Shown here: in pieces, positions 1 through 64,000 of the stretch
Layout: every line of letters begins with the position of its first letter
Numbering within the stretch: the first letter of the stretch is position 1
Source: Arthrobacter sp. C2
GTDB lineage: Bacteria > Actinomycetota > Actinomycetes > Actinomycetales > Micrococcaceae
DNA: 64,000 bases
Direction: 5' to 3'
Assembly (NCBI GenBank): GCA_024207135.1
Contig: CP042428.1
Span: 3,348,001-3,412,000 of the forward strand
Position numbers and translations under genes: made by a program
The notes under the pieces: generated by a model
What the model was told of the DNA's origin: nothing
Database searches by the model: none
Seen by the model: the letters and a program-made list of their open reading frames with translations, nothing else

Positions 1-1900
<1,900 letters not shown>

Positions 1901-2373
1901 GGCTTCCTTCTTAGGGGGATGAGTCGGCTGGGGGAGCCGAAATGCCGTGGCGAGGCACAGGCGAGATGCTTTCCTGAAGGCGAACACGGCGATGTCGATG
2001 GTTGTCCCGTGAATGGCGGAGGATTGTTGCCGGGCAGGACACCGAGGGGTGCTTGTAGCCCGCGGCACCAGGGCCGGGGCTGGTGTTGGCATGCGGATGG
2101 GAGCAGGCCGCGGCGGTCCGCCGGGGTGTCATGCGCAGGGACGCCTCGGGCGGCGCTGGCTCGAGCGCAACAGGCTTGGTCATGCTCAACTTCTCCCGCC
2201 CAACCCGGCAGGGCCGGGATCGGAGCGGTTTCGGACTGGAATGATTCGTGGAATCCCGCATCGCGGTATGCAATCCGGGCGGGCGGAACCGGCTGGAGCG
2301 CCCAGCAACCAGCTTAACCGTCGAGCGTGCCCGGCGCTACGGGGTTGGGCGTCGCTGCCGCATCCACGTGAAT
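1901..2373. other. katG upstream region without a recognisable gene
   Basis: About 470 bases lie between the katG start and the terminator-like hairpin that ends the acs transcript. No open frame here resembles a known protein, and no furA-type regulator precedes katG. The region presumably holds the katG promoter. I cannot assign -35/-10 boxes with confidence. Confidence 0.4.
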
Positions 2374-2404
2374 CGCCCCCTCCCAGGATGCCGGGAAGGG
2401 GGCG
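2374..2404 (-). terminator. putative acs terminator hairpin
   Basis: CGCCCCC (2374-2380) pairs with GGGGGCG (2398-2404), with further pairs inside the stem. It lies 45 bases past the acs stop on the minus strand. No strong U-run follows, as is common in high-GC actinobacteria. Confidence 0.5.
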
Positions 2405-2448
2405 AAAGCCGTGCGGTTTGGCGCGCTTGGCAGTGCGCCAAGGGGGTC

Positions 2449-4419
2449 CTAGCGCTCGCAGATTTCCTTGATCTCAGCGATGCAGGGCTCGTTCTGCAGG
2501 CTGGTGGTGTCGCCCAGGGTGCTGCCCTCGAAGAGCTGGGTCAGCAGCCGGCGCATGATCTTGCCCGAGCGGGTCTTGGGAACGTCGGGCACGAAGACGA
2601 TCTCTCGCGGCTTGGCGATGGGACCGATCTGCGTTGCCACGTGGTTGCGCAGCTCGGTGGTGAGGGCCTGCTGCCTGGCCAGCGCCTCGCCGGACAGGTC
2701 CGTTCCCACCACCGACTTGTCGAAGGGCACCACGAACGCGGTGGCCGCGTGGCCGGTTTTCGCGTCGCTGGTCGGGCAGACCCCGGCCTCGACGACCGCC
2801 GGGTGGGTGACCAGCGCGGATTCGATCTCGATGGTCGAAAGCCGGTGCCCGGAGATGTTGATGACGTCGTCGGTCCGGCCCAGGATCCAGATGTCCCCGT
2901 CCGCATCGAAGCGTGCCCCGTCCCCGGCCAGGAACCAGCCCTGCTGCGCGTACTTTTCCCAGTAGGAGGTGTAGTAGCGCTCGGGGTTTCCCCAGACGGT
3001 GCGGGCCATGGCCGGACCGGTCCGGGTCAACACGATGTTGCCCTGCACATTCGGTTCCACGCCGGCTCCCTGTTCGTCGACGATGTCAACGGCTACGCCG
3101 GGCAGCGCCCGGGTGCCGCAGCCCGGCTTGAACGCGGTGTCCCCCTGCCGCGGGGAAAGGATCGTGGAGCCGGTTTCGGACTGCCACCAGGTGTCGACCA
3201 TCGGAATGCCGGCTTCGGTGTCGCGCCCCACCTGGCCGCGCAGCCAGCGCCATGCCTCCGGGTTCACGGCCTCGCCCACGGTTCCGGCCAACCGGATCGA
3301 GGACAGGTCGTAGTCGGCGGGGATCCCTTCGGGGAACCAGCCCATCAGCGAGCGCACCAGCGTGGGCGCGGTGTAGTAGCTGGTCACGCCGTAGCGGGCG
3401 ATGATCTCGAAGTGGCGTCCGGGGTGCGGGGCGTTGGGCACGCCCTCGTAGATGACCTGGGTGACGCCGTTGGACAGCGGCCCGTAGATCTCGTAGGTGT
3501 GCGCGGTGACCCAGGCCAGGTCCGCGGTGCACCAGTGGACATCGTTTTCCCGCTGCGCGGGGTCCGGATGGGCGAAGAGGAACTCGTGGCTCCAGGAGGC
3601 CTGCGTCAGGTAGCCCCCGGTGGTGTGGACCAGGCCCTTGGGCTGGCCGGTGGTGCCGGAGGTGTACATGATGAACAACGGGGTCTCGGCGTCGAAGGCC
3701 TCGGGGGAGTGCTCCGTGCTCGCCGTGTCGACGGTCTCGTGCCACCACACGTCCCGGCCTTCGGTCCAGGCGATCTCGTTCCCGGTGCGCCGGAGCACCA
3801 GCACGTGTTCGATGCTGTTCTCCCCGGAAACCGCGGCATCGGCGTTGTCCTTGACCGGCACGGCCTCGCCGCGGCGGAACTGCCCATCGGTGGTGACCAG
3901 CAGCTTCGCGCCGGTGTCCTCGACGCGGAATCTTAGCGCCTCGGCGGAAAAGCCGCCGAAGACCAGCGAGTGCACCGCGCCGACGCGTGCGCAGGCCAGG
4001 GTGATCACCACGGTTTCCACGAGAACGGGCAGGTAGATGACCACGCGGTCGCCCTTGCCCACGCCCAGGGAAAGCAGCGCGTTCGCGGCCCGGGACACCC
4101 GGTCCTGCAGGTCCTGGTAGGTGACGGTGGTCCTGTCGCCGGGCTCGCCCTCGAAGTGCAGGGCGACCTTGTCGCCGCGCCCGGCTTCCACGTGGCGGTC
4201 CACGCAGTTGTAGGCGGCGTTGAGCTTGCCGCCCTCAAACCAGCGAAGCTCGGGCCCGCGCCGGGCCTCGGCATCGACACCGGTGCTCGAGTGGATGGTG
4301 TGCCAGTCCTCGGACCAGCTCAGGCGCCGTGCCGCGGCATCCCAGAACGCGAGGCGTTCGTCTTCGGTCCAGGTTGCTTCGACGGTCGTGCCGGCAGCGG
4401 GGTACAGGGTTTCAGTCAT
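2449..4419 (-). CDS. acs: acetyl-CoA synthetase (AMP-forming)
   Basis: Converts acetate, ATP and CoA to acetyl-CoA through an acetyl-AMP intermediate in the cytoplasm. The 656 residues match the usual Acs length. Visible motifs are the CoA/nucleotide-region signature VGAVHSLVFGGFSAEALR, the P-loop YTSGTTGQPKG near residue 251, TWWQSETGS near 411, and the C-terminal KTRSGKIMRR near 615, whose lysine is the acylation switch of this family. The start MTETLYPAAG is preceded by GGAG. Longer upstream frames overlap the symporter gene and lack family similarity. It lies 115 bases behind the symporter gene on the same strand with no clear terminator between, so it may be partly co-transcribed with the S-box-controlled osmC-symporter pair. 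Propionate as the preferred substrate cannot be excluded. Confidence 0.9.
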   Translation of the reverse strand: MTETLYPAAGTTVEATWTEDERLAFWDAAARRLSWSEDWHTIHSSTGVDAEARRGPELRWFEGGKLNAAYNCVDRHVEAGRGDKVALHFEGEPGDRTTVTYQDLQDRVSRAANALLSLGVGKGDRVVIYLPVLVETVVITLACARVGAVHSLVFGGFSAEALRFRVEDTGAKLLVTTDGQFRRGEAVPVKDNADAAVSGENSIEHVLVLRRTGNEIAWTEGRDVWWHETVDTASTEHSPEAFDAETPLFIMYTSGTTGQPKGLVHTTGGYLTQASWSHEFLFAHPDPAQRENDVHWCTADLAWVTAHTYEIYGPLSNGVTQVIYEGVPNAPHPGRHFEIIARYGVTSYYTAPTLVRSLMGWFPEGIPADYDLSSIRLAGTVGEAVNPEAWRWLRGQVGRDTEAGIPMVDTWWQSETGSTILSPRQGDTAFKPGCGTRALPGVAVDIVDEQGAGVEPNVQGNIVLTRTGPAMARTVWGNPERYYTSYWEKYAQQGWFLAGDGARFDADGDIWILGRTDDVINISGHRLSTIEIESALVTHPAVVEAGVCPTSDAKTGHAATAFVVPFDKSVVGTDLSGEALARQQALTTELRNHVATQIGPIAKPREIVFVPDVPKTRSGKIMRRLLTQLFEGSTLGDTTSLQNEPCIAEIKEICER

Positions 4420-4534
4420 TGTTTTTCTCCATTGCTCCTGGCAGTGGCACTTCGCCGCTCGAATGTTGCCGCGGCGTCGCCGAACCAGGTCGCTTGGTCT
4501 CTCGTCATGGGATGTGGGTGACGCCAAGTGGGGA

Positions 4535-6187
4535 TTAGGCCACCGAAGCGGGTTCTTGGACCGGGGCAGTTGCATCGATCTCGATATCGGCGTCGGCATG
4601 TGGAGTTGAATCTTCCGTGCCGTAGAAAATCGCAAGCGATGTCAAGAACAGAATGATGAACAATGCCATCGCAACCAGACCGTGGGCGGCGAGCCAGCTG
4701 GCCGAGAGACCAAGGGCCACCAGGGCCAGGGCAGCAGCGCCGGCGAACCTCAAGGCCTTGCGGCGCCTGCCCTCGGCCAGAGCGAGTCTCCACCGGGTCG
4801 TGAGCAACGTGACGGCAACCAAGGTGAAGACGTTGGCCATCATTCCGACCCACACCGGGTGGGTGCCCAGGAAGAATTGCGTCGGCGACCAACCAGCTAG
4901 TTGGTTCCAGATGATGCCGGTGCTGAAACCTGTCACCATGGAGGCATAGACCGAGGCGCGGGTGGCCAGCGGCCAGAAGAAAACGGCCAAGACCGGTGCG
5001 AGGGTTGCACCGTTGCGCAGCGTCCAGGCCAGGACGTTCCACCAAGCCGATTGCTCGGTGCGAAGGATGCTGAAAATGATCATGAGTCCGGTCAGTGCAA
5101 CCAGCGACCATTGCGTGTAGCGAACCAGCTGCGCTTCGGTGGCCGTGGGGTTGATGGCGCTTCCCACATCGCGGCCCAGGGACGTGGCCCCGGAGAACTG
5201 GCACGGGCCCGCCCAGCCCATGGCGCAAGCCCAGACGCCCAGGAAGAAGACGCCCACCAGCGGTGCCGGCAAGACCTGTTCGATGTAGTGCGGGATCGCC
5301 ACCAATCCGAGGCGCTCGCCGGGCATGACGATGGCAGCCGAGGTGCCGATGAGTGCGCCGATGAGGATGAAGGGTATGCCGAATGCCGCCGCCGTGTAGA
5401 GACCCTTTTGGCCGTCCTCGGGAGTGCGGCATGAAAGGGTCATCTGGAATGCGGCCTGGGCCAGCGGAACGTTCACGATGAAGGTGCCGAACCACGCGAC
5501 GATCAGGGAGATCCCCGCATTTCCGGGATCGAACATCTGCGGGTTGGTCTCAGCAAAGTCCCGCAGTCCAGAGATTCCGGGCTTGGCAAGGACGGCGTAG
5601 GCGCCCACGATCAGCATGCCCACGAAGACGATGCAGTTCATGGTCTGGTTGAACGCCACCGAACGCATGCCGCCGGACCACAGGAACACGAGCAGCAGCA
5701 GGGCCGTGACGATGACCGCCAGATGCAGGTTCAAGCCCGTGAAAGCGGTCAAGGCCGAGGCGAAGGCAATCGTGGTGGCTACCGACCACATCGGGAACGT
5801 GAAAGCGGTGATGACGCCCGAGATCCCCTTGGCGAGGCGGCCAAAGCGGTCACCAATGATGCCCGTCACCGTGACGACCAGCTTCTCCCGCAACGGCTTG
5901 ACCAACAGCAGCGCGATGAGAAGGATCTGCACGGTCTCGGCCACGCCGTACCAGAGCGCGGAGATGCCGGTGAGGTAGCTCAGCTCCATGATGGCGATAT
6001 AGGAAGAGCCCGAGAACAAGCCAGTGATGCAAAAGGCCACCGTCCACGGGCTGAAGGTGCGCCCCCCGACAAAGAAGCCGCTCGTCTTGCCCAACGCGCT
6101 GCGACGTTGGGCAAAGCGCCCGCCGAGGATCAGCAGGGCCGTATATGACACGGCGAGACCAATGGTCCAAAGACCTGCCGCGCTCAT
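4535..6187 (-). CDS. sodium:solute symporter (SSS) family transporter
   Basis: A 550-residue polytopic membrane protein of the sodium:solute symporter family with about thirteen hydrophobic segments. The family fold shows in GGRTFSPWTVAFCITGLFSG near the N-terminus and in WSGGMRSVAFNQ in the middle. The ATG at 6187 overlaps the osmC stop (ATGA) and has GGAG upstream, which implies translational coupling to osmC. The pair lies behind a SAM-I riboswitch, so the cargo is probably a sulfur compound or methionine precursor. That is inference, because the sequence does not show the substrate. An acetate permease role suggested by the adjacent acs is the main alternative. Confidence 0.85.
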   Translation of the reverse strand: MSAAGLWTIGLAVSYTALLILGGRFAQRRSALGKTSGFFVGGRTFSPWTVAFCITGLFSGSSYIAIMELSYLTGISALWYGVAETVQILLIALLLVKPLREKLVVTVTGIIGDRFGRLAKGISGVITAFTFPMWSVATTIAFASALTAFTGLNLHLAVIVTALLLLVFLWSGGMRSVAFNQTMNCIVFVGMLIVGAYAVLAKPGISGLRDFAETNPQMFDPGNAGISLIVAWFGTFIVNVPLAQAAFQMTLSCRTPEDGQKGLYTAAAFGIPFILIGALIGTSAAIVMPGERLGLVAIPHYIEQVLPAPLVGVFFLGVWACAMGWAGPCQFSGATSLGRDVGSAINPTATEAQLVRYTQWSLVALTGLMIIFSILRTEQSAWWNVLAWTLRNGATLAPVLAVFFWPLATRASVYASMVTGFSTGIIWNQLAGWSPTQFFLGTHPVWVGMMANVFTLVAVTLLTTRWRLALAEGRRRKALRFAGAAALALVALGLSASWLAAHGLVAMALFIILFLTSLAIFYGTEDSTPHADADIEIDATAPVQEPASVA

Positions 6188-6765
6188 GCGCTTGCTCCAG
6201 CAGCCACGGAAGTAGCGGCTCGTGGAGTGTATCCAAGTGCAATGTTGCAGGCATTTTCGGCGGAGCCGGGAACAAGCTGAGTGGCAAAGACCCAGTTTAT
6301 ATCCAAGTTCACCCCGGCAGCCTTGACCAGATTGATCGCCGGGCACCGGCGGTGGACCTGGTTCGTGAGTTCCTGCTGGGTTGCTGGGTCATCAAGTGGT
6401 GTCTCAACGTGGATTTCCAGTCGGTAGGAATGGAAGAACGGCGAAACATCTGCCGTTCCGGCAAACCCCCGGGTGTCTTGGGTGGCAATCGAGTATGTTT
6501 CCAAGGCCGAGAAATCGATCTGAAGCTCCTTTGCCACCTGTTCCACAACAACGCTGACGCATCCATTGAGGGCGCCGGCGATGAATTCCATAGGTGTCGG
6601 GGCGCTATTGGTTCCGCCCACCGCAACTGGTTCATCGATGTCGAAGGAAAAATCTCGGATTTCGACGGTTGTGCGCATCAAACCCTGCCAGGTTCCCTTG
6701 GCGCGGATGCGTTTGTTGTGAGGCCCAACGGCGGTGGTTGCAGCGGGCAGAGCGGCAGAAGTCAT
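6184..6765 (-). CDS. OsmC-family protein
   Basis: A 193-residue OsmC/Ohr-superfamily protein. Members of this fold reduce organic hydroperoxides with two redox cysteines. Both are visible here, in LNGCVSVVVEQ and RRCPAINLVKAAGV, and TNSAPTPMEFIAGAL is the usual helix lead-in. The ATG at 6765 is placed by a GGAGAG site that also forms the last bases of the SAM riboswitch P1 helix. It is the first gene of the S-box-controlled minus-strand operon and overlaps the symporter start by four bases. Many OsmC-like proteins beside sulfur genes lack a known substrate. A role in handling reactive thiols or sulfur intermediates is plausible but inferred. Confidence 0.85.
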   Translation of the reverse strand: MTSAALPAATTAVGPHNKRIRAKGTWQGLMRTTVEIRDFSFDIDEPVAVGGTNSAPTPMEFIAGALNGCVSVVVEQVAKELQIDFSALETYSIATQDTRGFAGTADVSPFFHSYRLEIHVETPLDDPATQQELTNQVHRRCPAINLVKAAGVNLDINWVFATQLVPGSAENACNIALGYTPRAATSVAAGASA

Positions 6766-6772
6766 GATCTCT

Positions 6773-6858
6773 CCATCGGACCTGGCGGTAGCACCGGCCT
6801 CAACGAGGTGGTTGCTGCGGCGTCATAGAGCCAGATCTCTCGGCCGCTCGGGATGGGT
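6773..6858 (-). promoter_or_regulatory. SAM-I (S-box) riboswitch ahead of osmC-symporter
   Basis: Read on the minus strand, P1 is formed by CCATC (6856-6852) and GATGG (6777-6773). Between them lie the S-box core elements GAGAGATCTGGC, the kink-turn-like TATGA, GCAGCAACC, and GGTGCTACCGCC. The GG that ends P1 begins the osmC ribosome site GGAGAG, so SAM-stabilised P1 should hide it. This favours translational control. The core is nearly identical to the copies at 7285 and 11441. Confidence 0.88.
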
Positions 6859-7284
6859 GTATGACCTCCATCAAAGTCGATGTGGCGTCACAGGAGCAAG
6901 CCCACCGTAATGTGACGGAACGTTCGATGAGACGGAATTTTGCGACCATGTTTCGAATGATCTGCGAACAGTTGCGCGTATTTCGATCATTCAACTTGTC
7001 GTGTATCGAGGTTGCCGGGTATGGGTCAAAGACGTCGAGCCAGGCGCGCCTGCCCCGGGATCCCGTGGACTTGCAGGCCAGGGTGCGCTTGGGGAATTCC
7101 GTGCAGAAGCGTCTAGCGGTCCTCCCGGCTCCGTCGAACGAATGGCTGGCGGAATGCCGGCGCGCCGGTACATCGCTCTTGCCGTGGCGGTCGGTGAATC
7201 GTGGTTTGCCCTGTGACGCACCCGTCAATTGTGACGAGCCGGGTTGTCACCGCCCGGAGGCGACGTGTAGAAATATGACCAACA
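6859..7284. promoter_or_regulatory. divergent promoter region between two S-box leaders
   Basis: About 425 bases separate the two back-to-back riboswitches and must hold both promoters. No gene is recognisable. Short CGTCA/TGACG elements recur (CGTCACA at 6886, TGTGACG at 6911, 7212 and 7230, CGTCA at 7223), some in inverted orientation, and could bind a sulfur regulator. I could not fix -10/-35 boxes. Confidence 0.45.
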
Positions 7285-7377
7285 ACCATCCAGAGCGGCC
7301 GAGAGATCTGGCTCGATGACGCCGCAGCAACCCCTCCCCTTAACTGGGCGGTAGGTGCTCACGCCAGAACCGATGGA
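7285..7377 (+). promoter_or_regulatory. SAM-I (S-box) riboswitch ahead of the first monooxygenase pair
   Basis: P1 is CCATC (7286-7290) with GATGG (7372-7376). The core contains AGAGCGG, GAGAGATCTGGC, CGATGA, GCAGCAACC and GGTGCTCACGCC, which match the SAM-I consensus order. The ribosome site GGAGAG (7375-7380) shares its first two bases with P1, and the ATG follows at 7386. There is no room for a terminator, so ligand binding most likely blocks translation initiation. Confidence 0.9.
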
Positions 7378-7385
7378 GAGAATTC

Positions 7386-8723
7386 ATGGCTGTCGAGTCT
7401 TTCAACGATGCACACAATGTCGAAGCGGATCCGGACATTTTCGGGGCCGTCAACCTTGACGCGTTCACCGGTAACACCCCTGCCAGGCACCTGCTCAAGC
7501 TCACCCCCGGAGTCCCCAAGGACGGGCGCTACGATGAACTGGCGGCGATCTTCCGCCCGGTATTCGCCAAGATCGCTGCCGGGGCCAGCGAGCGCGACGC
7601 GAACAGGACCCTTCCCTTCGAGCCTGTCGGCTGGCTCAACCGCGAGCGCTTCGGTGCCCTTCGCATCCCGGTGGCCGAGGGCGGCTTCGGGGCCAGCCTG
7701 CTGGACTTGTTCCGCCTGCTGATCGAACTGGGCGAAGCCGATTCGCAGGTCGCGCACCTGTGGCGTTCGCACATCGGCTTCGTGGAATCCGTGCTGCAAC
7801 TCGAAGACGTCACCCAGCGGCACCGCTGGGTCGAGCGCATTGCCGCCGGGCAGATCGTCGGCAACGCCTACACCGAGCGCGGCGGAAACCGGCTGGGCAC
7901 GCTGAACACAACCATCGCCAAGAATGGCGAGCGCTGGATCCTCAACGGCGAAAAATACTATTGCACCGGCACCATCTACGCCGACTGGGTCGCCGTCGCT
8001 GCGGCTCATCCGACCCGGGCCGGACGGCAGATCGCCGTGGTCTCCACCCAGCACTCCGGGGTCAAGATCTTTGACGATTGGAACGGCTTCGGCCAGCAGC
8101 TCACCGGAACCGGGTCGACCACGTTCGAGAACGTCCCGGTGGACTCGGTCCTTCCCGAGGAGCAGCAGATCAACGATCCTGAATCCGCGATCTTCCAGTT
8201 GGTGCTCCTGGCGGTCCAGGCCGGGATCACGCGCGCGGCACTCAACGACGTGCGTTCCGCGGTCCAGGCCCGCACCCGATCCTTCAGCACCGGAACAGGC
8301 GTTCCGGTGCGCGAGGAACCGCAGGTGCTGCAGCTGGTCGGGGAAATTTCCGGTACGGCGTTCGCCGTGGACTCCATCGTCCTGGCCGCGGTCGCGGAGA
8401 TCGAGGTGGCCCTGGCCGACGCGTCGCTGAGCGCGGCCGAGCGGTTCGCGGTCTGCGAGCTCTCGGCGGACCGTGCCCAGGCCATCGTGCAGCCGCTGGC
8501 GCTCTCCGCGGCGACCAAGCTCTTTGACGGTCTGGGAGCCTCGGCAACCGCCACGAGCTGCAACCTCGATCGGCACTGGCGCAATGCCCGGACCGTGGCC
8601 ACCCACAACCCGGCGATCTACAAGTCGCGCATCATCGGCGACTACGAGGTCAACGGCACGGCGCCCCAGCAGCTGAACGCCATTGGCGACGTGGGTGCCG
8701 CCCAGGCAACCGGCGTCCCCTAA
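7386..8723 (+). CDS. acyl-CoA-dehydrogenase-fold FMNH2-dependent monooxygenase (DszC/SfnB-like)
   Basis: A 445-residue flavoprotein of the acyl-CoA dehydrogenase fold, in the branch that includes DszC (dibenzothiophene monooxygenase) and SfnB/SfnC sulfur-acquisition enzymes. These use reduced flavin and O2 to oxidise sulfur compounds. Visible features are the N-terminal helical domain, the TERGGNRLGTLNTT and NGEKYYCTGT segments of the middle beta domain, and the C-terminal LDRHWRNARTVATHNP, which matches the DszC-type active-site motif. It is the first gene after a SAM-I riboswitch and is followed 80 bases later by a DszA/DmoA-like enzyme. It is 54 percent or so similar by eye to the gene at 16890. 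The actual substrate is unknown. Confidence 0.85.
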   Translation: MAVESFNDAHNVEADPDIFGAVNLDAFTGNTPARHLLKLTPGVPKDGRYDELAAIFRPVFAKIAAGASERDANRTLPFEPVGWLNRERFGALRIPVAEGGFGASLLDLFRLLIELGEADSQVAHLWRSHIGFVESVLQLEDVTQRHRWVERIAAGQIVGNAYTERGGNRLGTLNTTIAKNGERWILNGEKYYCTGTIYADWVAVAAAHPTRAGRQIAVVSTQHSGVKIFDDWNGFGQQLTGTGSTTFENVPVDSVLPEEQQINDPESAIFQLVLLAVQAGITRAALNDVRSAVQARTRSFSTGTGVPVREEPQVLQLVGEISGTAFAVDSIVLAAVAEIEVALADASLSAAERFAVCELSADRAQAIVQPLALSAATKLFDGLGASATATSCNLDRHWRNARTVATHNPAIYKSRIIGDYEVNGTAPQQLNAIGDVGAAQATGVP

Positions 8724-8803
8724 GGCGCCAGCACCCCCAATCCAACGACTTGGTCCGTGCACTACCGGATCCGCCACCACCCAACACCTCGCGAAGGACA
8801 AAC

Positions 8804-10207
8804 ATGAGCACGACGCCCGCCCCCCGCCAGATCCGCTTCAACGCCTTCGACATGAACTGCGTCGGACACCAGTCCCCGGGATTGTGGAAGCACCCCAAGG
8901 ACCAGTCCGCCAGCTACAAGGACCTGTCCTACTGGACCGACCTGGCCAAGACCCTGGAAAAGGGCAAGTTCGACGGCATCTTCATCGCCGATGTACTGGG
9001 CACCTACGACGTCTTCGGCGGCTCGAACGAGGTGCCGCTGCGCACCGGCGCCCAGGTCCCGGTCAACGACCCGCTCATGCTTGTCTCCGCGATGGCCGCC
9101 GTGACCGAGAACCTCGGCTTCGGCGTCACCGCCAGCACCTCCTACGAACACCCGTATCCTTTCTCCCGCCGCCTGGCGACCCTGGACCACCTGACCAAGG
9201 GCCGCATCGGTTGGAACGTGGTGACCGGCTACCTGCCCTCCGCCGCCCGGAACATGGGCCAGGCAGACCAGCTTGAGCACGACGAGCGCTACAACCACGC
9301 CGACGAATACCTCGAGGTCGTGTACAAGCTGCTCGAGGGTTCCTGGGAAGAAGACGCAGTGGTTCGCGACGCCGAGCGCGGCGTCTTCACCGACCCGTCC
9401 AAGGTCCACGACATCAACCACGAGGGCAAGTACTTCAAGGTCCCGGGCATCGCCATCACCGAGCCCAGCCCGCAGCGCACCCCGGTGATCTTCCAGGCCG
9501 GAACCTCCTCGCGCGGCATGAAGTTCGCCGCGGCAAATGCCGAGGCAGTCTTCGTCACCTGCCCCACCAAGGACATGCTCAAGGCCACGGTCACCAAGAT
9601 CCGCGACGCCGCCGAGGCGGCCGGCCGTGGACGCCACGACGTGCGCATCTACACCATGCAGACCATCATCACGGACGTGGATTCCGCCGCCGCGCAAGCC
9701 AAGTTCGAGGACTACAAGTCCTACGCCGACATCGACGGCGCCCTTGCACTGATCTCCGGGTGGATGGGCGTCGACCTGTCGACCTACGGCCCGGACGACG
9801 TCATTGGCGACAACGTGAAGTCCAATGCCATCCAGTCCTCCGTGGCGATGTTCCAGCAGGCCAGCGGGGATTCGGGCAAGCCGTGGACGATCCGCCAGCT
9901 TGCCGAGTGGGTGGGCGTTGGCGGCTTCGGACCGATCACCGTCGGCTCGCCGACCGAGGTTGCCGACAAGCTCATCGAGTGGGTCGAGGACACCGACGTG
10001 GACGGGTTCAACCTGGCCTACGCCATCACCCCGGGGACCTTCGAGGACATCGTGGAGTTCATCGTTCCCGAGCTGCAGGCCCGAGGCGCCTACCCGACCG
10101 AATACGTCGAGGGCACGCTGCGCAACAAGCTCTTCGGCAAGGGCGACCGCGTGCAGGACTCGCACCGCGCGGCAAACTACCGGTTCTCGAACGCCGAGGT
10201 CAAGTAG
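8804..10207 (+). CDS. luciferase-like FMN-dependent monooxygenase (NtaA/DszA/DmoA family)
   Basis: A 467-residue TIM-barrel flavin monooxygenase of the NtaA/SnaA/DszA/DmoA group. Members cleave C-S or C-N bonds using FMNH2 supplied by a separate reductase. Family segments are KGKFDGIFIADVLGTYDVFGG, TASTSYEHPYPFSRRLATLDH, GRIGWNVVTGYLPSAARN, and SPQRTPVIFQAGTSSRGMKFAA. The ATG at 8804 follows GAAGGA. The long ORF version starting at 8750 has no ribosome site. Paired with the DszC-like gene upstream, it probably performs the second oxidation that releases sulfite or an oxidised carbon skeleton. Dimethyl sulfide and alkyl sulfones are possible substrates, but this is inference. Confidence 0.87.
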   Translation: MSTTPAPRQIRFNAFDMNCVGHQSPGLWKHPKDQSASYKDLSYWTDLAKTLEKGKFDGIFIADVLGTYDVFGGSNEVPLRTGAQVPVNDPLMLVSAMAAVTENLGFGVTASTSYEHPYPFSRRLATLDHLTKGRIGWNVVTGYLPSAARNMGQADQLEHDERYNHADEYLEVVYKLLEGSWEEDAVVRDAERGVFTDPSKVHDINHEGKYFKVPGIAITEPSPQRTPVIFQAGTSSRGMKFAAANAEAVFVTCPTKDMLKATVTKIRDAAEAAGRGRHDVRIYTMQTIITDVDSAAAQAKFEDYKSYADIDGALALISGWMGVDLSTYGPDDVIGDNVKSNAIQSSVAMFQQASGDSGKPWTIRQLAEWVGVGGFGPITVGSPTEVADKLIEWVEDTDVDGFNLAYAITPGTFEDIVEFIVPELQARGAYPTEYVEGTLRNKLFGKGDRVQDSHRAANYRFSNAEVK

Positions 10208-10279
10208 GCAATAGCAAGGGATTGCCCCCTGCCGGTTGGGGAGGTGGCGCACCTATGGTGTATCGTCTCCCCACGTCAT

Positions 10280-10930
10280 TTAAGCCGCCAGGCTGACCAC
10301 CAGGTTGATGGTGGTGGCCAGGATGCCGGTGCCAAAAAGGAAAGCCAGCAGGCTGTGGCGCAAGACTGCCGAGCGCATTTCGCGCGTGGTGATGCTGGTG
10401 TCCGAGACCTGGTAGGTCATGCCCACGCTGAATGCCATGTAGGCGACGTCCGTGTATTGCGGGCGGTCGTCCTGGTTGAATTCGATACCGCCGGGTGTGC
10501 CGCTGTAATAGATCATGGCGTAGTGCAGCGTGTAAAGCGTATGGACCATCAACCACGACATCGCGGTGCAGGTCAGTGCCAACAGCGCCAACGGCAATCT
10601 GGCGCCTACAGCAAGGTCCCTGCTGCCGGCCATCACCATCACGACCGCGGCCAGGGAACCGATGGCCGCGAAGAGGATCAGCAGGTCCGTGGTCTGGAAA
10701 CCCGGGTCTTCCTCCTGTGCGTGGGTCGCGGTGCGGGCATGGTCCATGGGGGCAATGGTGATCCACACCCAGGCGTTGTAAATCAGCGCGGCGACTGTCC
10801 AGCCAACAGCCGGAGCATAAACCCAGGCTCCCAGGAGGCCGGTCAGTGCCGTGGCGGCGACCCCGCCGGCGAGCATGCCCAGAACGCGCAACCTGCGATG
10901 CCTGGCGCGCTGCGACAACGTGCTTTTCAT
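10280..10930 (-). CDS. DUF1345 family membrane protein
   Basis: A 216-residue predicted inner-membrane protein. It has several hydrophobic helices and the DUF1345 hallmark PQYTDVAYMAFSVGMTYQVSD, followed by a helix and a short C-terminus. The start is uncertain. ATG 10930 (MKSTLSQ) is chosen, and a TTG four codons upstream is possible. It is transcribed towards the first monooxygenase operon and is probably not part of the sulfur regulon. Function is unknown. Confidence 0.8.
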   Translation of the reverse strand: MKSTLSQRARHRRLRVLGMLAGGVAATALTGLLGAWVYAPAVGWTVAALIYNAWVWITIAPMDHARTATHAQEEDPGFQTTDLLILFAAIGSLAAVVMVMAGSRDLAVGARLPLALLALTCTAMSWLMVHTLYTLHYAMIYYSGTPGGIEFNQDDRPQYTDVAYMAFSVGMTYQVSDTSITTREMRSAVLRHSLLAFLFGTGILATTINLVVSLAA

Positions 10931-11440
10931 GAACCGATCCAACCATGTTCGGGGCGCACTGGCATACGTTGGGCCGCTGCTCGTAAGCGGTGGCCAAGCA
11001 TGGGACTTTACGATTACGGGGGGCCTAAGCGTAAAGTCCTGGGCAAACGCCGGAAAACCTTGCGATCAGGCGGGGTCGCCCATCTTGCGGCCTTGAGGTG
11101 CCAGAACGGATCCTTCGGTGTTCCCCGTGGCCGTGGACGCAAAGCCTGGGGACGCCGGGGACTGCCAGACTCGGCCGTTGTGCTCGGCAATGCGTCTTGC
11201 CGGACGCTGAAGTGCCGCCGAGTCCAGCGCGTCATTATCAATATGACGCGATGATGACGCAAGCAGCCGAAAATCGAAGCTTCACAATCGGTCTTGTGAC
11301 ACTGCGTGAAGCGATTCATCCTCAAACTCGACCCATTGCGTCGGTTTGTTTCACCGCGGGGTCCATCTCCTTGGTCATATCGAAGATCCTGCAACACACT
11401 TGAAGTGTTCGAAGCCGGCAACCAGCCGCTTGCGGGCACA
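10931..11440 (+). promoter_or_regulatory. upstream region of the ABC/monooxygenase operon with an operator-like dyad
   Basis: About 510 bases without a gene. The notable feature is an inverted repeat, GCGTCAT (11229-11235) and ATGACGC (11243-11249), followed by a further ATGACGC (11254-11260). It uses the same CGTCA/TGACG half-site seen in the divergent region at 6886-7236. A promoter for the S-box leader must lie between here and 11441. Confidence 0.4.
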
Positions 11441-11533
11441 CACCATCCAGAGCGACTGAGAGACCTGGCTCGTTGACGTCGCAGCAACCACTCCCGTCAC
11501 GGGGAGCCGGTGCTACCGCCAGGACCGATGGAG
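11441..11533 (+). promoter_or_regulatory. SAM-I (S-box) riboswitch ahead of the ABC transporter operon
   Basis: P1 is CCATC (11443-11447) with GATGG (11527-11531). The core has AGAGCGA, GAGAGACCTGGC, CGTTGA, GCAGCAACC and GGTGCTACCGCC. Unlike the other two copies, the next start codon is over 100 bases away. A long hairpin follows at 11551, so control here is probably by transcription termination. Confidence 0.88.
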
Positions 11534-11550
11534 ATAGCCAAACTCTGCGC

Positions 11551-11594
11551 GGTCCACCGAATACCGTCATGCCACACGCGGTATCCGATGGACC
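11551..11594 (+). terminator. riboswitch expression-platform hairpin (putative SAM-dependent terminator)
   Basis: A 16-base 5' arm (11551-11566) pairs with 11579-11594 with two mismatches around a 12-base loop. TCCACCG (11553-11559) in the 5' arm can alternatively pair with CGATGGA (11526-11532), the 3' strand of riboswitch P1. That gives a classic antiterminator/terminator choice. There is no U-run. Confidence 0.55.
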
Positions 11595-11639
11595 AGCCAT
11601 GTCGCGGCGTTCCTCGGGTGAACCGAGAGGGAAATACTC

Positions 11640-13298
11640 ATGGGCAACACCAACCCACCGGCCAAGCGACGTATTCGCGCCAGCCTCAGCGTCAAGATCC
11701 TTACGGTCCTTTCCGTCGCCACCCTTGCACTGAGCGCGTGCGGGGCCGGAGCCCCGACAACGGGCAACGCGGCCGGCCCGGTCAGCACCAAGCCGGTCCA
11801 GGGAGGAACCTTCGTCTATGCGGAGGTCACCCCGATCAACAACTGGCAGACCCAAGCCGCACGCTTCTACGAGAAGTCCAACGTCCTCAACAGCGTGCTG
11901 GACCGCCTGACCTATTTCGACACGGAATCGGGAAAGCTCGTGGGCTGGATCGCCTCCGACTTCGAGGCAAACAAGGACCAGACGGAAATCACCTTCACCA
12001 TCCGGGACGGCGTGACGTTCTCCGACGGAACTCCGCTCGATGCCAAGGCCGTGAAGGAAAACCTCGACGCGCTCGGGTTGGGAATCAAGGACGCGCAGGT
12101 CGCACCGAACGTCGACTTCTCCTCCTACAAGTCCTCCGAAGTGGTGGGCAAGAACCAGGTCAAGGTCACGCTCAAGGCAGCGGACGCCAACTTCCTGCGG
12201 GCCACTTCCTCGGTCACCGCGGGCCTGGTTTCCCCGGCAACGCTGAAGCTGGACAACGCCGGACAGTCGGCGATCGCCAAGATCGTCGGATCCGGCCCGT
12301 TCGTCTTTGAATCCGAGAAGACCGACGAGGAAGTCACCTTCGCCAAGCGCGCCGACTACAAGTGGGCGCCGGAAACGGCCCCCAACCAGGGCGCCGCATA
12401 CCTGGACAAGCTCGTGGTGAAGTACCTGCCCGAGGTCGCCCACCGGGCCGGCGCCGTGCAAACCGGCCAGGTCGACCTGGTGCGCGGACTCCAGCCCGTG
12501 GACGAGCAGGCGCTCAAGAGCAGCGGCGACCAGGTCCTTCCGGCCCAGGGCGTCGACCTGACAACCAACATGGCAGCGGTGCGCATCAGCAGCGGCAAGC
12601 TCGCCGATGCCAAGGTGCGCCAAGCGCTCCAGGTCGGAATCGACCGCCAGTCCATCAAGGACACCGTGCTTTCCGACAGCTACGTCATCGCCGACTCGGT
12701 CCTGAACCACGCGGCACCCGGATTCATCGACCTGTCCGCGGACCTGGCCTACAACCCGGAAAAGTCCGAGGCCCTGCTCGAGGAGGCAGGCTGGGTCGTG
12801 GGAGCCGACGGTTTCCGCGAGAAGGACGGCAAGAAGCTGGAACTCACCATCACCAGCTCGAACAACTCCGTCGTCATCAAGCCTGCCTTCGAATTGATCG
12901 AGCAGCAGTGGCGCGAAATCGGCGTCAAGCTCATCAACCGCGCCGCCGACAACACATTCTTGGCCACGGCCATGATCGATAAGAACATCGAGTTCTTCGG
13001 AACCCGCCAGTTTGCCTACGGCGGACTGGGCCCGGTCTTCGGGCCGGCCAACAACACCCAGACGCTGAACGCCGACACCGAGCTCAACGCACTCTTCGCC
13101 AAGGAACGTGCCGCCACCAGCGAATCGGAGCACAAGGAACTGGTCGCCGAGGAACAGCGCCAGCTGGTCACCGAAAAGGCCCTGTCCCTCGTCCTGTGGG
13201 ACGAAGTCCAGGTCTACGGCGGCAACTCCGACGCACACGTCGAATTCACCTCCGGCACCGCCCCGATCTTCCAGGGCGCCTGGAAGACCGGAAAGTAG
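11640..13298 (+). CDS. ABC transporter substrate-binding lipoprotein, family 5
   Basis: A 552-residue extracytoplasmic solute-binding protein of the dipeptide/nickel/opine class (SBP family 5). The N-terminus has a basic stretch, a hydrophobic core and the lipobox LSAC with Cys34 as the lipidated residue. DRLTYFDTESGKLVGWIASDFEANKDQTEITFTIRDGV and VRQALQVGIDRQSIKD are typical of the family (residue stretches read from the sequence). The start ATG 11640 follows GAGGGA. It is the first gene of a SAM-I-controlled operon that ends with two flavin monooxygenases, so the ligand is probably an organosulfur compound rather than ordinary peptides (inference). Confidence 0.88.
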   Translation: MGNTNPPAKRRIRASLSVKILTVLSVATLALSACGAGAPTTGNAAGPVSTKPVQGGTFVYAEVTPINNWQTQAARFYEKSNVLNSVLDRLTYFDTESGKLVGWIASDFEANKDQTEITFTIRDGVTFSDGTPLDAKAVKENLDALGLGIKDAQVAPNVDFSSYKSSEVVGKNQVKVTLKAADANFLRATSSVTAGLVSPATLKLDNAGQSAIAKIVGSGPFVFESEKTDEEVTFAKRADYKWAPETAPNQGAAYLDKLVVKYLPEVAHRAGAVQTGQVDLVRGLQPVDEQALKSSGDQVLPAQGVDLTTNMAAVRISSGKLADAKVRQALQVGIDRQSIKDTVLSDSYVIADSVLNHAAPGFIDLSADLAYNPEKSEALLEEAGWVVGADGFREKDGKKLELTITSSNNSVVIKPAFELIEQQWREIGVKLINRAADNTFLATAMIDKNIEFFGTRQFAYGGLGPVFGPANNTQTLNADTELNALFAKERAATSESEHKELVAEEQRQLVTEKALSLVLWDEVQVYGGNSDAHVEFTSGTAPIFQGAWKTGK

Positions 13299-13304
13299 CC
13301 AACC

Positions 13305-14264
13305 ATGGCCGCATACATCGCGCGACGCATCGGACAAGCCTTGCTCGTCATTTGGCTTGCCTACACCTTGGTCTTCCTGGCCGTGCAGCTGCTTCCCAAT
13401 GACCCGGTAACGATTTTCCTTTCAGCCGATGCTGCGGCCGACCCGGCAACCATTGCCGCCATGAAGGCGCAGTACGGCTACGACCAGCCGTTGATCGTGC
13501 AGTACTTCAACCAACTGGTCGGCCTCTTCACCGGGGACTTCGGATACTCGCTGGCCTCGGGCCAACCGGTCGGCGAACGCATCGGCGCCGTCGTCGGCTC
13601 GACGCTGGTGCTGGCCTCCAGCGCCTTCGTCACCGCGGTCATCTTCGCGGTGGCGCTGGTCGCGGCGGCCACATTGGCACGCAACACGTGGCTGAAGCGG
13701 GTGGTGCTCAACCTGCCGCCGCTCTTCGCCGCGGTCCCGGTGTTCTGGCTGGGCCTGGTGCTGTTGCAGGTGCTGTCCATCAAGTTGGGAATCATGTCGC
13801 TGTTCCCGGACGGGTCCTTCGCCTCGATCGCCGTTCCGGTGCTCGTGCTGGCCATCCACGTCTCCGCCCCGATCGCCCAGGTGCTGCTCAAGAGCGTGGA
13901 CAACGTGCACGCCCAGCCGTTCATCGACGTGCTGCGCGCCAAGGGTGCCTCGCCGTCGTGGATCTTCTTCCGCCACACCCTGAAGAACGCCGCGGCCCCG
14001 GCCATGACCATCAGCGGGATCACCGTGGGAACGCTGCTGGCCGGATCCGTCATCACCGAGACGGTGTTCGCCCGCTCGGGCCTGGGCCAGGTCGTGCTGC
14101 AGTCGGTCACGGCGCAGGACGTTGCCCTGGTCCAGGGACTCGTGCTGCTCACGGCCACGGCATTCGTCGTGGTGAACCTGGTGGTCGACCTGCTTTACCC
14201 GCTGCTGGATCCGCGGATCCTCAAGAGTGGAACGCACGGGGCACCGCGCGCACTTGTGGCCTAG
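13305..14264 (+). CDS. ABC transporter permease (DppB-like)
   Basis: A 319-residue inner-membrane permease of the binding-protein-dependent transport family, the first of a heteromeric pair. The DppB-type N-terminal helix, IARRIGQALLVIWLAYTLVF, is clear. The EAA loop that contacts the ATPase is visible in DVLRAKGASPSWIFFRHTL. It begins six bases after the binding-protein stop and is followed 18 bases later by the second permease, consistent with one operon. Confidence 0.9.
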   Translation: MAAYIARRIGQALLVIWLAYTLVFLAVQLLPNDPVTIFLSADAAADPATIAAMKAQYGYDQPLIVQYFNQLVGLFTGDFGYSLASGQPVGERIGAVVGSTLVLASSAFVTAVIFAVALVAAATLARNTWLKRVVLNLPPLFAAVPVFWLGLVLLQVLSIKLGIMSLFPDGSFASIAVPVLVLAIHVSAPIAQVLLKSVDNVHAQPFIDVLRAKGASPSWIFFRHTLKNAAAPAMTISGITVGTLLAGSVITETVFARSGLGQVVLQSVTAQDVALVQGLVLLTATAFVVVNLVVDLLYPLLDPRILKSGTHGAPRALVA

Positions 14265-14282
14265 GAACGAACGGAGAACACC

Positions 14283-15191
14283 ATGAGCATCAAACTAGAC
14301 GAACCGTTGACCCGGGCCGAGGTCCAGGACAACGTCCCGGCCGTTGCACCCCTCAAGGTGGACGCGGCTGCCGCGCCGAAGAAGAAGGCCGGCGCCCTTC
14401 TTTCCCCCGCCTTCTGGCTCACCTGCGCACCGCTGGCCATGGTCCTGGGCTGGGCGCTGTTTCCGGCGCTGTTCAGCGGATTCGACCCCATCAGCGGAGT
14501 GCCCGCACAGAAGTTCCAGGCACCCGGTGCCGAACACTGGTTCGGCACCGACCACCTGGGCCGGGACGTGTTTGCCCGGGTGGTCCATGGAACCAGCCAG
14601 ACCCTGCTGACCGCGGGACTGGCCGTGTCCATCGGGCTCGTGGTGGGAACCGGCCTGGGCCTGTTGGCCGCCACCGCGGGACGTGCCGCCGACGCCGTGA
14701 CCATGCGCCTGATCGACGTGCTGCTGGCCGTTCCGGGCTTCCTGGTTTCGCTGATCATCGTCACGGCCTTCGCGCCGGGCCCGATCTCCCTGGGCATCGG
14801 CGTGGGCATCGCCTCCATCGCGTCCTTCGCCCGCGTCGTCCGCTCGGAGGTGCTGCGCGTGCGCAGCCTCGACTACGTGGAGGCCGCGTTCATGAACGGC
14901 GGGACCTACTGGTCGGTGGTCTTCAAGCACATCCTGCCCAATTCCTGCGGCCCGGTCCTGGCCCTGCTGGCCGTGGACCTCGGGGTGGCCATCCTGGCAA
15001 TCTCCGGGCTCGGCTTCCTGGGGTTCGGGTCCCCGCCACCGACCCCCGAATGGGGCCTGCTCATCGCCGAGGGACGCCAATACCTTGCCTCGGCCTGGTG
15101 GCTCACGACCCTTCCGGGCGTGGTCATCGTCGCGGTGGTCATCCTGCTTGCGGGAATCGGCCGCCAGCTCCACAAGATCTTCCGTTTCTAG
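14283..15191 (+). CDS. ABC transporter permease (DppC-like)
   Basis: A 302-residue permease and partner of the upstream DppB-like protein. It has a cytosolic N-terminal extension, then the DppC hallmark WFGTDHLGRDVFARVVHGTS, and the EAA-type loop EAAFMNGGTYWSVVFKHILP. The family ending GFGSPPPTPEWGLLIAEGR is present. The start ATG 14283 is preceded by GGAG. It sits in the S-box operon between the first permease and the fused ATPase. Confidence 0.9.
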   Translation: MSIKLDEPLTRAEVQDNVPAVAPLKVDAAAAPKKKAGALLSPAFWLTCAPLAMVLGWALFPALFSGFDPISGVPAQKFQAPGAEHWFGTDHLGRDVFARVVHGTSQTLLTAGLAVSIGLVVGTGLGLLAATAGRAADAVTMRLIDVLLAVPGFLVSLIIVTAFAPGPISLGIGVGIASIASFARVVRSEVLRVRSLDYVEAAFMNGGTYWSVVFKHILPNSCGPVLALLAVDLGVAILAISGLGFLGFGSPPPTPEWGLLIAEGRQYLASAWWLTTLPGVVIVAVVILLAGIGRQLHKIFRF

Positions 15192-15204
15192 CCAGGAGAA
15201 CAGC

Positions 15205-16842
15205 ATGAGCACCATCGACTCGGCACCCGCATTGCTGGATATCCGTGGGCTAAGCATCACCTACGGCCACGGCGACGAAGCAGTCATCGCCGCGGAGAAC
15301 ATCGACCTCGCACTCCAGCCCGGGGAAATCGTTGCCCTGGTCGGCGAATCCGGTTCGGGCAAGTCCACCCTGTCCAAGGCCATCATCGGCTTGCTTCCCG
15401 AATCCGCAAGGATCCTGGACGGCAACATCGACCTGGCCGGCGCAAACCTCCTCGACATGGCGGCCAAGGAGCTGGAATCGATCCGCGGCCGGCGCATCGG
15501 CATGGTCCCGCAGGATCCCGGCGCTTCCCTGGACCCGGTGAAGACCGTGGGATCCCAGATCTCCGAGGTCTTCCGCCTGCACCCGCAGGGCCCCAAGCGC
15601 TCCAAGGCGCAGCTGCGCGCCGAAGTCATCCGGCTGCTGGAGCTGGTTGGGATCGACACCCCGGAACAGCGCATCGGCCAGTACCCGCACGAGCTTTCGG
15701 GCGGGCTGAAGCAGCGGGTGCTCATTGCCATCGCCTTCGCGCTGGAGCCCGAACTGCTGATTGCCGACGAGCCCACCTCCGCACTGGACGTCACGGTCCA
15801 GCAGACGATCCTTGAGGTCTTCACCAAGCTGGCGCGCGAGCTCGGGACCGCTGTCATCTTCGTGACCCACGACCTCGCCGTGGCCACGGACATCGCCGAC
15901 CGCATCGTGGTCATGCAGCACGGCCGGATCCGCGAGGACCGCCCGGTGCGTGAGATCCTGCGGGCGCCCGAAGACCCGTACACCCGGATGCTGCTCACCG
16001 AGGCCACCGCCTCGGGCGACGATTCACGAACCACCGCCGATGCCCGCGGCATCGAGGTCCCGGCCATCGAGGTGGCGGGCCTGGGCAAGATCTTTGGCAG
16101 CGGGAAAACCGAACGCGCGGCCGTGGACGAGGTCTCGTTCGTGGTGCGCCCCGGCACGACCTTCTCCCTGGTGGGCGAGTCCGGGTCCGGAAAGTCCACG
16201 ACCGCGCGGATGATCATGAGGCTGTTGGAACCCAGTGCAGGCACCGTGAAGATCCACGGGCAGGACGTCACCCACGTGCGCGGGGCCGCCAAGCGCGAAC
16301 TCTGGCGCAGCCTGCAGCTGGTGTACCAAAACCCGGATTCGGCCCTGGACCCGCGCTACTCGGTGTCCCGGATCATCAGCGAGCCGCTTGAGAACTACAA
16401 GGTCGGCAGCAAGGCCGAACGCAAGATCCGGGTGGCCGAGCTGCTGGACGCGGTCAACCTGCCCGGCCGCATGGCCGCATTGGGTGCCAAGGAGCTCTCC
16501 GGCGGGCAGCGCCAACGCGTGGCCATTGCCCGGGCGCTGGCCCTGGGGGCCAAGACGCTGGTGCTGGACGAGGCCCTTTCCGCGCTCGACGTCCTGACCC
16601 AGGCGCAGATCCTGGCGCTCCTGGAGGACCTCCAGGTCAACCAAGGCCTGTCCTACCTCTTTATTTCCCACGACCTGCACGTGGTCGAACGCATTTCCCA
16701 CGATGTGGGAGTCATGCGCCAAGGCCGGCTGGTCGAGGTCGGGGCGGCAGCACAGGTCCTGAACAATCCCGCCAGTGAATACACCAGGCTCCTGCTTGAT
16801 TCGAACCCCGGGGCGCTGCTGCGCGAGATGGCAACGAATTAG
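15205..16842 (+). CDS. fused double ABC ATPase (DppD-DppF-like)
   Basis: A 545-residue protein with two complete ATP-binding domains that energises the upstream permeases. Each half has a Walker A, GESGSGKST (near residues 46 and 324), and a signature motif (LSGGLKQRV and LSGGQRQRV). Walker B is LLIADEPTSALD in the first half and LVLDEALSALD in the second. The second deviates from the usual DEPTSALD but keeps the catalytic glutamate. The ATG at 15205 has a good AGGAG site. In many bacteria the two halves are separate genes. Fused versions are also common. Confidence 0.92.
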   Translation: MSTIDSAPALLDIRGLSITYGHGDEAVIAAENIDLALQPGEIVALVGESGSGKSTLSKAIIGLLPESARILDGNIDLAGANLLDMAAKELESIRGRRIGMVPQDPGASLDPVKTVGSQISEVFRLHPQGPKRSKAQLRAEVIRLLELVGIDTPEQRIGQYPHELSGGLKQRVLIAIAFALEPELLIADEPTSALDVTVQQTILEVFTKLARELGTAVIFVTHDLAVATDIADRIVVMQHGRIREDRPVREILRAPEDPYTRMLLTEATASGDDSRTTADARGIEVPAIEVAGLGKIFGSGKTERAAVDEVSFVVRPGTTFSLVGESGSGKSTTARMIMRLLEPSAGTVKIHGQDVTHVRGAAKRELWRSLQLVYQNPDSALDPRYSVSRIISEPLENYKVGSKAERKIRVAELLDAVNLPGRMAALGAKELSGGQRQRVAIARALALGAKTLVLDEALSALDVLTQAQILALLEDLQVNQGLSYLFISHDLHVVERISHDVGVMRQGRLVEVGAAAQVLNNPASEYTRLLLDSNPGALLREMATN

Positions 16843-16889
16843 TCCTTGGACAACATTTTCTTGAAACTCATGGATGCAAAGGAAGACAA

Positions 16890-18125
16890 ATGAGTGCAAC
16901 GTACGTGAAGGAACGAACAGAAGAAGCCCGCTACGCGGAGCTGAGCGCGCGCTTTGCCCCGGTGTTTGAGCGCATCGCCGAAGGCGCCGTGGAGCGCGAA
17001 AACAACCACGTGTTGCCCTTTGAGCCCGTGAAATGGCTCAAGGAAGCGGGCTTCACCACGCTTCGGGTCCCGGCCGCGTACGGCGGGGAACCCGTCAGCC
17101 ACGAGCACCTCTTCCGGCTGATCGTGGAACTTTCCGCGGCCGACTCCAACGTCGGGCATCTGTTGCGCTCGCACTTCTCCTTCGTTGAAACCATTGCCCT
17201 GCAGCCCGAGGAATTCCGGCTCCGTTGGTTCCCGCGGGTGCTTGCCGGCGAGATCTTCGGCAATGCGGCCACCGAAAAGGGCGGCAACGCCCTGGGTACG
17301 ACCAACACCAAGCTCCGCGAGGAAAACGGCCAGTGGCTGCTCAACGGGGAAAAGTACTACACGACCGGGTCGATCTTCGCCGACTGGGTCGTGGTCATGG
17401 CCAGCACCGAAGGCGTCGAGGGCCGCCAATACGCCATCGTGCGCGCCGACGACGCCAAGGTCAGGATAATTGACGACTGGGATGGCTTCGGCCAGCCCCT
17501 GACGGGAACCGGCACCGCGATCTTTGACGACGTCGTGGTCGAATTCGACGACATCATCGCGCGCAAGGTTTCCTCCACGCTCGAGCCCGCGTTCTTCCAG
17601 CTCGCACTGCTCAGCGTGCTGGCAGGCATCGGCCGCGCCGCGCTCACCGACGCTGCCGACCTGGTGCGCAACCGCACCCGAACCTTCAACACCGGTTCCG
17701 GGGACCTGTTCCGCAACGACCCGCTGATCCAGGAAAAGGTCGGCCGCATCGCCGCGACCGTCTACGCGGCCGACGCGATCGTCTTCGCCGCGGCCCGCGA
17801 CCTTGACGCCGCGGTCGACACCTCGCTGGGCCTGGACCCGACCGCAGCCTTCATCCGCGCGGAGCTCGCCGTGCAGCAGGCGCACGTGAGCGTCCCGAAA
17901 CTGGTGCTGGATGCAACCAGCGAACTGTTCGACGTCACCGGTGCTTCCTCGGTGTCGCGCGGCAAGTCCCTGGACCGGCACTGGCGCAACGCCCGCACCG
18001 TCGCGACCCACAACCCGGTCGCCTTCAAGGCGCGCTCGGTGGGCGACTACTACATCAACGGCACCATTCCCACCGGGCTGCACTCCATCGGGGACGCCAA
18101 GGATTCGAAATCGGAGAACAAGTAA
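16890..18125 (+). CDS. second DszC/SfnB-like FMNH2-dependent monooxygenase
   Basis: A 411-residue acyl-CoA-dehydrogenase-fold monooxygenase, paralogous to the gene at 7386. Shared landmarks are LPFEPVKWL, the EKGGNALGTTNT and NGEKYYTTGS segments, DDWDGFGQPLTGTG, and the C-terminal LDRHWRNARTVATHNP. It lacks the roughly 35-residue N-terminal extension of its paralogue. It lies 47 bases behind the ATPase gene, and its TAA abuts the ATG of the next gene. Probable role: first oxidation (to sulfoxide or sulfone) of the sulfur compound imported by the adjacent ABC system (inference). Confidence 0.86.
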   Translation: MSATYVKERTEEARYAELSARFAPVFERIAEGAVERENNHVLPFEPVKWLKEAGFTTLRVPAAYGGEPVSHEHLFRLIVELSAADSNVGHLLRSHFSFVETIALQPEEFRLRWFPRVLAGEIFGNAATEKGGNALGTTNTKLREENGQWLLNGEKYYTTGSIFADWVVVMASTEGVEGRQYAIVRADDAKVRIIDDWDGFGQPLTGTGTAIFDDVVVEFDDIIARKVSSTLEPAFFQLALLSVLAGIGRAALTDAADLVRNRTRTFNTGSGDLFRNDPLIQEKVGRIAATVYAADAIVFAAARDLDAAVDTSLGLDPTAAFIRAELAVQQAHVSVPKLVLDATSELFDVTGASSVSRGKSLDRHWRNARTVATHNPVAFKARSVGDYYINGTIPTGLHSIGDAKDSKSENK

Positions 18126-19544
18126 ATGGGTACCTTTGACGCGCGTCCACGGCTGCTGCTGAGCGCCTTCCTGATGAACACCCCGAGCCACATCCTCGGG
18201 GGCCAATGGCGCCACCCGGCGGCCCAGCAGCACCGCTTCAACGAGCTGAAGCTGTGGGCCGACCTGGCCAAGCAGCTCGAGGACGCGAAGTTCGACAACA
18301 TGTTCTTCGCCGACGTCGTGGGGCTGTACGGCAACCACGAGGGCGGGTGGGCCTCGATGGTCCGCAAGGGCATGCAGGTTCCCGCGCACGACCCGCTGGT
18401 GCTGCTCTCGGCGCTCGCCGCGACCACCAGCGAGATCGGCCTGGCGATGACCAGCTCGGTGGTGCAGGCCTCGCCGTTCCAGTTCGCACGCCAGCTCTCC
18501 ACCCTCGACCACATCTCCAACGGACGCGTCGCGTGGAACATCGTGACCAGCGTGCTGGAGAACTCGCACCGCAACTTCGGCGCCGCGGGCCTGGCCGCCC
18601 ACGACGACCGGTACGACTGGGCCGACGAATACGTCGAGGCCACCTACAAATTGTGGGAGGGCTCTTGGGAAGACGACGCGCTTCTTGCCGACAAGGAATC
18701 GGGACTCTTTGCCGACCCGGCCAAGGTCAACAAGATCCACCACCAGGGCAAGCGCTACTCCATCGAGGGCCCGCACACGGCCCTGCCAAGCCCGCAGCGC
18801 ACCCCGTTCCTGTTCCAGGCGGGTTCCTCCGCGCGCGGCAAGCAGTTCGCCGCCCAGCACGCTGAAGCGACCTTCCTCTTTGCCCCGCACCCGGAGTACG
18901 TGGCCAAGCAGGTGGGCGAGATCCGCGAGCTCGAGGCCGCTGCCGGCCGAGCCAAGGGAGACGTGAAGGTCTTTGCGGGACTGTCCTTCGTGGTCGGCAG
19001 CACCGAGGAGGAAGCCAAGCGCAAGGAAGCCGAGTACGACGAGTACCTGGACCTCGATGCCATCGTTGCCCACATCGGCGGCGGCATCGGGATCGACCTG
19101 GGCGGCCTGGACCTGGACACCCCGTTGGGCGATGTCCAGACCGAGGGGGCCCGCGGCGTCCTGGAGGCGGCCATCGCCTCGGTGCCCGGAGGCAAGCCCA
19201 CCATCGGCGACCTGGCGCGCTACCGTGCCAAGGCCCAGCAGATCTCCGGCACCCCGGAACAGATCGTGGACGAGATCGAACGCTGGCAAGACGCCGGCAT
19301 GGACGGGCTCAACATCATGAACCAGATCCTGCCCGGCTCCTACACCGACTTCATCGACGGCATCCTGCCCGAGCTGCACAAGCGTGGCCTGGCCCAGACC
19401 GAGTACGCCCCGGGAACCCTGCGCGAGAAGGTCTTCGGGCGCGGTGCCCGCCTCGAGGATTCCCACCCGGCGGCGAAATTCCGCGGCGCCTTCACGGAGC
19501 ACTCGGCAGCGAACACCGAGCAGGCACTGGAGCGCTCGCTCTAG
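18126..19544 (+). CDS. second luciferase-like FMN-dependent monooxygenase (NtaA/DszA family)
   Basis: A 472-residue TIM-barrel flavin monooxygenase, related to the protein at 8804 but with a distinct N-terminus. Motifs include AKFDNMFFADVVGLYGNHEGG, TLDHISNGRVAWNIVTSV and SPQRTPFLFQAGSSARGKQFAA. The start codon directly follows the upstream TAA, and its ribosome site (GGAG) lies inside the preceding gene, so the two should be translated in tandem. It is the last gene of the S-box operon. A hairpin follows at 19571. It needs FMNH2 from a reductase that is not encoded nearby. Confidence 0.87.
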   Translation: MGTFDARPRLLLSAFLMNTPSHILGGQWRHPAAQQHRFNELKLWADLAKQLEDAKFDNMFFADVVGLYGNHEGGWASMVRKGMQVPAHDPLVLLSALAATTSEIGLAMTSSVVQASPFQFARQLSTLDHISNGRVAWNIVTSVLENSHRNFGAAGLAAHDDRYDWADEYVEATYKLWEGSWEDDALLADKESGLFADPAKVNKIHHQGKRYSIEGPHTALPSPQRTPFLFQAGSSARGKQFAAQHAEATFLFAPHPEYVAKQVGEIRELEAAAGRAKGDVKVFAGLSFVVGSTEEEAKRKEAEYDEYLDLDAIVAHIGGGIGIDLGGLDLDTPLGDVQTEGARGVLEAAIASVPGGKPTIGDLARYRAKAQQISGTPEQIVDEIERWQDAGMDGLNIMNQILPGSYTDFIDGILPELHKRGLAQTEYAPGTLREKVFGRGARLEDSHPAAKFRGAFTEHSAANTEQALERSL

Positions 19545-19570
19545 ACCGCATCGGGCGGTCCCAGGGATGC

Positions 19571-19606
19571 GGGGAGCCGGAAGGGCACTTGCCCTTTTGG
19601 TTCCCC
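19571..19606 (+). terminator. putative terminator of the ABC/monooxygenase operon
   Basis: GGGGA (19571-19575) pairs with TCCCC (19602-19606), and AAGGGC (19581-19586) pairs with GCCCTT (19591-19596). Together they give an interrupted long hairpin 27 bases past the last gene. The T-run lies inside the 3' arm. Confidence 0.55.
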
Positions 19607-19671
19607 TGTGGCGCCTTGGCGACGCATCGGCTTTGGGCCAAGACCCAGAATGTGGCGGTAACGTTGGGGCT

Positions 19672-20100
19672 ATGAGCAACGAAGTTGGCCAACGCCATGT
19701 CAACGACCCGGCCGTGGTTCGACGGCTCCTTCAAACCCCCGCGCGCTGGGCGGTGGTCGGATTGACCAACAACCCGCGCCGCGTCGCACCAGGGGTCTCG
19801 TATTTTCTGCAGGAGCAATTGGGCATGGAAATCATCCCGGTTTCCCTGAGCGGCGAGGAAGTCCTGGGCAACACCGGATACAAGCGGTTGGCGGACATTC
19901 CCGGGCACATCGATGTCGTTGACTGCTTCGTGAATTCGCAAAAAGTCGGCGACATCGTTGACCAGGCGATCGCCGTCGGAGCGGATGCGCTTTGGCTGCA
20001 ACTCGGTGTCGTCGATGAAGCGGCAGCCGCACGTGCCAAGGCAGCCGGGCTCGACGTCGTGATGAATACCTGCCCCAAGATCGAGTATTCATACCCCTGA
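19672..20100 (+). CDS. CoA-binding domain protein (CoA_binding_2)
   Basis: A 142-residue stand-alone Rossmann-type CoA-binding protein, similar to the CoA-binding half of succinyl-CoA synthetase and of YccU-like proteins. Typical segments are WAVVGLTNNPRR at the N-terminal nucleotide loop, VDCFVNSQKVG, and LWLQLGVVDEAAAARAKAAGLDVVMNTC near the end. The ATG at 19672 gives the family length. The ribosome site is weak. It is a single gene between the sulfur operon and the giant surface-protein gene. Its exact function is unknown. Confidence 0.85.
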   Translation: MSNEVGQRHVNDPAVVRRLLQTPARWAVVGLTNNPRRVAPGVSYFLQEQLGMEIIPVSLSGEEVLGNTGYKRLADIPGHIDVVDCFVNSQKVGDIVDQAIAVGADALWLQLGVVDEAAAARAKAAGLDVVMNTCPKIEYSYP

Positions 20101-20134
20101 ATTCGACCGGAAATAGATATTCCATTGATTGTAG

Positions 20135-20164
20135 TAGACGTGGATCACATTGTGTGATTAGAAT
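20135..20164 (+). promoter_or_regulatory. candidate promoter with an operator dyad for the giant surface-protein gene
   Basis: A TAGAAT -10-like box (20159-20164) and a weak TAGACG -35-like box (20135-20140) are 18 bases apart. The spacer holds the dyad ATCACA-TTG-TGTGAT (20144-20158). A repressor bound there would block RNA polymerase. The boxes are imperfect, so this is a candidate. Confidence 0.4.
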
Positions 20165-20187
20165 GTCGGCAGCACAAGCAACACAAA

Positions 20188-20329
20188 ATTGGGTGCTGGG
20201 GACCCAATAAATACTGGGGGAAGTTCGAACTTGGGGTTTGAACTTATCTAACGGATCGGCTGGGGCCGTTCCGTAAACGGTGCTTATTGCCTGGTTGTCG
20301 CGCCCCTTGGGGTAATTGGGGTAACTAAA
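20188..20329 (+). promoter_or_regulatory. structured 5' leader: three hairpins with TGGG-containing loops
   Basis: Three successive hairpins are visible. ATTGGGT/ACCCAAT (20188-20208) has loop GCTGGGG. A 10-base-pair stem (20221-20245) has loop TTGGG. ACGGATCGGC/GCCGTTCCGT (20251-20274, one mismatch) has loop TGGG. TGGGG occurs six times in 125 bases (20197, 20215, 20232, 20261, 20308, 20317). The last one lies at the ribosome-site position for the GTG start. CCCC at 20303-20306 could pair with it. Confidence 0.5.
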
Positions 20330-23300
20330 GTGCTCGGCAAAATTGGGGACAATGCTGCACGGATTCCAAAGGGTCATCGCGCGATGCGCAGGGGCTCTTT
20401 TTTGGCTGCGATTTGGAGGAACGGCGTCGTCCGTTCAACCGTTGGCGCCAGTGCGACGACGGCGCTCGTTGCGACGATGATGTTTGGCGGCGGTGGATTT
20501 AATCCCGCCGTGGCCGCGCCAGCCGACAAACCGGACACCGCCGTGGAGCAGCAACTGCTCGACGCGGCGAAGGACGGCGAAACGACGCTCGAATCGGACG
20601 CGTCGAAGAAAGAATCCCTGGCCGCTGCCACGGACGAGAAAACCGCTGAAGCACCTTCTGAGGGCACCGAACCGCCCGCGGCCGCGAAAGTTGCCGAACC
20701 GCAGGAGTCGGCGGCCCCCAAGTCCGAAGCTCCCGTGACAAAGAACCCCGTCGAGACGAAGAAGTCGGCGGCCCCTGCCACCGAAGCTCCCAATAAGACA
20801 GAAACGAAGACCAGCGACCCCTTGGCGAAAACCGCTGACCCCAAGGCCGCACCCCTTGCGGAAGAACCGGTCACTCCGTCGGCTCTTGGTACCTGTGGTC
20901 CCAATGCGGGCACGGGAAGTCTTGGCAAGATGGAGCAAAGGTCGGAAGTGACCGATTGGATGACTGGCAACCTTGCCGAAGGGCTTTTTGAAGGTGGATT
21001 CGTCCAGTACAGAGTCATGATGAGTGACTTGAGCCTTGGAGAGAACGAATTTGTCTTTAGGTACCAAGTCAGGGATGGCGAAAGATGGGGGTTTGACTAC
21101 GCAAGTCGCTTCTCCATGGATGGCGGAAACAACATCAGGACCAGGGTTGTGGAAGGTTCCGGCTCTGCCCGCGAAGATACCGTGTATGTGACATTCGATG
21201 CCACTGCGACCAGCGGGATCCTTTACTTCAGTGCTCATATCGCTTCCGAGCTTGACCGTGGGCCGGCCACCGGAGCCTCGTCGATTTCAGGTTCGTCCTA
21301 CCACGTATCCAAGGTCTCACTGAACTGCGTCGTTAAGGGCGCCTCAGACCTGTCAATAAAAACGGCGGGCATGCAGGTCGGTTTTGTGACCGTTGTCAAG
21401 AAGGCCACCCCCGCCGATGGGACGGATTTCAATTTCAACTTGTCCTCGGAGGAAGCAGAATCTTCAGCCAACTTCGAACTGGATGACAGTTCAGATTCCG
21501 ACACCGGTGAGAATCTTCCGAACCAGATAAAGTACAACGTCGCACCGGGCGAGGTCACGATTTCGGAAGGTGTCCTTCCTGCCGGCTGGAACCTCGCAGA
21601 CCTGACCTGTTCGGGCGTCGCCCCAACGGTCGACAAAACGAAGCGTCTTGTGTCCTTTACCTTGCTGAACCGTGTGGAAGTCGTTTGTACGTTCACCAAC
21701 ACCAAGACAACCTACAAGGATCTTGCGGTCTCCAAGACTGCCAAGCCAAGGTTCGACCGCGACTACGACTGGACCATCGACAAGAACCTTGCCGCCGGCC
21801 AGGACGCCAGCGTCAAGTCGCCGACGACAAACGTCAACGTCAACTACAGCGTGTTGGTCAAGGCCAGCGCCGCGAAGGACAGCAACTTTGTCGTTGACGG
21901 TGTCATCACCGTCGAGAACAGCAACTCCGCCGCCATCAACGGCGTGACGCTGAGCGACAGCCTCCCCGGCGCGGAATGTGCCATCGAAACAGCCGGCGGC
22001 ACAGCCGTTACCGGCCCGATCTCGATTCCGAACGGCACGACGAACTTCAACTACACCTGTGAGATGCCGACCGGAACCACGGCTGCAACCTCAGGAACCA
22101 ACACCGTCAAGGCCAACTGGGACGCAGCATCCTACTTCGGGACGGATGGCGAAGCCAGCGCCACCAAGGACTTCACCTTCGCAGGTGTCGAACCCACCGT
22201 CAGCGATGACAAGGTCACCGTCACGGACAACAACTTTGACCTGAGTACCCTTCCGGATGGCAACCAAGTCACCGCGGCGCAATCATCGAAGACGTTCAAC
22301 TACTCCATCAAGTGGCCAGGGGTCTCCGGCGAATGCACTACCTACGACAACACCTCAACCTACAAGGAATCTGACGGCGGCACCGGGAGCGATTCGGCTT
22401 CGGTCAAGGTGTGCATCGGTGCCAACCTGGAAGTCACCAAGAACGTCCAAGGAAGCTTCAACCGGGCCTACTCCTGGAAGATCGACAAGACCCCGCTGCT
22501 GAACGGCCAGCCGGTCGCGGACAACACGAAGTACACCACCAATGCGAACGGCGAGATCACCGTCGATTACCGGGTGACGGTGACGCCGCAGCCATACGTG
22601 GACAGCAACTGGGCCATGACCGGCACCATGACGGTGAAGAACCCGAACAAGTGGCAGGACGTCGCCGCTACCCTGACCGACTCGGTGGACGTGGGCGGCG
22701 ACGCGGTATGTGCCGTGACCGGCCAGACCAGCCCGGGCACCGGGACCGACCTGGATCAGACCAAGCCCGGATTCCAGACGATCATCCCGAAGGACAGCTC
22801 CGTCGAGTTCGACTACGGCTGTGAATTCGGTTCGCAGCCCAGGTACACGGGCACCAACACCGCCAGGGTCGATTGGAGCAAGGCCGTGGCCTCAACCCCG
22901 GGCGAGTTCGACGAGGGCACTGCCGAAGTCACCGCTGGTTCGTGGACCCAGAGCCCATTGAACCAAAAGGTGACGGTGACCGATGACGAGTTCACCTTCA
23001 GCCCCGCATGGACCCTCGATGGGGCCGACGGCACGAAGCCACAGTCCAAGGACTACACGGTGACCTGGACGGTCCCGGCGGCAGACGCCGGCGAGTGCGT
23101 ACCGTTCACGAACATCGCCAAGGTTTCCGCCACTGAGGTCCTCGCATCCGACGACGCGACCATCCAGGCCTGCCTCCCGGCCGGCTTGAGCGTGTCGAAG
23201 ACCGTGGATGCAAGCTACGACCGCACCTACACGTGGGACATCGACAAGACGGCCATGACCGACGGCACCGTCAATGCGGGCCCCGAAGGAAAGGCGACGG

Positions 23301-26300
23301 TCGGCTACGGCATCACCGTCACCGGCGAGGGCTACACGGACACCAAGTCCATGGGCGGAACCATCACGGTGGCCAACGCGAACCAGTTCGGCGGAGACGT
23401 CGAGACCACGGTCTCGGACACCACGTCGCTGACAGGCCTGCTCTGCACCGTCGACGCCACCCACGATGTGAACCCAATCGCCACCGGCGTGCAGGTCAAC
23501 GTACCGCAGGCCACCTTGGTCGACGGGAACTGGATTCCCGGAACCACGACCGTGAACTACACCTGTGATCCAAGCAATGTCGCCGAATCCGACTACACCG
23601 GCGGAACCAATACCGCAAAGATTGCCTGGGCCGGCGGCGAAGCCACCAGCCCGGCCAAGGCCATCGAATTCAAGCCGGGAACGATCACCGACGAGACCGT
23701 CAAGGTATTTGACGACCAGGCGGTCCCCGGTGCGAACGGCACCGAGGTCGGCACCGTCTCGTGGAGCGAGGTCAAGGACAAGACCCCGCGCACCAAGACG
23801 TTCGCGTACGAATTGGAGCATACGGTGGATTCCGGCACCTGCGGGACCTTCACCAACAAGGCATGGATCGAGCTTGAAGGCGACGACTCGGAGAACCCCT
23901 CCGACGAAGCCACCGCCACCGTGTGTGGCCAGGCAGGTCTGCAGGTCGCCAAGACCGCTGTCGGCTCCTTCGACCGCGTCTACCAGTGGAACGTGACCAA
24001 GGACGTCGACAAGACCGAAAAGACGATCGCCCCGGAAGGAAAGGCAACCTTCAACTACACCGTCAAGGCAGTCCCGAACGGCTTTGAGGACATCGAAGAG
24101 ACCCTGAGCGGTACGATCACCCTGACCAACCCGAACCAGTTCGCCGACGGAGCCATCACCGCAACGGTGACCGACACCGTGGGCATCGAAGGCGTGACGT
24201 GCCTGATCAAGGGCACGGACGCCGACCTCAACGCACCCGGCTTCCAGACAGTGGTGCCAGCCGGCACCAACGGCACAGACGGCAGGCTGGTGCTGAGCTA
24301 CGAGTGTGGCGGCAAGCCTGCCACGTACACGGGAACCAACACGGTCGACGTGTCTTGGAAGGATGCCACCGGCACCCCGCAATCGGCCCAGGCAACGGCC
24401 AAGGTCGAGTACCTCCTCGACACCGAGTACGACAAGACCGTCCTGGTCTTCGACGACAAGGTCCATGAGACCGACTACCCCGAGCTGCTGGGCGAGGCCA
24501 CCTGGAACCAGGAGAAGACCGCCACGGCTTTCGCCTACGACCTGAAGTTCGAGGGAGCCCCGGGGACCTGCACCGGTTACACGAACACCGCGATCGTGAC
24601 CGAGAAGGGCTGGAACCAGGCAACCCTGGACTCCGACAGCAAGACCGTCACAGTCTGTGTCGAACAGGACCTGGTTGTCACCAAGGACGCCATGGCCACC
24701 TACGACCGCGACTACGATTGGAAGGTCGAGAAGAAGGCCGACGAGACCTCCTTCAAGGTCGATGGGAGCGGCAAGGCCACCGCGGGTTACAAGGTGACCG
24801 CCACCCAGGACGGCTACACGGATTCGAAGTGGAAGCTCACGGGCACCATCACGGTGGACAACCCGAACGAGTTCGGTTCGATCACCGCCGATGTCACCGA
24901 TGCCTTGAATGTTGAGGGCATCACCTGCTCCGTCGCTGAAGGCCAGGACGTGGTGGTCGCTGCCGGCAAGACGGCAACGCTCGACTACACCTGCGATGTC
25001 TCGGCCGGCGTGGCCGAAGCCGATTACACCGGCAAGATCACCAACACCGCGACGGCCACCTGGGGAGAGAACCGCAGCGCCTCCAGCGGCCCGGTCGACG
25101 CGAACTTCGCACTGGCTACGGAAACGGACACCGAGATCACGGTGACCGACGACCACTACGCCGAGAATGACGGCGTGCTGGGCACGGTGATCCGCGACCA
25201 GTCACCGAAGACCTTTGCATACGACGTTGATTGGCAGGGCGTTGCCGGCAGGTGCACCACCTTCACCAACACGGCCGTTCTCGAGGGCGACGACGACAAC
25301 CCCGCAGGCAACGAATCATCCGCCGACATCGAGGTCTGCGTCGAGGACGGCCTGACCGTGGTCAAGAAAGTCGAGGCAGGCTTCACCCGCGACTACGACT
25401 GGAGCATCGACAAGCAGGTCGACCAGGGCAAGTTCACCGTTGACGGGAACGGCAAGGTCACCGCGAACTACACGGTCAAGGCGCTCCTGGACGGGCACAA
25501 GGACCAGGACTGGACGATGTCCGGTGCGATCACCGTGTTCAACCCGAACCAGCAGGAAGCCCTCACCGTTGTTGTCACCGACACCCCGGAGATCCCAGGC
25601 GCCGTGTGTGCGGTGGCCAACGGCATCGGCGTGAATGTTCCTGCCGCCACCGAGTCGGAGGGCGTGGTCGCCAACGGAAGCGCCACGGTGCAGTACAACT
25701 GCACCTTTGCCGACGAGGTCTTGGCAGGCGACTACACGGGCAAGAAGAACCACACCACCGTCACCTGGAAGGGTGTCGACGGGATGGACCGCACCGTGAC
25801 CAACAGCGCGCCGATCGTCTTCACGCAGACCGGCAGCATCGACGATTCCGTCACCGTTGTCGATGACAAGACCGTTTCCGGGGCCGAGCATGAACTTGGC
25901 ACCGCGAGCGTGTCCGACGCTCCGAAGACGTTCGCCCCGTACCCGGTTGAACTCCAAGGCACTGCCGGGCAGTGCACCACCTACACCAACACCGCGGTGC
26001 TGAACGAGGAAACCGCGACCGACGGCAAGGACGCAAACAACAAGGCCAGCCAGGACGTGGAAGTCTGTGCCAAGGCCGGACTGCAGGTGGCCAAGGACGC
26101 CACCGCATCCTTCAACCGCCTGTACACCTGGGACGTGGAGAAGTCCGCGAAGCCGTCGAAGCAGACTATCGCCCCGGACGGAATGGCCACGTTCGCCTAC
26201 ACGGTCACGGCCGAACCCAAGGAAAAGATCGACACAGGGTTCACGCTGGACGGCAAGATCACGCTAACCAACCCCAACCAGTTCGCTGACGGTGCGATCA

Positions 26301-29300
26301 CCGCAACCGTCACGGACACCGTGGGCATCGCCGGATTGAGTTGCGACATCACCAACCCCACGGATCATGATCCGGACAAGGCCGGATTCCAGGTCCTGGT
26401 GCCCGCGGGCACCGACGGCACCACCGACGGCACCGTGGAGCTGACGTACCACTGCGCCGGCACACCCGCCAGCTACAACGGCACCAACACCGCGCTCGTG
26501 ACATGGACCGACGCCGCCGGGGAACCCGCTTCGGCCAAGAACACAGTCAAGTTCGCCTACGAGGCCACCGTGACCAACGAAACCGTGCAGGTCTTTGACA
26601 ACAAGGCCGGAACGGTTGAGGAACCGGTCCTGCTGGGCACCGCACACTGGAATGACGGACCCACGGCGTTTGACGCCTACGACCTGTCCTTCCCAGGCGT
26701 TGCGGGAACCTGCACCGACTACACCAACACCGCGACCTTGACCACCATGGCCGGGGAGCCGCGGGCGATGGTGGCAGCCGGGGAAACGAACCTCTTGGCA
26801 ACCGACGAGCAGACCGTCACGGTCTGTGTCGAGCAGGACCTGGATGTCTCCAAGGACGCCACGGCCACCTACGACCGCGACTACGACTGGAAGATCGAGA
26901 AGCAGGTCGATGAGACCGACTTCAACGTCGACGGCGACGGCAAGGTCGCGGCCAACTACACCGTGACCGCAACGCAGGACGAACACACCGACTCGGGTTG
27001 GATACTCGGTGGAACCATCACCGTGCACAACCCGAACGACTTCGGCTCGATCACCGCCGACGTCACCGATGCCCTGAACATCGAGGGCATCACCTGCTCC
27101 GTCGCCGACGGTGCGGACGTGCAGATCGCTGCCGGTGAGACGGCAACGCTCAACTACACCTGTGACGTTGCCGCCGGCGTGGACGAAGCCAAGTACAGCG
27201 GCTTCATCAAGAACACGGCGACCGCCACCTGGGGCGATGGCCGCACCGCGTCCAGCAATCCGATTGACGTGGACTTCACGCTCGATCAGGCCACCGACGC
27301 CTCGGTCAACGTCTACGACGACTTGACCAACCCGGATGCGGAGCCCGTGAAACTGGGCACCGCGACCCTGGACGGCGAGAACGTCTTCGGCCCCTACCCC
27401 GTTGAGCTCCAAGGCACCGCGGGCAAGTGCACCACCTTCACCAACACCGCGGTGCTCAAGGAAAAGGCCGGCAGCGACGAGGACAACACCGATTCGGTGT
27501 CCGTCGAGGTCTGTGTCGAGAAGGGCCTGACGGTCGTCAAGACCGTCAAGGCCGGATTCACCCGCGACTACGACTGGAGCATCGACAAGCAGGTCGACCA
27601 GGGCAAGTTCACGGTCGACGGCAACGGCAAGGCGACCGCGAACTACACGGTCACCGCCACCAAGGACGGGCACAAGGACCAGGACTGGACGATGTCCGGC
27701 TCGATCGACGTGTTCAACCCGAACCAGCAGGAAGCACTGACCGCCGACATCAGCGACGTCACCTCCGTGCCGGGCGCAACCTGCACCATCGCCGGCGGCG
27801 GCACGGACGTCGTTGTCCCCGCGGCCACCGTCGTTGACAGCGAAGTTGTCAGCGGCAAGACCACCATCACCTACGATTGCGTGATCGATGCCGAGCTGGC
27901 CGACTCCGACTATGAGGGGCACACCAACACCGCCACCGTCACCTGGACCGGCACGGACGGCAAGGACCGCACCGCCGACTTCGCGGCGGAAGTCCTGTTC
28001 ACCCAGGACCGGACCAAGGACATCGACGAGACGGTCGACGTTATCGACGACAAGACGGTACCCGGCGCCACACACGATCTGGGCAGCGCCAGCGTCTCCG
28101 AGTCGCCGGTCGAGTTCCAGTACTCGGTCGAACTGGCGGGCGTGGCCGGAGAATGCACCACCTACACCAACACCGCAGTCCTCCAGGAAACCACCGGAAC
28201 CGACGAGGTCGACAACACGGCCACGGCGGACGTGGAAGTATGTGCCAAGGCGGGACTGGAAGTTTCCGACCCCGGCGAAGCCACCTTCGACCGCGAGTAC
28301 CTGTGGAAGCTGGACAAGCAGGTGGACCGCACAGGGGCCGAAATCGGCCTGGACTCAACGGCGACGTTCAACTACACGGTCGCGGCGACACCCGACGGTT
28401 ATGAGGATTCAAACCACCAGGTGGCGGGCACCATCACACTGGTCAACCCGAACCGGTTTGCCGGGGGAGAGATCACCGCCACGCTCACCGGAGGGGTCGA
28501 TATTGCGGGAGTCACCTGCGACATCGATGCCACCGACGCCGACCCGGACACCGACGGATTCCAGGTCCTGGTGCCGGCCGGCGCCGACGGCACGGCCAAC
28601 TCCGTGACCCTTCCCTACACCTGCACCGGGACCCCGGAAAACGGGGCCTACGCAGGCGAGCACACCGTCACCGCGACCTGGGCAACTGCCCAGGGCGGGG
28701 TCGCCACCGCCACGGCCTCGGTCGAGGTGCTCTACGAGCAGGTGGGTTCCACGAATGCCGGCCTTGAGGTCTTTGACGACAAGGCCGGAACCGTCGAAGC
28801 CCCGGTGTCCCTGGGCACCGCGGACTGGAACTCCGACGGTGTTCCCACGGAGTTCACCTACCAGGTGATCTTCACGAACCCGAACCCGGATGCCCTTCAC
28901 GGCACCTGCACCACCCACACCAACACCGCCACCTCGGTGGCAACGGACGACGCCAGCACGTCGGTCGAGGTCTGCGTTGAGGTAGGGGCCCCGACGGTTG
29001 AAAAGACCGTCACCGGCACCCGGCAGAACGCCGATGGCAGCTGGAGCATCACCTACAAGCTGGAGGTCACCAACAACGACGACGTCCAGGGTCGCTACTC
29101 GCTGGATGACACCCTGTCCTTCGGCGGCGGCATCACCGTCACCGACGCCTCGTGGACCGGCCCGACGGGCGGCGACTCGGGCGCCTGGGACCTGGCGACC
29201 CCGGATTACACCGAGGTCATGGCCACCGACAGGCTGATCGACGCCGGCGCCACCGAGGCCTACCAGGTCACGGTCACCGCCAACGTCGCGGCCGGGGTCA

Positions 29301-31801
29301 CGGGCACCGAGGCCGGCAACTGCGAACTGGTCGAGGGCGAGGACGGCACGGGGTTCCTGAACTCGGCCACCATCACCGCCAACGGGCAGAGCGCCGAGGT
29401 GACGGCCTGCGCGGAGCCGACCACACCGAAGATCGCCAAGACCGCCACCGGGGAACCGGTGCTGGATGAGGCAACCGGAACATGGAACGTTTCCTACAAG
29501 CTGGAAGTGGACAACACCACCGGACACGATTCCCACTACGATCTTCTCGATTCCCCGGCATTCGCCGCAGGAACGCAGATCGAGGGCTGGAACGTCGTCT
29601 CTCTTGGCGAGGACACCCCGGCCATGGACCTGAACGGCACCACCGTCCCGGTGGCCATCGCGGATGACGCACCGATCGCGGCGGGCACACGGCACGCCTA
29701 CCTGGTGACCTTCACCGTGGACCTGGCCGGGCTGGGCCTGGAAACGAAGCGGGAATGCGGGGACGCCGGAAGCGGCTTCTTCAACACCGCAACGCTCACC
29801 AGCGGCAACCAGACCGGTGCGGACGAGGACTGCGTGAAGATCCCGGCCACCGGAAACCCGGACATCGCCAAGACCGTCACCTCCGCCATGCAGCAGCCCG
29901 ACGGCAGCTGGGTTGTGGACTACACGGTCACGGTGACCGGGGACGCGGCATCGCCGAGCATCTACTCACTGGATGACACCCTGGCCTTCGGCGCAGGTGC
30001 CACCATCGATTCGGCCACCTGGAGCGGACCGGACGGCGCCGACGGCGCCTGGAGCGCACCCGACACCGATCCCGCCACCATGCTTGCCACCGACAAGTTC
30101 CTGGCCGCGGGCGACACCGACGAGTACGAGGTCAGCGTCACCGCCACTGTGGCCGCCGGAAGCACCGGCAGCACGGACGGGGATTGCAAGCTCACCGAGG
30201 GGGAGGACGGCACCGGGTTCCTGAACACGGCGAGAATCACCTCCAACGGCCAGGACCGCGAGGCCCAGGCCTGTGCCGCACCGGTTGCCCCGAGCCTCGA
30301 CAAGCAGGCCCTTGGGCTGGTCCAGCATGAGGACGCCGACGGAAACTGGGACGGCACCTGGGACGCGAGCTACAAGCTCATCGTCACCAACCCGGCCACC
30401 GGCGGTGCGGGCGCGAACTACACGCTCGCCGACACCCCGGCCTTCGCCGAGGGCGTCACCGTCAACGACCGTTACGTCAGCTCCACCGATGTGGTTGTCA
30501 ACGAGGGATGGCACGGCAGCAACTCCACCGACGACGTCGTGGTGGCGGACCAGGTCCTGGAATCGGGAGCCGTCCACACCTTCACGGTCATCGTCAACGT
30601 GTCCCTGACCTCCGCGATCAACGATGCGGATCGGGCATGCGGCGAGGGCGGCCACGGCCTGTTGAACACCGGTGTTCTCACCGCAGGAAACGAGTCCGAT
30701 ACGGACAGCGCCTGCCTGGAAATCCCGGAACCGGGCAGCAACGTCGTCAAGACGGCCGTCACGGCCGAGGAGAACGCGGATGGCAGCTGGGATGCGCACT
30801 ACACGGTCGTGGTGAACAACACCTCGGACGTGGCAACCCGCTACAACCTCACCGACACGCTGCGCTTCGGCGCGGGGATCACCGCCACCGGCGCCACCTG
30901 GACCCTGGAAGGCACCGATACGGCCGGCAGCTGGGAGAACCCCGGCACCGACACCTCCACGGAACTGGCCACCGACCGCAACCTCGAGGCACGCGACTCC
31001 CACACCTACGTGGTGCACGTCGTCGCGGTCCTGGCGGACGGGGTCATCGGGTCCGAGGCCGGCACCTGCCGGCCCGAGGACACGAACACCGACGGCGGCT
31101 TCCTGAACGAGGCCACCCTGAGTGCCAACGGCAAAACCACCACGTCCCGCGCTTGCGAGACCCCGGTGAAGAACCCGCGCGGCTACTCGCTGGTGAAGAC
31201 CTCGGATCCGGCCAGCGGCACCGTTGTCTGGCCAGGGGACACCGTCGGATACACCCTCACGGTGCGCAACACCGGGCAGTTCGTGTACGCCGGGGCGGTA
31301 ATCACCGACGAGATGGCCGGCTGGCAGCACGCGGCCACCTTCAACGAAGGAAGCCTGTTGCTCTCGGGCGGCGAATCGGCCATCGAGGGCAGCAAGCTGA
31401 CCTGGACCGTCGGGGACCTGGCGGTGGGCGAGGAGAAGACCCTGACCTACTCCGTCACGGTCGATGACGAGGCCTGGGATACGGTCCTGGTGAACGTGGC
31501 CACCGGCAGCGGGGATGTCCCGCCGTCGAAGACCGTGCACCCGACCCCGGAGGAGCAGCACCTGCTGCCGGCACCGCCGGTCGTCGTGGTCCCGCCAGTG
31601 AATCCGGCACCTGTGGTCGTGGTTCCGCCGCGCAAGCCGGCATCGGCGGTTGTGGTTCCGCTGCGCAAGCCGGCATCGGCGCTGGCGAAAACCGGCGCGG
31701 ATGACTCCACGCTGTGGATCCTGGGCTCCGGCGCACTGATCCTGCTCCTCGGGGCAGCGTTCGTGGCAAGCACCCGCCGCCGCAAGGGCGAAGGGAACTA
31801 A
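20330..31801 (+). CDS. giant LAXTG-anchored repetitive surface protein (3,823 residues)
   Basis: A secreted, wall-anchored protein, probably an adhesin or envelope stalk. The signal peptide has a long basic n-region and ends near AVA-A at residue 62. An Ala/Glu/Pro/Lys-rich linker (about 64-185), a unique beta domain (about 186-345) and a SpaA/prealbumin-like domain (about 345-460) follow. Ten repeats of 230-250 residues (463-2886) each begin with an RxYxW signature and carry four cysteines. Five shorter repeats (2887-3617), one DUF11-like domain, and a Val/Pro-rich wall spacer come next. The end is the sorting signal LAKTG (about 3785), a hydrophobic helix and RRRKGEGN. Actinobacterial sortase E uses LAXTG. 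The start is GTG 20330, and ATG 20384 is an alternative. No sortase gene is nearby. A strong terminator follows. Confidence 0.88.
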   Translation: MLGKIGDNAARIPKGHRAMRRGSFLAAIWRNGVVRSTVGASATTALVATMMFGGGGFNPAVAAPADKPDTAVEQQLLDAAKDGETTLESDASKKESLAAATDEKTAEAPSEGTEPPAAAKVAEPQESAAPKSEAPVTKNPVETKKSAAPATEAPNKTETKTSDPLAKTADPKAAPLAEEPVTPSALGTCGPNAGTGSLGKMEQRSEVTDWMTGNLAEGLFEGGFVQYRVMMSDLSLGENEFVFRYQVRDGERWGFDYASRFSMDGGNNIRTRVVEGSGSAREDTVYVTFDATATSGILYFSAHIASELDRGPATGASSISGSSYHVSKVSLNCVVKGASDLSIKTAGMQVGFVTVVKKATPADGTDFNFNLSSEEAESSANFELDDSSDSDTGENLPNQIKYNVAPGEVTISEGVLPAGWNLADLTCSGVAPTVDKTKRLVSFTLLNRVEVVCTFTNTKTTYKDLAVSKTAKPRFDRDYDWTIDKNLAAGQDASVKSPTTNVNVNYSVLVKASAAKDSNFVVDGVITVENSNSAAINGVTLSDSLPGAECAIETAGGTAVTGPISIPNGTTNFNYTCEMPTGTTAATSGTNTVKANWDAASYFGTDGEASATKDFTFAGVEPTVSDDKVTVTDNNFDLSTLPDGNQVTAAQSSKTFNYSIKWPGVSGECTTYDNTSTYKESDGGTGSDSASVKVCIGANLEVTKNVQGSFNRAYSWKIDKTPLLNGQPVADNTKYTTNANGEITVDYRVTVTPQPYVDSNWAMTGTMTVKNPNKWQDVAATLTDSVDVGGDAVCAVTGQTSPGTGTDLDQTKPGFQTIIPKDSSVEFDYGCEFGSQPRYTGTNTARVDWSKAVASTPGEFDEGTAEVTAGSWTQSPLNQKVTVTDDEFTFSPAWTLDGADGTKPQSKDYTVTWTVPAADAGECVPFTNIAKVSATEVLASDDATIQACLPAGLSVSKTVDASYDRTYTWDIDKTAMTDGTVNAGPEGKATVGYGITVTGEGYTDTKSMGGTITVANANQFGGDVETTVSDTTSLTGLLCTVDATHDVNPIATGVQVNVPQATLVDGNWIPGTTTVNYTCDPSNVAESDYTGGTNTAKIAWAGGEATSPAKAIEFKPGTITDETVKVFDDQAVPGANGTEVGTVSWSEVKDKTPRTKTFAYELEHTVDSGTCGTFTNKAWIELEGDDSENPSDEATATVCGQAGLQVAKTAVGSFDRVYQWNVTKDVDKTEKTIAPEGKATFNYTVKAVPNGFEDIEETLSGTITLTNPNQFADGAITATVTDTVGIEGVTCLIKGTDADLNAPGFQTVVPAGTNGTDGRLVLSYECGGKPATYTGTNTVDVSWKDATGTPQSAQATAKVEYLLDTEYDKTVLVFDDKVHETDYPELLGEATWNQEKTATAFAYDLKFEGAPGTCTGYTNTAIVTEKGWNQATLDSDSKTVTVCVEQDLVVTKDAMATYDRDYDWKVEKKADETSFKVDGSGKATAGYKVTATQDGYTDSKWKLTGTITVDNPNEFGSITADVTDALNVEGITCSVAEGQDVVVAAGKTATLDYTCDVSAGVAEADYTGKITNTATATWGENRSASSGPVDANFALATETDTEITVTDDHYAENDGVLGTVIRDQSPKTFAYDVDWQGVAGRCTTFTNTAVLEGDDDNPAGNESSADIEVCVEDGLTVVKKVEAGFTRDYDWSIDKQVDQGKFTVDGNGKVTANYTVKALLDGHKDQDWTMSGAITVFNPNQQEALTVVVTDTPEIPGAVCAVANGIGVNVPAATESEGVVANGSATVQYNCTFADEVLAGDYTGKKNHTTVTWKGVDGMDRTVTNSAPIVFTQTGSIDDSVTVVDDKTVSGAEHELGTASVSDAPKTFAPYPVELQGTAGQCTTYTNTAVLNEETATDGKDANNKASQDVEVCAKAGLQVAKDATASFNRLYTWDVEKSAKPSKQTIAPDGMATFAYTVTAEPKEKIDTGFTLDGKITLTNPNQFADGAITATVTDTVGIAGLSCDITNPTDHDPDKAGFQVLVPAGTDGTTDGTVELTYHCAGTPASYNGTNTALVTWTDAAGEPASAKNTVKFAYEATVTNETVQVFDNKAGTVEEPVLLGTAHWNDGPTAFDAYDLSFPGVAGTCTDYTNTATLTTMAGEPRAMVAAGETNLLATDEQTVTVCVEQDLDVSKDATATYDRDYDWKIEKQVDETDFNVDGDGKVAANYTVTATQDEHTDSGWILGGTITVHNPNDFGSITADVTDALNIEGITCSVADGADVQIAAGETATLNYTCDVAAGVDEAKYSGFIKNTATATWGDGRTASSNPIDVDFTLDQATDASVNVYDDLTNPDAEPVKLGTATLDGENVFGPYPVELQGTAGKCTTFTNTAVLKEKAGSDEDNTDSVSVEVCVEKGLTVVKTVKAGFTRDYDWSIDKQVDQGKFTVDGNGKATANYTVTATKDGHKDQDWTMSGSIDVFNPNQQEALTADISDVTSVPGATCTIAGGGTDVVVPAATVVDSEVVSGKTTITYDCVIDAELADSDYEGHTNTATVTWTGTDGKDRTADFAAEVLFTQDRTKDIDETVDVIDDKTVPGATHDLGSASVSESPVEFQYSVELAGVAGECTTYTNTAVLQETTGTDEVDNTATADVEVCAKAGLEVSDPGEATFDREYLWKLDKQVDRTGAEIGLDSTATFNYTVAATPDGYEDSNHQVAGTITLVNPNRFAGGEITATLTGGVDIAGVTCDIDATDADPDTDGFQVLVPAGADGTANSVTLPYTCTGTPENGAYAGEHTVTATWATAQGGVATATASVEVLYEQVGSTNAGLEVFDDKAGTVEAPVSLGTADWNSDGVPTEFTYQVIFTNPNPDALHGTCTTHTNTATSVATDDASTSVEVCVEVGAPTVEKTVTGTRQNADGSWSITYKLEVTNNDDVQGRYSLDDTLSFGGGITVTDASWTGPTGGDSGAWDLATPDYTEVMATDRLIDAGATEAYQVTVTANVAAGVTGTEAGNCELVEGEDGTGFLNSATITANGQSAEVTACAEPTTPKIAKTATGEPVLDEATGTWNVSYKLEVDNTTGHDSHYDLLDSPAFAAGTQIEGWNVVSLGEDTPAMDLNGTTVPVAIADDAPIAAGTRHAYLVTFTVDLAGLGLETKRECGDAGSGFFNTATLTSGNQTGADEDCVKIPATGNPDIAKTVTSAMQQPDGSWVVDYTVTVTGDAASPSIYSLDDTLAFGAGATIDSATWSGPDGADGAWSAPDTDPATMLATDKFLAAGDTDEYEVSVTATVAAGSTGSTDGDCKLTEGEDGTGFLNTARITSNGQDREAQACAAPVAPSLDKQALGLVQHEDADGNWDGTWDASYKLIVTNPATGGAGANYTLADTPAFAEGVTVNDRYVSSTDVVVNEGWHGSNSTDDVVVADQVLESGAVHTFTVIVNVSLTSAINDADRACGEGGHGLLNTGVLTAGNESDTDSACLEIPEPGSNVVKTAVTAEENADGSWDAHYTVVVNNTSDVATRYNLTDTLRFGAGITATGATWTLEGTDTAGSWENPGTDTSTELATDRNLEARDSHTYVVHVVAVLADGVIGSEAGTCRPEDTNTDGGFLNEATLSANGKTTTSRACETPVKNPRGYSLVKTSDPASGTVVWPGDTVGYTLTVRNTGQFVYAGAVITDEMAGWQHAATFNEGSLLLSGGESAIEGSKLTWTVGDLAVGEEKTLTYSVTVDDEAWDTVLVNVATGSGDVPPSKTVHPTPEEQHLLPAPPVVVVPPVNPAPVVVVPPRKPASAVVVPLRKPASALAKTGADDSTLWILGSGALILLLGAAFVASTRRRKGEGN
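21718..28987 (+). repeat. ten tandem four-cysteine beta-domain repeats inside the giant gene
   Basis: Repeat starts are near 21718, 22426, 23185, 23938, 24671, 25352, 26081, 26840, 27526 and 28256. Each unit has the cysteine pattern V-x-C, Y-x-C, G-x-C-T-x-x-T-N and V-x-V-C. Units 4-5-6 and 7-8-9 match pairwise, and unit 10 matches 4 and 7. This reveals a super-repeat of about 2.15 kb. Confidence 0.85.
28988..31181 (+). repeat. five shorter repeats of the giant gene
   Basis: Units of roughly 140-150 residues begin with PTVEKTVTG, PKIAKTATG, PDIAKTVTS, PSLDKQALG and SNVVKTAVT. Each has a DGSW- or TGTW-type strand and an NTATL/NSATI-like strand with paired cysteines. They resemble DUF11-type stalk domains. 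Confidence 0.75.
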
Positions 31802-31819
31802 CCCACAGGATAAACCGAA

Positions 31820-31866
31820 GTTCGCGGTCGGCCCCTCCCCAGTCCGGGGGCGGGCCGACCGCGAAC
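31820..31866 (+). terminator. strong terminator after the giant gene
   Basis: A perfect 15-base stem (31820-31834 with 31852-31866) is extended by CTCCCC/GGGGG-type pairs around a short loop. It starts 18 bases past the stop codon. Confidence 0.85.
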
Positions 31867-31937
31867 CCCTGTAGACCGGCCGGTCTTGCCGCAACCCCCA
31901 GGTGGCAGGGCCGGCCACTTCCATGCCCGGCGGGCTT

Positions 31938-32336
31938 ATGATGGGCACCGTGGAATACGAATCCTGGCGTGCGATGTTGCTCTCCCTTCCCGGTGCCTTC
32001 GAGGACTTTCCCTTCGGCGAGGACGCGGCAGTCTTCAAGGTTAAAGGCAGGGCCGGGGCACGGGCCAAGATGTTCGGGCTGCTGATGCACCGCGGCGGAA
32101 CAACGACCCTGAACCTGAAGTGCGACCCGGCCCTGGCCGAGCAGCTGCGAGCCGCAAACCCCCAGATCACCCCGGGATACCACATGAACAAGAAGCACTG
32201 GAACACCGTGGTGCCGGGCTTGGATTCGGAGACCATGCTGGCGATGGTCGAGGACTCCTACGACCTGGTGGTCGCCTCCCTGCCGGCCGCCGACCGCGCG
32301 GAGCTGGGCTGGAAGGGCCTGCTCGAGCGGGGCTGA
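31938..32336 (+). CDS. MmcQ/YjbR family DNA-binding-like protein
   Basis: A 132-residue protein of the MmcQ/YjbR fold (double-wing, CyaY-like). Family segments are LSLPGAFEDFPFGEDAAVFKV, TTLNLKCDPALAEQLR and GYHMNKKHWNTVV. The start is uncertain. Two adjacent ATGs (31938, 31941) and a GTG (31950) fit, and none has a strong ribosome site. It is transcribed in the same direction as the next two genes, 23 bases upstream of the ABM protein. The molecular role of this family is not established. Confidence 0.85.
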   Translation: MMGTVEYESWRAMLLSLPGAFEDFPFGEDAAVFKVKGRAGARAKMFGLLMHRGGTTTLNLKCDPALAEQLRAANPQITPGYHMNKKHWNTVVPGLDSETMLAMVEDSYDLVVASLPAADRAELGWKGLLERG

Positions 32337-32359
32337 GGCGGATTCTGTAGGCTGGGGGC

Positions 32360-32683
32360 ATGTACTTCATCGTTGTAAAGTTCCAGACCAAGCCCGAATA
32401 CACCGAGCAATTCATCGACCTGGTGACCCCGTTCACCGAAGCCACCCGCGCCGAACCCGGCAACCTCTGGTTCGATTGGTCCCGCAGCGTCGAGAACCCG
32501 GCCGAGTTCGTGCTCGTCGAGGCCTTCCTCGACGACGATGCCGCCGGCGCCCACGTGAACTCCGACCACTTCAAGGCCGGCCTGGAATCCATGCGCCCGG
32601 CCCTGGCCGCCACCCCGAAGATCGTCTCGCGCAAGGTCGAGGGCGACTCCTGGGGCGACATGGGCGAACTGCAGATCGGCTAG
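32360..32683 (+). CDS. ABM-fold (antibiotic biosynthesis monooxygenase-like) protein
   Basis: A 107-residue ferredoxin-like alpha/beta protein of the ABM/YgiN superfamily, which often acts as a dimeric cofactor-free monooxygenase on quinols. The strand-helix pattern is visible: MYFIVVKFQTKPEY, an amphipathic helix, EPGNLWFDWSRS, EFVLVEAFLDDDAAGAHVNS, and a final helix. The gene ends nine bases before the MpaB-like gene and is likely co-transcribed with it. The substrate is unknown. Confidence 0.82.
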   Translation: MYFIVVKFQTKPEYTEQFIDLVTPFTEATRAEPGNLWFDWSRSVENPAEFVLVEAFLDDDAAGAHVNSDHFKAGLESMRPALAATPKIVSRKVEGDSWGDMGELQIG

Positions 32684-32692
32684 CCACCGGCC

Positions 32693-34096
32693 ATGTTCGA
32701 GCCACTGCGGCACAAGCTGCAGCAGACGTTCTCCGCCCAGGAACACTACGACCCGGTCTGGGAACGCGAGCTGGACCGCGGGGACGATGCGGGATACTTC
32801 CCGCACGACTCCGCGGTCTGGGTGGTGCACGGGGGCATGAGCCCGATCGCCGCGGGCATCCGGGCACTGCTGACCCAGGCGCTGCATCCCGGCGCACTGG
32901 CCGGGGTCGCCGAGCATTCGGACTACCAGTCCGACCCGTTGGCCCGGCTGGCCGGGACCATCCGCTGGATCTTCACCCTGACCTACGGCGACACGGCGGC
33001 CGCGAACGCCGCCTGTGCGTGGGTGGCCCGCCGCCACGAGCCGGTCACCGGCAGGTACGTTTCCGGCACCGGGGCGGAACGCGACTACGCGGCCAACGAC
33101 CCCGGGCTCGCCGAATGGGTGCACATCGCCTTCGCCGACGCGTTCTTGCGCAGCCACGAGATCTTCTCCGGCCCCGTCCCGCAGGGAGCCGACGCCTACG
33201 TGCGGGAATGGGCCAAGGCCGGCGAACTCATGGGCGTGGCCAACCCGCCGCGCAGCGATGCCGAGCTGAAGGCGGCCATCGCCGGCTACGAATCCCGCGG
33301 CGAACTGGCCGGAGGCCCCCGGGTCGAACAGGTCGTCTCCTTCCTGAAGAACCCGCCGCTGGATCCGGCGGTGCTGCCCGGCTACAAGCTGCTCTTTGCC
33401 GCCGTCGTGGACACGCTGCCGGAAAACCACCGCAAGCTCTTGGGCCTGCAGCGGCCCGCGCTGGGCCCGGTGCCGCTCCCGGCCCGCCTCGGCGGCAGGG
33501 CGGTGCTCGGGGTGGCCGGCCTGGCCCTGGCCAAGCGGGGACCTGCCGAGCTAGCCGCCCGGCGCAGGCTCTTCCGCCTCGGGCTGCTGTCCGACCTGAG
33601 CTACCCGGAGGCGGGGATGACCGGGCGTGACCCGATGCCCGAGGGCTACCGCCACCTGCGGCTGCGCGAACGGGTCGGCTCGGGCCAGGCGGCCTTCGAC
33701 GCGCTGGCCGAAGGCATCCTCAACTGGTCCCTGCATGGGCGTTCGGGCCTGCGCACGCGGCCCGACACCCCGCGGGTGAAGCTCGGCAGCCGCGTCGAGC
33801 TGGGCTTCGGCGTCCGCCCGGCACGCATCAAGGCGCCCTGCCGCGTGGTGCGGCTGATCGACGAGCCCGGCCGGTCCGGCTTTGCCTACGGGACGCTGGC
33901 CGGGCACCCCGAAACGGGGGAGGAGTCCTTTTCCGCGGTGCTGGAGAAGGACGGATCGGTGTACCTGGAAATCAAGGCCGCCTCGAGGCACTCCAACCGG
34001 TTCTACACGATGGCCGCCCCGGTGGCGGAAGCCGCCCAGCGACTGGCCACCCGGCGGTATGTCGCCGCCGCCCGCGAGCTGGCCGGCGGCCACTGA
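32693..34096 (+). CDS. MpaB/DUF2236 oxygenase-like protein fused to a DUF1990 domain
   Basis: A 467-residue two-domain protein. Residues 1-295 match the MpaB/rubber-oxygenase (DUF2236) family, with conserved HPGALAGVAEHSDYQSDPLARL and YAANDPGLAEWVHIAFAD. Several histidines are suited to binding heme or metal. Residues about 308-462 match DUF1990 (APCRVVRLIDE, GFAYGTLAGHPETGEESF, YLEIKAASRHSNRF). An internal ATG at 33616 with a GGAGG-like site marks the junction, but the frame is continuous with no stop, so a single fused product is predicted. The start ATG 32693 lies nine bases after the preceding gene. The reaction is unknown. The N-terminal domain suggests oxidation of a hydrophobic substrate. 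Confidence 0.82.
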   Translation: MFEPLRHKLQQTFSAQEHYDPVWERELDRGDDAGYFPHDSAVWVVHGGMSPIAAGIRALLTQALHPGALAGVAEHSDYQSDPLARLAGTIRWIFTLTYGDTAAANAACAWVARRHEPVTGRYVSGTGAERDYAANDPGLAEWVHIAFADAFLRSHEIFSGPVPQGADAYVREWAKAGELMGVANPPRSDAELKAAIAGYESRGELAGGPRVEQVVSFLKNPPLDPAVLPGYKLLFAAVVDTLPENHRKLLGLQRPALGPVPLPARLGGRAVLGVAGLALAKRGPAELAARRRLFRLGLLSDLSYPEAGMTGRDPMPEGYRHLRLRERVGSGQAAFDALAEGILNWSLHGRSGLRTRPDTPRVKLGSRVELGFGVRPARIKAPCRVVRLIDEPGRSGFAYGTLAGHPETGEESFSAVLEKDGSVYLEIKAASRHSNRFYTMAAPVAEAAQRLATRRYVAAARELAGGH

Positions 34097-34106
34097 CGCC
34101 GCCGCC

Positions 34107-35867
34107 CTACCGGCAGGTGTTGGCCGGCTTCTTGCCGTCGAGCCTGTCGTTGGCCCACGCCACCAGGTCGCCGATCAGCGGCGAATCATCCTCGACCAGC
34201 GGCATGTGGTCCCGGCCGGCGTACTCGCGGTACTCCAGCTCCTGCCCCGCGGCGCAGCGCCCGGCAACCCAGGCGCGCTGCATCCCGGGCAGCACCAGCT
34301 GGTCATCGAGCCCCTGGGCCACGAAAAGCGGGTAGTCGATGGCCATGTCCACCGAGTTCTCCTCCAGCCTTGCCCCCAGCGGGCCCTTGAGCGCGGACTC
34401 GGGGATGACCGCGTCGAAGAGCTGGGTGCCGCCGACGACCGCCGAAAGCGCATCGCGCCCGTCGAAGCAGAGTTCCCCGATCCGCTGCACCGACCTCGCA
34501 TACCCGGGGGTGACCAGTGAAGCCAGACCGAGCTCGGGGAAGAGATCGTTCCAGGACGCGGCAATGTAGGAGGAGACCACCTTGCCCGCGGCCCCGTCCT
34601 TGACCCCCAGCGCCAACGCCGCCAGGTTGCTGGCCGGGGCCAGCGCCGCGACCCCCAGGATCCCGATCTCCGGGGCATAGTCCCTGGCGATGGCCGCGCT
34701 GAACAGCGCGCCGTGCCCGCCCTGCGAATGCCCCCAGATGAGCGTGTCCCCGCGCAGCGTGAATTCCCGCAGCTGGCCGGCGGCCCGGTAGGCGTCGAGC
34801 ACGTTGCGGCCCTCGGCCTGCCCCACCAGGTAGGGGTGCGGGCCCGCGGTGCCCAGGCCCACGTAGTCGCTCATGACCCCGGCCCAGCCCCGGGACACCA
34901 GCTCGCGCAGGGCCGCGGCCGGCCCGTCCGAATACGGCGACGCCGACAGCGAGGGGGCGCAGCGCGGGATGATGCCCTTGGTGCCGTGGGCCATGGAGAT
35001 GACCGGCAGCGCCGTGGCCCCGCGGTCCTTCGGGACCACGACGGAACCCGAGGCCACGGCGGGGGACCCGTCCGGGTCGGTGGTCGTATACAGGATGCGC
35101 CAGGCGTCCGCGTCTTCCGGGATGCCCCGGAGCAGGGGCTCGGCGCGCAGCAGCTTGCCCGGTTCTGCGGGAACAAGAGTGGGCGGGGTGTAAAACGCAT
35201 CCGGGACCAGCTTCGGATCCCCCGCATGGACAAAGGAGGTCACCAGCACCATGCCAACGGCCAGCAGCAATGCAAGCGCGGAGCCCGCGATCCGCCCGAA
35301 GCCGCGCAGCCGCCCTGGCTTCCCTGGCGCGGGGGAGCACCGGCCGCGGGCCAGGTACCCCAGGATGAGCCGCAGGCCGATGAAGACAAGCCAGCCGCCG
35401 AAGAACACGCCAAAGGCCCACACCGTGAGCCGTGGCCACAGCAGCACCAGCAGCCCGGCAAACACCGCGGCCAGCCCGCCCAGCAGCGCCGACGCGCGGT
35501 CCGGGGAGCCCCTGCGCAGGGCCGAGGCCAGGGACCCGGCCCCGGAAACCAGCAGGAGGATGGAGACGGACAGCGCGAGCATCGGCAGCGTGGCCCCGCG
35601 CCAAAGCAGCGCCGCGATCCCCGCGCCGGCCAGCAGGACGCCGCTGCCGCCGGTGATCCATGGGCAGGAGTTGGCCTGGTCCGCGTCGGTGTCGATGGCC
35701 TCGAGGATGCGCAGCACCGCGACGGCAACCAATCCCGCGGCCACCAGGACGACGAAGACCTTGATGGACGCGGAGGAATGCAGGGCCAGGACGGTCCCGA
35801 GCCCCAGCAGGGCCAAGCCCAGCAGCGGGCGCACCCAGCCACGGGTCCTGCGCAACAGTCCTGCCAT
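34107..35867 (-). CDS. HdeD-like membrane domain fused to a secretory-lipase alpha/beta hydrolase
   Basis: A 586-residue protein. Residues 1-200 form about six membrane helices of the HdeD/DUF308 type. A further helix (SALALLLAVGMVLVTSFVHAG) then leads to an extracytoplasmic alpha/beta hydrolase of the secretory lipase (LIP) family. The nucleophile elbow GHSQGG puts the catalytic serine near residue 380. The likely acid and histidine are in AQGLDDQLVLPG and YAGRDHMPLV. The ATG at 35867 follows AGGGGGGA. Upstream in-frame methionines lack such a site. It ends ten bases from the convergent MpaB gene. Probable role: ester or triglyceride hydrolysis at the outer face of the membrane. Confidence 0.82.
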   Translation of the reverse strand: MAGLLRRTRGWVRPLLGLALLGLGTVLALHSSASIKVFVVLVAAGLVAVAVLRILEAIDTDADQANSCPWITGGSGVLLAGAGIAALLWRGATLPMLALSVSILLLVSGAGSLASALRRGSPDRASALLGGLAAVFAGLLVLLWPRLTVWAFGVFFGGWLVFIGLRLILGYLARGRCSPAPGKPGRLRGFGRIAGSALALLLAVGMVLVTSFVHAGDPKLVPDAFYTPPTLVPAEPGKLLRAEPLLRGIPEDADAWRILYTTTDPDGSPAVASGSVVVPKDRGATALPVISMAHGTKGIIPRCAPSLSASPYSDGPAAALRELVSRGWAGVMSDYVGLGTAGPHPYLVGQAEGRNVLDAYRAAGQLREFTLRGDTLIWGHSQGGHGALFSAAIARDYAPEIGILGVAALAPASNLAALALGVKDGAAGKVVSSYIAASWNDLFPELGLASLVTPGYARSVQRIGELCFDGRDALSAVVGGTQLFDAVIPESALKGPLGARLEENSVDMAIDYPLFVAQGLDDQLVLPGMQRAWVAGRCAAGQELEYREYAGRDHMPLVEDDSPLIGDLVAWANDRLDGKKPANTCR

Positions 35868-36030
35868 CGGTGGTTCCCCCCTGAAAACGCCAGGCCAAGC
35901 GCCTGTCCATGCAAACATTCTGCCGTACGGCTTTACCGCACCGGGCATCCGGGGCCCGCGGCGCAAGCCCGTACCACCCGTGGCAGCCGGTCAGTAGACT
36001 GGGGCCGGGAACAAACACCGGGAGGTTCGG

Positions 36031-36699
36031 ATGTCAGAAACGACTGTTGCAGGGGTCATGGCGGAGCTGGCAGGGCTCGAAAACCCGAAGGTGCGCGAGG
36101 CCAACGAGAGGCGCGGGGACGACCACGGGGTGAACCTGACCCAATTGCGGGCGGCGGCCAAGCGGCTGAAGACCCAGCAGGACCTGGCCCTCGAACTGTG
36201 GGCCACAAACGACACCGCAGCCCGGCTGCTGGCGCTGCTGGTCTGCAAACCCAGGGAATTCGGGTCCGGGCAGCTGGATGCGATGCTGCGCGAGGCCCGA
36301 GCCCCGAAGGTGCACGACTGGCTGGTGAACTACGTGGTGAAGAAATCCAGGCACGCCGAGGAACTGCGCGTGGCCTGGATGGCGGACGCGGATCCGGTGG
36401 TCGCCAGCGCCGGCTGGGCGCTGACCAGTGAACGGGTTGCCAAGAAGCCCGAGGGCCTGGATTTGCCCGGATTGCTGGATGTCATCGAGGCGCAGATGAA
36501 GGAGGCCCCCGCACGCCTGCAGTGGGCCATGAACCAGACGCTGGCCACGATCGGGATCGAGCATCCCGCGCTGCGCGCCAGGGCTCTGGGGATCGGGGAG
36601 CGCCTGGAGGTGCTCAAGGACTACCCGACGCCGCCGAATTGCACCTCGCCGTTCGCCCCGGACTGGATCAACGAGATGGTGCGCCGGAAGGAAGCCTGA
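36031..36699 (+). CDS. AlkD-like DNA alkylation repair / HEAT-repeat protein
   Basis: A 222-residue all-helical protein resembling the DNA alkylation repair (AlkD/AlkC) HEAT-repeat family. The visible repeats are amphipathic helices with basic faces, such as VHDWLVNYVVKKSRHAEELRVAW and a segment around ASAGWALTSERV. The start ATG 36031 has GGAGG upstream. AlkD-type enzymes excise bulky alkyl bases, but I do not see a decisive catalytic Asp/Trp pattern, so the enzymatic call is tentative. The family match is more secure than the function. Confidence 0.65.
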   Translation: MSETTVAGVMAELAGLENPKVREANERRGDDHGVNLTQLRAAAKRLKTQQDLALELWATNDTAARLLALLVCKPREFGSGQLDAMLREARAPKVHDWLVNYVVKKSRHAEELRVAWMADADPVVASAGWALTSERVAKKPEGLDLPGLLDVIEAQMKEAPARLQWAMNQTLATIGIEHPALRARALGIGERLEVLKDYPTPPNCTSPFAPDWINEMVRRKEA

Positions 36700-36784
36700 C
36701 GCGGGGCAACAGATGGGGCAGGCGCCCCATGCGCCGTTTGCAGGGGACTCCTAGGCTCGGGGTATCGAGCACAAGGAGTTCGCC

Positions 36785-37528
36785 ATGAAAGCACCAACAC
36801 CGCGCCAATGCGCCGATGAAGCGGAGGCCGGGCCGCGGCTGCCGCAGGGGAGCGCCGAACGCTTTTCCGGGTACGCGCTGATGGGCATGCCCTTCGGCGA
36901 CGGCCGGTACCTGGCCTACCGGCGCTTCACCGCCAGTTCCATCGGTCCGGCCTACCATGCGGTGTGGCTGCGCCGGGGAGATGGACGCTGGAGCGTCTAT
37001 GCCGACGCCCCGCCCGAACTCAGCTGCAACAGGTACTTCGGTGCCGCCTTCAGCCACGCGGTCCAGTGCCCCGTCAGCGGTCGCTTCACCGACCCGTTCA
37101 CGCTCGAGGTTGCGGTGCCCGGCGTGCTGGAATGGCGGATCCGGCTGGAGCGCACCCGCGCCGCGGGCGCGCTGAGTGCGATGGCCGGGATGATGCCGGC
37201 CGCTGTGTGGCGCAACGACCGGCTGCTCGGCGCCATGGGCCGGGCGATGGGACCGGCGCTGCGTGCCGGACGGCTGGGCATGGCCGGACTGGTGCCCAAC
37301 GGCCAGCGGTTCCGGGCCCGCCCGCTGCGGGTGTGGACGGCGGCCGCCGCCGAGGCGGTCATCGACGGCCAGGACGCCGGGGCGCCGCGGCCGTTGGCGG
37401 CGCAGGAACACCTGGCGGATTTCTGGCTGCCGCAGCGCGGGCTGTTCGTGGCCGACCTGGACCTCGAGTTCCCCTCCACGGCCCCCGCGGTTCCGGCCGC
37501 TGCCGTGGGCGGCGGCCGAATGCCCTGA
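36785..37528 (+). CDS. conserved actinobacterial protein of unknown function
   Basis: A 247-residue protein without a recognised domain. It has no signal peptide and no clear membrane helix. An N-terminal segment, SGYALMGMPFGDGRYLAYRRF, is followed by a beta-rich stretch (GPAYHAVWLRRGDGRWSVYAD) and LSCNRYFGAAF. I recognise this only as the pattern of uncharacterised actinobacterial proteins. A ribosome site AAGGAG precedes ATG 36785. It stands alone between the AlkD-like gene and the HD/LuxR regulator. Confidence 0.7.
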   Translation: MKAPTPRQCADEAEAGPRLPQGSAERFSGYALMGMPFGDGRYLAYRRFTASSIGPAYHAVWLRRGDGRWSVYADAPPELSCNRYFGAAFSHAVQCPVSGRFTDPFTLEVAVPGVLEWRIRLERTRAAGALSAMAGMMPAAVWRNDRLLGAMGRAMGPALRAGRLGMAGLVPNGQRFRARPLRVWTAAAAEAVIDGQDAGAPRPLAAQEHLADFWLPQRGLFVADLDLEFPSTAPAVPAAAVGGGRMP

Positions 37529-37567
37529 ACCGGGTGCAGGATGGGGCCTGCGACGTAAACTGGAGTC

Positions 37568-39193
37568 GTGGCCAGGCAGGGATCGGACGCGTTTTCAGGG
37601 CCCGCGGGGCCCGGGGCGGAATCCGTTGCGCAGTCGTCGGTTCCCGGACCCGCGCCGCGCCGCAGCGAACTGCTGGCCGCGCTCTCGCTGGCCATCGACC
37701 TGGGGCTCGGCCAGCCCATGGAACACATGATGCGCGCGACCCTGCTGGGGTTGCGCATCGCCGAGGCCCTGGACGTCGACCACCAGGTGCGCGAGCGGAT
37801 CTACTACGCGAACCTCCTGGCCTGGATCGGATGCCATGCCGATTCCTACGAACTGGCCGCGCTCTTCGGTGACGACATCGGGTTCCGCTTCGACTACTAC
37901 CTCATCGATGCCACCGGGCTGCCCATGCTCTCCATGATGGTGCGCCACACGGCCGCGGATCTGCCGGGCGGGCAACGGGCCCGGGCCCGGGCGCGTTTCA
38001 TCGCCACCGCACGCTCGTCCGTGCGGGATTTGATTTCCTCGCACTGCACCTCGGCCGGTCGGCTGGCCGCACGCGTGGGCCTGGACGAGCAGCTTCCGGG
38101 CATCCTGGAGCACACCTTTGAGCGCTGGGACGGCAGGGGACTGCCGGCCGGGAAATCCGGGGTGCAGATTCCGCTGGAAATGCGGATCGCGCAGCTGGCC
38201 GACACCGTCGAGGTCCACCTGCGCACCGCGGGCCTGGACGGGGCCGTGGCCATGGCCGCGGCGCGCCGCGGCACCCAATTCGACCCGGCCCTCGCCGACC
38301 TGTTCTGCGCCCGGGCCCCGGAACTGGCCCACGGGCTGCTGGAGGAGGACCCCTGGCCCACCGTGCTGGAATCAGCGCCCCGCGACGCCGCGCTCACCGG
38401 GGCGGAGCTGGATGCGGTGCTGGAGGCCATGGGAGATTTTGCCGACCTGAAATCCCCGTGGACCATCGGGCACTCCCGGGCCGTGGCGGCCCTGGCCGCC
38501 GGCGCGGCGGCCAGCTACGGGCTGGGTGCCGCCGAAACCCGGGTGCTGCGCCAAGCCGGCTGGGTGCACGACCTGGGGCGGATGGGGGTGTCCAACGCCC
38601 TGTGGGATGCCCCGGGGGAGCTCTCGGGGATCCAGCGCGAGCACCTGGACATGTACCCGCTGCTCAGCGAGCGGATCCTCGCCCGGGTGCCGGGCATGCG
38701 GCGCGTGGGGCAGGTGGCGGGGGCTCACCGCGAGCGGCTGGACGGCTCGGGCTACCCGCTGGGGCGCACCGCCTCCGGGCTGGATCCGAGCCAACGCCTG
38801 ATTGCGGCCGTCGATGCCTACCAAACGTATCTGGAGCCGCGCCCGCACCGGGCGGCGCTGGATGCCCGGGCGGCGGCCATGCGCCTGCGCGGCGAGGCCG
38901 ACTCCGGCAGGCTTGAGGCCCGCTCGGTCGAGGCGGTGCTCGTAGCGGCCGCGGGCGCCGGGGGACGGTTGCCCGGGGCAGGACCCGGCGGCCTGACGGC
39001 CCGCGAGATCGAGGTGCTGCGGCTGCTGTGCCGGGGGATGGACCACCAGAAGATTGCCGCGGCCCTGGTCATCTCCCCGAAAACCGTCCGGAACCACATC
39101 GAGCACATCTACCTCAAGACCGGTGCGGCCAACCGCGTCTCCGCCACGCTCTTCGCCCTGGAGAACGGGTTGTGGGACCGCGAGGCCAGGTGA
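37568..39193 (+). CDS. HD-GYP-like regulator with a C-terminal LuxR HTH
   Basis: A 541-residue cytoplasmic protein. The first half (about 30-290) is an HD-like helical domain ending with FERWDGRGLPAG. A second HD-GYP-like module (about 290-450) shows AGWVHDLGRMGVSN and AHRERLDGSGYPLG, close to the HDxGK and HHExxDGxGYP metal motifs of cyclic-di-GMP phosphodiesterases. The last 65 residues are a LuxR/GerE helix-turn-helix (LTAREIEVLRLLCRGM, then SPKTVRNHIEHIYLKTGAANR). GTG 37568 has a GGAG site. The layout suggests a DNA-binding regulator that senses or degrades a cyclic nucleotide. The ligand and target genes are unknown. Confidence 0.82.
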   Translation: MARQGSDAFSGPAGPGAESVAQSSVPGPAPRRSELLAALSLAIDLGLGQPMEHMMRATLLGLRIAEALDVDHQVRERIYYANLLAWIGCHADSYELAALFGDDIGFRFDYYLIDATGLPMLSMMVRHTAADLPGGQRARARARFIATARSSVRDLISSHCTSAGRLAARVGLDEQLPGILEHTFERWDGRGLPAGKSGVQIPLEMRIAQLADTVEVHLRTAGLDGAVAMAAARRGTQFDPALADLFCARAPELAHGLLEEDPWPTVLESAPRDAALTGAELDAVLEAMGDFADLKSPWTIGHSRAVAALAAGAAASYGLGAAETRVLRQAGWVHDLGRMGVSNALWDAPGELSGIQREHLDMYPLLSERILARVPGMRRVGQVAGAHRERLDGSGYPLGRTASGLDPSQRLIAAVDAYQTYLEPRPHRAALDARAAAMRLRGEADSGRLEARSVEAVLVAAAGAGGRLPGAGPGGLTAREIEVLRLLCRGMDHQKIAAALVISPKTVRNHIEHIYLKTGAANRVSATLFALENGLWDREAR

Positions 39194-39298
39194 CCGGGAC
39201 GCCGGGCGCTACCTGGCCCGGCCGGACGCGGCGGCGGCGTGCGGTAGCTTGGAAGGACAAGCGGCCCGGCGCGGATGCCGGGCCCGGAAGGAGCAAAA

Positions 39299-39589
39299 AT
39301 GTCCATCGTTGTCATCAACGCCCTGAAGGTTCCCGGCGAGGCCGGGCCCGAGCTCGAGGCGCGCTTCGCGGCCCGCAAGCACGCAGTGGACGGCTCCCCG
39401 GGATTCGAGGGATTCAAGCTGCTGCGCCCGGTCGCCGGGGAGGACCGCTACTTCGTTTACACGCAGTGGGCCACTCGCGGGGACTTCGAGAACTGGCGCG
39501 ACAACCGTGCCGGCCACGACCACTCCGCCCAGGCGCCGGTGTCCAGCGGTGCGGAGCTGCTCGAGTTCGAGGTCGTCGACCTCGGCTAG
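39299..39589 (+). CDS. MhuD-like heme-degrading monooxygenase
   Basis: A 96-residue ABM-fold protein closely matching mycobacterial MhuD (Rv3592), which opens heme and liberates iron without releasing CO. The residues that define MhuD catalysis fall at the same positions: Asn7 in VVINAL, Trp66 in FENW and His75 in GHDH. LRPVAGEDRYFVYTQW and the C-terminal GAELLEFEVV also match. The ATG at 39299 follows AAGGAGC. It forms a single-gene transcript ending at a strong hairpin. Likely role: iron recovery from heme in the cytoplasm. Confidence 0.87.
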   Translation: MSIVVINALKVPGEAGPELEARFAARKHAVDGSPGFEGFKLLRPVAGEDRYFVYTQWATRGDFENWRDNRAGHDHSAQAPVSSGAELLEFEVVDLG

Positions 39590-39615
39590 CGCCGCCGTCG
39601 AACCCGGACGCCAGC

Positions 39616-39647
39616 CGGCCCCCGCAGCGGTTTCGCTGCGGGGGCCG
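39616..39647. terminator. bidirectional terminator between mhuD-like gene and SDR
   Basis: A perfect 14-base stem, CGGCCCCCGCAGCG (39616-39629) with 39634-39647, has loop GTTT. It sits between two convergent genes and can serve both. Confidence 0.85.
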
Positions 39648-39681
39648 AATCATGCCGGCGCCCGTCCGGGCTCTCGGTGAC

Positions 39682-40464
39682 TCAGTACTTGTAGGACTGG
39701 CCGCCGTCGATCGGGATGACCGCGGCGTTGATGAAGCCGGCATCGCCGGAAAGCAGGAAGGCGACCAGCTGGCCGACCTCCTCGGGCTTGCCGAAGCGCT
39801 TCATCGGGTTGGGCTCGACGAACGCCTTGCCGACCTGCTCCCAGTTTTCGGGGTCGATCTGCTTGAGCGACCCCTCGACCATGGGGGTCATGATGGCCCC
39901 CGGGGCGATGGCGTTGATCTGGATGCCGTACTGGCCGTATTCGATGGCGGAGTTGCGGGTCAGGCCCACCACGCCATGCTTCGCCGCGGCATAGCCGGAC
40001 TGGTTGCCCACGCCACGGATGCCGCCCACCGATGCGGTGTTCACCACTGCACCGGAGCCCTGCTCGCGCATGGCCTTCAGGACGTGCTTGAGCCCGTAGA
40101 AGACGCCGGTGAGGTTGATGCCGACGACCTTGCCGAACTCCTCCGAGCCGAAGTCCTCGGTGGGATTCTGCTTGCCTTCGATGCCGGCATTGTTGAAGAA
40201 ACCGTCGATCGAGCCGAAACGCTTGAGCGTTTCGGAGACATAGTTCTGGACCTCGGACTCGTTGGCGACGTTTGCCGTCAGGGAGAGGATCTCCGTGTCC
40301 GGGGCAACGGCGCGGATCTCTTTTTCGGTTTCCTGCAGCCCTGCGGCGTTCAGGTCGACCAGGGCCAACTTGCCCTTTTCCTTGGCGACCTGGATGGCGG
40401 CCGCCCGGCCCAGGCCGGAACCGGCGCCGGTGATGATGACTGACTTTCCTTCGAACCTCTGCAC
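39682..40464 (-). CDS. short-chain dehydrogenase/reductase (SDR)
   Basis: A 260-residue classical SDR. It shows the cofactor loop TGAGSGLGRA, NNAG, the catalytic serine in NTASVGG, and YAAAK with the active Tyr and Lys. The acidic residue in LVDLNAAG, after the second strand, favours NAD(H). The GTG at 40464 (VQRFEGK) follows AAAGGA and gives the normal SDR start. An ATG at 40527 would add 21 residues without family match. The gene has its own promoter region and is separated by a terminator from the flavin hydroxylase upstream. The substrate is unknown. Confidence 0.87.
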   Translation of the reverse strand: MQRFEGKSVIITGAGSGLGRAAAIQVAKEKGKLALVDLNAAGLQETEKEIRAVAPDTEILSLTANVANESEVQNYVSETLKRFGSIDGFFNNAGIEGKQNPTEDFGSEEFGKVVGINLTGVFYGLKHVLKAMREQGSGAVVNTASVGGIRGVGNQSGYAAAKHGVVGLTRNSAIEYGQYGIQINAIAPGAIMTPMVEGSLKQIDPENWEQVGKAFVEPNPMKRFGKPEEVGQLVAFLLSGDAGFINAAVIPIDGGQSYKY

Positions 40465-40504
40465 TGTGGAATTCCTTTCCCTGGATGAAGCGGGGATAAC
40501 CGCC

Positions 40505-40527
40505 TGCATACATGCAAACACATGCAT
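40505..40527 (-). promoter_or_regulatory. TGCAT/ATGCA operator-like repeats ahead of the SDR
   Basis: TGCAT (40505-40509) and ATGCA (40512-40516) form a small dyad, and a further ATGCAT follows at 40522-40527. It lies about 40 bases upstream of the SDR start. A binding protein is not known. Confidence 0.3.
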
Positions 40528-40597
40528 TTGGGGGATTATTCCCTTGCGGCCTGCTGCAATGAGTGATTCGGGAATTCAAGGTGCGAGGCAGCCGGGT

Positions 40598-40642
40598 GCC
40601 GGGTGCAGTTCCCGCGTGTTCGCCACGGGAGCTGCACCCGGC
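40598..40642 (-). terminator. terminator of the flavin hydroxylase gene
   Basis: GCCGGGTGCAG (40598-40608) pairs with CTGCACCCGGC (40632-40642), and CCCG (40611-40614) pairs with CGGG (40626-40629). It starts 36 bases past the hydroxylase stop. Confidence 0.75.
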
Positions 40643-40677
40643 CATCGGCCCGGTCGGATCGGAGGTTCCGGGGCGGG

Positions 40678-42582
40678 TCAGGCCTTCGCGACCTTGGACG
40701 CCCCGGCGTGGATCTGCGAGAAGAATGCGGCAAGCTCGTCGGTGGCATCCAGCGGGAGCACGTTGGCCACGTACTGGTCCGGGCGGACCACCACCATGAC
40801 GCCGTCGCGCGAGAGCCCGCGCTCATCGAAGATGTCCGCGCCGGGGACCGTGCCGTAGACCTTCTCGTAGTCGGTGAGCTTGAAAGGGCCAACCTCGGGC
40901 TTGAAGACCGCGGGGACTGCGTTGATGTCGATGTCCTCGTGCTTCTGCTGGTAGATGACCTTCACATCGAACCAGGCGTCTTCGTCGAGTCCGGCGGGCG
41001 TTGCGGCCAGCGGCGAGTCCGGCGCGGTGGAGAGCCACTGGGCCAGCGATGCCACCGGGGAATCGGCCCCGGGGGCGGCGGGATCGGCGAAGACGTAGAT
41101 GCGCCAGCGTCCGTCGGCCGTGGCGTGGTGGCCCAGCTGCATCGGGTTGGTGTCGCAGACGCGCGAGGCCATGGCCGACTTGAAGCGCTTGCCCAGCGGG
41201 AACCCGGCCGCCAGCTCCTGGTGCGTCGGTGCACCGGTGAGCATGGAGGGGGCGTATTCGGTCATGAACCCGGCCGGGAACTCGGCGGTGCGCACGTAGA
41301 AGTCCTCGAGGTCCGAGGGGTTCTCGAAGTCCTCGGGCTTCTTCGCCATCATCGTCGACCATTCCTTGTCGAAGTCGATGAGGTTCTTCGCGACGACCTG
41401 GCGTTCGGCCGAATACGTGGACAGCAGGGACTCGGGGCTGCGGCCCTCGAGCACGTGGGCGAGCTTCCAGCCGATGTTGAAGCCGTCCTGCATCGAGACG
41501 TTCATGCCCTGGCCGGCCTTGGCACTGTGCGTGTGGCAGGCGTCCCCGGTGATGAACACGCGCGGGTTGCGGGTGCCGAGCTGCTCGGGCAGCACGTCGT
41601 CGAAGCGGTCGGTGAGGCGGTGGCCGACCTCGTAGACGCTGCTCCAGGCGACGTTGCGCACGTCGACCGTGTAGGGGTGCAGGATCTGGTTGGCCTTGGC
41701 GATGATCTGCTCGATGGTGGTCTTGCGCACCGCGCCCTTGTCGTCCTCGGGCACGACGCCCAAATCGACGTACATGCGGAAGAGGTGCCCGCCCTCGCGC
41801 GGGATGTGCAGGATCGAGCCGCCGTCGTGGGACTGGATGGCGCACTTGAGGCGGATGTCGGGGAAGTCGGTGGATGCGACGACGTCCATGACTCCCCAGG
41901 CGTGGTTGGCCTGGTCGCCGGCCAGGGTGCAGCCGATCGAGGAGCGGACCTTGGAGCGGGCGCCATCGGCGCCGACGACGTACTTGGCGTGCACGATGCG
42001 CGTGGTGCCCTCATCCGGTGCGGCGCTGCGCACGAGCGTGACCTTGACCGGGTACTTGCCGGTCTCGGCGACCTCGAGCGTTTGGAAGTCCCAGCCGTAG
42101 TCGGGCACCAGGCGGGTGGGGGAGTTGTGGGCGACCTCGGCGAAGTAGTCGAGCACGCGGGCCTGGTTGACGATCAGGTGCGGGAACTCGCTGATGCCCA
42201 CGGTGTCGTCCAGGGCGCGGCCGCCGCGGACGATGTTCTTGGGGTTCTCGGTGTCCGGGCGCCAGAACGCCATCTCGGTGATCCGGTAGGCCTCGGCGGT
42301 GATGGCCTCTGCGAAGCCGAAGGCCTGGAAGGTCTCGACGCTGCGGGCCTGGATGCCGTCGGCCTGGCCGATCTCCAGGCGTCCGCCGCGGCGTTCGACC
42401 AAGCGGGTGGTGATGTCCGGGAACTGGGCGAGCTGGGCGGCGGTGAGCATGCCCGCGGGTCCGGATCCGACGATGAGCACGTCGACTTCTTCGGGGAGTT
42501 CCTCCGGGCGGTTGATGCCGACTCCGGCTGCGGGCCTGATACGCGGGTCACCGGATACGTAACCGTGGTGGTGGAACTGCAC
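40678..42582 (-). CDS. FAD-dependent aromatic hydroxylase (3-hydroxybenzoate 4-monooxygenase/phenol hydroxylase family)
   Basis: A 634-residue class A flavoprotein monooxygenase that hydroxylates a phenolic ring using NAD(P)H and O2. The N-terminus MQFHHHGYVSGDPR and the overall length match MobA-type 3-hydroxybenzoate 4-hydroxylases. FAD motifs are VDVLIVGSGPAGMLTAAQLA (residues about 33-52), the DG motif GADGARSKVR, and GDACHTHSAKAGQGMNVSMQ. A thioredoxin-like C-terminal domain typical of the phenol hydroxylase group follows. Its promoter holds two operator-like dyads (42629-42663). Known mobA genes are controlled by a MarR-type repressor, but no regulator gene is adjacent here. The ring substrate is inferred from similarity only. 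Confidence 0.87.
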   Translation of the reverse strand: MQFHHHGYVSGDPRIRPAAGVGINRPEELPEEVDVLIVGSGPAGMLTAAQLAQFPDITTRLVERRGGRLEIGQADGIQARSVETFQAFGFAEAITAEAYRITEMAFWRPDTENPKNIVRGGRALDDTVGISEFPHLIVNQARVLDYFAEVAHNSPTRLVPDYGWDFQTLEVAETGKYPVKVTLVRSAAPDEGTTRIVHAKYVVGADGARSKVRSSIGCTLAGDQANHAWGVMDVVASTDFPDIRLKCAIQSHDGGSILHIPREGGHLFRMYVDLGVVPEDDKGAVRKTTIEQIIAKANQILHPYTVDVRNVAWSSVYEVGHRLTDRFDDVLPEQLGTRNPRVFITGDACHTHSAKAGQGMNVSMQDGFNIGWKLAHVLEGRSPESLLSTYSAERQVVAKNLIDFDKEWSTMMAKKPEDFENPSDLEDFYVRTAEFPAGFMTEYAPSMLTGAPTHQELAAGFPLGKRFKSAMASRVCDTNPMQLGHHATADGRWRIYVFADPAAPGADSPVASLAQWLSTAPDSPLAATPAGLDEDAWFDVKVIYQQKHEDIDINAVPAVFKPEVGPFKLTDYEKVYGTVPGADIFDERGLSRDGVMVVVRPDQYVANVLPLDATDELAAFFSQIHAGASKVAKA

Positions 42583-42628
42583 GGGCTTTCCTCACTTTGC
42601 AGGTCTATGTCTGTTGGTCCTGGCATGT

Positions 42629-42663
42629 GTTCTATATTAGAACGATAGGTTCTATAGTCGAAC
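42629..42663 (-). promoter_or_regulatory. two operator-like dyads 20 bp apart in the hydroxylase promoter
   Basis: GTTCTA-TAT-TAGAAC (42629-42643) is a perfect dyad. GTTC-TATAGTC-GAAC (42649-42663) is a second, weaker one. Their centres are 20 bases apart, so both face the same side of the helix. This suggests cooperative binding of a MarR/IclR-type repressor. Confidence 0.6.
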
Positions 42664-42730
42664 ACATGCTCGTGATGTAGAACTCTACGGCAAGGCGACG
42701 TGGCTCACAAGTGCGGGTGTCGGGCAACGC

Positions 42731-42760
42731 AAAAAACCCGCTCACCGTTAGGTGGGCGGG
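42731..42760 (-). terminator. Rho-independent terminator after the Fic gene
   Basis: CCCGCTCACC (42737-42746) pairs with GGTGGGCGGG (42751-42760). On the minus strand the stem is followed by six T residues (42736-42731). This is the most canonical intrinsic terminator in the window. Confidence 0.85.
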
Positions 42761-42767
42761 TCTCGCG

Positions 42768-42821
42768 GAACTCCAAATTTACTCCAAATCAAAATTTGGA
42801 TTTGGAGTAAATTTGGAGTTC
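42768..42821. repeat. 54-bp AT-rich palindrome directly behind the Fic stop codon
   Basis: Arms of 23 bases (42768-42790 and 42799-42821) pair perfectly around an 8-base centre. Each arm contains two copies of CTCCAAAT. The palindrome abuts the TAA of fic at 42822. Bases 42771-42820 match 44241-44290 at 49 of 50 positions. Confidence 0.9.
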
Positions 42822-44156
42822 TTAGGAATTGGGGGCGAGCTTGGCTGCCAAGGATTCGGTAGCCCTCCAAATGAAGGCTCGCCCCTTGCGGTGCTTCACT
42901 AGGTAGCCACGTTTCGTCAGGGCATCAAGATCTGCTCTGGCAGTTTGGTCGGTGACCCGATATCTGTGGGCAAACGACAACGCTGAGATGGACTCTTCCT
43001 CTTGGCGCGCCAGCTTCTCCAATAGATCAGCCTGCCTGAAGTTCAGCTCGTCTCCTGCATCGGCAAGCGCGGCTCGCACGGCCGCTGATTCTTTGCCCTT
43101 AGCGTTCAGGTAGGAATCCAGGTCGTTGAGAGCGCGGACAAAAACATCGAGCTGATAGTGAATGAAGTAGGTGAGATCTCCCTCGTCATCTTCTGTGAGC
43201 AGGTAAGCGGCACCATATTTAGCGGGGGCTTTCTTGAGAATCCTCGAGATCGTCACATACTCGCTTAACCAATACCCTTCCCGGAGCATAGACCAGTAGA
43301 ACAAGGTCCTGGCGCTGCGGCCGTTGCCGTCAGCAAAGTAGTGGTCAAAGCCCATCATGAAGTGAACGATGATTGCGCGTACCACGGGGGGGATGTAGGA
43401 CGCTTCGCCGTCGCTGGCGTTCGCAAAATCGCACAATTGTGCAAGCCGTCGAGGTAGTTCTTCCGCGGGCGGCGGGGCATGAACCTCGGTTTCGTTGGCC
43501 CAAACGGAGACTCGTTGGTGATCCGGTGTTTCAAGCCTGCCGGCATCATTTGGATCGTCGAGGGTCCCCTCGGTCAGGATTCTATGGAGTTCCAACACGA
43601 AGTCCGGTGACAAGGGTGACTCCGAGGAATCCTTGACGTGCTGCATTGCGACATAGTTGTTGACGATCATCATCTCGGACTTGTCTTGGGGGTCGCGCCC
43701 GGAATCCAGGAGGTCCATAGCGACTTTTCGCGAGGTAGAGGCTCCTTCCAGTTGGCTTGAAGTCACGGCTTCTTCCACGAGTGACCGGACTATGTAGCTC
43801 TCACGGTTCTTGGCTCCAAGGATTTGGTCGCGGCTGGCAATGCTGGCGCCTGCGCGTCGGGCGATCTCTTCGCTGAGTCGAAGCAGTCGATCGGTCATCG
43901 AAAACCAAAAGCGTGTGCCGTCCTTGTTGAAAAGTTCAACTTGGCGACGTTGTTGATTCCGGCGCAATTTAAGGGAAAGCCACCATTCCTCATGGTTGAG
44001 TCTTGGGGGCGGCGTCTTGTAGCGCAGCTGGTCCCAGTGGAGGTAAGCGCTGTCGTCCACCGGTGTGAGAAGTAATTCGTTGAGTTTCTTGGGGTTCTTC
44101 TTGAGCGTTTCGTTGAGTAGATGTGTGACGTCGGGCGCTGGCATGGGAAGCTTCAC
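42822..44156 (-). CDS. class II Fic-domain protein with C-terminal winged-helix
   Basis: A 444-residue protein that probably transfers AMP (or another nucleotide moiety) to protein hydroxyls. An N-terminal Fic-N region holds the self-inhibitory motif SSQLEGAS. The core motif FDHYFADGNGRSAR carries the catalytic histidine, the phosphate-binding GNGR and the following arginine. The last 100 residues (ALSFAHRYRVTDQTARADLDALTKRGYLVKHRKG) form a winged helix-turn-helix, suggesting DNA binding and autoregulation. GTG 44156 is the listed start, and ATG 44144 is possible. The gene is AT-richer than its neighbours and is bracketed by near-identical palindromes, consistent with horizontal acquisition. 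No antitoxin partner gene is visible. Confidence 0.87.
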   Translation of the reverse strand: MKLPMPAPDVTHLLNETLKKNPKKLNELLLTPVDDSAYLHWDQLRYKTPPPRLNHEEWWLSLKLRRNQQRRQVELFNKDGTRFWFSMTDRLLRLSEEIARRAGASIASRDQILGAKNRESYIVRSLVEEAVTSSQLEGASTSRKVAMDLLDSGRDPQDKSEMMIVNNYVAMQHVKDSSESPLSPDFVLELHRILTEGTLDDPNDAGRLETPDHQRVSVWANETEVHAPPPAEELPRRLAQLCDFANASDGEASYIPPVVRAIIVHFMMGFDHYFADGNGRSARTLFYWSMLREGYWLSEYVTISRILKKAPAKYGAAYLLTEDDEGDLTYFIHYQLDVFVRALNDLDSYLNAKGKESAAVRAALADAGDELNFRQADLLEKLARQEEESISALSFAHRYRVTDQTARADLDALTKRGYLVKHRKGRAFIWRATESLAAKLAPNS

Positions 44157-44236
44157 GAAGGACCTTCTAACTCAAAGTCAAAGTAGATATTTGGATTTGG
44201 AGTAATTCTAGCCTGAGGATATCGGACTTAGGTGCT

Positions 44237-44292
44237 CCAACTCCAAATTTACTCCAAATCAAAATTTGGAGTTGGAGTAAATTTGGAGTTGG
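44237..44292. repeat. second copy of the palindrome, upstream of the Fic gene
   Basis: Arms of 21 bases (44237-44257 and 44272-44292) pair around a 14-base centre. It differs from the downstream copy at one base in 50. A third, partial copy (ATTTGGATTTGGAGTAA, 44189-44205) lies between it and the fic start, in the likely promoter. Confidence 0.9.
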
Positions 44293-44456
44293 GAACAAAG
44301 GTCCTCCCCGATCGTGATGTCTTCGAAAACGGGCGTGTTCCAGGTAGTGGAAGAACTGTCCCTGAGGGGCCGACCGTTTGTTGTCAGTGGAGCTGGTCCC
44401 TTGCGCATGGACGGGGTTAATATTGGTCACCCCGAAGCCAAGCCAAGGAGTGTCCC

Positions 44457-44813
44457 ATGGGCAAGGTGGTCATGTACGGCTCGGTGTCGGTGGACGGCTT
44501 CGTCGCGGACGAGAGCGGCGAGGTGAAGGTGTCGCAGGTTTCCTGCGACTACACCCGGCCGTACCGGGACCAGATCGGGGCGACAATCGTCGGCCGCCAC
44601 GTCTTCGACATGACGGACGGCTGGGACGGGAAGCCTCCGGGCGGGGTCGATAACGTGGTCGTCGTGACGCACCGGCCTAGACCTGAGGGCTGGGACCCCG
44701 AGGCGCCGTTTCACTTCGTCGACGGCGTCGAGGCAGCCGTGGCCAAGGCGCAGGAGCTCGCGGGGGAGCGCATCGTCGAGGTCGCCGCGGGGCAACGTGA
44801 TCATGCCCGATGA
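44457..44813 (+). pseudogene. decayed RibD C-terminal / dihydrofolate-reductase-like gene
   Basis: The 118-residue frame begins like the common actinobacterial dihydrofolate-reductase-family protein (MGKVVMYGSVSVDGFVAD) and keeps VSCDYTRPYRDQIG, VGRHVFDMTDGWDGKPPGG and the THRPRPEGWDPEAPFHFVDG block. Compared with that family (about 190 residues), some 20 residues are missing after GFVAD. The reading frame also breaks at IVEVAAG, followed by an unrelated QRDHAR and a stop. The C-terminal third is absent. A functional enzyme is unlikely. It lies beside the Fic module, so the decay may be linked to that insertion (inference). Confidence 0.75.
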
Positions 44814-44843
44814 GGACCTCAACTGATGGTGAAGTTCCTTTGC

Positions 44844-45275
44844 TCAATCCAACGGGAGGAATCCGATGAACCAGAACGAGGCAAGGCCGAGCAACAACAT
44901 GACCGGAATGATGCACCCCATGAGGAGCTTGGACGGCGAATCCACCTGGAATGACTGGTGCGGATCCGCGGGGTTGTAGGCCACCTCCAGCGCCGAACCC
45001 GGAACGGGAGCATTGGCGTAGGAAACCTCTGATTCCCCGGTGTAGGAGGCGCCCTCGGGGCCCACAAATTCGTAGGTTGGCCAATGGCGAATGTTCCGGG
45101 TGGTATTTCCAACACCGCTGGTCCAACCCTGCCTGCTGCCGGTGACTCGGCCCTGGGTCTTGGGCCAGCTGGCGATCAGCCGCTCCTGGTTTCTGGTTTT
45201 CTTCACGGAGTGGATCGTGGCCCACATTGCAGCAACCATGAACAGCGCCCAGATGATGTATAGAACAAGCTTCAT
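44844..45275 (-). CDS. DUF3592 family membrane protein
   Basis: A 143-residue protein with a membrane helix at each end (VLYIIWALFMVAAMWATI, and IIPVMLLLGLASFWFIGFL). An extracytoplasmic beta domain between them matches DUF3592, including WPTYEFVGPEG and VAYNPADPHQSF. ATG 45275 follows GGGAG. The function of the family is unknown. It is a single gene downstream of purL and convergent with the DHFR remnant. Confidence 0.82.
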   Translation of the reverse strand: MKLVLYIIWALFMVAAMWATIHSVKKTRNQERLIASWPKTQGRVTGSRQGWTSGVGNTTRNIRHWPTYEFVGPEGASYTGESEVSYANAPVPGSALEVAYNPADPHQSFQVDSPSKLLMGCIIPVMLLLGLASFWFIGFLPLD

Positions 45276-45350
45276 GGGGGTCTCCCGAGGGTGGTGCACG
45301 AAAATCTTCTGTCGGTCAACCACGGGGCGCTGGCCCGTGGCGCTTAAGCT

Positions 45351-45389
45351 ACTGCGGGGCGCCGGGAAGAATCCCCGACGCCCCGCAGT
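45351..45389 (-). terminator. terminator of the purSQL operon
   Basis: ACTGCGGGGCG (45351-45361) pairs with CGCCCCGCAGT (45379-45389), 12 bases beyond the purL stop. No U-run follows. Confidence 0.75.
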
Positions 45390-45400
45390 GTTAGCCGTGC

Positions 45401-47728
45401 TTAGCCGAAGTATTTCGGCAGCGTGGCCTCGTGGGCCTCGCTCAGCTCGTTCAGGTCCAGGTCGAACTGGCCCTGGACCTCCAGCGAGGTGCTCGCGGCG
45501 TCAACCACGCCGAGGCGAACCACCGGGAACCGGCGTGCCGTGGCCATGTCGTTGAAGCGGACCTCTTCGGAACGCGGAACCGCGACGACGGCGCGGGCCT
45601 GCGACTCGGAGAACAGTGCGGTGAAGGCGTCCACGCCGTCACGCTCGCACAGGTCATCCAGCGCCACGCGGGCTCCGACGCCGTAGCGCAGGGCCATCTC
45701 GCCGAGTGCAGCACCGAGGCCGCCCTCGGAGAGGTCGTGCGCCGAGTCGATCATGCCATCGCGCGAGGCGTTGATCAGGATCGCACCCAGGGTCTTCTCC
45801 GCTGCCAGGTCGACCTTCGGCGGCAGGCCGCCGAGGTGCCCGCGGATGTTCGCGAATTCCGAGCCGTCCAGCTCGTCGAAGGTGGTGCCCAGCAGGTAGA
45901 TGGCCTGTCCGTCGGCATCCGCGCGCCAGCCCGAAGGGGTGCGGCGTGCGACGTCGTCGAACTTGCCCAGCATCGCCACGACCGGGGTCGGGTGGATCGG
46001 GGTTGCGCCGGTCTGGTTGTACAGGGACACGTTGCCGCCGGTGACCGGGACGCCGAGCTCCATGCAGGCATCCGAGAGGCCGCGGATGGCCTCGGCCAGC
46101 TGCCACATGACATCCGGGTCTTCGGGGGAGCCGAAGTTCAGGCAGTCGGAGACCGCCAGCGGTACGGCGCCGGAGGTGGCGACGTTGCGGTAGGACTCGG
46201 CCAGGGCCAGCTGCGCGCCGTGGTACGGATCCAGGAAGGTGTAGCGGCCGTTGGCGTCGGTGGCCAGGGCCACGCCCATGCCGGTTTCCTCGTCAACGCG
46301 GATCACGCCGGCGTCGTCCGGGGAGGCCAGCGCGGTGTTGCCGCCAACATAGCGGTCGTACTGGTTGGTGACCCAGGACTTGGAGCACATGTTCGGGCTG
46401 GACATCAGCTCAACCAACGCGGCCTTGAGTTCCTCGCCGGTGGCCGGCAGGTTCTTCCCGGCCTCGGAGGCCTTGAAGGTGTCGGCCTGCAGCTTGTCCT
46501 GCCATTGGGGGCGGGCGTACGGGCGGTCGTAGAGCGGTCCGTCGTGCGCCACGGTGCGCGGGTCGACATCGACGATGACCTCGCCGTCCCACTTGATGAC
46601 CAGGCGGTTGGTGTCGGTCACCTCGCCCAGCCAGGAGTATTCCACGGCCCACTTGTCCATGACTGCCTCGAAGGCTTCCACGTTCTCCGGGGAGACCACG
46701 GCCATCATGCGTTCCTGCGACTCGGACATCAGGATTTCTCCCGGGGTCAGCGAGGGATCGCGCAGCAGCACACTGGTCAGCTCGATGTCCATGCCGCCGT
46801 CGCCGTTGGAGGCCAGTTCCGAGGTGGCGCAGGAGATGCCCGCGGCGCCGAGGTCCTGGATGCCCTCCACGAGGGATCCCTTGAACAGCTCGAGGCAGCA
46901 CTCGATGAGCACCTTCTCGGCGAACGGGTCGCCCACCTGGACGGCCGGGCGCTTGGACGGCTTGGTGTCGTCGAAGGACTCGGAGGAGAGGATCGAGGCG
47001 CCGCCGATGCCGTCGCCGCCGGTGCGTGCACCGAAGAGCACGACCTTGTTGCCCAGGCCCGAGGCGTTGGCCAGGCGGATGTCCTCGTGGCGCATGATGC
47101 CGACCGCGAGGGCGTTGACCAGTGGGTTGCCCTGGTAGACGGAGTCGAAGACGACCTCGCCGCCGATGTTCGGCAGGCCCAGCGAGTTGCCGTAGCCGCC
47201 GATGCCGGCGACGGCACCGTGGATCACGCGTGCGGTGTCCGGGTGGTCGATCGCGCCGAAGCGCAACGGGTCCATCACGGCGACCGGGCGGGCGCCCATG
47301 GAGATGATGTCGCGCACGATGCCGCCGATGCCGGTTGCGGCACCCTGGTACGGCTCGATCATCGTGGGGGAGTTGTGCGACTCGATCTTGAAGGTCACGG
47401 CCCAGCCGTCGCCCAGGTTGGTCACGCCGGCGTTTTCACCGATGCCAACGAGCATGTCCTTCTTCATTTCCTCGGTGACCTTGTCGCCGAACTGGCGCAG
47501 GTGGTTCTTGGAGGACTTGTAGGAGCAGTGCTCGGACCACATGACCGAGTACATGGCGAGCTCGGCGGCGGTCGGGCGGCGGCCCAGGACCTTGACGACC
47601 TCTTCGAATTCGTTCTGCTTCAGGCCAAGCTCGGCCCACGGAAGTTCGGTGTCAGGGGTGGCCGCGGCGTTGGCCACGGTGTCCATGTTGAACTTCTTAG
47701 CTTCTGCGGTCTGCTCTGCGGCGCTCAC
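45401..47728 (-). CDS. purL: phosphoribosylformylglycinamidine synthase subunit PurL
   Basis: The 775-residue small-type PurL catalyses the ATP-dependent amidation of FGAR to FGAM in purine synthesis, together with PurQ and PurS. Clear motifs are [14 protein letters not shown], the metal/phosphate segment [23 protein letters not shown], and [17 protein letters not shown] 47728 overlaps the purQ TGA (GTGA) and has a GGAGG site within purQ, so the two are translationally coupled. ATG ([10 protein letters not shown]) a few codons later is an alternative. It is the last gene of purSQL, followed by a hairpin. Confidence 0.95.
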
Positions 47729-48480
47729 TTCTGGCCTCCAACAAGGTGGGTCAGGACGGAGGTGAAGAATCCAAGTCCGTCGGTTCCGGTGTGGTCGGGG
47801 CCGAATCCGGCCTCCACTGCGTGCTCCGGGTGCGGCATGAGGCCGACCACGTTGCCCGCGGCATTGGTGATTCCCGCGATGTTGCGGCGGGACCCGTTGG
47901 GGTTCCATCCGACATAGCTGAAGGCCACGCGGCCCTCGGCCTCGAGGGCGTCGAGGGTCTTCTCGTCGGCGACGTACTGGCCGTCCTGGTTCTTCAGCAC
48001 GATGGTGATTTCCTCACCCAAGCCGTACTGGTTGGTCCAGGCGGTGGTGTTGTTTTCCACGCGCAGGACCTGGTCGCGGCAGAGGAACTTCAGGTGGTCG
48101 TTCTTCACCATGGAGCCCGGCAACAGGTGCGATTCGGTCAGGATCTGGAAGCCGTTGCAAATGCCCAGAACGGGCAGCTTGGCATCGGAGTTCGCGGCGT
48201 CGATGATGTTGCTCATCATCGGTGCGAAGCGGGCGATGGCACCGGCGCGCAGGTAGTCCCCGTAGGAGAAGCCACCCGGGATGACGACGGCGTCGACATT
48301 CTGCAGGTCGTGGTCGGCGTGCCACAGGGACACGGCCTCGGCCCCGGTCAACCGGATGGCACGAGCGGCGTCGCGGTCATCGAGGGTTCCGGGGAAGGTG
48401 ATGACGCCGATGCGGGCGCCGTTCAGCTCGGGGACGGGCGTCGAGTAGTCGCCGATCAAGGGAAGTTCGGTTGCGCTCAT
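47725..48480 (-). CDS. purQ: phosphoribosylformylglycinamidine synthase subunit PurQ
   Basis: The 251-residue glutaminase subunit supplies ammonia to PurL. It has the class I amidotransferase fold with the oxyanion/nucleophile segment [14 protein letters not shown] (catalytic Cys) and the His-x-Glu pair in [11 protein letters not shown]. An N-terminal extension of about 25 residues precedes [13 protein letters not shown]. Its ATG overlaps the purS TAA by one base, and its stop overlaps the purL start. Confidence 0.95.
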
Positions 48481-48731
48481 TAGTCTGCGACAACCTCGAC
48501 GTTGACAACGTCTTCGATGACCGGGTTCGAGAGCAGGGTCTCGGCCGCGGTGCGGGCCTGGGCCAGGATTTCCTCGGTGACCTCGCCCTCAACGGTCAGT
48601 TCAAAGCGCTTGCCCTGGCGGACCTGGCTGAAAGCGGTGAAGCCGAGGCGGGGAAGTGCGCCAACGATGGCCTTGCCCTGCGGGTCAAGGATTTCGGGCT
48701 TGGGCATAACATCAACAACGATCCGGGGCAT
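48480..48731 (-). CDS. purS: phosphoribosylformylglycinamidine synthase subunit PurS
   Basis: An 83-residue structural subunit bridging PurL and PurQ. The sequence [21 protein letters not shown] and the ending [12 protein letters not shown] match the family throughout. ATG 48731 is preceded by AGGAG. First gene of the operon. The roughly 200 bases upstream must carry its promoter. No purine riboswitch was seen there. Confidence 0.95.
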
Positions 48732-48932
48732 CCGGGTTCTCCTGTGCGCGAGGGGTGGTTAATCGCCCGCGGACGTGCCGTCTCACGCCAAGGGTGGGGG
48801 CGCTCCGCGAGCTTGCCTGCTAAGTCTACCGGCACGGGGTAGCTTGACGGATTTCGTGTCTGCCTTTCGACGTTTTGTTGGCGGGGCGATAAGGCGGTAT
48901 TTCGAGCTTCCTGCTGCCCTTAAGCTGGTTCA

Positions 48933-49334
48933 ATGGAAAAAGACTCGCGATGCCCCTGCAATTCCGGGGAATCCTACGAATCCTGCTGTGGCCGATATCA
49001 CCAGGGATTCAACGATCCCGACACCCCTGCCTGGCCCGGAACCGCTGTCGCGTTGATGCGCTCGCGCTTCAGCGCCTTCGCACTGGGCCTGCCGGAATTC
49101 CTGTTGGCCACCTGGCACCCCGACACCCGCCCAGCCGAGCTGGAACTCGATGAAGCCATTGTCTGGCAGGACCTCGACATCATCCGCACCGAGGCCGGCG
49201 GCCCCTTCGACAGCAACGGAATCGTCGAGTTCGAAGCCCACTACCGCCTGCTCAACCAGTCCAATTCCCAGCACGAGGTCAGCGACTTTGTGCGCGAGGG
49301 CGGCCGCTGGTACTACCTCGACGGCGAGGACTAG
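48933..49334 (+). CDS. YchJ family (UPF0225) protein with SEC-C motif
   Basis: A 133-residue protein starting with the metal-binding SEC-C motif CPCNSGESYESCCG, followed by an NTF2-like domain (ALMRSRFSAFALGLPEFLLATWHPDTRP, and IVEFEAHYRLLNQ). This is the usual YchJ architecture and length. ATG 48933 fits the family start. It is divergent from purSQL. The function is unknown, although SEC-C motifs bind zinc. Confidence 0.9.
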   Translation: MEKDSRCPCNSGESYESCCGRYHQGFNDPDTPAWPGTAVALMRSRFSAFALGLPEFLLATWHPDTRPAELELDEAIVWQDLDIIRTEAGGPFDSNGIVEFEAHYRLLNQSNSQHEVSDFVREGGRWYYLDGED

Positions 49335-49373
49335 GGCGAGCGAGGGGCCCGGATACATCACCCACGAGAACCG

Positions 49374-49410
49374 CTACTCGCACCATCTACTCCAACCATG
49401 GCGCGAGTAG
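49374..49410. terminator. candidate terminator between convergent ychJ-like and ald genes
   Basis: CTACTCGC (49374-49381) pairs with GCGAGTAG (49403-49410) around a 21-base loop, 35-40 bases from both stop codons. Confidence 0.45.
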
Positions 49411-49444
49411 TGACAGTTGTTGAAGTTGAAGCCGGTGGTGTTCG

Positions 49445-50563
49445 TCAGGCCCCGGCCATCACGGTTTCGATTGACACGTGCTCCCGGCCCAGGGCCTCGG
49501 CCACCGGCCCAAAGACCACCGATCCGGCGTGCGCCATCAGGCCGTTGGCCAGGCCGGCATCCTCGGCCATGGCCTGCTTCCAGCCCTTGTTCGCGATGCG
49601 CAGGGCGTAGGGCAGGGTGGCGTTGGTCAGCGCGGCGGTAGAAGTTTGCGGGACGGCGCCGGGCATGTTGGTCACGCAGTAGTAGAGGGCGTCGTGCACC
49701 TTGTAGGTCGGGGCCGCGTGGGTCGTGGGGTGCGAGCCCTCGAAGCAGCCGCCCTGGTCGATGGCGATGTCCACCAGCACCGAGCCCGGACGCATCTTCT
49801 CGACCATCTCCAGGGTGACAAGCTTCGGGGCCGCGGCGCCCGGGATCAGCACCGAGCCGATGACCAGGTCCGCCGCGGCGACCTCACGGGCGATCGCAAG
49901 CTTCGAGGACGCCAGCGTCTTGATCCGGCCGCGGTAATCGGTGTCGATCTCCTTCAGGCGCGTCAGGTTCACGTCGACGATCGTGACATCCGCGCCGAGC
50001 CCCGCGGAGGCAGCCGCCGCGTTTTCGCCGGCGACGCCGCCGCCGATCACCACGACCTTGGCCGGCCGGGTCCCGGGGACGCCTCCCATCAGGATCCCGG
50101 ATCCGCCCGAGGGCTCCTGCAGGGTAAAGGCGCCGATTTGTGCGGCCAGGCGTCCGGCGACCTCGCTCATCGGGGCCAGCAGCGGCAGGGCGGCGCCGCG
50201 GCGCACGGTCTCGTAGGCGATTGCGGTGGTGCCCGCCGTCAGGATTGCGTCGGTGCATTCCGGGGAGGCAGCCAGATGCAGGTAGGTGAACAGGACCTGG
50301 TCGGCACGCAGCAAGGAGTACTCGGGCTCCGTGGGTTCCTTGACCTTGAGCACCATGTCCCCTGCCGCCCACGTGGCCTCGGCATCGGCGGCGATCCGCG
50401 CCCCGGCCTCGAGGTAGTGGGCGTCCTCGATGCCCGAGCCGATCCCGGCACCGGCCTGGACAACGACCTGGTGACCGTGCGCCACGAACTCCGAAACTCC
50501 GGCCGGGGTGATGGCCACACGCAATTCGTTGTTCTTGGTTTCCTGGGGCACGGCAATGATCAT
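49445..50563 (-). CDS. ald: alanine dehydrogenase
   Basis: A 372-residue NAD-dependent enzyme that interconverts L-alanine with pyruvate and ammonia. It starts [23 protein letters not shown], as is characteristic of Ald. The substrate-binding Lys lies in [12 protein letters not shown]. The Rossmann loop is [13 protein letters not shown], and the C-terminal SIDQGG-like [11 protein letters not shown] is present. The length matches the family exactly. The ATG at 50563 has an AGGAG site. It is a single gene with its own promoter, and no regulator (AldR-like) is adjacent. Confidence 0.95.
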
Positions 50564-50818
50564 GGGGAATTGCTCCTGAGGTCGGTGGCGGCCCCATCCG
50601 GGGCGATTGAATTGAGTCTAGGCGGCGGGTGGCGGAAAGGCCCGGAATCACTGGTATATGTCAGGGCGCTGGTGTTGCGGATCGGTCGATGATCCGTTGC
50701 AGTTCGGCTTCCCATGCCGATGCCGTTGCCCACATGCCGGGGAGCCACGAATAATTCCGGTCCGGCCGCGGTTGTCCATGGAGAGCAATACAGCCGAGAA
50801 GCGAAAGCAGGAGACGCA

Positions 50819-51760
50819 ATGGGTGATCGCACGATGAAGGCCATGGCATATGCGAGCTACGGGGGCGTGGAGAAGCTGGAGCAGCTCGAGCTTCCGTTGC
50901 CGAAGGTGGGTCCCGGAACGGTGCGGATCAAGGTCAAGGCGGCCGGGGTGAACCCGGTGGACTGGAAGGTCATGGCCGGATACCTCGACCCCATCATGGA
51001 GGTGGATTTCCCGGCGGTTCCCGGCTGGGACGTGTCCGGGGTGGTGGACGCCGTCGGCTTCGACACCCCCGAGTTCACCATCGGCGACGAGGTCCACGCC
51101 TACGGGCGGCGCGACACCGTGGGCATCGGCTCCTTCGCCGAGTACATCACCCTGCCCGCCGGCGCCGTGGCGCACAAGCCGAAGCAGCTCTCCTTCGAGG
51201 AGGCGGCGGCGCTACCACTGACCGGCGGGACCGCGCTGCGCACCATCGACGCACTGGAGCTGGTCCCCGGGCAGACCCTGCTGATCCACAACGGCGCCGG
51301 GGGAGTGGGCCAGGCAGCCATCCAGATCGCCAAGGCGGCCGGCGCCCGCGTGCTGGCCACCGCCTCGGAGAAGAACCACGGACTGCTCGCCTCCCTGGGT
51401 GCCGAGCCGCTGACCTATGGTGCCCGGCTTGTCGAAGCGGTGCGCGCGCTGGCTCCCGAGGGTGTCGACGCCGTGGCGGACTTCCACGGCGACGCGCTCG
51501 AGGACACCCTGGCGGTGCTCAAGGACTCGGGGAAGCACGCCTCGATCGCCGACGGGACCGTGGGCGAACACGGAGGGCGCTATATCTGGGTGCGCCCCGA
51601 CGGGCGCGAGCTAGCGCGGCTCGACTCGCTGGTCGAGGCAGGCAAGCTCTCCGTGCACGTGGTCGCCAGCTATCCGATGGAAGAAGCCGCGGCAGCCTTC
51701 ACACAGAGCATGGGCGGGCATGCCGGAGGCAAGATCGTGCTGACCGGCTTCACCGACTGA
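50819..51760 (+). CDS. NADPH:quinone reductase-like MDR-family oxidoreductase
   Basis: A 313-residue medium-chain reductase of the quinone oxidoreductase branch. It lacks zinc-binding cysteines, shows AGVNPVDWKVMAGY in the catalytic domain, and has the cofactor loop NGAGGVGQAAIQIAKAAGA. The C-terminal GGKIVLTGF closes the fold. ATG 50819 follows AGGAGA. It is divergent from ald. Substrate not known. Quinones or enones are typical. Confidence 0.88.
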   Translation: MGDRTMKAMAYASYGGVEKLEQLELPLPKVGPGTVRIKVKAAGVNPVDWKVMAGYLDPIMEVDFPAVPGWDVSGVVDAVGFDTPEFTIGDEVHAYGRRDTVGIGSFAEYITLPAGAVAHKPKQLSFEEAAALPLTGGTALRTIDALELVPGQTLLIHNGAGGVGQAAIQIAKAAGARVLATASEKNHGLLASLGAEPLTYGARLVEAVRALAPEGVDAVADFHGDALEDTLAVLKDSGKHASIADGTVGEHGGRYIWVRPDGRELARLDSLVEAGKLSVHVVASYPMEEAAAAFTQSMGGHAGGKIVLTGFTD

Positions 51761-51926
51761 ATAGCTGGATCTGAAGGAAACCTTTTTGATCTTGGACCGG
51801 TGAAGACATGTGGGTTCGGACCAGCGCCCATAGCTGTCATTAATGCAATTGGGCAGCTGACACAGCGTCTTCGGCCGGCGGTTGCCCGATATCTGGCATC
51901 TGGTGGGTTCAGGTGTTCCTTGAGGA

Positions 51927-52907
51927 CTAGGCCGTTTCCAGTCCAAATTCGGGATGCCACAGTCGGACAAAGCCGTTGCGAAGAGGTTCGTTCAAGTGAA
52001 AGTTGCTGTTCTGGAATTCGGCGTCGTTCAGCTCAAGGGATAGTTTCTCAAGCACCTTGTCTACGGTTGAACGGCGTCTTGTGATCATCCCGCTGAACTG
52101 TCGAATTGGCTGCCCATAGATTTGTTCGCCTGACTCTCTCATGAAGGAAATAGGTTCACCCAGGACCTTGGCCGGAGAACGGAAGGACTTGCCGTTGTGA
52201 AAAATAACGATGTCCCCGGTCTCATAGCCAGGGTCTAGTTCAGTTAGCTGCACCGTCGAATCGATGTAGAGCGTCTCCACTGCAACATAGGCATCGGTCG
52301 AGCCGAGAACGAATTCTTCTTCGTCTTTGGTGAGATCGCCGTCCCATTCAACTCGGCACAAATAGAACTTTTCGTTATTGTCACCAAACAACCCATTGCG
52401 TTCTGGCGGGCTTGTTACGCCTGTGATTTTGGGTCGGTCCGGGTTTGAATCGAAGATCCGCTTGAATTCGGGCAGTTCCTCGTGAAGAACTTGAGCAGAA
52501 TGCTTTCCAAGAAGGGTGTCCACGAAGTCCCGCACTTGATGTCTCATCTTGACGGTCGAACTGACCATGAAGGCCTCTTGGCAACGAATTGACGAGTTCT
52601 CTGACGCGTTAGCTGATCCGACGATGGTGTGAGTGTCAGTGGTTATGACTTTTGCGTGAAGCGCATGGGCATTATGGACTTCCACCCCTGCGCCCATGAA
52701 TTCTTCAAGGACGTAGGGGTTGGTCGCACCCGACCTGAGGCTCCGTTCTGATGCGTTCACAATCAGGACATCGCCTGTCTTCAGAGGCAGAAGCCTGGGT
52801 GCTTCTTTGCCCACGTATGCGATTGCCGCCTGTATCTGACCAGTCGAGCCAGCAACAAGTTCGGTGATTTCGCCCCAGACGGAGCCCCCATGAAATTCAA
52901 GTGTCAT
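51927..52907 (-). CDS. single-HKD phospholipase D-like protein
   Basis: About 326 residues. The N-terminal half is a phospholipase-D-like domain with one HKD-type motif, HALHAKVITTDTHTIVGSANAS (His, Lys, then G-S-x-N), preceded by QIQAAIAYVGKEAPRLLPL. Proteins with one HKD motif usually act as dimers and many are nucleases. The C-terminal 170 residues match nothing I recognise. The start is uncertain. ATG 52907 (MTLEFHGG) fits the domain, but its ribosome site is weak, and the open frame continues into the antiporter gene. Base and codon use are AT-richer than in the flanking genes, suggesting transfer. A defence or restriction role is possible but unproven. Confidence 0.72.
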   Translation of the reverse strand: MTLEFHGGSVWGEITELVAGSTGQIQAAIAYVGKEAPRLLPLKTGDVLIVNASERSLRSGATNPYVLEEFMGAGVEVHNAHALHAKVITTDTHTIVGSANASENSSIRCQEAFMVSSTVKMRHQVRDFVDTLLGKHSAQVLHEELPEFKRIFDSNPDRPKITGVTSPPERNGLFGDNNEKFYLCRVEWDGDLTKDEEEFVLGSTDAYVAVETLYIDSTVQLTELDPGYETGDIVIFHNGKSFRSPAKVLGEPISFMRESGEQIYGQPIRQFSGMITRRRSTVDKVLEKLSLELNDAEFQNSNFHLNEPLRNGFVRLWHPEFGLETA

Positions 52908-52986
52908 GGGTTCATAAGACCACAATTCGTCCACGCAGCATCTTGCAAAACACCACGCTTTTGACCAAGTTCCATTCCTTACGCGC

Positions 52987-54558
52987 CTAGTGGTCGAGCG
53001 TGACGGTGCGCAAATCCAGCCGGCGCAGCACCCGGTCCACGAGCTCCGGGTCGTTGCCCGGCTCGTTGCGGGCCTTGAGCATCTCCGAACGCGCCGCATC
53101 CAGGGCCTCGCGCTGCACGGTGTCCATGGCAGCCAGGATCTGCTTGATCCGCAGCATCTTCTCCGGATCTTCCTCCAGGTCCGCGGCCAGGATGGTGTGC
53201 AGCGAGGACATGCGCCGGGCCAGCGCCTCGCGGCGCTTCTGCGGCAGGGCGGCGGCACTGGGCGAACGCTTCATGGTCTCGAGCGCAACCTTCTCGGCCC
53301 GGCGGGCAAGCTTGCGCTCGGTCTTTTCCTCGGCCGCGTGGTCGTTGGGCAGCTTCAGCGCGCGCATCAGTGCCGGCAGCGTCAGCCCGGGAACCACCAG
53401 GGTGGTCACCAGCACCGCGGCGGCCGTGGCCACCACGAAGTTGCGTCCCTCCAACGGTTCCCCGTTGGCCAGCGTCGTGGGCAGCGCGAGCGCCAGCGCC
53501 AAGGTCGCCAGACCGCGCATCCCGCACCAGGACAGCACCAGGACCTCCTTGAGCGAGCCGGGGGTGCGGTTGCGCCGCTCGGTCCCGCCCAGCTTGAGCA
53601 TCGCATACATCCACAGGAACCTGACGGCGACGACCGCGAAACAGATCGCCGCGATGCCGGGAATGAAGGTGAGCAGGTTCGCACCCTCGTGCTCGATGAC
53701 GTAACGCATCTCCACGCCCACCAGGCCAAAGGCGACGCCGGTGGTCAACAGCTCCACCACGTCCCAGAACGCGTGGCGGGTCAGGCGCTCCTCCGAGTCC
53801 TGGGGGCGGGCCCTGCGGCCCAGCTCGAGCGCGGTGACCACCACCGCGACCACTCCGGAAAGGTGCAGTTCCTCGGCCAGCAGGTACACCGCGTACGGAG
53901 CCACCAGCGTCGAGGCCGAACGCGCCACCAGGTTGGGCACGAACCGGTTCAGCGCCCCGATGGCCCAGGCCATGGCCAGGCCCAACGCCACCGCGCCCGC
54001 CGCACCGACCAGGAAGCGCGGGACCACGTCCCAGCCCACGTCCCCGCCGCTCAGCGCCGCGGTGACCGCCGCCTGGAAGATCACGATGGCCATCGCGTCG
54101 TTGAACAGGCCCTCGGTCTGCAGCACCGTGAGCAGCTTGCGGCGCATCTTCACCTTGCCGGCGACGGACTCGACGGCCACCGGATCCGGCGGGGCGACGA
54201 TGGCGCCCAGCGCGATCGCGACGGGCAGCGCCATCGAGGGGACCATGAGCCAGGCGACACCGGCCACGGCCGCGGTGGTCGCGATGACCAGCAGCACGGC
54301 CAGCAGCACCAGCGAGCGCCAGCGCAGCCGGAACGTCGACCAAGAGCTGCGCTGGGCCGCGGCGTAGAGCAGCGGCGGCAGGAAGAGTGGAAGAATCAGC
54401 TCGGGGTTGATGTGGATCTCGGGGATGAACGGCAGGAACGCCGCGGCCGCTGAAAAGACCAGCATCAGGATGGGGTAGGGCAGGCGGATGCGTTCGCCGA
54501 CCCCGACCACCAGCACCGTCCCGAACAGCAGGCCTACGAGCAACAGCAGGAATTCCAT
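52987..54558 (-). CDS. CPA1-type Na+/H+ antiporter
   Basis: A 523-residue membrane antiporter of the monovalent cation:proton antiporter-1 (NhaP-like) family, with about twelve helices in the first 400 residues and a charged helical cytosolic tail. The ion-binding Asn-Asp pair is seen in TEGLFNDAMAIVIF. GAIVAPPDPVAVESV and SWCGMRGLATLALALALP are further family landmarks. ATG 54558 starts with the first membrane helix. The tail ends at GTG-free sequence 80 bases upstream of the PLD gene. Probable role: pH and sodium homeostasis. Confidence 0.9.
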   Translation of the reverse strand: MEFLLLLVGLLFGTVLVVGVGERIRLPYPILMLVFSAAAAFLPFIPEIHINPELILPLFLPPLLYAAAQRSSWSTFRLRWRSLVLLAVLLVIATTAAVAGVAWLMVPSMALPVAIALGAIVAPPDPVAVESVAGKVKMRRKLLTVLQTEGLFNDAMAIVIFQAAVTAALSGGDVGWDVVPRFLVGAAGAVALGLAMAWAIGALNRFVPNLVARSASTLVAPYAVYLLAEELHLSGVVAVVVTALELGRRARPQDSEERLTRHAFWDVVELLTTGVAFGLVGVEMRYVIEHEGANLLTFIPGIAAICFAVVAVRFLWMYAMLKLGGTERRNRTPGSLKEVLVLSWCGMRGLATLALALALPTTLANGEPLEGRNFVVATAAAVLVTTLVVPGLTLPALMRALKLPNDHAAEEKTERKLARRAEKVALETMKRSPSAAALPQKRREALARRMSSLHTILAADLEEDPEKMLRIKQILAAMDTVQREALDAARSEMLKARNEPGNDPELVDRVLRRLDLRTVTLDH

Positions 54559-54637
54559 GGGCGTGCTTCTTCCTTTTCGGGTTTCCCCAGCTTTTCACAC
54601 CCGCATGTCGGGAATGTTAAGCGGCGCCCGTGTGCGG

Positions 54638-54683
54638 GCACGCAAAAGCGGGGGCCGATGCTTCGGCCCCCGCTTTTGCGTGC
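54638..54683 (-). terminator. strong terminator behind citM
   Basis: A perfect 20-base stem (54638-54657 with 54664-54683) has a six-base loop. It lies 20 bases past the citM stop and includes an A/T block (CAAAAG/CTTTTG) inside the stem. Confidence 0.85.
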
Positions 54684-54703
54684 GTGTGGTGGTGCTGTGT
54701 TTC

Positions 54704-56119
54704 CTAGCCGATGCCGATGGCGCCGATGAGCACGCCCGTGGCGAGCATGACCAACGACACGACCAGTGCGCGCCAGAGGACCTTCTTGTGGTGGTCGCCT
54801 AGGTCCACGCGGGACATCGAGACCAACAGCAGGATCGCGGGTACCAGCGGGGACTGCATGTGCACCGGCTGGCCGGTGATCGAGGCGCGGGCCATGTCCA
54901 CGGCGGGGATGCCGTAGTGGGCGCCGGCCTCGGTGAGCACCGGCAGGATGCCGAAGTAGAACGCGTCGTTGCTCATGAAGAACGTGGCGGGGATCGAGAT
55001 GATGCCGGTGAGGATGGCCAGGTACGGGCCCATCGAGGTCGGGATGACGTCGACCAGCCAGGCGCTCATGGCATCGACCATGCCGGTGCCCGAGAGCACG
55101 CCGGTGAGCACCGCGGCGGCAAGCACCATGGAGACCACCGCGATGACCTCGGAGGAGTGCGAGGCGATCATCTTGGCCTGGTCGGAGATGCGCGGGAAGT
55201 TCACCAGCAGGGCCACGGCGGTGCCGATCATGAACAGGTAGGACAGCGGCAGCACGTCGGCGATCAGCAGCACGAAGATCGCCACGGTCATCGAGAGGTT
55301 GAAGATGAACAGTTTCGGGCGCAGGGTTTCGCGGGTCGGGTCCAGGACCGTGCCGTTCATGGTGGGTGCCTCCGTGCCATCACCACGTGCAGCAACCTTT
55401 TCCAGCAGGGCGATGCCGCGGCCGCCGGTAGGGGTCTTGGTGTTGCCGGTTCCGCCGGTTCCGCCGGTCATGACCGAACCCGGGCCCCAGCGCAGCGGGT
55501 CTTCGCGCCGCAGCCGGTTGCGCTCGGTGACGCCCATGGCCCAGGCGAAGGCGAAGACGACGACCAGGCCGACGGCCAGCGCCGGGATCATCGGGACGAA
55601 CACCGCGGAGGCATCCACGTGCAGTGCGGCGGCGGCGCGGGCGGTCGGCCCGCCCCAGGGGACGATGTTCAGCGTGCCGTTGGTCAAACCGGCGACACAG
55701 GTCAGCACGACCGGGCTCATGCCCAGGCGCTGGTAGATCGGCAGCAGCGCCGCGGTGACCACGATGAAGGTGGTGGAGCCGTCGCCGTCCAGGGAAATCA
55801 GGCCGGTGAGCAGCGCGGTGCCCATGACGACCTTGGCCGGGTCGTTGCCGACCAGCTTCAGGATGCCGTCGACCAGCTTGTCGAAGAGCCCCACGTCAAT
55901 CATGATGCCGAAGTACATGATGGCGAACATCAGCAGGGCGGCGGTTCCGGACATGGACTTCACGGCGTCCATGACCATGTCGCCGAGGCCCAGGCCGGCG
56001 CCGGCGAACAGGCCGAAGACGGTCGGGACGATGATCAGCGCCAGCAACGGGGTCATGCGCTTGGTCATGATGAGCGCCATGAACGTGGCGACCATCAGGA
56101 ACCCGAGTGCTACCAGCAT
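54704..56119 (-). CDS. citM: CitMHS-family metal-citrate:proton symporter
   Basis: A 471-residue inner-membrane carrier of the CitMHS family, which imports citrate complexed with Mg2+ or Ca2+. Characteristic stretches are LISLDGDGSTTFIVVTAALLP, GLTNGTLNIVPWGGPTARAA and FFMSNDAFYFGILPVL. A cytosolic Gly/Thr-rich loop sits near residues 215-240. ATG 56119 follows AAGGAG. The longer ORF lacks a ribosome site. It is divergent from citAB, which very likely controls it. The ion preference cannot be read from the sequence. Confidence 0.9.
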   Translation of the reverse strand: MLVALGFLMVATFMALIMTKRMTPLLALIIVPTVFGLFAGAGLGLGDMVMDAVKSMSGTAALLMFAIMYFGIMIDVGLFDKLVDGILKLVGNDPAKVVMGTALLTGLISLDGDGSTTFIVVTAALLPIYQRLGMSPVVLTCVAGLTNGTLNIVPWGGPTARAAAALHVDASAVFVPMIPALAVGLVVVFAFAWAMGVTERNRLRREDPLRWGPGSVMTGGTGGTGNTKTPTGGRGIALLEKVAARGDGTEAPTMNGTVLDPTRETLRPKLFIFNLSMTVAIFVLLIADVLPLSYLFMIGTAVALLVNFPRISDQAKMIASHSSEVIAVVSMVLAAAVLTGVLSGTGMVDAMSAWLVDVIPTSMGPYLAILTGIISIPATFFMSNDAFYFGILPVLTEAGAHYGIPAVDMARASITGQPVHMQSPLVPAILLLVSMSRVDLGDHHKKVLWRALVVSLVMLATGVLIGAIGIG

Positions 56120-56324
56120 GGGGGTCTCCTTCGAGGGTGGTGCGTGTAAACGCAAATGATGGGAGTCGGCGTCGCGGAAGGGAATCTGGCACCGGTCCGT
56201 GCGCCGTGACACATAACGCTACGTGGTGCGCATCACGGCGGTGTGGTTGTGCCCACAAACCCCGCTTCTTCCCCTAAATCCTTTTTTGCTCATAAAGCCC
56301 ACCCGAGGTCCTAGACTGGATTCC

Positions 56325-58025
56325 ATGCCCCAAAAGCCAAAGCCCGGGCGCGGTTTCGCCGCCCGCATCATGACCCTGCAGTTCGTTGTGGTGGGGTTGA
56401 TGATCCTTGCCGCCGCGGCCGGCGCCATGTGGGTGACCGTCGAACGCGTCAACGAGCAGGCACAGGAACGGGCGCTGGCCATTGCGCGCACGCTGGCAGC
56501 CGACCCGGAGATCCGGGCGCAGGTCAAGCGCTATGCCGAGGCCGGGTCGCTCGACGCCGCGGCGCTGCGCACCGGCTACGTGCAGGCATCGGCCGAGGCC
56601 GTGCGGACGCGCACCGGCGCGTTCTTCGTCGTGGTCACCGAAGACCGCGGGATCCGGCTGGCGCACCCGACCCCCTCGCTGCTGGGCCAGAAGGTCTCCA
56701 CCGATCCCGCCGCGCTGTCCGGGCACGAGTCGGTCTCCCGCGAGCACGGGACCCTGGGCGAGTCGGTGCGCGCCAAGGTGCCGGTTTTCGCCCCGCAGGG
56801 CGACACCGTCGTCGGGGAGGTCAGTGTCGGGGTCGGGGTCCAGGAACTGGCCGCCCGGCTGCGCACCGCCGGCGCCTGGGTGCTCGGGCTGGGCTTGGGG
56901 GCCCTGGCGCTTTCCGCGGCCTCGACCCGCTGGCTGGTGCGCCGGCTCAAGGCCCAGACCCTCGGGCTGGAACCTGCCGAAATGGCGCAGCTGCTGCGGG
57001 ACCGCGACGCGGTGCTCTACGGCGTGGCCGACGGGGTCATCGGCATCGGCCCCGACGGCCGGGTCTCGGTGCGCAACAAGGCCGCACGGATCATGCTGGG
57101 GCTGCCGCACCGCCACGAATCCGCCGACATCATCGGACTGCCCTACACCGACGCGCGGCTGCCCGCGCCGCTGGTTGCCGCCATCGCCTCCTGCGACGGG
57201 GCCACGCTGCGCCTGGAAACCGAGCACGCCGCACTGGTCGCCACCGTGCACCCGGTGACCCGCGACGGACAGGACCTGGGCCAGGTGGTGCTGCTGCGCG
57301 ACGTGACCACCATCGAGACCCTGGGCTCGCGGCTGGACGCGGTGGAGACCATGGCCTCGGCCCTGCGCGCCCAGCGGCACGAATTCGCCAACCGGCTGCA
57401 CACGATCTCCGGGCTGCTGCACCACGGGGACGTGGCCGAAGCCCGGGCGTATCTCGGCGAGGTCATCGAATCGGGGCCGGTGCGCGAGCCGGTGCAGAAC
57501 CTCGCGGCCATCGAAGACACCTACCTGCGCGCCTTCCTCGGGGCCAAGGGCGTCCAGGCGTACGAACGCGGTGTGGTGCTGCGCGTGGGGGATGCCAGCG
57601 CGCTCTACGGCCGGCTGGGCGACGCGCAGGATGCCACCGCGGTGCTGGGGAACCTGATCGACAATGCACTGCGCGCCGCGGTCGAGGGCCCGGCGCCGCG
57701 CTGGGTCGAGGTCGACCTGCTTTCCGAGGGGACCACGCTGCACCTGGCCGTCGCCGACTCCGGGGACGGGGTCGAGCCAGGGCTCGATGTCTTCGCCGAG
57801 GGGGTCAGCACCGGCGCGCTGCCCGATGCCCCCGAGCACGGCCAGGGCGTCGGGCTGCCGCTGGTCCGCCGGCTGGCCCGCACCCGCGGCGGCGAGGTCT
57901 GGATCGCGGACCCCGGCGGGCCCGGAAACGCCGAGAATGCGCACTCCGGGGCCGTCTTTGCCGCACGCCTGCCCGGGGTGCTGTCCACCGAGAACGGAAC
58001 AACCGAAGGGAAGAACGCCCGATGA
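56325..58025 (+). CDS. citA: CitA/DcuS-type sensor histidine kinase
   Basis: A 566-residue membrane sensor of the citrate/C4-dicarboxylate kinase group. It has TM1 (residues about 15-38), an extracytoplasmic Cache-like sensor (about 40-175), TM2, a PAS domain (about 205-320), and the transmitter. The phosphoacceptor is His352 in RAQRHEFANRLHTISGLL, with GNLIDNALRAA as the N-box of the ATPase. The G-box GQGVGLPLVRRLA follows. ATG 56325 (MPQKPKPGRG) precedes a basic segment and TM1. Its stop overlaps the regulator start (ATGA). It probably binds citrate and controls citM. Confidence 0.88.
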   Translation: MPQKPKPGRGFAARIMTLQFVVVGLMILAAAAGAMWVTVERVNEQAQERALAIARTLAADPEIRAQVKRYAEAGSLDAAALRTGYVQASAEAVRTRTGAFFVVVTEDRGIRLAHPTPSLLGQKVSTDPAALSGHESVSREHGTLGESVRAKVPVFAPQGDTVVGEVSVGVGVQELAARLRTAGAWVLGLGLGALALSAASTRWLVRRLKAQTLGLEPAEMAQLLRDRDAVLYGVADGVIGIGPDGRVSVRNKAARIMLGLPHRHESADIIGLPYTDARLPAPLVAAIASCDGATLRLETEHAALVATVHPVTRDGQDLGQVVLLRDVTTIETLGSRLDAVETMASALRAQRHEFANRLHTISGLLHHGDVAEARAYLGEVIESGPVREPVQNLAAIEDTYLRAFLGAKGVQAYERGVVLRVGDASALYGRLGDAQDATAVLGNLIDNALRAAVEGPAPRWVEVDLLSEGTTLHLAVADSGDGVEPGLDVFAEGVSTGALPDAPEHGQGVGLPLVRRLARTRGGEVWIADPGGPGNAENAHSGAVFAARLPGVLSTENGTTEGKNAR

Positions 58026-58687
58026 GCGAGAACACCGACTACAAGGTCCTGGTCGTCGACGACGACTTCCGGGTCGCCGCCCTGCACGCCGGCTACGTTG
58101 ACGAGGTCCCGGGCTTCCGCGCCCTGGCCCCGGTGCACGACGCCCGGATGGTGCCGCGCGCCGTGGCCGAGGGGCAGCCGGACCTGCTCTTGCTGGATGT
58201 GTACCTGCCGCAGGGTTCCGGGCTGGACCTGCTGGCGACCCTGGACGTGGACGCTTTCGTGCTCTCGGCGGCCACCGAGGTCGACGCGGTGCGCACCGCC
58301 ATCAGGCGCGGAGCGCTGGGCTACCTGGTCAAGCCCTTCGATCCCAAGGTGTTCGCCTCCCGGCTGCGCGGCTACGCCCGCTACCGCAGGCTCTTGGATG
58401 GCGCCGCGGCGCTGGACCAGCAGGGCATCGACCGGGCGCAACGCGCGCTGCTTTCGGGCGAGGAGTCGGCCGGTGCCGCGGCCACCCCCACCGAGCAGGC
58501 GGTGCTGGCGGCCGTTGCCGCGGCGGGGGAGCCGGCCACCGTCATGCACGTGGTCACCGCCGTGGGGATTTCCCGGGCCACCGCGCAGCGCTACCTGGCC
58601 AACCTGGTGCAGGCCGGATCGCTGCGCCTGGAACTTGCCTACGGCAGCCGGGGCCGGCCCGAGCACCGCTACCTCGTGCAGGACTGA
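58022..58687 (+). CDS. citB: CitB/DcuR-type response regulator
   Basis: A 221-residue response regulator. The receiver domain has the acidic pair VVDDDF, phospho-Asp59 in LLLDVYLP, and the conserved Lys in YLVKPFDP. The C-terminal part is a winged/helix-turn-helix region (MHVVTAVGISRATAQRYLANLVQAG) of the CitB class. It is translationally coupled to citA by a four-base overlap. Expected target: the divergent citM promoter. Confidence 0.9.
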   Translation: MSENTDYKVLVVDDDFRVAALHAGYVDEVPGFRALAPVHDARMVPRAVAEGQPDLLLLDVYLPQGSGLDLLATLDVDAFVLSAATEVDAVRTAIRRGALGYLVKPFDPKVFASRLRGYARYRRLLDGAAALDQQGIDRAQRALLSGEESAGAAATPTEQAVLAAVAAAGEPATVMHVVTAVGISRATAQRYLANLVQAGSLRLELAYGSRGRPEHRYLVQD

Positions 58688-58715
58688 GCCCGCGAAGCCC
58701 TGTTCGGTGCCGGGG

Positions 58716-59207
58716 TCATTGCAGGGCGGGCTGGTCCACCAACAGCGGCTGGGCCGCGTGCCAGTCGGCGATCCCGCAGCCGTCGCGCAGGTCGAAGCGG
58801 CGGTTCACCGCGCGCCCGTCCATCGTCCCGTTCACCACGGCCACCGCCGGTCCGCCGTATTGCATGGTGCACGCAACGTTGGCGCCGCGACGGGGGCCGG
58901 TGAGCAGCTTCGGTTCCTTGGCCACCAGGGCGCAGGCCCGTGCCGCGTCCGGATGTTGGCTTTCAGGCAGCGGGCCGGACCCCCGGCACAGCAGGCGGTA
59001 GTGCGCGCTCTCCACGGAGCCGTCGGCCCGGATAGAGACCTGCAGGTCGGTGGTCGGAGGGCCCGTGCCGGGCGAAGCGGAAGATGCCGGCCCGGTGGCG
59101 GATTCGAACGGCATGGTCCCGCCGCCGGTGGATCCGGCACACCCGGAAAGCAGCAGCGCGGCGCCGGCGAACAGGGCCGCCGCCAAGAGGGAAGACCTGG
59201 ACCGCAT
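58716..59207 (-). CDS. lipoprotein with an SSI-like (subtilisin inhibitor-like) domain
   Basis: A 163-residue exported lipoprotein: signal peptide with lipobox LLSGC (Cys23), a Ser/Thr/Pro/Gly-rich linker, then a domain resembling Streptomyces subtilisin inhibitors. Supporting features are CTMQYGGPAVAVVNGTMDGR, RRFDLRDGCGIADW and four cysteines able to form two disulfides. ATG 59207 is preceded by GGGAGGG. If the match is right it may inhibit serine proteases at the cell surface. I do not see a clear reactive-site loop, so this is tentative. Confidence 0.7.
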   Translation of the reverse strand: MRSRSSLLAAALFAGAALLLSGCAGSTGGGTMPFESATGPASSASPGTGPPTTDLQVSIRADGSVESAHYRLLCRGSGPLPESQHPDAARACALVAKEPKLLTGPRRGANVACTMQYGGPAVAVVNGTMDGRAVNRRFDLRDGCGIADWHAAQPLLVDQPALQ

Positions 59208-59255
59208 GGCCGAACCCTCCCGTCTGGTGCCGGAACCGGTGGCTCCCGGCCTATC

Positions 59256-60161
59256 TCAAGTCTGTGGCACCGGAAGCGATTGGGCAACGGCCAGCAGCCG
59301 CCCGCGCAGGACCTGGGCACGGTCGGCGAACTCCTTTTGCAGGCGCACGTACTCGGCCTTGCCCGCGGGCGTTTCGATGCGGATCGGCTCCTGCCCCCAG
59401 GCCGCCAGGTCGTACGGCGAGGCCTGCATGTCCATGGTGCGGATGTCCCAGGCGAGCTCGAAGCAGTCCATGACCAGGTCGGTGGGAACGGCCGGGGTGA
59501 GCTTGTAGGCCCACTTGTACAGGTCCATGTTGGCGTGCAGGCAGCCGGGCTGTTCCAGGTCCCGCTGGGTCTCGCGGGTCGGCTGCAACTCGTTGAGCGG
59601 CACGGCCTCGGGGGTGTAGAACCTGAAGGCATCGAAGTGTGTGCAGCGGATCTTGTGTTCCTCCACCACCGCGTCGGTCCCCGCGGAGCCCAGCCGCAGC
59701 GGCAGGTATTCGTGGCGGATGCCGTTGTCCGCCGACTTGTAGGCCATGGCCCATTCGTGCAGCCCGAAGCAGGCGAAGTTCCCCGGGCGCGATGCCGTGC
59801 CGGCCAGGATGATGGCGGCGAAGCGGATCGCCTCGGCGCGGGCGTCGGCGAATGCCGCCAGGTCCACCGTGTAGCCGCGCTCGCCGGATTCCGGGTGGAT
59901 CGCCTCTTGGTAGAACTTCCAATCCGCTCGTTCTCGGGCTTTATCCCCGGCCAGGACCACACCGGGTCCCGGATGCCAGCGGTAGAGCTGCCCGGGCTTC
60001 TGCGTGTAGTAGGTGAAGAGGAAATCCTCGACCGGATGCTTCTGCCGCTTCATCCGGCGCTCGGTGAACGGCTCGCCAAAGCGTTTGGCGCGCGCCTGGT
60101 GGGCGGCGGCCGCGGGCAGCCACTGCTCTTGAGGCAGCCAGGTCGGGGTGGAGGGAAGCAT
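59256..60161 (-). CDS. conserved actinobacterial protein, often labelled 3-methyladenine DNA glycosylase
   Basis: A 301-residue soluble protein. Conserved stretches read from it include HPVEDFLFTYYTQKPGQLYRW, HPGPGVVL, CFGLHEWAMAYKS, KIRCTHFDAFRFYTPEA and QPGCLHANMDLYKWAYK. Many His, Asp, Cys and Trp residues suggest a metal or active site. Similar actinobacterial proteins are often annotated as 3-methyladenine DNA glycosylases, but neither the AlkA helix-hairpin-helix nor the AAG fold motifs are visible. Function is best left open. ATG 60161 is used. The ribosome site is weak. Confidence 0.7.
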   Translation of the reverse strand: MLPSTPTWLPQEQWLPAAAAHQARAKRFGEPFTERRMKRQKHPVEDFLFTYYTQKPGQLYRWHPGPGVVLAGDKARERADWKFYQEAIHPESGERGYTVDLAAFADARAEAIRFAAIILAGTASRPGNFACFGLHEWAMAYKSADNGIRHEYLPLRLGSAGTDAVVEEHKIRCTHFDAFRFYTPEAVPLNELQPTRETQRDLEQPGCLHANMDLYKWAYKLTPAVPTDLVMDCFELAWDIRTMDMQASPYDLAAWGQEPIRIETPAGKAEYVRLQKEFADRAQVLRGRLLAVAQSLPVPQT

Positions 60162-60352
60162 TCAACCATTGTCTCGCGCCGGGGCCGGGAAGCAGCAATT
60201 TCTGCGGCTTGGATGCCCATTCCCGGTCCGATTGTCAAGCCCTCCGCGCGGTTCTGGGGATAACCAAAAACCGATGCTGACATGCACTCTTGTATCCGAA
60301 CGGTCGCATTCCGGGTCTTCATTTTGCCGGTCTTGCGGCGTAGAATGGAGAT

Positions 60353-61738
60353 ATGTTCGATGAATACCACAAAGGGGATTCGGAAGACGAACCTCAAGGC
60401 GAAATCAGTGCGCCGGCGGGTCCAACGCCCCCGGCACCTTCCGCCCTGCCGGCACCGGGACGGAGCCACGAGGACGACATGGCGTTCCTGAGGTTTGTGC
60501 GAGACGGCCTGGCGGCCCTGGACTCGGGAGGCACCGCAAGGGAACACCACGAGAAGATCGGCATGGTCGAGGAGATCAAGGGCGCCGCGGCCGGCGCACA
60601 GGCCATGTCGGCGACCCTCATGGAGGCCGACGTGGTGGCCCTCAGGACCGAGGCCGGGGTGCGGGGAAACAACCCGGCCTACGGGGTCGGGTCGCAAATC
60701 GCGTTGGCCCGCCGGGAATCCCCGGACCAGGGCCGGGCCTTCCTCGGTTTCGCGGACCGCCTGATCGCCGACCTGCCCTTCACCCTCATCGCCCTGCTGC
60801 GCGGAAAGGTCAGCGAATCCCAGGCGCGGGCTATTGACCGGGAAACCCAGCACCTCCCCGCGGCGCAGCGCGAGGAAATCGATGCCGCCTTGCTGCGCAA
60901 TCCGGAAGGGCTGAAGGGGCTATGCCCGCGCGCGCTGGTGGACAGGGTCCGCAAGTTCGCCTTCGAATACGACAGCTCCGATTCGCTGGGAAGACTGGAA
61001 GAGGCTAGGGCCGGGCGCTACGCGGCCGCGTTCCCGACCCGCGACGGCATGATGCAGCTGGCCGGGCTGCTGCCCGTCGACGACGGACTGGCCGTGCACC
61101 AGGCCCTGGACGAGGCGGCCCGGGAGATCAGGGCGGCCGGGGACCCCCGCACCCTGGCCCAGATCCGGGCGGACGTGCTGGTGGACCGGGTCACCGGGAG
61201 GAAGCCGGCCGAGGGCGTGAAGGTCGTCCTCCACCTGGTCATGAACGACCGCACCCTCTTTCAGGGCTCCAGCGAACCCGCCCACCTGATCGGCTATGGC
61301 ACCGTCCCTTCCACCTGGGCCAGGATGGTGGTCGCCGGGCGGGACCCCCAGGACAGGGAACGCTACCGGGGGCTGGTGTCCCTCAAGAGGATCTACACCC
61401 ACCCGGACACCGGGGCGCTGGTGGCCATGGACTCCAGGTCCCGCCAGTTCCCCACAGCCCTCAAGGACCTGATCAGCATCCGCGACAGGTACTGCCGCAC
61501 CCCCTGGTGCAACGCACCCATCAAGCATTTCGACCACGTGGTCCAACACAGCCGCGGCGGCCCGACTAGCGAGGCCAATTCGGCCGGCAGGTGTGCAAGT
61601 TGCAACCAGACCAAGGAACAATCCGGCTGGGAAGAGCGCGTCGTGGACAGCGGTGGGCGGCACACCATCGAGATCACCACCCCGATCGGGGCGACCTACA
61701 CCTCCACCGCACCGCCGCTGCCCGGCACCCCCTGCTGA
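60353..61738 (+). CDS. DUF222 / 13E12-family HNH endonuclease-like protein
   Basis: A 461-residue member of the abundant actinobacterial REP13E12 family. A DUF222 helical region (about 90-330, including SESQARAIDRETQHLP) precedes a C-terminal HNH domain. RDRYCRTPWCNAPIKHFDHVVQHSRGG provides the zinc cysteines and catalytic His, and ASCNQTKE completes the fold. ATG 60353 is preceded by GGAGAT. These genes are typically multicopy and may be remnants of selfish elements. The cellular role is unknown. Confidence 0.88.
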   Translation: MFDEYHKGDSEDEPQGEISAPAGPTPPAPSALPAPGRSHEDDMAFLRFVRDGLAALDSGGTAREHHEKIGMVEEIKGAAAGAQAMSATLMEADVVALRTEAGVRGNNPAYGVGSQIALARRESPDQGRAFLGFADRLIADLPFTLIALLRGKVSESQARAIDRETQHLPAAQREEIDAALLRNPEGLKGLCPRALVDRVRKFAFEYDSSDSLGRLEEARAGRYAAAFPTRDGMMQLAGLLPVDDGLAVHQALDEAAREIRAAGDPRTLAQIRADVLVDRVTGRKPAEGVKVVLHLVMNDRTLFQGSSEPAHLIGYGTVPSTWARMVVAGRDPQDRERYRGLVSLKRIYTHPDTGALVAMDSRSRQFPTALKDLISIRDRYCRTPWCNAPIKHFDHVVQHSRGGPTSEANSAGRCASCNQTKEQSGWEERVVDSGGRHTIEITTPIGATYTSTAPPLPGTPC

Positions 61739-61797
61739 CGCCGGGGTCCGCACCGCACACGCGCCATGCCGGGCCCCCGCACGCCCGCCAACGAAAA

Positions 61798-61849
61798 CGG
61801 TCCGTGGCGCCGGAGCACGCGATGACGCGTGCCTCGGCGCCACGGACCG
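61798..61849. terminator. bidirectional terminator between HNH gene and lysC
   Basis: Arms 61798-61821 and 61826-61849 form a 24-base stem with one mismatch and an ATGA loop. It serves the plus-strand HNH gene and the minus-strand lysC. Four A residues flank it on the left. Confidence 0.88.
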
Positions 61850-61874
61850 CGTGGCGTTTGAAAGCGACCGGGAA

Positions 61875-63161
61875 TTAGCGGCCGGTACCGCCGTAGACGG
61901 TTGCTTCGTCCTCGGCATCAAGATCGAAAGCGGCGTGGATCGCACGTACCGCGTCGTCGAGCTTGTTGGCGTCGGTGACAATCGAAATGCGGATTTCGGA
62001 GGTGGAAATCATGTCCACGTTCACGCCGGCCTGGTGCAGCGCCTCGAAGAAGGTGAAGGAGACGCCCGGGTTCGAGCGCATGCCCGCACCGATAAGCGAG
62101 AGCTTGCCGACGTTCTCGTTGTAGGAGATGGCTTCGAAGCCGATCTCCTCCTGCGCGGAACGCAAGGCTTCCTGGACATGCTTTCCATCGACCATTGGCA
62201 GGGTGAAGGAAATGTCCGTGCGACCCGAGCCGGAGGTGGAGATGTTCTGGACGATCATGTCGATGTTGGCGTGGGCGCCGGCAATGACGCGGAAGATCTG
62301 CGCGGCCTTGCCCGGGATGTCGGGAACGCCGACAATGGTGACCTTGGCTTCGGAACGGTCGTGGGCTACACCGGAAATGATGGGCTGTTCCAAGGGTTCT
62401 CCCTCTTGAATCTTGATCTGGTCATCGGGGCTGGGCAGGACCCAGGTTCCCTCATTGGTGCTGAAAGAGGAGCGCACATGCAGCGGGACCCCGAATCGGC
62501 GCGCGTATTCAACGCAGCGCAGGTGCAGGATCTTGGCGCCCGAGGCGGCCATCTCGAGCATTTCCTCGCTGGAAATGGTGTCGATCTTGCGGGCCGCCGG
62601 AACCACGCGCGGGTCGGCGGTGTAGATGCCGTCGACATCGGTGTAGATCTCGCACACGTCGGCGCCGAGCGCGGCAGCCAGGGCCACCGCAGTGGTGTCC
62701 GAACCGCCGCGGCCCATCGTGGTGATGTCGTTGGATTCCTTGCTCATGCCCTGGAACCCGGCAACGATCGCGACGTAGCCGCGGTCGATGGCGCGACGCA
62801 CGCGCTGCGGGGAAACCTCGATCACGCGGGCCTTGCCGTGGATGGAATCGGTCATCATGCCGGCCTGCGAGCCGGTGAAGGACGCGGCCTTGGCACCCAG
62901 TCCGTCGATGGCCATGGCCAGCAATGCCATGGAGATGCGTTCGCCGGCGGACAGCAGCATGTCCATCTCGCGGGCGGGAGCCTCTTCGGTCAGTTGGCCG
63001 GCAAGATCGAGCAGCTCATCGGTGGTGTCGCCCATGGCGGAAACCACCACGACGACTTCGTGGCCGGCGGACTTGGTGTCAATAATCCGACGGGCAACGC
63101 GTTTGATGCCTTCGGCATCCGACACGGATGATCCGCCGAATTTTTGGACAATCAGGCTCAT
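61875..63161 (-). CDS. lysC: aspartate kinase
   Basis: The 428-residue enzyme phosphorylates aspartate, the first step to lysine, threonine and methionine. The kinase domain shows VQKFGGSSVSDAEG at the N-terminus, VAGFQGMS, and GRGGSDTTAVALAAALGADVCEIYTDVDG. Two C-terminal ACT domains (residues about 265-420) provide feedback regulation. The last ACT includes VSFTFFEALHQAGVNVDMISTSE. ATG 63161 gives the family length. The asd gene that often follows lysC is not present downstream here. Confidence 0.95.
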   Translation of the reverse strand: MSLIVQKFGGSSVSDAEGIKRVARRIIDTKSAGHEVVVVVSAMGDTTDELLDLAGQLTEEAPAREMDMLLSAGERISMALLAMAIDGLGAKAASFTGSQAGMMTDSIHGKARVIEVSPQRVRRAIDRGYVAIVAGFQGMSKESNDITTMGRGGSDTTAVALAAALGADVCEIYTDVDGIYTADPRVVPAARKIDTISSEEMLEMAASGAKILHLRCVEYARRFGVPLHVRSSFSTNEGTWVLPSPDDQIKIQEGEPLEQPIISGVAHDRSEAKVTIVGVPDIPGKAAQIFRVIAGAHANIDMIVQNISTSGSGRTDISFTLPMVDGKHVQEALRSAQEEIGFEAISYNENVGKLSLIGAGMRSNPGVSFTFFEALHQAGVNVDMISTSEIRISIVTDANKLDDAVRAIHAAFDLDAEDEATVYGGTGR

Positions 63162-63484
63162 GCGTCAGCACACTCCATGGGACGGGAAATAGGTGGACTT
63201 CAATCGGCGCAGCCGTGGCCGGCACCGCTTCCATATTAGCCATTGTGATGCACCGGAGCTCCAATGCATGACCGTTCTTGGTCATAAAGCGGGGTTTGGC
63301 TGGTCTATTTGCTCGATTGGATATCGCGCAGGTCACCTCGCGTGAAGGAGTGCGGCGAATTGGGGGCCCGAAGAACGCTATTTGGTAACGGAATGGATAA
63401 ACACGTGACTTGCCTAGTCAGACTGCGTACCTTGGGAGGATCGGGCCCGGGGGAGCCATCGGAACAAGTGCAGGGTGGGATCTC
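63162..63484. other. divergent intergenic region lysC / ABC ATPase
   Basis: About 320 bases between divergent genes. No gene or clear riboswitch is recognisable. In particular there is no lysine-riboswitch-like or S-box core. It must hold promoters for both genes. Confidence 0.4.
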
Positions 63485-64000
63485 ATGGAAACAGCTGTCA
63501 CGGGCCCGGGCCAAGCGCCGGGGCAACGGCAGGATCTAGGTTTGGGAATCACGGCCACCGGCCTGGCCCGCTCCTTCGGCGCGGTGCGGGCGGTGGAAAA
63601 CATTGATTTCCATGCGGCGCCGGGAATAGTCACGGCGTTGATCGGACCCAACGGGTCGGGCAAGACGACATTGCTGCTGATGCTGGCATCCCTGCTGCGC
63701 CCGGATGCCGGAAGCATCCGCATCCAGGGCATCGACCCGACGGCAGATCCCCGCGCGGTGCGCGCCGTCCTGGGCTGGATGCCCGACACGCTGGGCTTCT
63801 GGGAGTCCCTGACCAGCAGGGAAATCCTCACCACCGTCGCCGCCCTGTACGGGATCGGCAAGGCGCAGGCCAGGGTGCGCGCCGCGGAGTTACTGGAGGT
63901 CGTGAACCTCGGGGAGCTGGCCGACACCCCGGCCCGGGTCCTCTCTCGCGGGCAGGCCCAACGGCTCTCGCTGGCGAGGGCATTGGTCAACGACCCGTCA
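63485..64000 (+). CDS. ABC transporter ATP-binding protein (3' end outside window)
   Basis: The first 172 codons of an ABC ATPase are present. After a polar N-terminal tail of about 20 residues come the strand ITATGLARSFGAVRAVENID, Walker A GPNGSGKT, and the signature LSRGQAQRLSLARALVNDP. The signature has SRGQ instead of the usual SGGQ, as in several drug/polypeptide exporters of the CcmA/NatA type. The Q-loop region WMPDTLGFWESLTSREIL is typical of that class. ATG 63485 follows GGTGGGA. The partner permease presumably lies beyond the window. Confidence 0.88.
   Translation, partial: METAVTGPGQAPGQRQDLGLGITATGLARSFGAVRAVENIDFHAAPGIVTALIGPNGSGKTTLLLMLASLLRPDAGSIRIQGIDPTADPRAVRAVLGWMPDTLGFWESLTSREILTTVAALYGIGKAQARVRAAELLEVVNLGELADTPARVLSRGQAQRLSLARALVNDPS

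What the first reader, a model, noticed from the sequence alone, without database searches (positions are those of the whole stretch)
42768..44292. Fic gene bracketed by two nearly identical 50-bp palindromes
A perfect palindrome abuts the fic stop (42768-42821). A copy differing at one base in 50 lies upstream (44237-44292), and a 17-base partial copy sits in the promoter (44189-44205). All are built from CTCCAAAT units. fic is AT-richer than its surroundings and encodes its own winged helix. Two readings are possible: operators for autoregulation by the Fic protein at both ends of its gene, or termini of a small mobile cassette. Either would be a novel organisation for a class II Fic protein.
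Basis: partly seen in the sequence, partly recalled or inferred. Interest (0 to 1): 0.7.

Follow-up and report, generated by a model that had tools for sequence, protein, structure and literature searches.

The report
Fic gene bracketed by twin operators
A bacterial gene for a possibly toxic enzyme carries what look like the DNA landing sites of its own on-off switch at both ends, so it probably represses itself from both sides, and some related genomes without the gene keep a single landing site.

Summary
In detail: two 52-bp copies, 51/52 identical and each a near-perfect palindrome, bracket a 444-aa class II Fic gene, with a third partial copy in the promoter. The genome has no other site of this word. 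It is not a local oddity. Homologues (36-91% identity) mostly carry promoter palindromes with drifted words, and in 14 of 31 loci a second copy of the same word lies at or within 90 bp of the stop codon (two of the 14 weak). That fits operators of the protein's own winged helix. Autorepression through a promoter inverted repeat is proven for one Fic-HTH protein, CccR (PMC9755527); a conserved 3' operator I did not find described. Transposon ends are unlikely: no recombinase between the copies, no repeat family, words that drift with each fic lineage. Yet sister genome G111 has one palindrome whose left flank matches the 5' copy and right flank the 3' copy, as deletion between them would leave. 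Seven further genomes without this fic hold a solo palindrome, six of them beside a gene that neighbours fic in relatives. New variant of a known kind. Binding, looping and toxicity are untested.

The parts
42822..44156 (-). fic: 444-aa class II Fic protein with C-terminal winged helix (GTG start, MKLPMPAP...)
   Evidence: ORF; Pfam Fic 2.8e-15 and HTH_DeoR 8.4e-5; start supported by the similar KLPMPAP-like start in close homologues
42768..42821 (.). 3' palindrome (proposed downstream operator), directly after the stop codon
   Evidence: same word as the 5' copy; recurrent 3' copies in homologues
44237..44292 (.). 5' palindrome (proposed upstream operator), 81-136 bp before the start codon
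44178..44205 (.). third, partial operator copy between the 5' palindrome and the start codon (17 nt at 44189-44205)
   Evidence: family D1; a site of the same word at the same distance in G022
44205..44210 (-). -10-like hexamer TAGAAT between the 5' palindrome and the partial copy; read by eye, also present in G022
   Evidence: sequence; the consensus scan listed no promoter on this strand, so weak
43743..43760 (-). class II inhibitory motif SSQLEG (residues 133-138)
   Evidence: sequence; S133, E137, G138 in the 90%-or-more list of alignment A1
43308..43343 (-). Fic motif HYFADGNGRSAR (residues 272-283)
   Evidence: sequence; H272, F274, D276, G277, N278, G279, R280, R283 invariant in A1
42861..43040 (-). 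winged helix-turn-helix (residues about 373-432)
   Evidence: (374-427) and AlphaFold2 model H373-384, H392-399, H403-415, E419-424, E427-432
42731..42760 (-). GC-rich hairpin with T-run behind the 3' palindrome: probable terminator of fic; homologous sequence in G111 and in G190, which lack fic there
   Evidence: fold; text and alignment; not listed by the scan

Best explanation
The palindromes are compound operators for the Fic protein's own winged helix. Each has four copies of an 8-bp half-site: two in tandem 11 bp apart, mirrored about the centre. Fic bound at the 5' palindrome and the partial copy would shut its own promoter. The matched 3' palindrome most likely lets the same protein hold both ends of its gene, by a loop or as a roadblock, so that this potentially toxic enzyme is neither leaked nor read into from either side. 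As a by-product the two near-identical copies act as recombination points through which fic can be deleted, leaving one palindrome. Shown here: the sites, their conservation with drifting words, the recurrent 3' copy, the locus-specific pairing, the G111 junction. Inferred: that Fic binds them, that it represses, looping or roadblock, and the direction of change (loss rather than gain). Estimated likelihood: promoter-side operator 0.85, 3' copy bound by the same protein 0.65, deletion between copies in G111 0.65.
For: (1) Promoter-side footprint: in 19 of 31 homologous loci no shuffle of 60 reached the dyad score of the upstream flank, and in 25 of 31 at most 3 did; in two of the 19 (G043, Aeromicrobium) the best dyad is a GC-rich hairpin, not an operator word. 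(2) Same word at both ends: match score 13 or more between the two flanks in 13 of 31 loci (12 in the palindrome; G827's is elsewhere) against 34 of 930 cross-locus pairs, most of these between close relatives or look-alike words. G043 and G797 add weaker 3' copies. (3) Same geometry with different words: half-site centres 11, 18, 29 and 40 bp apart in the window (CTCCAAAT, counted) and in G156; one search gives 11, 19, 30 and 41 for the 7-mer CTTCAAG there, which is the same spacing when that word is extended to the aligned 8-mer. (4) Concerted change: the linker between tandem half-sites is TTTA in all four arms here, TTTG in both arms of G111, TTAA in two and TTAG in one of three scorable arms of G022. 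(5) The site occurs nowhere else in the genome, as expected of a local autoregulator. (6) The 3' label lies in two separate clades plus G797 and is clustered on the tree: 5 changes against 9.8 shuffled. (7) CccR, a class II Fic-HTH protein, represses itself through a 46-nt inverted repeat in its promoter (PMC9755527, passages and discussion). (8) G111 junction: left flank 18.5 against shuffles 7.1 +/- 1.3, right flank 28.0 against 8.5 +/- 1.9; in the swapped pairings 47 and 110 of 300 shuffles do as well.
Against: No binding or expression data. 17 of 31 homologous loci have no 3' copy, among them the three of g7, so it is not needed for this Fic in general. 6 of 31 upstream flanks (G113, G642, G1056, G881, G855, G771) are reached by more than 3 of 60 shuffles. 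0 of 11 distant Fic genes in the same and neighbouring genomes has a matched 3' copy, though 6 have promoter dyads. Half-site spacing differs from CccR's (10 bp-N26-10 bp). The 3' copy starts within 15 bp of the stop in 9 of the 14, which also suits a cassette border. The G111 interval is a diverged allele (77-79% identical next to the palindrome, with 97-98% beyond), so the deletion is not seen within one clonal frame. In G113 and G283a the 3' copy lies before jetA and could serve that gene.
Confidence: 0.6

Rival explanations
1. Homologous-recombination cassette: the palindromes are above all docking sites, and fic enters and leaves by recombination between a solo palindrome in the chromosome and one on incoming DNA. 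Their operator role is secondary or shared.
For: Solo palindromes in genomes without this fic: G111, G200, G151 beside purL and G211, G024, G052, G290 in genus g24. The purL-FAD monooxygenase interval holds fic in two orientations (own and G022 versus G156 and G168, 61% identical), a solo site (G111) or no site. The 3' copy often abuts the stop. fic is GC-poor.
Against: No recombinase between the copies (the rest of the genome was not searched for one). Own and G022 fic (85.8% DNA) are about as diverged as the neighbouring gene (88.3%), so that copy looks vertically inherited. 17 of 31 loci lack the 3' copy. In G052/G290 only one side matches the fic-bearing locus. G368's solo site is beside unrelated genes.
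Confidence: 0.2
2. The 3' palindrome is the operator of the next gene, so Fic also controls its neighbour.
For: The next ORF runs the same way in own, G022, G143, G113, G283a; the 3' copy lies about 190 bp before the FAD monooxygenase start and about 110-130 bp before jetA in G113 and G283a.
Against: In G156 the 3' copy faces the end of purL, and in G701, G572 and G732 the longest neighbouring ORF is convergent (ORFs not verified as genes). In the window a GC-rich terminator-like hairpin and a separate inverted repeat (42623-42669) lie between the 3' copy and the monooxygenase.
Confidence: 0.1
3. The palindromes are RNA hairpins: a terminator or mRNA 3' structure, with the upstream copy a relic.
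For: The 3' copy folds very stably as RNA.
Against: No T-run of its own; a separate GC-rich hairpin with T-run follows. The upstream copies lie in promoter regions, and the words agree at both ends.
Confidence: 0.04
4. Ends of an insertion sequence, MITE or REP-like repeat that happen to bracket fic.
For: Near-identical palindromes at both ends.
Against: Only these two copies in 4.56 Mb. No other plausible gene between them. Palindromes recur with fic in other genera with other words.
Confidence: 0.02

Closest known systems
CccR of Yersinia pseudotuberculosis (PMC9755527; search listings, outline with abstract, passages and the discussion section seen)
   Same: Class II Fic enzyme with C-terminal HTH; large inverted repeat in its own promoter, shown there to be bound for autorepression; its authors could not find binding elements at the other genes that change
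   Different: One promoter operator (10 bp-N26-10 bp) in the passages seen, no 3' copy mentioned there; T6SS-secreted effector; half-site spacing differs from 18/29/40 here
CbFic2 of Coxiella burnetii (PMC10628234; outline with abstract and 12 of 25 passages seen)
   Same: Class II Fic with C-terminal winged helix; DNA binding reported to drive dimerisation and alter activity
   Different: Random DNA was used; no operator defined in the passages seen; acts on host histones
SoFic (3eqx/3zcn; Sofic anti-phage paper PMC12249575, outline with abstract and two passages seen)
   Same: Structural neighbour of the model; PADLOC SoFic profile matches at 3.9e-38
   Different: Far below NCBIfam's SoFic cut-off (19.7 of 550 bits); that paper reports a downstream small antitoxin gene (AS1) and its main text does not hold the word palindrome
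Integron gene cassettes with attC sites (recalled)
   Same: Palindromic site abutting the stop codon; gene between two copies
   Different: No integrase between the copies; palindrome words differ between lineages; promoter apparently inside the unit
DNA-looping repressors with operators at a distance, such as DeoR, LacI, GalR (recalled)
   Same: Two or three like operators acting on one promoter
   Different: Here one operator lies beyond the far end of the regulator's own gene, 1.47 kb away

Membership tests
Class II Fic proteins | Fic motif HxFxDGNGRxxR | tested here: met
   HYFADGNGRSAR at residues 272-283; H, F, DGNGR and the last R invariant in A1
Class II Fic proteins | N-terminal inhibitory motif (S/T)xxxE(G/N) | tested here: met
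   SSQLEG at 133-138, N-terminal of the Fic motif
Class II Fic proteins | AMP transfer to a target protein | not testable with these tools
   no assay
CccR-like autoregulated Fic-HTH | C-terminal DNA-binding helix-turn-helix | tested here: met
CccR-like autoregulated Fic-HTH | inverted repeat in its own promoter region | tested here: met
CccR-like autoregulated Fic-HTH | protein binds the repeat and represses its own gene | not testable with these tools
   no binding assay
CccR-like autoregulated Fic-HTH | dimer whose HTH spacing matches the operator | not tested
   only a monomer was modelled
SoFic anti-phage Fic | reaches NCBIfam SoFic equivalog cut-off (550 bits) | tested here: not met
   19.7 bits; PADLOC SoFic profile matches at 3.9e-38
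SoFic anti-phage Fic | protects against phage | not testable with these tools
   only neighbourhood in three g24 genomes (Wadjet in G113 and G283, type I restriction gene in G143)
Transposable element or MITE | own transposase or many copies per genome | tested here: not met
   only fic between the copies; two copies in the genome
Integron cassette | attC consensus and a site-specific integrase | tested here: inconclusive
   no integrase between the copies; the attC consensus is recalled and was only looked for by eye; no genome-wide integrase search was made

The most novel reading that the evidence does not exclude
The operator is also the attachment site. A self-repressing Fic gene travels between, and is lost from, solo copies of its own operator by host recombination, so that any recipient site already carries the sequence that silences the incoming gene. 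Solo operators would then be docking scars, and operator and protein would evolve as a matched pair per lineage.
Probability: 0.17. Interest if true: 0.78.

Novelty: new variant of a known kind. Interest (0 to 1): 0.52.

Why it matters
Fic proteins with an HTH end are widely distributed, and next to nothing is known of how class II Fic proteins are kept in check (both said in PMC9755527, discussion read). A natural series of Fic proteins with matched, drifting operators at one or both ends gives a ready test of Fic-DNA recognition and of why a self-repressor would mark the far end of its own gene. The solo palindromes give a sequence signature for finding where such genes may have been lost or might dock.

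Tried and rejected
Rejected: IS/MITE/REP ends (copy number); RNA terminator as the main role; operator of the next gene as a general rule.

Led nowhere or was not followed: viral contigs (31 stretches matched a pattern, no relative by tblastn); phage records (2 records, the better 37.9% identical over 86%; flanks not examined); plasmids (15 records, all under 60% identity; flanks not examined); a fic at 1e-30 in the genus of G151 (0 of 10); pattern CTCCAAATNNNNNNATTTGGAG with 2 mismatches in the own genome (none, wrong spacing). One family hit of the 19-mer, G358, looks like chance; no long palindrome is visible there (output partly cut). Most DNA identities printed for purL are wrong because strands were mixed; I replaced them. 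In one search G771's start was probably placed inside its palindrome (score 22), so that row counts against me there. Covariation of recognition helix and operator word was listed, not tested statistically. Uniqueness in a whole genome was tested only for the window's own word and, in genus g24, for AACTCCCAA.

Rows dropped: from 35 loci, four were left out (G168, a split copy of the G156 type; G189 and G1017, partial; G412, start undefined). G113 and G708 were left out of the tree.

Paper searches: 71 of the held open-access library, several with capped listings (25 of 710, 10 of 2,210, 12 of 4,442); none of the titles and abstract starts listed described a Fic gene with operators at both ends. 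Subscription papers were not searched.

Full report
What is there. The window lies in a 4.56-Mb genome. Order along the minus strand: purL, a DUF3592-like ORF, a dihydrofolate-reductase-like ORF on the plus strand (these two names are recalled from the look of the sequences), 5' palindrome, fic, 3' palindrome, GC-rich hairpin, FAD monooxygenase. The palindromes are 51/52 identical. Each reads as two tandem half-sites ACTCCAAAT, 11 bp apart, mirrored about the centre (in the 5' copy one inner half-site has a mismatch); the facing half-site centres lie 18, 29 and 40 bp apart (counted; one search lists rounded positions). A partial copy sits between the 5' palindrome and the start codon, behind a -10-like TAGAAT also present in G022; the promoter scan did not list it.

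Protein. Pfam finds Fic (2.8e-15) and a DeoR-type HTH (8.4e-5). The inhibitory motif SSQLEG and the Fic motif HYFADGNGRSAR are intact and conserved over 26 sequences at 36-91% identity. An AlphaFold2 model (mean pLDDT 84.5) matches Fic structures, at modest TM-scores (0.48-0.56 for the best rows), including M. marinum 7cb8, SoFic 3eqx/3zcn, CbFic2 8cil and 7xux. Solved relatives by sequence begin with 4rgl at 2.9e-13.

Uniqueness. In the own genome the palindrome core occurs only at these two places. Over the 15 genomes held of the genus, the exact dyad occurs in 3: own and G022, beside fic, and G200, which has no Fic match at 1e-3. The control pattern, read backwards, occurs in 2 of the 15 (G126, G074), one place each. 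The 19-mer with 2 mismatches occurs in 8 of 395 family genomes, its backward control in 1.

Homologues. At E <= 1e-30, 12 of 395 family genomes have this Fic; at 1e-60, 11 of 396 in an order sample and 12 of 396 in a phylum sample, the own genome counted in each. Of 35 loci taken up, 31 entered the flank test. In the 200 bp upstream, 19 of 31 beat all 60 shuffles and 25 of 31 all but three or fewer. Downstream, 13 of 31 beat all 60, of which G677's dyad is GC-rich and not of the operator word. Flanks of one locus match each other at score 13 or more in 13 of 31 loci, against 34 of 930 mixed pairs, most of which join close relatives or similar words. One of the 13 (G827) is not in a palindrome. 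G043 and G797 carry weaker 3' copies. So 14 of 31 have the bracket, in several lineages: own/G022, G156, G143/G113/G283a, G283b, G043, G642/G701/G572/G659, G732 and G797. The words differ (CTCCAAAT, CTTCAAG, CTCCCAA, CTCCAAGT, AACCTAA, CTTCAAAT, CTCCTAAT, CTATCAA; chosen by eye, counted) but agree within a locus. The 3' copy begins within 15 bp of the stop in 9 of the 14 and 45-88 bp behind it in G283b, G642, G701, G572 and G659. On a tree of 29 proteins the 3' label (13 rows) needs 5 changes against 9.8 for shuffled labels.

Control. Eleven distant Fic genes (26-32% identity) from 6 of the 8 genomes searched (their HTH was not checked): 6 have promoter dyads, none has a matching 3' copy (best score 10). 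The bracket is thus a trait of part of this subfamily and not of Fic genes at large.

The locus in relatives. Own and G022: fic runs the same way as purL. G156 and G168: a 61% identical fic in the opposite orientation, with its own word; G168's copy is split by an insertion of about 2.5 kb. G111: no fic there, one palindrome. G200: one palindrome, no fic, no monooxygenase in the stretch. The other nine genus genomes: no palindrome of this word and no fic in the stretch, though G141 and G210 each have a different AT-rich 41-nt palindrome there. In G111 the left flank of the solo palindrome matches the left flank of the window's 5' copy and the right flank matches the right flank of its 3' copy; the swapped pairings are at chance. 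This is what deletion between the copies leaves, or equally what insertion of fic at a solo site would start from. Own and G022 fic are 85.8% identical in DNA beside an 88.3% identical neighbour, which points to old presence and later loss. A caution: between own and G111 the purL side is about 97% and the monooxygenase 98.2% identical, but the interval itself is 77-79% identical next to the palindrome with a sharp step. The two intervals are therefore diverged alleles, probably exchanged by recombination, and not one clonal frame.

Second genus. In genus g24, AACTCCCAA-N0..30-TTGGGAGTT occurs in 6 of 23 genomes, its backward control in none: two with fic (G143, G283) and four with no match at 1e-30 (G211, G024, G052, G290). 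G113 has fic but no exact match. The solo sites of G211 and G024 lie about 65 bp behind a type I restriction gene whose homologue neighbours fic in G143; those of G052 and G290 lie beside the gene that neighbours fic in G113 and G283a, but only that one side is homologous. G151, in a third genus, has a partly decayed solo palindrome beside purL and no fic of this kind. G368 has a solo palindrome next to unrelated genes. G111, G151 and G368 do have distant Fic genes elsewhere. In all, eight genomes without this fic hold a solo palindrome.

Mechanism. CccR shows that a class II Fic-HTH protein represses itself through a promoter inverted repeat and needs to dimerise for it (PMC9755527, passages). 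CbFic2 is reported to change activity on binding DNA (PMC10628234, abstract and passages). By analogy this Fic should occupy both its palindromes. What the 3' copy adds is not shown. I favour closing or insulating the gene from both ends, because the 3' copy is kept where the next gene is convergent (G156, with purL). The by-product is a pair of repeats through which the gene can be deleted.

Verdict. Real and conserved, mostly explained as autoregulation of a known kind. The second operator behind the stop and the solo palindromes are the new parts.

Noticed in passing
window 42623-42669: A separate inverted repeat (21-nt arms, 81% complementary) before the FAD monooxygenase; similar GTTCTA motifs stand before that gene in relatives, so probably that gene's own operator.
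   Followed up: no
L120:2907-2951 and 3106-8200: In G283 a third palindrome of the same word overlaps the stop of an unrelated 645-aa ORF, and 3'-end fragments of the gene next to fic recur at two more places near palindromes, with a HipA-like ORF (name recalled) between: the island looks built from repeated palindrome-linked pieces.
   Followed up: partly
L119 (G113) and L121 (G283a): fic lies directly before a Wadjet (JetABC) operon, with its 3' palindrome about 110-130 bp before jetA; in G143 it lies beside a type I restriction gene. Suggests a defence-island setting.
   Followed up: partly
L061 (G141) 1474-1514 and the G210 stretch L068: The same purL-adjacent interval holds a different AT-rich 41-nt palindrome in two other genus members that lack fic; possibly another self-regulated gene using the same spot.
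   Followed up: no
L073 (G168:C1:3354000-3362000): fic copy split by an insertion of about 2.5 kb between the parts matching residues 1-115 and 178-441.
   Followed up: no
L118 (G143:C36) 4409-4769 and 7936-8696: The end of the type I restriction gene is partly duplicated on both sides of the fic unit.
   Followed up: no
L050, L051, L054, L056, L057: Distant Fic genes share a promoter dyad of another kind (TACCAA...TTGGTA-like), probably their own operators.
   Followed up: no
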